DNA of 21,393 nucleotides from a virus. This document shows positions 1 to 21,393 of the stretch, in pieces (positions within the stretch are counted from its first letter, which is position 1; each line of letters opens with the position of its first letter). The notes under the pieces are model-generated. The model saw nothing but the letters and a program-made list of their open reading frames with translations, was not told where the DNA came from and ran no database searches. The stretch lies in the IMG/VR virus record IMGVR_UViG_3300042898_001207, positions 1 to 21,393 of that record, one strand, 5' to 3'. The position numbers and the translations under genes are program-made.

Positions 1-624
1 GAGCGTTCACGTCAGATGCAAGACATTGCCGACAGAGCCAGAGCCACTCAGGCTCGCGCCTTTGGTGGCTCACGCCAAGGCGTGCAGTCTGCGCTGACAA
101 ATGAGGCTGCATTGCGTCAGGCAGGTACAACTGCTGCTGGATTGCGTCAGGCTGGATTTTCGCAAGCCGCGCAGTTTGGTCAGTCTGATGCTGCACGCCA
201 ATTGCAGGCACAGATGGCAAATCAGGGTGTCTCTTTGACGCTTGAGCAGGCCAACGCCCAACTGCGACAGCAAGCCGCATTGGCGAATCAACAGGCTGGC
301 ATCTCTGGTGCTGGTTTGCGTCAGTCTGCTATTGGTCAGCTTGGACAACTTGGTGCGCAACAGCAAAACCTTGGACTGACTGGCGCAAACGCGGTGATGC
401 TTGCACAGATGGAACGCCAAAAACTTGAGCAGCAAAGACTCGATGCAATGCGAAATTTGCCTTTGGAGCGTTTGGGCATCACTGGCGGCGCACTTGGATT
501 GCAGCCTGCAAGGACTGGCGAGACATCAACACAGCCTTTGTATAGCAGTGGAATTGGCAGTGCGTTGTCTGGCGGCCTGACTGGTGCTTATATTGGTTCG
601 CTGTTACAGCCTAAACCTGTTTGA
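1..624 (+). CDS. Gln/Ala-rich virion-module protein, 5' end cut by window
   Basis: The frame is open from the first base, so the gene very likely starts upstream; the first ATG in the window is at 16 and gives 202 residues. The product is rich in Gln, Ala and Gly with recurring LRQAG-type units, seen as LRQAG at about residues 34 and 43 and LRQSA near 101. The underlying DNA word ATTGCGTCAGGC occurs at 111-122 and 141-152. The sequence suggests long amphipathic helices, then a Gly-rich C-terminus. It is followed 10 bases later by the next long gene of the same late-type series. Such helical Gln/Ala-rich proteins are common among podovirus internal-virion or DNA-ejection proteins, but I recognise no specific family, so the role is inferred from position and composition. 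Confidence 0.7.
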   Translation, partial: ERSRQMQDIADRARATQARAFGGSRQGVQSALTNEAALRQAGTTAAGLRQAGFSQAAQFGQSDAARQLQAQMANQGVSLTLEQANAQLRQQAALANQQAGISGAGLRQSAIGQLGQLGAQQQNLGLTGANAVMLAQMERQKLEQQRLDAMRNLPLERLGITGGALGLQPARTGETSTQPLYSSGIGSALSGGLTGAYIGSLLQPKPV

Positions 625-634
625 GGAAATAAAA

Positions 635-2320
635 ATGGCGACATCATTTGATATGGGACTGCTTGGCGACATCTTTGGCGGTGGCGGTGAGACTGGCCTT
701 GAGGGCTACTTGACGCCAGCGCAGCAGCAGGCAATGCAACGCCAAGGCTTGTTGCAGGCTGCCATGGCTATTGGTCAGGCCAGCGGCCCCAGCACCACTC
801 CACGGTCCTTGATGCAGATTCTCAGCTCTGGCGTTGCCGCTGGTCAGCAGGGCTACTCTGAGGCGCAGAAGAATGCCATCACCAATTTGCTGACTAAGCA
901 GAAGCTCGATGAGTACAAACGCACTCAAGACTTGCGCAATATGTTGATGAAAGGAATTGTTGGCGGTGCTACAGAGCCAACAGTTGCGGCACAGCCTACA
1001 ACACCATTCCCAATGGCTGGTGAAGAAATCAGCCCATTGCAATCTCAAATGATTCCAGGCTTGCCTGTTGGTCCAACAGTTGATCGTGCCTCTTTAATTG
1101 GTCAACAGATGCCAGAAGGCATTACGCCACCATCATTGCCAACTCTGACGGTCACAGCAAAGCCTAAAACTCAACAAGACATTTTTGCTGGCCTCACAAG
1201 AGATCAAAGATTGATCGCTGCTTTAGATCCAAATGCAATACTTCCAAAAATATTTGAAGAAAGCATGAAGAGAGAGAGTTTTGACACCGTCACAGGGTCA
1301 GATGCTTCCGACCTTGGTCTAGATCCTCGCGGCAGGTATCAGATTAACAACAGGACAAATCAGATCACAACTTTGCAAGCTCCTAGTGATGAGTACAAGA
1401 TTGTGACTGGACCGGCAGCCGTCAAACTTGGCTTGCCTGGTGTTGGCAATTTCCAGATTAACACCAAAACAAATCAAGCCACATTGCTTGGGACTCCAGA
1501 AGGCCCATTTGGTGGCGGGACAACTGGATTGGCTTACAACATCTTGTTGAACGAAGATCCAAGCAGCGCCAAATATGCTTTGGCCTATCGTGAGCTGTCC
1601 AAGCCAGTGCCAACTGAACAAGTGCAGGCTGATGGCTCTGTGCGGACTGTGTACACACAGCCTGCGCCTATTCCAGCATCATTTGCAAAGCCAAGCTATA
1701 AAGGCCGTATGCCTACTCCATCAGCAACACCGGCGACTGTCGTTCAGCCTAGTGCTGCGCCAACAAGGGCGGCTCCTGCTGCGGCTGCTCCTGCTGATGG
1801 TGCTGTTGCTGTGCCACCTCCTGCTGGCGCGAAATCAACGCCAATGGCTCCACAGGCAGAAGAGATCAAAACAACTAGAAAAGCCATCAATGCTGGCGTT
1901 GATTTTGTTGCGGCTCTTGATAAGCTGGAAAACATGGTCAGAAGTCAGGGAATGCAAATTGGCGGCCTGGGTGAAGTTGGAGCCGCGCAAGAAGTTGTGT
2001 ATGAAGATTTGCTCACAAAAATCAGACTTGCGGCTGAACTTGGCGTATTGAACAAAGAAGATTTGCCAAGGATTCAAGCTCAACTTGGCAGCCCAACTGC
2101 TTTGTCAACATACATCAAAGGACTTGGCGGCCCATCTGCTTTCTATTCTCAAATTGGCGAATTGAAAAATAAAACCATTGAAGAGACAACTAGAAAGAAT
2201 TTGCAGTTTGGTCAGCCAATCATGCAATTGCCATCAACATTTACTGCGGCTCCAGCTAGGCCGCAAACGCCGCCAGCGATCCTAAAATTGATGCAGCAAT
2301 ACCCAGCGAGGAAACCATAA
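635..2320 (+). CDS. Virion-module protein with a duplicated 32-residue motif
   Basis: 561 residues. ATG 635 is chosen over an upstream in-frame GTG at 584 because GAGGAAAT at 623-630 is a good ribosome-binding site and the 584 start would overlap the previous gene. The N-terminus has a Gly run and helical Ala/Gln segments. Residues about 216-247 and 254-285 are two copies of one motif with pattern VTG..A..LGL...G..QIN..TNQ..TL. A Pro/Ala-rich linker follows (about 350-400), then a helical domain. The stop codon shares one base with the next start (TAATG), so translation is probably coupled. Neighbours suggest an internal-virion or tail-associated protein; no enzymatic motif is visible. Family not identified. 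Confidence 0.85.
   Translation: MATSFDMGLLGDIFGGGGETGLEGYLTPAQQQAMQRQGLLQAAMAIGQASGPSTTPRSLMQILSSGVAAGQQGYSEAQKNAITNLLTKQKLDEYKRTQDLRNMLMKGIVGGATEPTVAAQPTTPFPMAGEEISPLQSQMIPGLPVGPTVDRASLIGQQMPEGITPPSLPTLTVTAKPKTQQDIFAGLTRDQRLIAALDPNAILPKIFEESMKRESFDTVTGSDASDLGLDPRGRYQINNRTNQITTLQAPSDEYKIVTGPAAVKLGLPGVGNFQINTKTNQATLLGTPEGPFGGGTTGLAYNILLNEDPSSAKYALAYRELSKPVPTEQVQADGSVRTVYTQPAPIPASFAKPSYKGRMPTPSATPATVVQPSAAPTRAAPAAAAPADGAVAVPPPAGAKSTPMAPQAEEIKTTRKAINAGVDFVAALDKLENMVRSQGMQIGGLGEVGAAQEVVYEDLLTKIRLAAELGVLNKEDLPRIQAQLGSPTALSTYIKGLGGPSAFYSQIGELKNKTIEETTRKNLQFGQPIMQLPSTFTAAPARPQTPPAILKLMQQYPARKP
1280..1489 (+). repeat. Tandem protein-domain repeat inside the 561-residue gene
   Basis: Two copies of a 32-codon unit at about 1280-1375 and 1394-1489, separated by 18 bases. 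Shared residues include VTG, LGL, QIN and TNQ at matching positions. The DNA copies have diverged, so this is an old domain duplication and not a recent DNA repeat. Confidence 0.7.
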
Positions 2321-4413
2321 TGGCAGACCCAACTATTGATGATCTGTATAAGTCTTTGGAGGCTGCTGATGCGGCTGGAGATACACAGGCTGCACAGGCT
2401 TTGGCAGATTACATCAGGTCATTGCAAATACCTGCGCCAAGTGAAAAGCAAATTGAAATGACAACTGGTGCGCCTTTGGGTGTGCGCGCTGCTGTTGGAT
2501 CTGCCACCACCATGCAAGACAAGTTGGCGACATTGCAGAAGTTCTTTCCTGACGCGCAGCCATACGACAAAGAAAACTTCATCTATACCGACCCCAAGAG
2601 TGGGCGGCCAACATTGATGAACGAGAAGAATCCAGTGTTCTTTGGCGTTCCATTGCCGACAATGGGTGACATTGCTGGCGCTTTGCCAGAGATTTCAGAG
2701 TTTGTTGGTGCTGGAACTGGCGCAGCTTTGATGGCTCCATTTGGACCGCCAGCAATGGTAGGAGGTGCTGGCGTTGGTGGAGCAGCATTCAAAAAGCTCT
2801 ACGAAATGGGCATGCAATATGGTGGTCCAACTGAAGAAACTAGAGGTGGAGCAGAGCAGGCCACAGGAGTCACAAAAGACATTTTGTTGAACGCTATTGG
2901 TCAGCGTGGAGGCCAGCTTGCTGAGAAGTATCTACCTCAATTACTGACGCCAATTCAACAGCAATTGATGGGTTTTCGCCAAGGCATTCCGCAAGCAGCA
3001 TCGCGCCTGGGCATTAAATTACCTGCTGGTGTGGCTACACAAAGCCCAGCAGTTATGCGCATGGAAGCTGGCTTGGCTCAGACACCTGGCGGTGCTCAAG
3101 TCATTGCGCCAAAGTATGAATTGATGCAAGAGCAGATGGGAACAGCCGCCACATCAATTGGCGAAGATATTTCCAAGGCAAGCAAAACTACAGCGCCTCA
3201 AATCTTCACAGAAAAAGGCGGCTTGGGTCAGTTTTTCAAGAAAGGTGCTCAAGCTGCTGGCAAGCGGTTTGAGGAAAGACGCAACCAAATTGATGATTTG
3301 GTGTCGAATGCCGTTGGCCCAAACAATAGATTTGCGGCAAACAACACGGCTCAATTAGTCAACGATTTACGCGCTCGAATTGCAAGAGATCCCAACACCA
3401 TGGGACCACTCTTGCAGCCAGTGATTGACCGTGCCATGCGTGTTGTGGATGACGCAAATGCTGGCTTTGGCGGCGTGTCTTTTGACGCACTTCGCAAAAC
3501 TCGTACAGCTATTGGCCGTGAATTAGATCGACCAGACATCAGCGGATTAACTCAGTCGCCATACTTGTCACAGCTTTATGCTGCACTGAGAGCTGACGTT
3601 GGCGCTGCCGCCAAGCAGTCTGGTCCAATTGCAGACAGATCACTCAAGTTGCATGATCGCTATGTCAGGTTCAACCGTGAGGTGAATCTGCCTGCACTGC
3701 AAAAGATTGTCGATCAGGACTTGGATGTGGCGGCAGCAAACTACGCGCTGTCTGGCACAAAGGATGGCCTTGGCCGTTTGCAATTACTGCGCAGAAACTT
3801 CACGCCTGATGAGTGGGATACCGTCACGGCATCTGTCTGGCAACAACTTGGCAATGCCAAGGCTGGCGTCAAAGAAGGTGCAGATGTTGGCGCTGACACT
3901 TATCAATTCAGCGCAAACACGTTCCTGACAAACTGGAACAACTTGAGCGACAGCGCCAAGAATGTATTGTTTGCTGGCGAGCGTTATCGCAACATCATCC
4001 CAGCCATCAATGATTTGGTGAAGGTGACAACTGGTGCGCGTGAGGCTGGAAAGGCCGTCAACACATCCAACACGGCTGGCGCTCAGATGGTTGCATCGGC
4101 ATTGCTAGGCTCTGGCGGCATGATTGGCGGCGGTTTGTCGGGTGACATGACCCAAGCCCTTGTTGGCGGTGCATCAGCTCTCAGCGGCCTGATTTTGACC
4201 AGCAACACCGCCGCCAAGCTATTGGAAAGCCCTCGGTTTATTCGCTGGGTATCTGACACCAGCAGAGCCGTGGTTAACAACCCCAATTCTTTGACAACGC
4301 AGATTTCCAAGCTGGTCACAATTGCCAATGCCGAGCCAGGCATGAGTGATGCCATTGAGGCGTATTACAAACAGATTCAACCTATTGCGGTTCAAATGCG
4401 TAGAGCGAGATAA
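2320..4413 (+). CDS. Large internal-virion/ejection-type protein
   Basis: 697 residues; the ATG overlaps the preceding TAA by one base. The N-terminal 50 residues are acidic and helical. Residues about 55-105 form a module (R-A-A-V-G-S, then D-A-Q-P-Y, then Y-T-D-P-K-S-G-R-P-T) that I recall in large phage proteins of unknown function. Residues about 115-160 and 585-625 are Gly/Ala-rich hydrophobic stretches that could insert into or cross a membrane, as ejected proteins do. The middle, about 260-480, is a long helical region. It sits third in a row of late genes. A DNA-ejection or inner-capsid protein is the most likely role, inferred from size, composition and position; no lysozyme or protease motif is seen. 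Confidence 0.85.
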   Translation: MADPTIDDLYKSLEAADAAGDTQAAQALADYIRSLQIPAPSEKQIEMTTGAPLGVRAAVGSATTMQDKLATLQKFFPDAQPYDKENFIYTDPKSGRPTLMNEKNPVFFGVPLPTMGDIAGALPEISEFVGAGTGAALMAPFGPPAMVGGAGVGGAAFKKLYEMGMQYGGPTEETRGGAEQATGVTKDILLNAIGQRGGQLAEKYLPQLLTPIQQQLMGFRQGIPQAASRLGIKLPAGVATQSPAVMRMEAGLAQTPGGAQVIAPKYELMQEQMGTAATSIGEDISKASKTTAPQIFTEKGGLGQFFKKGAQAAGKRFEERRNQIDDLVSNAVGPNNRFAANNTAQLVNDLRARIARDPNTMGPLLQPVIDRAMRVVDDANAGFGGVSFDALRKTRTAIGRELDRPDISGLTQSPYLSQLYAALRADVGAAAKQSGPIADRSLKLHDRYVRFNREVNLPALQKIVDQDLDVAAANYALSGTKDGLGRLQLLRRNFTPDEWDTVTASVWQQLGNAKAGVKEGADVGADTYQFSANTFLTNWNNLSDSAKNVLFAGERYRNIIPAINDLVKVTTGAREAGKAVNTSNTAGAQMVASALLGSGGMIGGGLSGDMTQALVGGASALSGLILTSNTAAKLLESPRFIRWVSDTSRAVVNNPNSLTTQISKLVTIANAEPGMSDAIEAYYKQIQPIAVQMRRAR

Positions 4414-4417
4414 CACC

Positions 4418-5614
4418 ATGGCAACAATGCGCCCCACACCCCGCAATGAGCTTTTGGGCTTGTTGTCTGACTATATGGCTGGCGGCTTGGAGTACATGCG
4501 CGACCCGCAAAGGACGCAACAGCTTCAAGGCTTGGCGGGATTGCTGGAGTCAACTGGCATTCCTAAGACAACAGAGCGTTTGGCCTATGGCGAGCCACTG
4601 ACCAACATTGGCCGCGCCAATGTGCCATTGCTCAAGCCTGAGACTGCTGATGCCCTGATGACTGTTGCGCCTATGGCGAAGCCAGCGGCTGTGATGGCAG
4701 GTCGTACAGGTCGAGCAGTGGGACGCATGGCGGGTGAGGAGATCAATGCCGCCATGACTGGTCAGCCTACGAGGTCATTATTGGGAGAAATTACTCCAAG
4801 ACCAAAACAGATATTTAGACCTATTGAAGCAGATAGCATCATTGGCGGTCTTACAGTAAGAAAAGAAATACCGAATACATCATCCATTCAATCATCATTA
4901 GAAAACTATGAAAATCTTGGTTTACAAGAAGTTCCAATGAGCGTATTTCAAGCGAAAGGAAAGCCTAAATATTATTCAAAACAAGAAGAGGAAAGAACAA
5001 AACAACTTGCAAAAGAAATTCAACAAAATAAAGAAATCAATCCTTTAATTGTTGTTAAAGATAATGAAGGATATTACATTCTTGAAGGTGGACATAGGTT
5101 TGATGCTCTAAAAGAATTAGATATAAAGAGCTTTCCTGCTCTTGTTGTTCAAGATACAGATTTATTACCTGTTAGCAAAGCACAAACATTTAACTACCCC
5201 CAACAAGCCGCCCTTGACCTTGCACAGCAAAAGCCTGGACTGCTTGAAATGACTCGCACACCAAGCGAAACAGAGATCAAGAAGATGTCACGCGAAGATC
5301 TACTCACTTGGCTACAAAACAATGATCCTAATGGTCAATATATGGATCCAACGCCAAATCCATCAGTTTCAATGTATCGCACTAGCAAAGGTTATGCTGT
5401 TGAAAATGCAGACTCTGGCGATGTCTTTGAATTCAAGGACTTCAACGAGGCGCAAGATGAATTCAACAGCATGAGATTCTCTAATGCTGAATTCCAGCCC
5501 ATGACGTTGAAAGAGGCTCAAGAGTCTGCCATCAACTACTTGCGAGAATCTGCGCAACCAGCAGAAAGTGCCAAGGTGTTGCCGTTTCAGCGCAAAGGTT
5601 TGCTGTCACCATAA
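4418..5614 (+). CDS. Virion-module protein carrying a ParB/Srx-like domain
   Basis: 398 residues. ATG 4418 follows the previous stop by 4 bases; a longer in-frame extension into that gene is rejected. Residues 1-125 are a helical Ala/Gly/Met-rich region like the neighbouring virion proteins. Residues about 170-245 resemble the ParB/sulfiredoxin fold: a helix with KQLAKEIQQN, strand PLIVV, strand YYILEGG, then the GGHRFDAL box typical of ParB-like N-terminal domains, then PALVV. That fold binds nucleotides, and members are CTPases, nucleases or kinases. DNA coding for about residues 125-260 is clearly more AT-rich than its flanks, suggesting an acquired domain. The C-terminal part (280-398) is unrecognised. 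The 3' end overlaps the convergent minus-strand gene by 28 bases. A payload delivered with the DNA is possible but unproven. Confidence 0.85.
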   Translation: MATMRPTPRNELLGLLSDYMAGGLEYMRDPQRTQQLQGLAGLLESTGIPKTTERLAYGEPLTNIGRANVPLLKPETADALMTVAPMAKPAAVMAGRTGRAVGRMAGEEINAAMTGQPTRSLLGEITPRPKQIFRPIEADSIIGGLTVRKEIPNTSSIQSSLENYENLGLQEVPMSVFQAKGKPKYYSKQEEERTKQLAKEIQQNKEINPLIVVKDNEGYYILEGGHRFDALKELDIKSFPALVVQDTDLLPVSKAQTFNYPQQAALDLAQQKPGLLEMTRTPSETEIKKMSREDLLTWLQNNDPNGQYMDPTPNPSVSMYRTSKGYAVENADSGDVFEFKDFNEAQDEFNSMRFSNAEFQPMTLKEAQESAINYLRESAQPAESAKVLPFQRKGLLSP

Positions 5615-5967
5615 AACGCAGCCACCAGCGGGTCACGTTTAATCTTCCACTTCTTGGCCCTCTCCCGCGCCATCCTGAAGGCATGGTCATCGAGGGACTC
5701 TTTGGCTCTCCACTTAACAAGCCTCTCTCTTGCGGTCAAAGGCTTTGGCCTTGTCGCGTCAGAGCCGATGCCGTAGGCATACACCGCCACCCAGACAGTG
5801 CCAACCCTGCGCCACTCTGTGACGTATATCAGGCCAGATCTGCGCAGCTTGGCAACAAGTATCTGAGCCGACCGCTGGGTGCAGTAGACGGTGGCCGCCA
5901 GCTCATGCGCAGTCAAGACTTGGCGCGTCAGCAGGTCAACGATACGGGGCAGGCGCACTGACTTCAT
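5587..5967 (-). CDS. Putative winged-helix DNA-binding protein
   Basis: 126 residues, last gene of the minus-strand chain. Residues about 8-55 read as a winged helix: a helix with IVDLLTRQVLTAHELA, a recognition-type helix with TQRSAQILVAKLRRSGLI, then strands YVTEW and VAVYAYG as the wing. The C-terminal half is Arg/Lys-rich and helical, possibly DNA-contacting. The start ATG overlaps the stop of the upstream zinc-finger gene (ATGA at 5967-5964), so translation is coupled. Its 3' end overlaps the end of the convergent late gene, so antisense transcription could occur there. Likely a transcriptional regulator; the target is unknown. Confidence 0.8.
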   Translation of the reverse strand: MKSVRLPRIVDLLTRQVLTAHELAATVYCTQRSAQILVAKLRRSGLIYVTEWRRVGTVWVAVYAYGIGSDATRPKPLTARERLVKWRAKESLDDHAFRMARERAKKWKIKRDPLVAAFYGDSKPLR

Positions 5968-6134
5968 TTGGTGTCGCTGTGCTCGCGTCTGGCGTGCCTC
6001 TCGGCCTCATCTTTACGCTGGAAGTACTTGTTGCACTCAGTGCACCGCCACCAAGTTTGCTGCACCACGACAGTCTCTCTCTCGCGGTGCAGACCCTTGG
6101 TGCGGCCATAGAAGGTGCGCACTGGCTCAATCAC
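5964..6134 (-). CDS. C2H2 zinc-finger microprotein (GTG start)
   Basis: 56 residues from GTG 6134, which overlaps the stop of the upstream gene as GTGA; the stop overlaps the next ATG as ATGA. These two couplings fix both ends although the gene is very short. Residues 31-52 match the classical finger spacing: C31-x2-C34-x3-F38-x5-A44-x2-H47-x4-H52, with Phe at the canonical core position and Ala where Leu is usual. The N-terminus is basic and has VVVQQTWWR just before the finger. Prokaryotic zinc-finger proteins of the Ros/MucR type have longer His spacing, so this may be an independent type. Probably nucleic-acid or protein binding; a structural Zn site is inferred from the ligand pattern only. 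Confidence 0.75.
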   Translation of the reverse strand: MIEPVRTFYGRTKGLHRERETVVVQQTWWRCTECNKYFQRKDEAERHARREHSDTK

Positions 6135-6310
6135 TTCTTGGCTGCCTTAGCTAATGCGTAAACCAGAATCGGCTTCTTCTTGCCGATGCCTTGATTCTGC
6201 TGTTGCGTGGCGGCTGACTTCTTGCCAGCGATGTGCCTGCGCAGTGAGTCATCTTTGCTGAAAATTGATGGCGTGCCATCGTTCCAATTGAATGCTGTCT
6301 TAGCGGTCAT
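6131..6310 (-). CDS. Small basic protein, unknown function
   Basis: 59 residues starting MTAKTAFNW. A longer in-frame version from 6388 is rejected because it would run deep into the upstream gene. The start overlaps the end of the upstream gene by 11 bases and the stop overlaps the next GTG by 4 bases. The C-terminal half is rich in Lys and Gln (GKKSAATQQQNQGIGKKK) and ends in AKAAKK, so the protein is strongly basic. No domain is recognised. A nucleic-acid-associated role is possible from charge alone. Confidence 0.7.
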   Translation of the reverse strand: MTAKTAFNWNDGTPSIFSKDDSLRRHIAGKKSAATQQQNQGIGKKKPILVYALAKAAKK

Positions 6311-6488
6311 ATCCCCATTTCCTACATAGTTTCTTGATCTTGGCTCTGAGCTTCTTCTTCTCGCAGACCTTGGCGTGCTGGCTCTCAATCATCTTCTCGC
6401 GCAGTGACTGTGGTGTGGGTGGCGCAGGGAATAACCCATTCCAGCCAATCAGGCCACACACCAAGGCGATGAGAAGGCGGTCTGTCAT
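6300..6488 (-). CDS. Small membrane-anchored or secreted protein
   Basis: 62 residues. Residues about 4-21 (RLLIALVCGLIGWNGLF) form one hydrophobic segment after a short N-terminus, fitting a signal anchor. The remaining 40 residues are charged and basic (EKKKLRAKIKKLCRKW). It overlaps the upstream gene by ATGA and the downstream gene by 11 bases. Its single-span, basic-tail layout could fit a lysis accessory or inner-membrane effector, but no holin, spanin or lipobox signature is clear. Unknown function. Confidence 0.7.
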   Translation of the reverse strand: MTDRLLIALVCGLIGWNGLFPAPPTPQSLREKMIESQHAKVCEKKKLRAKIKKLCRKWGYDR

Positions 6489-6859
6489 GTGTTGAGCTGC
6501 TTGAGTTTGGCTTCAATGGCTCTGGCAAAAGACTTGGCATCAACACCATCCCAAGGGATTTCATCATCATCCGTCAGCCCTACCCATGTGCGCTGTGGTG
6601 GGTTGGTGTGTTGTAAAGCAAAGTCAGCCATCCAGCAGGAAATATCATTTACGAAAGGTGTTCCATCAATAAATTTTTTCCACAAGATTTTTGATTCAAC
6701 AATTTGTTGTGCTTCTTTTTGAAGGGTAATCCACGCCACAGGCTCTTGGCTTTCAAGCTCTGCAATGGCTTGGCGTAGGTCTGTTGCAATCTTGGTTGGG
6801 TAAACAAAGTTTCCCGACTCAAAAAATTCAAGCGCCTGTTTCATTGCCTCTTGTGTCAT
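6485..6859 (-). CDS. Phage accessory protein of unknown function
   Basis: 124 residues. The N-terminal 45 residues form helices (MKQALEFFES, then TDLRQAIAELESQEPVAW). This layout, with an alanine/leucine helix followed by Q-E-P-V-A-W, is common in accessory-region phage proteins of unknown function. The C-terminus ends in an acidic then helical segment (DDDEIPWDG, then FARAIEAKLKQL). Start and stop both overlap neighbours as ATGA. Base composition inside about 6650-6730 is more AT-rich than its surroundings. No catalytic motif is visible. Confidence 0.75.
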   Translation of the reverse strand: MTQEAMKQALEFFESGNFVYPTKIATDLRQAIAELESQEPVAWITLQKEAQQIVESKILWKKFIDGTPFVNDISCWMADFALQHTNPPQRTWVGLTDDDEIPWDGVDAKSFARAIEAKLKQLNT

Positions 6860-7008
6860 TCACTCTTCCCCTTAATCACTTTTTGCACCACTTCCCTTGT
6901 GGTGAAACGGTGCTCATTGGCGCACATGTATCGCCTGTACACCTCATTGTTTGGCCGCGCCCTTGTCTCAAGCACGCTGACCCATTTGGCGCAAACTGGA
7001 CACTTCAC
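6856..7008 (-). CDS. NrdR/Ogr-like zinc-ribbon microprotein (GTG start)
   Basis: 50 residues. GTG 7008 overlaps the upstream TGA (GTGA) and the stop overlaps the next ATG (ATGA), which fixes the ends. C3-x2-C6 and C29-x3-H33 form a probable zinc ribbon. The stretch around YRRYMC and HRFTTRE resembles the NrdR N-terminal zinc ribbon (R-R-x-C, then R-F-T-T-x-E), with His replacing the last Cys. The ATP-cone of full NrdR is absent. Likely a small DNA-binding regulator; alternatives are an Ogr/Delta-like activator or an inhibitor acting on a host factor. Confidence 0.75.
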   Translation of the reverse strand: MKCPVCAKWVSVLETRARPNNEVYRRYMCANEHRFTTREVVQKVIKGKSE

Positions 7009-7115
7009 TTGATCTCCCAAGAGTCCAGCAGCACCACGATGAAGGCATAGACAACAATGAACAGGATGGCGATGCCGACCGCGCCAAGGATGACGAAGCT
7101 CAAGACTGTTTCCAT
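7005..7115 (-). CDS. 36-residue single-span membrane microprotein
   Basis: METVLSFVILG starts a protein whose residues 5-30 are almost entirely hydrophobic, ending in the charged tail DSWEIK. This is one transmembrane helix with little else. It overlaps the upstream gene by 16 bases and the downstream gene by 4 bases (GTGA). AAGGTG 12 bases before the ATG is a fair ribosome-binding site. Small single-span phage proteins include holin-like and superinfection-exclusion proteins; the sequence does not decide which. Confidence 0.65.
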   Translation of the reverse strand: METVLSFVILGAVGIAILFIVVYAFIVVLLDSWEIK

Positions 7116-7306
7116 AATTTCAGCACCTTAGAGTCAATGGGTTTGGGTTCCTCTGTCAGATGGGCGTTGCCAAATGTTGGCTTCCATCCGCGCTTGCGCC
7201 AAGTGGCTTGCACGTCAGCGCCTCGCGTTGGGACAAATTCTGGTGAGGTGATCAATATGCTCGGCATCACGATCTTTGTGCCTGCTGGTGGGGTCCATTT
7301 GCTCAT
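7100..7306 (-). CDS. Small phage protein of unknown function
   Basis: 68 residues beginning MSKWTPPAGTK. It has a Pro-rich N-terminus and a basic middle segment (ATWRKRGWKPTFG). The ATG overlaps the TGA of the upstream coiled-coil gene (ATGA), and the 3' end overlaps the membrane microprotein by 16 bases. No family recognised. Reality is supported by the continuous chain of overlaps and lack of competing frames. Confidence 0.65.
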   Translation of the reverse strand: MSKWTPPAGTKIVMPSILITSPEFVPTRGADVQATWRKRGWKPTFGNAHLTEEPKPIDSKVLKLWKQS

Positions 7307-7572
7307 TTCTGTGCCGCCAATAGTTCAATTTCGACTTCTTTGACGCGCTCTCTGAGGATCTGCACCTCATGCTCAAGGGCGCTGATCTTGCGCTCAAGGC
7401 GCTCGCGGGTGCTGTTTTCAGCGTGGACCCATCCGATCAGCGTGCCCTCGGTCACCGCCATCCGCGCCAGCTTGGCGTACTCATCGCGCAACATGAAGCC
7501 GCCACCCACTTCCATGGGCGGGGTGAACTTGTTGACGGCGCGGTCAATCTCGATCTGCATTTTTTCAGACAT
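7303..7572 (-). CDS. Coiled-coil small protein
   Basis: 89 residues. A ribosome-binding site GGAGA lies 5 bases before the ATG. Residues about 1-45 are mixed; residues about 54-88 form a strong heptad-type coiled coil (RERLERKISALEHEVQ, then LRERVKEVEIELLA). It likely dimerises or binds a partner. It overlaps the upstream gene by 8 bases and the downstream gene by 4. Comparable coiled-coil proteins occur as phage scaffolds and as host-factor binders; here the early-type position favours the latter, by inference. Confidence 0.75.
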   Translation of the reverse strand: MSEKMQIEIDRAVNKFTPPMEVGGGFMLRDEYAKLARMAVTEGTLIGWVHAENSTRERLERKISALEHEVQILRERVKEVEIELLAAQK

Positions 7573-7822
7573 GTGTTTCTCCTTGTGTTGTCAGTTGATT
7601 ATTCCAAGCAGCCACCAGCAATGTGGCGTTGTATGGAACAGGGGTCACGGCAGACACAAACAGGCCCTTGCCGCGCTGCTTGCGTCCCCATGCGTCTTGG
7701 GCATTGGTGTTGATCAATTCCTTGCGTTTAACAGCGTTGTAGATCTTGGTGCGCGGGAAGCCGCCATCAATCAGCTCTTCCATCGTGCGCGGCTCTTGGC
7801 AGAAGTCTTGGAGTTCGGTCAT
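7565..7822 (-). CDS. Putative helix-turn-helix protein
   Basis: 85 residues from MTELQDF. This start is preferred to an in-frame ATG at 7834 because ATG 7822 overlaps the upstream TGA (ATGA). Residues about 10-50 suggest a winged-helix or HTH fold: MEELIDGGFPRTKIYNAV is a helix-turn-helix-like segment, and the basic RKQRGKGLFVSA segment could be a wing. This architecture is similar in outline to the last gene of the same chain. Likely a small regulator. Confidence 0.7.
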   Translation of the reverse strand: MTELQDFCQEPRTMEELIDGGFPRTKIYNAVKRKELINTNAQDAWGRKQRGKGLFVSAVTPVPYNATLLVAAWNNQLTTQGETHV

Positions 7823-7905
7823 GATGACCACCATGCCACAAGCAGGACCGCAAAGCCGATACCGATGGCGATGGCCGCCAGCGTGTCAAGAAACTTCTCA
7901 CTCAT
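7819..7905 (-). CDS. 28-residue single-span membrane microprotein
   Basis: MSEKFLDTLA begins a protein whose residues 9-26 are hydrophobic (about 18 residues, ending VAWWSS). The start region has three consecutive ATGs (7911, 7908, 7905); the third has the best spacing from the AGGAGA ribosome-binding site. The start lies inside the end of the upstream gene and the stop overlaps the next start (ATGA). Function unknown; the Trp pair at the membrane boundary is typical of interfacial anchoring. Confidence 0.65.
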   Translation of the reverse strand: MSEKFLDTLAAIAIGIGFAVLLVAWWSS

Positions 7906-8047
7906 CATCATTCTCCTCTTCGCACAGCTCGCAGCCAGGGTGATCTGGATCGCGGCAATCATGGTGGCTGGCAAGGTTGGCCTGATACCGGCGGCGGTAA
8001 AAGTCTTCTGCTCTCATGTAGTCAAGATCTGCTTCGTCGAGTTGCAT
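7898..8047 (-). CDS. 49-residue acidic Cys/His-containing protein
   Basis: Begins MQLDEADLDY and ends EEENDDE, so it is strongly acidic at both ends. AAGGAG lies 7 bases before the ATG. Residues 28-42 contain H-H-D-C, then H-x2-C-x2-C, a spacing that could form a small zinc site. It overlaps the next gene by 8 bases. Acidic small phage proteins sometimes mimic DNA or bind host factors, but nothing here proves that. Confidence 0.7.
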   Translation of the reverse strand: MQLDEADLDYMRAEDFYRRRYQANLASHHDCRDPDHPGCELCEEENDDE

Positions 8048-8089
8048 GGTGTTCTCCTTAAAGTTGGGGCCGAAGCCCCTTGGGTTGGA

Positions 8090-8389
8090 TTAGGCGCGGA
8101 TGGCAGCAAAACCGCCGCGATCAAAAAACACTTTGTAAGTGGCTTGATCAGCAGCTGCTTGAGCGCGAGCATATTTGGCGGCTTCAGAGTAAGAGACAAA
8201 CCAACCGTTGATTGGAAAATTATCATCTTCATACTCATACTCTTCTGGATGAGGAACTGCTGGACCGCGATAAAAAGGATTGCGTGTCCAAGTGTCGTAC
8301 TGGCTAAGAATCCAAGCAGATTGACGGTTATCGGCTCCAACAGCAAATGTGTATTCTTGAACTGCGTCTGACATGGTGGCTAAAGTCAT
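8090..8389 (-). CDS. First gene of the minus-strand block, unknown function
   Basis: 99 residues. CAGGAGA 6 bases before the ATG is a strong ribosome-binding site, and the gene lies about 30 bases downstream of the expected start from the promoter at 8427-8454, so it is probably the most highly expressed gene of the block. The sequence is aromatic and has an acidic patch in the middle (HPEEYEYEDDNF), with a helical region near 70-85 (SEAAKYARAQAAADQA). No family is recognised. First-position acidic phage proteins are often inhibitors of host defence or host polymerase; this is only an idea from position. Confidence 0.75.
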   Translation of the reverse strand: MTLATMSDAVQEYTFAVGADNRQSAWILSQYDTWTRNPFYRGPAVPHPEEYEYEDDNFPINGWFVSYSEAAKYARAQAAADQATYKVFFDRGGFAAIRA

Positions 8390-8426
8390 TTTGTATCTCC
8401 TGAGAAGTTAAGTAATTGAGGACTTG

Positions 8427-8454
8427 ATAATAACACTCTTGCACAACTCGTCAA
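8427..8454 (-). promoter_or_regulatory. Strong sigma70-type promoter for the minus-strand block
   Basis: On the minus strand, TTGACG (8454-8449) and TATTAT (8432-8427) are separated by 16 bases. Both boxes match the sigma70 consensus at five of six positions. It points at the gene starting at 8389, and no other clear promoter lies before that gene. Confidence 0.75.
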
Positions 8455-8509
8455 CAACTATTATTTAATCCCCACAAACTTGTCGGGTATTCATCCCCTA
8501 CAATCTGCT

Positions 8510-8530
8510 TGCTGGTTTTCTCCGCCAGCA
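8510..8530 (+). repeat. Hairpin, 6-base arms
   Basis: TGCTGG (8510-8515) and CCAGCA (8525-8530) are perfect inverted arms with a 9-base loop, immediately upstream of the terminator hairpin. Confidence 0.6.
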
Positions 8531-8539
8531 GTTGCCTTC

Positions 8540-8569
8540 GGGGGTTGGCGTGAGTCAGCCCCCTTTTTT
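8540..8569 (+). terminator. Intrinsic terminator in the divergent control region
   Basis: GGGGG (8540-8544) pairs with CCCCC (8559-8563), extended by TTG/CAG with one G-T wobble, giving an 8-pair stem; TTTTTT follows at 8564-8569. It would end plus-strand transcripts made upstream of the early plus promoter. No annotated gene precedes it on this strand, so it either insulates the promoter or ends a short RNA. Confidence 0.75.
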
Positions 8570-8579
8570 CACTGTACAC

Positions 8580-8609
8580 TTGACCATCTTCACAAAACAT
8601 GGTTAACAT
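8580..8609 (+). promoter_or_regulatory. Probable promoter of the plus early/replication genes
   Basis: TTGACC (8580-8585) and TAACAT (8604-8609) are 18 bases apart. Transcription would begin near 8616-8617, at the A of ATG 8617, giving a leaderless mRNA. The -10 box is weak, which fits regulated expression. Confidence 0.5.
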
Positions 8610-8619
8610 TCTAAACATG
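8598..8619. promoter_or_regulatory. Dyad overlapping the -10 box, candidate operator
   Basis: CATGGTTA (8598-8605) and TAAACATG (8612-8619) are inverted at 7 of 8 positions around a 6-base centre. The dyad spans the -10 box and the start codon of the HTH gene, a position fit for autorepression. Confidence 0.45.
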
Positions 8620-8853
8620 AAAGTCTCACAACAAGCAATCCACGACATCAAGTACAAGGCCGAATCGGCTGGGTACAAGATGTCGGACGTCTGCCGAGTC
8701 GCAGAGATTGATCAAGCTCAAGTCTCGCGCTGGCTTAACGGCATCACAGAGCCACTCTACGGCAGCGTCATCAAGCTGGACCAAGCCGCAGATGCACTCA
8801 TCTCAGCGCGTCTGAAGGTCATCAATCAAGCCATGGAAGATGCCGTCAAATGA
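8617..8853 (+). CDS. Cro/CI-like helix-turn-helix regulator
   Basis: 78 residues from ATG 8617 (MKVSQQAIHD). An in-frame ATG at 8599 would add six residues. Neither has a ribosome-binding site, and the predicted transcription start falls at 8617, so a leaderless message is likely, as for lambda CI from its maintenance promoter. Residues about 21-42 form a Cro/CI-type HTH: KMSDVCRVAEIDQAQVSRWL, where the helix with QAQVSRWL is the recognition helix. The C-terminus is a helix. The stop overlaps the next start (ATGA). It stands at the head of the replication genes next to divergent promoters, so it probably switches between the two transcription units. Confidence 0.8.
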   Translation: MKVSQQAIHDIKYKAESAGYKMSDVCRVAEIDQAQVSRWLNGITEPLYGSVIKLDQAADALISARLKVINQAMEDAVK

Positions 8854-9323
8854 TCCGCACCATAGGTATTGATTGCGGATTAAATGGCGCAATAGCGGTC
8901 TTGGATGACGGCAAACTGGTTGCCGTACACGATATGCCTACGCTGACGGTTGACATCAACAAGAAGACCAAGCGGCAGGTTTCACCAAATTTGCTGGCTA
9001 TTGTGATTGAGTCTATTAAGCCAAATTACGCCATTGTGGAGCGCCCAGCAGCGCGGCCAGGTCAAGGTGTGACGGCCATGTTTGGCTTTGGCCGCAGCCT
9101 TGGAGTCGTTGAGGGTGTGCTGGCCGGACTCAATGTGCCTGTGACCTATGTTGCACCAGCGACATGGACAAAGGCGATGGGCAAGGCCGCAGGCAAGGAC
9201 GCCTCTAGGCAGCGTGCCATTGAATTGTTTCCATCAATGGCTGATAGCTTTAAACGAGCCAAGGACGAAGGCAGGGCCGAGGCAGCATTAATTGGAACAT
9301 GGGGAATAAAAAATGCAAATTGA
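8850..9323 (+). CDS. RuvC-like Holliday-junction resolvase
   Basis: 157 residues. It has the RuvC/RNase H-type fold signature: IGIDCGLNGAIAVLD with catalytic D8, then YAIVERP with E64, then FGFGRSLGVVEGVL, YVAPATWTKAMG, and near the C-terminus K-D-E-G-R-A-E-A, where D139 or E140 together with E144 would complete the metal site. Length fits phage RuvC-like enzymes. It cuts four-way junctions that arise in replication or recombination and clears branched DNA before packaging. The start is fixed by ATGA overlap with the regulator. The last 11 bases overlap the HNH gene and the AT-rich composition begins there, so the natural C-terminus may have been altered by the insertion. Confidence 0.9.
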   Translation: MIRTIGIDCGLNGAIAVLDDGKLVAVHDMPTLTVDINKKTKRQVSPNLLAIVIESIKPNYAIVERPAARPGQGVTAMFGFGRSLGVVEGVLAGLNVPVTYVAPATWTKAMGKAAGKDASRQRAIELFPSMADSFKRAKDEGRAEAALIGTWGIKNAN

Positions 9324-9816
9324 TCAAATGAAAAGAAGTGTTGCAAAGAGATTGCAAAAATATTCAGCACGCAACCATGACACTGGATGCCTTGAATGGC
9401 ATGGCTATAAAGATGTTTATGGTTATGGTGTTTTGCTTGTTTCTATTGACGGCGTAAAGAAAAACAAAAAAGCACATCGCCTGTCTTTTGAACAAGCATA
9501 TGGAGACATCGGAGAAGGCAAACTTGTTTGCCACAAATGCGATGTAAGAAATTGCATTGAGCCTAAGCATCTGTATTTAGGTACTGCCGCTGACAACAAC
9601 AAGGACATGATGCTTAAAGGCAGATACAGGCCAGGAAAACATGACAACAACGGCGAAAAAAATCCAAACGCTAAATTGACAAAGAAGCAAGTTGATTCAA
9701 TAAAAGTTCTTTTCAAGTATGGAATAACGCAAAAACAAATTGCGAATAGTCTTTCAATGCATAAGTCATCCATTCAACGCATTGCGACAGGAAAGAATTG
9801 GGTTCACCATGCATGA
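9313..9816 (+). CDS. HNH homing endonuclease with C-terminal HTH
   Basis: 167 residues. The HNH_3-type core has C26 (GCLEWHG), H55 in KKAHRLS, C73-H74-x-C76, N80-C81 in VRNCIEPKHL, H86, and the following LGTAADN and KDMM, typical of phage homing endonucleases. Residues about 137-162 (GITQKQIANSLSMHKSSI) form a helix-turn-helix that would set DNA specificity. The gene is clearly more AT-rich than its neighbours, a sign of recent mobility. It starts inside the end of the RuvC-like gene, with GGGGAATAAAAA before the ATG, and its stop overlaps the next start. It probably cuts cognate phage DNA lacking the insertion. No intron is evident, so it is free-standing. Confidence 0.92.
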   Translation: MQIDQMKRSVAKRLQKYSARNHDTGCLEWHGYKDVYGYGVLLVSIDGVKKNKKAHRLSFEQAYGDIGEGKLVCHKCDVRNCIEPKHLYLGTAADNNKDMMLKGRYRPGKHDNNGEKNPNAKLTKKQVDSIKVLFKYGITQKQIANSLSMHKSSIQRIATGKNWVHHA

Positions 9817-10018
9817 TCAAGAACGCGCCACTATGCGTGAGCACATCATATGGCTCGGTACAGAGCTGGAACGCCAACGCAAGCTCAACCAGCAGCACAT
9901 CGTCTTCTTAAAGCGCCTGCTGGACCCCGAAGACTTGGGGCACGCAGCCAGCAACGAGGTGCGAAAGATTGCCTATGTCCTGCTCATCAACAACAACATC
10001 AATGAAGACCAAGAATGA
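9809..10018 (+). CDS. Small helical protein, unknown function
   Basis: 69 residues from MHDQERATM; an upstream in-frame extension into the HNH gene is rejected. Residues about 8-36 (MREHIIWLGTELERQRKLNQ) form a charged amphipathic helix, possibly coiled coil. Both ends overlap neighbouring genes (8 and 4 bases). The ribosome-binding site is weak, fitting coupled translation. It lies between the homing endonuclease and the nuclease gene. No family recognised. Confidence 0.7.
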   Translation: MHDQERATMREHIIWLGTELERQRKLNQQHIVFLKRLLDPEDLGHAASNEVRKIAYVLLINNNINEDQE

Positions 10019-11124
10019 AACAACTCAAACTGCGGCCATCCTCTGCCTCTCGCTGGATCGCCTGCCCAGCCTCTGCGCGGCTCTCAACGCTTGTGCCCTA
10101 CCAAGAGAGTGGGGAGGCCGCCAAGATTGGCACAGCCATTCACGCGCTGGCAGAAACCTGCTTTCAGCTTGACACCGACCCGATGAAGTTTGTCGGCCAG
10201 CAGGTCGAGGGCATCACCATGACAGAGGAAAACTGCGAGTTCGCCTTGGAGCACCTGCAAGCCATTTGGGCCATTCAGGACGAGCTGGGGCACGTCAAGG
10301 TGGAGCAGTTGTTCAAGCTGTACGACACACCCCAATTCAGCCTGCAAGGTACGGCCGATGTGGTTGGCTGGTCCATCACCAAAGAGAAACTCACCATCGC
10401 GGATCTGAAGACAGGGCGCGGTTATGTGGACGCTGACTCTGAACAGATGAAGATCTACGCCTTGGGCGCCATGAAGGCCAACAATTTGCGGGTCAAGGAA
10501 GTCGAGTTCCAGATCATCCAGCCGCACCATGGCGACAAACGCATCCACCGCATGAGTGCTGACGAGCTGGGCGTGTGGGAGACGCAGGTCATGTTGCCCG
10601 CCATTGAAGATGCTGTGAGTGACGCGCCCAGGTTTGCGCCATCAGAGTCGGCCTGTCAGTGGTGTCCCGCCAAGACTATTTGCAGTGCACAGAAGGCTTC
10701 ATTTGACGTGGTGGCGGCACAGCCAGACATCACAGCGCTCAAGAAAGATGACGTCAAACAAGTGATGTTGTCTCTCACACCGCAGCAGATCAGCGACATC
10801 TTGGACCGCGCACCGATGGTGGAGAAGTTTATTGACGCAGTGCGTGATCACGCATTGGCCGCCATGGAAAAGGACGGCATGGTCGTGCCTGGCTGGCAGT
10901 TGCAACCCAAACGCGCCAGCCGTAAGTGGCTTGATGAAGCCAATGCGCGTGCCGAATTGATCGCTGCGGGTTTATCCGATGTCGACATATTTGAATCAAA
11001 CCTAATTACTCCAGCGGCGGCAGAGAAACTGCTTCCAAAGGATCAAAGAGTTATCTTGGACGATCTCACGGCCAAGGTATCAAGTGGCTTGACGCTTGCG
11101 AGAGATCGCGGCTTGAGTCAATAA
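10015..11124 (+). CDS. Cas4/RecB-like PD-(D/E)XK nuclease (DUF2800-type)
   Basis: 369 residues. The opening RPSSASRWIACPAS with C17, then GTAIHALAE with H43, then LQGTADVVGW with D115, then IADLKTG with D130 and K132, and Q144 in SEQMKIYALGA give the PD-(D/E)XK nuclease series. C214-x2-C217-x5-C223 (CQWCPAKTIC) with C17 forms the four-Cys pattern of the Fe-S cluster in Cas4/AddB-type nucleases. I assign it to the DUF2800-like phage family from memory of its opening and core motifs. It probably trims double-stranded ends to make single strands for recombination, together with the SSB-like protein encoded next. The start is fixed by ATGA overlap with the previous gene. Confidence 0.85.
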   Translation: MKQLKLRPSSASRWIACPASARLSTLVPYQESGEAAKIGTAIHALAETCFQLDTDPMKFVGQQVEGITMTEENCEFALEHLQAIWAIQDELGHVKVEQLFKLYDTPQFSLQGTADVVGWSITKEKLTIADLKTGRGYVDADSEQMKIYALGAMKANNLRVKEVEFQIIQPHHGDKRIHRMSADELGVWETQVMLPAIEDAVSDAPRFAPSESACQWCPAKTICSAQKASFDVVAAQPDITALKKDDVKQVMLSLTPQQISDILDRAPMVEKFIDAVRDHALAAMEKDGMVVPGWQLQPKRASRKWLDEANARAELIAAGLSDVDIFESNLITPAAAEKLLPKDQRVILDDLTAKVSSGLTLARDRGLSQ

Positions 11125-11159
11125 TCACAACCCCTGTAACTTTTAAAGGCAAACGCAAA

Positions 11160-11753
11160 ATGCTAAATCTCTCTTCTGCTGGCGGCTCTGGTAACTACAT
11201 CCGCTTCTCCCCCCAAGCCAACGCTTGGACCAACAACCTCGGCGAGGAAATCCAACTCAAGAAGGTGGTGTTCGACATCGACGCAGTACAAACAGGCTGG
11301 CTCCTCTTGGGTGTCGGTGTTCGCGAATGGAATGCTGACGCCGAGCTTGGCCGTAAAGGTCCACAGCCATCGCCAGAATTCAAGCGCGGCTTCATCGTCA
11401 AGTTCTACAACAAGGAGATCGGCACAGTCGAGTGGTCTTCTAACGGTGTCGGCCCCAACATGGGCCTTGAGCAGATGTACACGGCCTGCGCGGCACAGCG
11501 TGCAGCCAACCCTGGAAAGATGCCAGTGCTTGAGTACACCGGCTCAAAGCTGGAGAAGATCGGCAAGGGCACGACACGCATCCCGGCATTCAATCTGGTG
11601 TCGTGGATTGACAAGCCTGCCGGTATGGACCAGTCAGATGCCGAGTTCGTGGCACAGGCTGCGGCGCCAGCTCCTGCGCCGTTTGTTGCACCTGTACAGA
11701 AGCCAACGCCTGCGGCGGCTGCTGTGGCCGCCAGTGAAGACGAAATGTTTTAA
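11160..11753 (+). CDS. SSB-like single-strand DNA-binding protein
   Basis: 197 residues, starting 35 bases after the nuclease gene. The first 155 residues have the mixed strands and aromatic residues of an OB-type binder (GNYIRFSPQANAW, then FKRGFIVKFYNKEIGTVEW). A flexible Ala/Pro linker (about 163-190) follows, then the acidic tail SEDEMF ending in Phe. Acidic tails ending in an aromatic residue are the interaction tip of bacterial SSB and T7 gp2.5, which recruit other replication proteins. The position beside nuclease and primase genes agrees. The OB fold itself is inferred and not seen as a clear motif. Confidence 0.75.
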   Translation: MLNLSSAGGSGNYIRFSPQANAWTNNLGEEIQLKKVVFDIDAVQTGWLLLGVGVREWNADAELGRKGPQPSPEFKRGFIVKFYNKEIGTVEWSSNGVGPNMGLEQMYTACAAQRAANPGKMPVLEYTGSKLEKIGKGTTRIPAFNLVSWIDKPAGMDQSDAEFVAQAAAPAPAPFVAPVQKPTPAAAAVAASEDEMF

Positions 11754-11769
11754 CTGACATCAGTCAAGT

Positions 11770-11799
11770 GCCGAGGTGTGACAGCCTCGGCTTTTTTTT
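11770..11799 (+). terminator. Perfect intrinsic terminator
   Basis: GCCGAGG (11770-11776) and CCTCGGC (11785-11791) form a 7-pair perfect stem with an 8-base loop, followed by eight T at 11792-11799. It should end or strongly reduce transcription after the SSB-like gene. Confidence 0.92.
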
Positions 11800-11817
11800 C
11801 CTCATAAAAAACACAAC

Positions 11818-13311
11818 ATGAAATATCTATCACTTTGCAGTGGTATTGAGGCGGCAACAGTGGCATGGCATCCCCTTGGCTGGGAGGCTGTGGCCTATTC
11901 GGAGATCGAGAGATTCCCATCAGAGGTGCTGGCACATCACTATCCATCAACGCCAAACCTTGGCGACATGACGAAATTTAAGGAGTGGAATCTTGAGCAA
12001 TCAATTGGACTTCTGGTCGGAGGAACCCCCTGTCAGTCATTCTCAGTCGCAGGACTCAGAAAAGGATTGGATGACCCTCGTGGCAACCTCATGCTTACCT
12101 ATCTTGCCATTGCTGACAAATACAAACCCCAGTGGATTGTTTGGGAAAACGTCCCTGGTGTCCTGTCATCTAACGGAGGAAAAGATTTTGGAGTCTTCCT
12201 CGGGGCGTTGGGCGAACTCGGGTATGGGTTCGCCTACAGGGTTCTTGACGCTCAGTACTTCGGAGTGGCCCAAAGACGCCGCCGTGTGTTCGTTGTCGGA
12301 TACCTTGGAGACTGGCGACCTGCCGCAGCGGTTCTTTTTGAGCGCTACAGCCTGTCAGGGCATCCTGCGCCGAGCAGAGAAAAGAGGGAAGAAGTTGCCG
12401 GAACAATTGCAGCACGCTTTGGCATCAGTCGTAACAACCACGAAGAATGCGTAACATCAAGAGCAAAAGGTTTTTACGAATCTGGTTTTGCCCAATATCA
12501 ACAAGCAAATGTAGGTGGAACAATTAAGGCATCTGGTGGCGTTTTAGGTGGCGGTAGTGAAACTTTTTTAACGCAACCATCTTATGGCATACCAGGCAAT
12601 TGGATTGGACGCAAACCTGAGAACGGCGGCAATGCCACAGAGCCAATGTATGACATTGCGCCATGTCTCACAAAGACTGATCAGCATGGTGTGGCGCAAC
12701 CTATCGCATTCACTACTGAGCAAACGCCAAAGTACAACCATGATCAGGCGCTGACGCTGACAAAATCAGAATCAAAACACAATCAATGCGTGGCTGCGCC
12801 AATCGCATTCAGCGGATGTGATGACGGGATGGATACGCAAATCAATGTAACGCCAACCATGCGCGTTGCCGGTAATGCACAAGGTAATTTGGCGGTGGCA
12901 GTCGGCACTGATCTATACAACGGCGCAATCACAGGCGATGTGGCGGCAACCATGAGCACCGCTGGAAGCACATCATCAAAAACTGGCCCAACAGTTATGC
13001 AGCCAATGCCATTTGGCGTATCTGAAAAGCCTGATGTTGGTCATTGTCTGCGTTCTGGAGCTAGCAAAGCAGACAAACATGAAAGCACAACCTATGTAGC
13101 GCAATCCATGGCAGTACGCAGACTCACCCCTGTTGAATGCGAGCGCCTGCAAGGCTTCCCTGACAGCTACACAGACATCAAATCAAAGAACAAGCCAACG
13201 CCTGACGGCCCGCGCTACAAGGCATTGGGCAACAGCATGGCAGTGCCTGTCATGGCATGGATTGGGCAACGCATCGAACAAGTTGAGGCAATATGCAAGC
13301 AGAACAAATAG
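11818..13311 (+). CDS. DNA cytosine-5 methyltransferase (Dcm-type)
   Basis: 497 residues with the C5-methyltransferase motifs in order: motif I LCSGIEAATVAW (6-17), motif IV GGTPCQSF with catalytic C72, motif VI ENV (110-112), motif VIII QRRRR (152-156), motif IX RRLTPVECERLQGFP (434-448), motif X YKALGNSM (467-474). It transfers a methyl group from SAM to cytosine C5, most likely masking phage DNA from host restriction. Residues about 190-430 are a long target-recognition region with degenerate repeats (PIAF twice, PMPF once, and recurrent short L-T or T-M units). The start lies just after a strong terminator, has no clear ribosome-binding site and no visible promoter. A second gene lies in the +1 frame inside it. 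Confidence 0.93.
   Translation: MKYLSLCSGIEAATVAWHPLGWEAVAYSEIERFPSEVLAHHYPSTPNLGDMTKFKEWNLEQSIGLLVGGTPCQSFSVAGLRKGLDDPRGNLMLTYLAIADKYKPQWIVWENVPGVLSSNGGKDFGVFLGALGELGYGFAYRVLDAQYFGVAQRRRRVFVVGYLGDWRPAAAVLFERYSLSGHPAPSREKREEVAGTIAARFGISRNNHEECVTSRAKGFYESGFAQYQQANVGGTIKASGGVLGGGSETFLTQPSYGIPGNWIGRKPENGGNATEPMYDIAPCLTKTDQHGVAQPIAFTTEQTPKYNHDQALTLTKSESKHNQCVAAPIAFSGCDDGMDTQINVTPTMRVAGNAQGNLAVAVGTDLYNGAITGDVAATMSTAGSTSSKTGPTVMQPMPFGVSEKPDVGHCLRSGASKADKHESTTYVAQSMAVRRLTPVECERLQGFPDSYTDIKSKNKPTPDGPRYKALGNSMAVPVMAWIGQRIEQVEAICKQNK
11993..12454 (+). CDS. Overlapping gene in +1 frame inside the methyltransferase
   Basis: 153 residues, entirely inside the cytosine methyltransferase gene in another frame. 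TTG 11993 is preceded by a perfect AAGGAG (11980-11985) with 7-base spacing, better than the start of the host gene itself. The product opens MSNQLDFWSEEP, has a central W-x-N-S-G-M-G-S-P-T stretch, then EWPKDAAVCSLSDTLETGD, and ends with a likely basic helix, FLSATACQGILRRAEKRG followed by KLPEQLQHAL. I recall similar sequences annotated as separate hypothetical proteins beside Dcm-type phage methyltransferases; this memory could not be checked. The composition in this frame is not that of a random overlap. Function unknown. If it were a shadow, the ribosome-binding site and motif-like tail would be coincidence. Confidence 0.5.
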   Translation: MSNQLDFWSEEPPVSHSQSQDSEKDWMTLVATSCLPILPLLTNTNPSGLFGKTSLVSCHLTEEKILESSSGRWANSGMGSPTGFLTLSTSEWPKDAAVCSLSDTLETGDLPQRFFLSATACQGILRRAEKRGKKLPEQLQHALASVVTTTKNA

Positions 13312-15392
13312 CCAAGCAGCTCGGCAACGCAAAGAAAGCCAACGGCCAGTGGGTAGCAAGTTGCCCAGTACCAGGCCACGGCAAGGGCAATGGAGACAAG
13401 AATCCCAGCCTCTCCATCAGCATCAACGATGACGGCAAACCCTTGTTCCATTGCCACGGTGGGTGCACTCAGGAAGACGTCTTCAACACCATCAAGGACA
13501 TGAGACTGCTGCCGGAGCTGGAAGAGAGACCAGACCCGCTGGCAAACATCAAGCCATTGCCGCAAATCAGGTTCGATCAAGAGTGGGAATACCAGGACGA
13601 GGACCGCACCACGGTGTTCGTTAAGCAGCGCATGAAGATTGGAGAGTCGGGCAAGACATACCGCCTGTACAAGGTGGACCCTGATGGCCGCAGACATCCA
13701 ACCCTTGGAGACGCCAGAATAGTCCCCTACAAGTTGCCCGAACTGCTAGACGCGAAGACCGCGGGGCGCATCATTTATGTGGTGGAGGGCGAGAAGGCCG
13801 CAGACGCGCTGATAAGCATTGGCGTCACGGCCACAACGGCACACACCGGTGCGGGAAGCTGGCCCGAAGCCATTACAGAGTACTTCGCTGGCGCGAATGT
13901 GGTGATCGTGCCCGACAACGATCTGCCTGGCTGGCGCTACGCGCAGAAAGCCGTAGAAGCTATCCTGCCCATCGCCAAGAACGTCAAGGTTGTAGATTTA
14001 CAACTTCCGAAAACCGCCGAAGACGCCTACGAGTTCGTCCACCAATACAGCAAGCAAAGAGATGACCTTGTGGCACTGGTCAAGGCGGCGTTCAAGGTGA
14101 CCAGCATTGAGGATGTAACGGTTCCCGAAAGACTCAACGCGCTGAAGCTGGATGCGCCATCAAGTACAAAAAACAGCGAAATCTATACATCAGACGCAGA
14201 TCATGTAAAGAAACAGGCAGAAATTGAGCATGAGTTCGCGGGAGAGCCAATCACCAAGCAATCCCAAGCCAAAGAAGCCAAGCCGCCAAAGACAGTGAAC
14301 ATTGAGGCGTGGGACGACATCCAGGACGAGCCAGTCGAGTGGCTGATCCACGGCATTCTGCCCACCAAATCGTTCTCTGCCCTCTTCGGACCACCAGGCT
14401 CATTCAAGTCATTCATCGCACTCGATATGGCCGAGGCAATAGCCACAGGCAGGCCGTGGATGGGCAACCAAATAGAGAAGCAGGGCGCAGTCTTATATAT
14501 CTGCGGTGAGGGCTTTGGCGGTATGGGGGCGAGGATTAAGGCTTGTCAGATCCACCACAGCACGCCCAAAGGGGCGCCGATCTACGTCATCAGGCATCAG
14601 CTCAACCTCAGATCAAGCGCCGAGGACTTCAACGCGCTGATGATGGCCGTGGTCCAGTTGGTGGAGACAACGGGCATCGAGTTCCAGCTACTCATCATTG
14701 ACACCTTGGCAAGAGCCTTTGGCGGTGGCAATGAGAACGATTCAGACGCCATGGGTTCATTCATCACATCAATGGGCAAGATCCAAGAGTTCTTGGCCTG
14801 CGCATTGATGGTGCTGCACCACAGCGGGAAGGACTTAGCCAAAGGGTTGCGCGGTCACTCAAGCCTGCTTGGCGCCGTAGACACCCAGCTGGAGATCCTG
14901 CGGTTTGAGGATCAGGCCAAAGGAATCATCAGCCTCACCAAGCAGAAGGACGGCCAAGACGGCATCCGAATCGGGTTTGAGATGACCGAGGTGGAGATCA
15001 GCAGCTCAAGCCTGGGCTTTGATCCTGTGGTCAGCTTGGCGGTCCAAGCCAGCGATGAGGCCGTCAATCAGGCGCCAAAGAAGGCCAAGAACAACGCTAG
15101 AAAGGGACGCAATCAGTCAATTGCAATGGAGAGCCTTGGAAATGTAATTAAACAAAAAGGGATACAAAAAATAGTTGAAGGCAAGCTCAGGACGGTTGTC
15201 AATTTAGACGACTGGCGCACCGAATTCAGGTCAAAGAAGGGCGTCACAGACGACTCAGAGCTAAATGTAAGGAAAGCATTCGACAAGGCTTGGACTCGGG
15301 CGCAAGACGATTTGCACAAGTTTGGAGAAATTGGGATCAGAGACACATATGTGTGGCCGGAAACAAGCGATGAAGACAAAGATGCCTATTAA
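13293..15392 (+). CDS. Primase-helicase (CHC2-like zinc, TOPRIM, RecA-like ATPase)
   Basis: 699 residues. A primase-type zinc site uses C24, H29, C54 and C58 (SCPVPGH, then FHCHGGC). The TOPRIM domain follows: IIYVVEGEKAADAL with E166 and VPDNDLPG with D208 and D210. A linker of about 270-345 leads to a RecA/RepA-like helicase ATPase: Walker A GPPGSFKS (366-373), Walker B LLIIDT with D470, and LHHSGK (508-513) as a sensor. The C-terminus (about 605-690) looks like a DNA-binding appendage. It makes RNA primers and unwinds DNA, like T7 gp4 in arrangement though not in close sequence. The gene overlaps the methyltransferase end by 19 bases. Confidence 0.92.
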   Translation: MQAEQIAKQLGNAKKANGQWVASCPVPGHGKGNGDKNPSLSISINDDGKPLFHCHGGCTQEDVFNTIKDMRLLPELEERPDPLANIKPLPQIRFDQEWEYQDEDRTTVFVKQRMKIGESGKTYRLYKVDPDGRRHPTLGDARIVPYKLPELLDAKTAGRIIYVVEGEKAADALISIGVTATTAHTGAGSWPEAITEYFAGANVVIVPDNDLPGWRYAQKAVEAILPIAKNVKVVDLQLPKTAEDAYEFVHQYSKQRDDLVALVKAAFKVTSIEDVTVPERLNALKLDAPSSTKNSEIYTSDADHVKKQAEIEHEFAGEPITKQSQAKEAKPPKTVNIEAWDDIQDEPVEWLIHGILPTKSFSALFGPPGSFKSFIALDMAEAIATGRPWMGNQIEKQGAVLYICGEGFGGMGARIKACQIHHSTPKGAPIYVIRHQLNLRSSAEDFNALMMAVVQLVETTGIEFQLLIIDTLARAFGGGNENDSDAMGSFITSMGKIQEFLACALMVLHHSGKDLAKGLRGHSSLLGAVDTQLEILRFEDQAKGIISLTKQKDGQDGIRIGFEMTEVEISSSSLGFDPVVSLAVQASDEAVNQAPKKAKNNARKGRNQSIAMESLGNVIKQKGIQKIVEGKLRTVVNLDDWRTEFRSKKGVTDDSELNVRKAFDKAWTRAQDDLHKFGEIGIRDTYVWPETSDEDKDAY

Positions 15393-15423
15393 CAGCAAAT
15401 CTAATACTAAACGCATAAAAAAT

Positions 15424-15454
15424 GGAGACATTTGGACTTTGTCTCCTGTTTTTT
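15424..15454 (+). terminator. Intrinsic terminator after the primase-helicase gene
   Basis: GGAGACA (15424-15430) and TGTCTCC (15440-15446) form a perfect 7-pair stem with a 9-base loop; after TG, six T follow (15449-15454). The same 7-base word is reused in the repeats downstream. Confidence 0.75.
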
Positions 15455-15490
15455 GATGGATTGAAGAAAGTAGTGCAAAAGAATTGAAAT

Positions 15491-15510
15491 ATGGAGACAA
15501 ATGGAGACAA
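15491..15510 (+). repeat. Perfect tandem 10-base repeat (iteron-like)
   Basis: ATGGAGACAA occurs twice head to tail with no gap, a period of one helical turn. The core GGAGACA also forms the terminator stem (15424, inverse 15440) and recurs inverted at 15573-15579. The spacing suits a protein-binding site. Confidence 0.85.
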
Positions 15511-15591
15511 TGTCGCCGTTTGTCTCTGTCTCAGGCGACAAGACAAACCGAGAGTCTAAAGACTCGGAGGTTTGTCTCCTGTGATGTCGCC
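15504..15591 (+). promoter_or_regulatory. Structured leader with alternative hairpins
   Basis: GAGACAA (15504-15510) pairs with TTGTCTC (15520-15526). Further on, GGCGACA (15534-15540) plus AGACAAACC (15541-15549) pair with GGTTTGTCT (15569-15577) and TGTCGCC (15585-15591), with a 7-base bulge on the right arm and the inner palindrome AGTCTAAAGACT (15553-15564). TGTCGCC at 15511-15517 can pair with the same GGCGACA, so the two folds exclude each other. The ribosome-binding site AAGGAG (15610-15615) lies just after. This may be an attenuator, an operator or an origin. Confidence 0.6.
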
Positions 15592-15623
15592 GATAGCGTG
15601 TCACCAAGCAAGGAGAAACAAAA

Positions 15624-16307
15624 ATGGCAACGAAACAGAAAACGAGAAAACCGAATCAGCTTCCATTGGTGGAGCAGCCACATCCACCAGCAGATCCTTG
15701 GACGATTCACGTTCAAGCAAAGTTGGTGGAATTGGAGGCGGTGAAGACGGCCAGCGACAGGAAGTGGGGAGAAAATCGACTGATTACTTTAGTAGACAGT
15801 GACGTCAGAGAGAAATTCTGGATTCAGAACAGTCGAGTTCATCAGTTCATTGCGGCCAAAGATCAGATCAAGTTCGATTCTGCGGTGGCGTCCATGATCA
15901 GGGCGTTTGGCGTGTTGGACAACAAGGCAGCCGAAAAAGGATTCCAGCCAGCCGCAGAACAGATTCCGAGAATCGAGTGGGAGATGGGCAACGGACAGAT
16001 CATGGTGGTCACCAGAACGCAGGCCGAGGCTTTAGCAATCCAGACATCCAGAACAGATCTGCGCGATGAGCACATCTGGAGCATGGAGGAGTTAGAAGTC
16101 TTCATGATGGAGCCGATCGTTCAAGAGGTGATAAAGATCAAAGCGATGATCCCGACAGCACAAGTCACCAAGTTCAGCTCAACCAAGCTGGGTGGCGAAA
16201 CAGGATTTGATGACTTTGAAAATGACCTGACATTCAGCGACAATGAGCCTACCGAGTTCAAGTTCAACTCAAAAGCAGCAGAGAGGTTCAAACATGGGAC
16301 AAATTAA
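15624..16307 (+). CDS. Unknown phage protein upstream of the terminase genes
   Basis: 227 residues. AAGGAG lies 8 bases before ATG 15624. The N-terminus is basic (MATKQKTRKPNQLP), followed by a helical, mixed-charge middle (RLITLVDSDVREKFW, then DQIKFDSAVASMIRAFGVL) and an acidic, Phe-containing C-terminal stretch (FDDFENDLTFSDNEP). No domain is recognised. Its position at the head of the packaging unit, directly behind the structured leader, suggests it is separately controlled and may act in the late switch or packaging. Its 3' end overlaps a 28-residue micro-ORF by 14 bases. Confidence 0.85.
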   Translation: MATKQKTRKPNQLPLVEQPHPPADPWTIHVQAKLVELEAVKTASDRKWGENRLITLVDSDVREKFWIQNSRVHQFIAAKDQIKFDSAVASMIRAFGVLDNKAAEKGFQPAAEQIPRIEWEMGNGQIMVVTRTQAEALAIQTSRTDLRDEHIWSMEELEVFMMEPIVQEVIKIKAMIPTAQVTKFSSTKLGGETGFDDFENDLTFSDNEPTEFKFNSKAAERFKHGTN

Positions 16308-16380
16308 GCTATTGGCGGCTTTAATCCGCGAGAAGGTGCTGGCGGTTGTCCAGCGCGTCAAAACGGCTTTAAAGGGCTGA
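16294..16380 (+). CDS. 28-residue amphipathic micro-ORF
   Basis: Reads MGQIKLLAALIREKVLAVV and continues QRVKTALKG. GAGAGG 7 bases before the ATG serves as ribosome-binding site. The spacing of hydrophobic and basic residues gives one amphipathic helix. It overlaps the gene before by 14 bases and ends 3 bases before the small terminase start. It may be a real microprotein or a coupling ORF for small-terminase translation. Confidence 0.4.
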   Translation: MGQIKLLAALIREKVLAVVQRVKTALKG

Positions 16381-16383
16381 GAG

Positions 16384-16812
16384 ATGCCTGGAAGACCTAA
16401 GTTCAGACAAGACATGGCATTGCTTGAGCAATTGCCAGATGACATGATCGTCAGCATGTTTGAGGATGGCCGGTCACAGACACAGATCTGCTACGAGCTG
16501 GGTATCGGGCGCAGAGCGCTAGAGCAATGGATGGAGGATGCCGATCCCCATATAATTGCGCGTGCGCGCGCGAAAGCCGCCGATAAGCTCGCGGTGGAGA
16601 CTATGGACATCGCGGACAGCATGGCCGACAGCAATCCGCAGCGCGATGTCCAGCGCATCCGCACTCGGCAATGGTTGGCCGAAAGGTGGGATCAGAAAAC
16701 TTATGGCCTACAAAAGCAGGCGCAAGTGACGATCAACATGCAGGACCTGCGCATCGATGCACTGCGCCACGTCGAGGTCATCGACGACTTATCCACAGGG
16801 GAAGAGGCATGA
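16384..16812 (+). CDS. terS: Terminase small subunit
   Basis: 142 residues. Residues about 18-50 contain a helix-turn-helix (MIVSMFEDGRSQTQICYELG then IGRRALEQWM) like Sf6-type small terminases, followed by a long helical segment (about 55-105) for oligomerisation and a C-terminal strand-rich tail (ITVNMQ-like, DLRIDALR). It binds the packaging site and loads the large subunit. It lies directly upstream of the large terminase, separated by the non-coding region. A perfect DnaA box (16789-16797) lies inside its 3' end. Confidence 0.85.
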   Translation: MPGRPKFRQDMALLEQLPDDMIVSMFEDGRSQTQICYELGIGRRALEQWMEDADPHIIARARAKAADKLAVETMDIADSMADSNPQRDVQRIRTRQWLAERWDQKTYGLQKQAQVTINMQDLRIDALRHVEVIDDLSTGEEA

Positions 16813-16991
16813 TTGGCGGCTTGGCCTGTGGACAACTGGCATTTGCCGAGGTTGCGCATGTATAACCTGTGCGCAACACCTTGCGTGGTTAACATAATGG
16901 ACATCGTATAAAGCCGACAAATGCGCACAAATACACAAAGTCCAATAGAATCAACGACTTACGCCAGTTCTGCGTCTGGAAGTTGTCCACA
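16789..16991. other. Candidate replication origin: DnaA-like boxes and dyad
   Basis: TTATCCACA at 16789-16797 matches the DnaA consensus perfectly. TGTGGACAACT (16827-16837) and AGTTGTCCACA (16981-16991) are perfect inverted copies and contain TTGTCCACA, one base from consensus. Between them lies a dyad, GTTGCGCA (16851-16858) and TGCGCAAC (16870-16877), a third TGCGCA at 16922, and a relatively AT-rich stretch at about 16888-16960. No protein-coding gene of note fits in 16813-17093. A regulatory or packaging role is the alternative. Confidence 0.45.
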
Positions 16992-17005
16992 TACGCCGAA
17001 GGTAC

Positions 17006-17063
17006 TCACCCGCTGGCCGCGGCGGCTCGACCCCCCCCATCGCTCGGCGCGGCGGGGGCGGCT
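17006..17063. other. GC-rich C8/G5 tract, candidate packaging (cos/pac) site
   Basis: An extreme GC-rich patch between the terminase genes contains eight consecutive C (17031-17038) flanked by GGCCGCGGCGG and GGCGCGGCGGGGGCGG. The C and G tracts can pair. Packaging sites often lie near terS and terL, but nothing here proves it. Confidence 0.3.
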
Positions 17064-17093
17064 GATGGTGCACCCTAAGAGACAGCGAAACCC

Positions 17094-18563
17094 ATGACCC
17101 ACCCCCCTACCCCCACTACGCAAGCCGCCAAGCCGCCCAAAAAAAAATTGGCCACAGCACCCGATAACCCATTTGTGGAATTCGTCAAGCTCTACAAAAA
17201 CAACCCTGTGCTCTTTGTCCGCGAGGTGTTAAACACTGAGCCTGATGGCTGGCAGATTGAGTTCCTTAATCACATTGCGGCAGGCAACCGCCGCATCTCG
17301 GTCAGATCCGGCCATGGCGTTGGGAAATCTACGGCCAGCGCTTGGGCGATGCTCTGGTATCTGTTCCTGCGCTTCCCTGTCAAGATCGTGGTGACGGCGC
17401 CAACATCCAGCCAGTTGTATGACGCCTTGTTTGCGGAGGTCAAGAGATGGGTGAAGGTGTTGCCGCCGATGTTGCAGGACCAGCTTGAGGTGAAGCAGGA
17501 CCGCATTGAGATGAAGAGCGCCAACAATGAGGCGTTTATCTCAGCCAGGACATCCAGAGCCGAGCAGCCCGAAGCCTTACAGGGGGTTCACAGTGACAAC
17601 GTGATGTTGGTGGCTGACGAGGCCAGCGGTATACCTGAGCAGGTATTTGAGGCTGCGGCTGGCTCGATGTCTGGACACGCTGCCGTCACTCTGTTGCTGG
17701 GCAACCCTGTGCGGTCCAGCGGTTTCTTCTTTGACACGCACAACCGTTTGACGGCTGACTGGATCACGATGAAGGTGTCTTGCGCCGACTCTCCGAGGGT
17801 CAGCGAAGCCTACATTGAGGAGATGAAGGCGCGTTACGGCGAGGAGAGTAATGCTTACAGGATTCGCGTCTTGGGTGAATTTCCGAGGAGTGACGACGAT
17901 ACCGTCATCCCGATGGAGTTGCTTGAATTGGCGACACAGCGGGATGTGGAAGCGAGTAAGCACGCACCTCTTGTGTGGGGCTTGGATGTGGCGCGGTTTG
18001 GCTCGGACAGGTCTGCTCTGTGCAAGCGGCAGGGGAATGCGGTGGTGGAGCCGATCAAGACGTGGAAGAACTTGGACCTGATGCAGCTCACAGGTGCAGT
18101 CGTGGCCGAGTATGAGATCCTCGTCCCCAGCCAGCGGCCACAAGAGATTCTGGTGGACTCGATTGGTTTGGGCGCCGGCGTTGTTGATCGGTTGAAAGAG
18201 TTGGGTTTGCCTGCTCGCGGCATCAACGTGGCCGAGTCACCGGCCATGGGCGGGACTTATCGGAATTTGAAGGCTGAACTGTGGCACAAGGCCAAGGCGT
18301 GGCTTGAGCAGCGGGACTGTCGGATGCCTAAAGATGAGGCGTTGATTGCTGAATTGGCGGCTGTGCGTTATTCGTTCACCTCCAGCGGGAAGATCCAGAT
18401 CGAGGGTAAGGATGAATTGAAGAAGCGCGGGATGTCGTCGCCGGACAGGGCTGATGCTTTTTGTTTGACGTTTGCCTCTGACGCGGTGATTGGGATGTAC
18501 GGCTCGGCTGCCTCGACCAAGTGGAATCAGCCACTGCGCAGAAACTTGCCACGGGTTGCATAA
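17094..18563 (+). CDS. terL: Terminase large subunit
   Basis: 489 residues. ATPase domain: Walker A GHGVGKST (73-80), Walker B VMLVADE with D175 and E176, and a coupling motif near LLGNPVRSSG. Nuclease domain of RNase H-like fold: GLDVARFGSDRS with D298, VDSIGLGAG with D355, and SPDRADAF with D451 and D454 as metal ligands. It cuts concatemers and drives DNA into the prohead. ATG 17094 is the only plausible start because an in-frame TAA lies 18 bases upstream; the ribosome-binding site is weak. The N-terminus is a Pro/Lys-rich, low-complexity stretch with nine A at 17139-17147. Confidence 0.96.
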   Translation: MTHPPTPTTQAAKPPKKKLATAPDNPFVEFVKLYKNNPVLFVREVLNTEPDGWQIEFLNHIAAGNRRISVRSGHGVGKSTASAWAMLWYLFLRFPVKIVVTAPTSSQLYDALFAEVKRWVKVLPPMLQDQLEVKQDRIEMKSANNEAFISARTSRAEQPEALQGVHSDNVMLVADEASGIPEQVFEAAAGSMSGHAAVTLLLGNPVRSSGFFFDTHNRLTADWITMKVSCADSPRVSEAYIEEMKARYGEESNAYRIRVLGEFPRSDDDTVIPMELLELATQRDVEASKHAPLVWGLDVARFGSDRSALCKRQGNAVVEPIKTWKNLDLMQLTGAVVAEYEILVPSQRPQEILVDSIGLGAGVVDRLKELGLPARGINVAESPAMGGTYRNLKAELWHKAKAWLEQRDCRMPKDEALIAELAAVRYSFTSSGKIQIEGKDELKKRGMSSPDRADAFCLTFASDAVIGMYGSAASTKWNQPLRRNLPRVA

Positions 18564-18592
18564 TTAGTTAATTCTTTAAGGGAGTGATTCAA

Positions 18593-18787
18593 ATGAAGAT
18601 GACAAAGGCACAAAAGAAGGTTGGCAAGGTGATGGGCGAGTACAAGGCTGGCAAGCTGCACTCTGGCAAGGGCGGCAAGGTTGTGAAGAATCCTCGCCAA
18701 GCCGTGGCTATTGCAATGAGCGAAGCCAAGATGCCTATGCGTGGTGCTCGCACTGCCAAGAACATGAAGACAAAGGGGATGCGTTGA
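18593..18787 (+). CDS. Small Lys-rich protein (DUF6496-like)
   Basis: 64 residues from ATG 18593, 8 bases after AAGGGAG (18578-18584); a GTG at 18584 lies inside that ribosome-binding site. The pattern GKVMGEYKAGKLHSGKGGK, then VVKNPRQAVAIAMSEA matches small phage proteins I recall as DUF6496-like (recollection, unchecked). It is strongly basic, perhaps DNA-associated or a minor virion component. It overlaps the next gene by one base (TGATG). Confidence 0.75.
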   Translation: MKMTKAQKKVGKVMGEYKAGKLHSGKGGKVVKNPRQAVAIAMSEAKMPMRGARTAKNMKTKGMR

Positions 18788-19272
18788 TGGCTACTTTAAA
18801 GCGCACCATGGATCAAGCCATGGACAAAGACGAGGGCTATGAGGGCGGCGATGAGGGCGAGAGCTGCCCCATGGCGACTCAAGACATCACGTTGAATCTG
18901 AAGAATCGCGGCAAGGCGATTGATTCTGCCGACTACGGTCCTGAGAATCCCAAGCTGCCCAATAAGCAGTTCTGGATGAAGATGGCTGATGAGTGGAAAG
19001 TGTCTGAGGATGACGCGAAGATGAGCTTGTGCGGGAACTGCGCGGCGTTCAATCAGGAAGAGTCGATGCTTGAGTGCATTGCTGATGGCATTGGCGACGA
19101 GGGCGACCCTTGGGCCATGATTGACGCTGGCGACTTGGGCTACTGCGAGATCTTTGACTTTAAGTGCGCGTCCAGCCGTACCTGCTCGGCTTGGGTCGTG
19201 AAGGAAGAGGGCGAAGATGAAGAGCCTAAGTCTTTGTTGACTATCAAGATTGGGGTCAAAGGTGAAAAGTAA
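18787..19272 (+). CDS. Cys-rich acidic protein, unknown function
   Basis: 161 residues from ATG 18787. The first half is acidic and Asp/Glu/Gly-rich (DEGYEGGDEGES). Cysteines cluster at LCGNCAAF (C-x2-C), LECIADG, GYCEIFDFKC and SRTCSAW, giving six Cys in about 60 residues, enough for one Fe-S or Zn site. The spacing is loosely like high-potential iron-sulfur proteins but no confident match is made. It sits between terminase and portal, where I recall such proteins in environmental phages. It could be a metal-binding minor structural protein. Confidence 0.75.
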   Translation: MATLKRTMDQAMDKDEGYEGGDEGESCPMATQDITLNLKNRGKAIDSADYGPENPKLPNKQFWMKMADEWKVSEDDAKMSLCGNCAAFNQEESMLECIADGIGDEGDPWAMIDAGDLGYCEIFDFKCASSRTCSAWVVKEEGEDEEPKSLLTIKIGVKGEK

Positions 19273-19429
19273 GCCTGGACTTTATTCAAACATCCAAGCC
19301 AAGAGAGCGCGGATCGCGGCTGGCTCTGGTGAGAAGATGAACAAGCCTGGCACGAAGGCGGCGCCAAGTGCTGCTGACTTCAGGGCGGCGGCCAAGACGG
19401 CCAAGAAGCCAAAGAAGCCGGCCAAGTGA
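19262..19429 (+). CDS. 55-residue basic protein (GTG start)
   Basis: Begins MKSKPGLYSNIQAKRARI and continues AAGSGEKMNKPGTKAAP, ending KKPKKPAK. It overlaps the previous gene by 11 bases, and its stop overlaps the next GTG (GTGA). The G-L-Y-x-N-I-x-A-K-R, then G-S-G-E-K-M-x-K-P-G-x-K pattern is a short phage protein pattern that I recall as widespread but without known function. It is highly basic, so DNA binding is possible. Confidence 0.75.
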   Translation: MKSKPGLYSNIQAKRARIAAGSGEKMNKPGTKAAPSAADFRAAAKTAKKPKKPAK

Positions 19430-20124
19430 TTGCGCCGATTTGCATTTCAACAGTCAACGGCAAAGGTTTGCGGGTGATGCTCACAAGCATTGCCGAGTAC
19501 TGTCCCGAAGTGCCTGTCTATTTGCGCGGTCCAGAGTCCATTATTGGCGGCTATGACACTGACCTGAAGATCTTTGGCACGCCGCGCAATTTTGGCGAAG
19601 ATTACAACGACGTCATGGACCGCGCCTTTGCTGACGGCTTTGACTCTGTGATCTGCGCCAATGACGATATTGTCCTGACGCCCACCAGCTACAAGCATTT
19701 GCTGGAAGACGTGGCGCAGTTGAAGGCCGAGACTGGTGAGCCTGTTGGCTGGGTGGCGGCAAGATGTGACGCTGCGCCGCCTGTGCAAAATGTGCGAAGC
19801 AATCCCTTTGGGCAGGAGCTGCACTACTTCAAGTACCCATATGAAGACGCCATTGTCCCCATGGAGGTGCTGAGTCCCATCTTTTCATGGATTGGCCGCG
19901 ATGCGTGGGAGTGCTTCAAGTTTCCCCCTTTGAACTGGTACTCGGATGATGTGCACTGCGAGGATCTGCGTGCCGCTGGCTTTCATCATTACTTGAGCCG
20001 GTCTTATGTGCACCATGTTGGCAGCCAGACAATTGGCTTGAATGGCGAGAGACTGATCCAGCAGGCCGTGCCGTGGATTCGTAAGAACAGGCCGCAATAT
20101 GCAAAAGACTGGTTTGGTTCTTAA
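19426..20124 (+). CDS. Glycosyltransferase-like protein (GT-A fold)
   Basis: 232 residues from GTG 19426, which overlaps the previous stop. Features point to a family-2-like GT-A fold: PICISTVNGKGLRVML opening strand, NFGEDYNDVMDRAFADGFD helix, then VICANDDIVL with the metal/nucleotide-binding DD (80-81), and a second acidic cluster WYSDDVHCEDL (171-181) followed by SRSYVHHVGS, typical of the acceptor end. It would transfer a sugar, but donor and acceptor are unknown. It is paired with a methyltransferase gene (26-base overlap), suggesting a two-step modification. Confidence 0.7.
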   Translation: MIAPICISTVNGKGLRVMLTSIAEYCPEVPVYLRGPESIIGGYDTDLKIFGTPRNFGEDYNDVMDRAFADGFDSVICANDDIVLTPTSYKHLLEDVAQLKAETGEPVGWVAARCDAAPPVQNVRSNPFGQELHYFKYPYEDAIVPMEVLSPIFSWIGRDAWECFKFPPLNWYSDDVHCEDLRAAGFHHYLSRSYVHHVGSQTIGLNGERLIQQAVPWIRKNRPQYAKDWFGS

Positions 20125-20656
20125 TCTCGGCTCTGGCAAGGACGCTAGGGCTGACTGCATCAATGCTGACATCCGCAGTGATGTTGGCGCCGACTGGGTT
20201 GTCGATATTTCCAAACTGTCCTATGGCGAGGTGGTCGAGCACGGCGGCCAACAGATCAGCATCAAGCCTTTTTGCTTTGAAAAGATTCTGGCGTTTGACG
20301 TGCTGGAGCACATCCCCGACCTGGTGAAGGCCATGACCAACTGCCGCGACCTGCTGGTCGATGGCGGCGAGATGCACATCCATGTCCCCTATGAGTTGAG
20401 CCATGGCGCGTGGCAAGACCCGACACATGTGAGGGCGTTTAACGAGAAGTCTTGGATTTACTACTGCGACTGGGCGTGGTATTTGGGCTGGAAGGGTTCG
20501 CGGTTTGAGATGACTCATTTGGAAATGCGTCTCAGCGAGTATGGTGCGGGACTAAAATTGCCGCAAGATGAGGTGATGCGTTTGCCTCGCGCAGTTGAAT
20601 CCATGTATGTTGTTTTGAAGAAAGTGCCTTATGAAGACACCGGCGTGGCAGCGTAA
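20099..20656 (+). CDS. Class I SAM-dependent methyltransferase
   Basis: 185 residues. SAM motif I VLNLGSGKDARADCINADI (7-25) with N9, G11 and G13, acidic residue near 24, motif IV ILAFDVLEHIPD (63-74), and LVDGGEMHIHVP (86-97). The stretch HGAWQDPTHVRAFNEKSW resembles small-molecule or sugar methyltransferases found beside glycosyltransferases. It probably methylates a sugar or other small acceptor and not DNA, since DNA methyltransferase motifs are absent. It starts inside the glycosyltransferase gene and its end overlaps the next gene by 26 bases. Confidence 0.85.
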   Translation: MQKTGLVLNLGSGKDARADCINADIRSDVGADWVVDISKLSYGEVVEHGGQQISIKPFCFEKILAFDVLEHIPDLVKAMTNCRDLLVDGGEMHIHVPYELSHGAWQDPTHVRAFNEKSWIYYCDWAWYLGWKGSRFEMTHLEMRLSEYGAGLKLPQDEVMRLPRAVESMYVVLKKVPYEDTGVAA

Positions 20657-20921
20657 AGAGGGCAAGTCACCATCTGGCGGCCTGAATGCGAAGGGACGCG
20701 CCAGCGCCAAGGCTGAGGGCATGAATCTGAAAGCGCCTGTGAAGTCGGGCGATAACCCGCGCAGGGCGTCATTCCTTGCGAGAATGGGCAACATGCCTGG
20801 CCCCGAAATGAAGGACGGCAAGCCCACACGGTTGCTGCTCAGTTTGAAGGCGTGGGGCGCGTCCAGCAAAGAAGATGCGCGAGCCAAGGCCAAAGCAATA
20901 TCTGCAAGGAACAAGAAATGA
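20631..20921 (+). CDS. Basic phage protein (DUF6321-like)
   Basis: 96 residues. WQRKEGKSPSGGLNAKGRA, then NLKAPVKSGDNPRRASFLARMG and GPEMKDGKPTRLLLSLKAWG, is a pattern I recall as the DUF6321 family in environmental phages. The C-terminus is Lys/Ala-rich helical (SKEDARAKAKAISARNKK). It is likely nucleic-acid-associated. It overlaps the methyltransferase by 26 bases, and its TGA overlaps the portal ATG (ATGA). Confidence 0.8.
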   Translation: MKTPAWQRKEGKSPSGGLNAKGRASAKAEGMNLKAPVKSGDNPRRASFLARMGNMPGPEMKDGKPTRLLLSLKAWGASSKEDARAKAKAISARNKK

Positions 20922-21393
20922 TCAACGACATGAACATCACCACCGACATCGCTGCCATTGAGCCGATGGATGACACCGAGTTGCAGGGCATTGTCTCCGC
21001 CGAGCTGGAGGACGCTGTCAGCTACATCGACTCCGATGTCTCCCCCATCCGAGCCAAGGGCACTGAGTACTATCGCGGCGACCCCTTTGGCAATGAAGAG
21101 GATGGCCGTTCTCAGGTGGTGGCGATGGAGGTGCGGGACACTGTCTCGGCCATGCTGCCAAGTCTCATGAAGGTGTTTTTCTCCACCGAGAATGTCGTGG
21201 AATACATGCCTCGCGGCCCTGAAGATGTGGCCGGTGCGCAGCAGGCGACTGACTACGCCAATTACGTCTTCACCGCCGACAACAATGGCTTTATGACCAC
21301 TTATGCCCTGTTCAAGGACAGCTTGGTGCGCAAGTGTGGCATCGCCAAGTACTGGTGGGAAGAGGTCGAAGAGGTCAAGATTGAGGAATATTC
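20918..21393 (+). CDS. Portal protein, 3' end cut by window
   Basis: 158 codons are present and the frame is open to the window edge. AAGGAA lies 8 bases before ATG 20918. The sequence resembles the N-terminus of podovirus-type portal proteins: GIVSAELEDAVSYIDSDV, then EYYRGDPFGNEEDGRSQVV, VRDTVSAMLPSLMKVFF, then YANYVFTADNNGFMTTYALF and a run of acidic residues after YWWEE. Portals form the dodecameric ring at one capsid vertex through which DNA enters and leaves. Order terminase, small genes, portal is standard. The P22-like class is likely but not proved. Confidence 0.85.
   Translation, partial: MINDMNITTDIAAIEPMDDTELQGIVSAELEDAVSYIDSDVSPIRAKGTEYYRGDPFGNEEDGRSQVVAMEVRDTVSAMLPSLMKVFFSTENVVEYMPRGPEDVAGAQQATDYANYVFTADNNGFMTTYALFKDSLVRKCGIAKYWWEEVEEVKIEEY

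Follow-up and report, generated by a model that had tools for sequence, protein, structure and literature searches.

A second gene is nested in the +1 frame of a phage C5-cytosine DNA methyltransferase (MTase) gene, and there is every indication that this frame codes for protein and that purifying selection has acted on it in many phage lineages, a conclusion inferred from sequence alone and without expression data. The pair lies in the window, i.e. the whole 21.4-kb stretch of DNA analysed, a virus record carrying phage genes for terminase subunits, a recombination exonuclease, a resolvase and a primase-helicase. The nested ORF is contained entirely within the MTase ORF (Table 1).

The outer protein keeps all of motifs I-X, with motifs I-VIII at residues 1-165 and motifs IX-X at residues 430-490, and has HhaI and HaeIII as PDB relatives. 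In its structural model residues 1-180 and the C-terminal helix are folded, and residues 181-430 are at a pLDDT of about 30-45. Cellular C5 enzymes recognise DNA with the region between motifs VIII and IX. The low pLDDT at 181-430 need not mean disorder and may stem from a region that is hard to align. As stated in the original prediction, made before any homologue was compared, the MTase start is weak: its ATG has no Shine-Dalgarno sequence (SD), being directly preceded by TTCCTCATAAAAAACACAAC, and the SD is also absent at the MTase start in 43/65 relatives. Only ~27 nt separate this ATG from the end of a terminator-like hairpin with T8 (11770-11818), which makes the origin of the MTase mRNA puzzling; by count such hairpins are not significant (one found, shuffle mean 0.9). 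Elsewhere in the window, antisense ORFs of 154-200 aa on the minus strand (10084-10548, 17577-18143 and 19916-20518), over the exonuclease, the terminase and a downstream gene, are probably due to chance.

Table 1. Positions of the features of the MTase locus in the window.
Feature	Position	Strand	Description
Intrinsic-terminator-like hairpin	11770..11791	+	Just 5' of the MTase start; 8-bp stem then T8
C5-cytosine DNA methyltransferase (outer gene)	11818..13311	+	497 aa; Pfam PF00145, E 2.6e-57, residues 1-487
TGA closing the +1 frame 5' of the nested start	11969..11971	+	Inside the GDM motif of the MTase
SD of the nested gene, AAGGAG	11980..11985	+	Within the conserved block AAATTTAAGGAG (11974-11985)
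Nested gene	11993..12454	+	+1 frame of the MTase; 153 codons + stop; TTG start; PHROG_16143, E 9.5e-10
C-terminal domain of the nested protein	12278..12451	+	Residues 96-153; three helices (predicted); basic, pI 9.3

The 153-residue ORF and the well-spaced AAGGAG before its TTG, both claimed beforehand, held, the spacer between AAGGAG and TTG being 7 nt (TGGAATC). In nearly all window-type relatives the +1 frame opens at MTase nt 154. The nested start shows a 6-nt SD match in 65/65 relatives, and TTG or ATG stands exactly at MTase nt 175 in 70 of the 71 window-clade loci found with the MTase query, despite the Ile/Leu/Phe to Asn switch entailed in the MTase. The block that includes the SD is almost frozen in this clade: K53 is AAA and K55 is AAG in 66/66 sequences each, while elsewhere in the same genes AAA and AAG are used at 57% and 43%. 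The adjoining Thr52 codon varies freely, all four codons being used. In the window clade the nested start codon and its SD are conserved at positions silent for the MTase. The start is less sharply defined in the other lineages (AAAGGAG upstream of TTG/ATG for MM1, GGAG 7 nt before ATG for P1), and an SD better at the nested start than at the MTase start is clear only in the window clade. Independent initiation, not frameshifting, is the probable mode of translation, as inferred without expression data.

A tblastn search with the nested product returned 150 phage records and 510 viral-contig places. Because such hits could be a mere shadow of MTase conservation, the main tests were restricted to relatives found with the MTase query. 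They were carried out on four MTase lineages (window-type, MM1-type, P1/Providencia-type and Omega/environmental-type), each of 60-66 sequences at <97% identity. Of these relatives, 242/252 have a stop-free +1 frame, against ~7 expected from synonymous resampling, in which codons are redrawn with the MTase protein held constant. In the order given above, the lineages have 60/66, 64/65, 57/60 and 61/61 open frames, for 0.33, 0.06, 5.8 and 0.55 expected. The six window-clade cases scored as not open reflect the mapping of the end of the test region, the ORF there being of ~153-188 codons. Since the sequences of a lineage are related to one another, these counts cannot be taken as independent events. 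No scored sequence has a +2 frame open across the whole overlap. For the window clade, the 4-fold synonymous divergence is 0.53 upstream of the ORF, 0.24 and then 0.11 within it, and again 0.54 downstream; the limits of the synonymous constraint are those of the nested ORF. Stops in the alternate frame of homologues, or a lack of synonymous constraint over the ORF, had been named in advance as refuting the idea of conserved dual coding. Neither refuted it, and the dual coding proved far more general than first guessed.

We then considered which of the two frames is selected. In this +1 overlap the third base of an MTase codon serves as the second base of a nested codon, and the first MTase base as the third nested one. 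Upstream of the nested ORF p3/p1 is 2.3-3.3, the usual MTase variation. At MTase codons ~161-200 it is 0.55 (0.49-0.61), 0.53 (0.46-0.61), 0.67 (0.58-0.77) and 0.60 (0.54-0.68) for the window, MM1, P1/Providencia and Omega/environmental lineages respectively (in brackets, intervals from a bootstrap over sequences). The amino-acid identities over the same codons are 0.82, 0.73, 0.63 and 0.58 in the +1 frame against 0.74, 0.65, 0.49 and 0.35 in the MTase frame, so that here the +1 frame is the better conserved in all four lineages. Over the catalytic core both frames are constrained: the MTase is as conserved as in the control region, the +1 identity is raised (0.72 against 0.49 in the window clade) and the 4-fold divergence lowered (0.24 against 0.53). 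The cellular E. coli-type dcm control displayed no reversal of p3/p1, which never fell below 1.24, and the +1 "shadows" of cellular MTases are mostly stop-filled and without the C-terminal domain.

The nested protein has an acidic N-terminal part (pI 4.6), and its N-terminal half is modelled by AlphaFold2 with low confidence. Three helices are predicted at residues 101-152, with a pLDDT of 92-98 for residues 111-150; the structured basic C-terminus expected at the outset held to this extent, as a prediction. A PDB sequence search found no relative of the nested protein, and the structure search of the PDB with its C-terminal domain gave a best E of 8.6 with Foldseek and a Z of 3.4 over 40 residues with VIA-align. 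This absence of a clear PDB fold match does not establish a new fold. Among 129 aligned nested proteins, 110 match the profile of PHROG_16143 ("DNA methyltransferase", 139 aa) and none matches PF00145; that of the window has no Pfam match at all. We consider the label of PHROG_16143 a mislabel of the nested +1 protein. No helix-turn-helix family and no known defence family matches the nested protein, and no HNH match was obtained for it or for the 129 aligned proteins. The N-terminal half bears a +1 shadow similarity to cellular MTases, partly inherited from the outer frame; the family should therefore be recognised by its C-terminal domain only. Aligned by hhalign to the segment following motif VIII of cellular MTases, the profile of this domain shows a weak similarity (P 6.6e-5, probability 64%), which is marginal and partly overlaps the motif VIII nucleotides.

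The nested ORF is present in MTases of phages P1, MM1 (Streptococcus) and Pan4 (cyanophage), of the Mycobacterium Omega-cluster and of Virus Rctr41k, as well as in those of Vibrio, Caulobacter, Roseobacter, Sinorhizobium, Providencia, Akkermansia, Lactococcus, Enterococcus and gut Coprococcus phages. In P1 (NC_005856.1) it lies at about 66728-67201, within dmt. In bacterial genomes 43/46 MTase loci have it. We infer from these sequences that the gene has been evolutionarily kept in hundreds of very different phages, P1 included. All matches to the +1 profile in the fetched loci are at +1 of an MTase, with one exception, which an HNH insert splits, and four uncertainly labelled matches (phages and a plasmid prophage) that were checked are all +1 nested (4/4). 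Neither the fetched loci nor those strong hits from the bacterial genome searches that were tested contained a free-standing copy. Three candidates were rejected: Thibault gp104 (81 aa), which sits in an MTase split by an HNH insert, L655 (77 aa), which is a decayed MTase fragment, and L615, a cellular-type MTase with weak in-frame resemblance. In one gammaproteobacterial MTase (L607, minus strand, plus-strand coordinates 1480-2709) the nested C-terminal domain follows motif X as an in-frame fusion, with a genome-wide profile E of 1.4e-7, and the +1 frame of this MTase is itself stop-filled. Therefore the domain exists without the overlap and beside an MTase. Further fusions of this kind were searched for and none was found, so that the fusion rests on a single locus.

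Insertions occur in several MTases. In Mycobacterium Omega-cluster phages (L561-L566) the nested ORF is interrupted where the MTase carries HNH-containing insertions, annotated or putative, and the C-terminal ~59 residues of this ORF stay open (Thibault gp104 in the annotation); one of these records states that the intron boundaries are undeterminable. L161 (2346-3905) has an HNH-like insert and a break of its MTase frame close to the PCQ motif, with the nested ORF intact, and in L162 (3064-3898) an HNH-type insert splits MTase and nested ORF alike.

PHROG_1008 ("DNA methyltransferase", 329 aa) is also a +1 ORF nested in a phage C5-MTase, of another subfamily, and was thus rejected as a stand-alone relative. 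In its loci (L480, minus strand, and L481-L560) a +1 ORF of ~300 aa covers most of the MTase, with a median of 309 of ~338 codons against 60 in the +2 frame. The 4-fold divergence is 0.63-0.68 near the N-terminus, 0.07-0.26 in the constrained part and 0.61 past the end. PHROG_1008 shares with the window-type protein the +1 nesting in a phage C5-MTase and a weak N-terminal profile similarity; it differs in being longer, in its MTase subfamily and in its C-terminal motif, LNP..SRWLMGLP, found in 75/80.

We favour, by a modest margin, an explanation in which the locus is a dual-coding (overprinted) gene pair and the nested protein would have an MTase-linked role, translation and function both being inferred. 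Ribosomes would enter the MTase mRNA a second time at the internal AAGGAG/TTG and produce a +1 protein of ~153 aa, made of a ~95-residue N-terminal part with a sequence largely tied to the MTase core and of a C-terminal domain of ~55 residues that is helical, basic and predicted to be folded. That this protein acts as a partner of the enclosing MTase is inferred without expression or activity data, and we would not wager on it either way. Of the roles suggested by the original prediction, none is resolved: partner fits best, on the basis of the constant nesting, the one in-frame fusion and the lack of a folded recognition region in the MTase model, and there is no evidence for or against an anti-restriction or regulatory role. 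The constant co-occurrence is only weak evidence of partnership, because a gene nested in another is bound to travel with it, whatever its role. The nested C-terminal domain might, together with the catalytic core, be a detached piece of the DNA-recognition region. This idea, like the dependence of activity or specificity on both proteins, is inferred and remains a mere possibility; it is favoured because the stretch of the outer MTase from motif VIII to motif IX is neither conserved nor confidently folded. A bolder reading, which can be entertained but no more, is that many phage C5-MTases, from at least 5 MTase lineages including phage P1 Dmt, are split enzymes in which the outer frame would provide catalysis and the +1 subunit DNA recognition.

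We cannot exclude that the nested protein is real and independent of the MTase, with a task in anti-restriction, anti-defence or host takeover, overprinting having merely arisen there. A nested location alone implies no shared task, overprinted phage genes being often functionally unrelated (a review is available, PMC8227390), and the absence of a match to known defence families leaves room for an unknown role. Against this conceivable alternative, an independent function should often escape via duplication and no free-standing copy was seen; the in-frame fusion to an MTase, in one locus, also speaks against it. Less plausible is that the nested protein regulates MTase expression, as a repressor or by translational control, its basic helix binding DNA or RNA. 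The basic helical C-terminal domain and, in the window clade, the much better SD of the nested start would suit such a regulator, but neither a helix-turn-helix family nor a PDB fold matches it, and the difference in SD is clear in that clade only.

Programmed frameshifting from the MTase would yield a variant enzyme in which motif VIII is followed by the +1 C-terminal domain, and would account for the +1 signal peaking right after this motif, where the recognition region of cellular enzymes begins. It seems most improbable: frameshifting needs neither an open, conserved +1 frame over MTase codons 60-160 nor conservation of the SD and of the start codon, yet all are present. Finally, an artefact of MTase codon use, of base composition or of a conserved DNA/RNA element can practically be dismissed. 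The +1 shadow similarity of the N-terminal half to cellular MTases is in its favour, but synonymous resampling, the codon-position reversal, the conserved start and SD, the confident fold, the in-frame fusion and the stops in cellular shadows all oppose it. A chance ORF or codon-usage artefact is rejected by the resampling, the codon-position tests and the cellular dcm control. Selection on a structural RNA or DNA element rather than on a protein is rejected by the +1 codon periodicity, since such an element would give none.

Genes for "orphan" MTases rank with the most frequently annotated genes of phages, and the enzymes are generally taken to consist of one protein. The presence of a second conserved protein would change the cloning, the expression and the interpretation of these genes. 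With hosts among proteobacteria, firmicutes, actinobacteria and cyanobacteria, the nested gene would rank among the most widespread same-strand nested genes of tailed phages, and family libraries carry overlapping genes under a wrong name. If the split-enzyme reading were true, one DNA stretch would evolve catalysis and specificity in two frames simultaneously. We found no published description of the MTase/nested pair in the literature searched; the coverage was partial, most subscription journals being outside it, and a prior description is not excluded.

The MM1 ORF14 of a Streptococcus phage belongs to the same nested +1 family (PHROG_16143 at 5e-82) and lies inside ORF13. Alternate-frame products annotated beside phage Dcm enzymes had been mentioned at the outset, and this held: they correspond to this pair and to PHROG_16143. 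Both MM1 ORFs are annotated "DNA methyltransferase", and PHROG_16143/MM1 ORF14 carries this label in databases despite having no C5-MTase Pfam match; no description of it as a dual-coding gene was found. The closest paper found concerns a different object, the hidden HNH endonuclease of phage ShiLan, an inserted mobile element of patchy distribution lying out of frame in a methylase (PMC11855218). It resembles the nested gene as an out-of-frame protein within a phage methylase gene; in contrast, the nested gene is no insertion, covers the conserved MTase catalytic core, is near-universal in its lineages and has no HNH match. The closest mechanistic analogue is the M.AquI type of C5 enzyme, in which two polypeptides come from overlapping genes, the second following the first and carrying motifs IX-X. 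In the window, by contrast, motifs I-X all remain in the outer protein, and the second gene is nested. The phiX174 gene E within D is an overprinted same-strand nested phage gene with an internal start (such genes are reviewed in PMC8227390). The arrangement is the same as in the MTase pair with different genes, and the MTase pair turns up repeatedly in phages whose hosts span many bacterial phyla.
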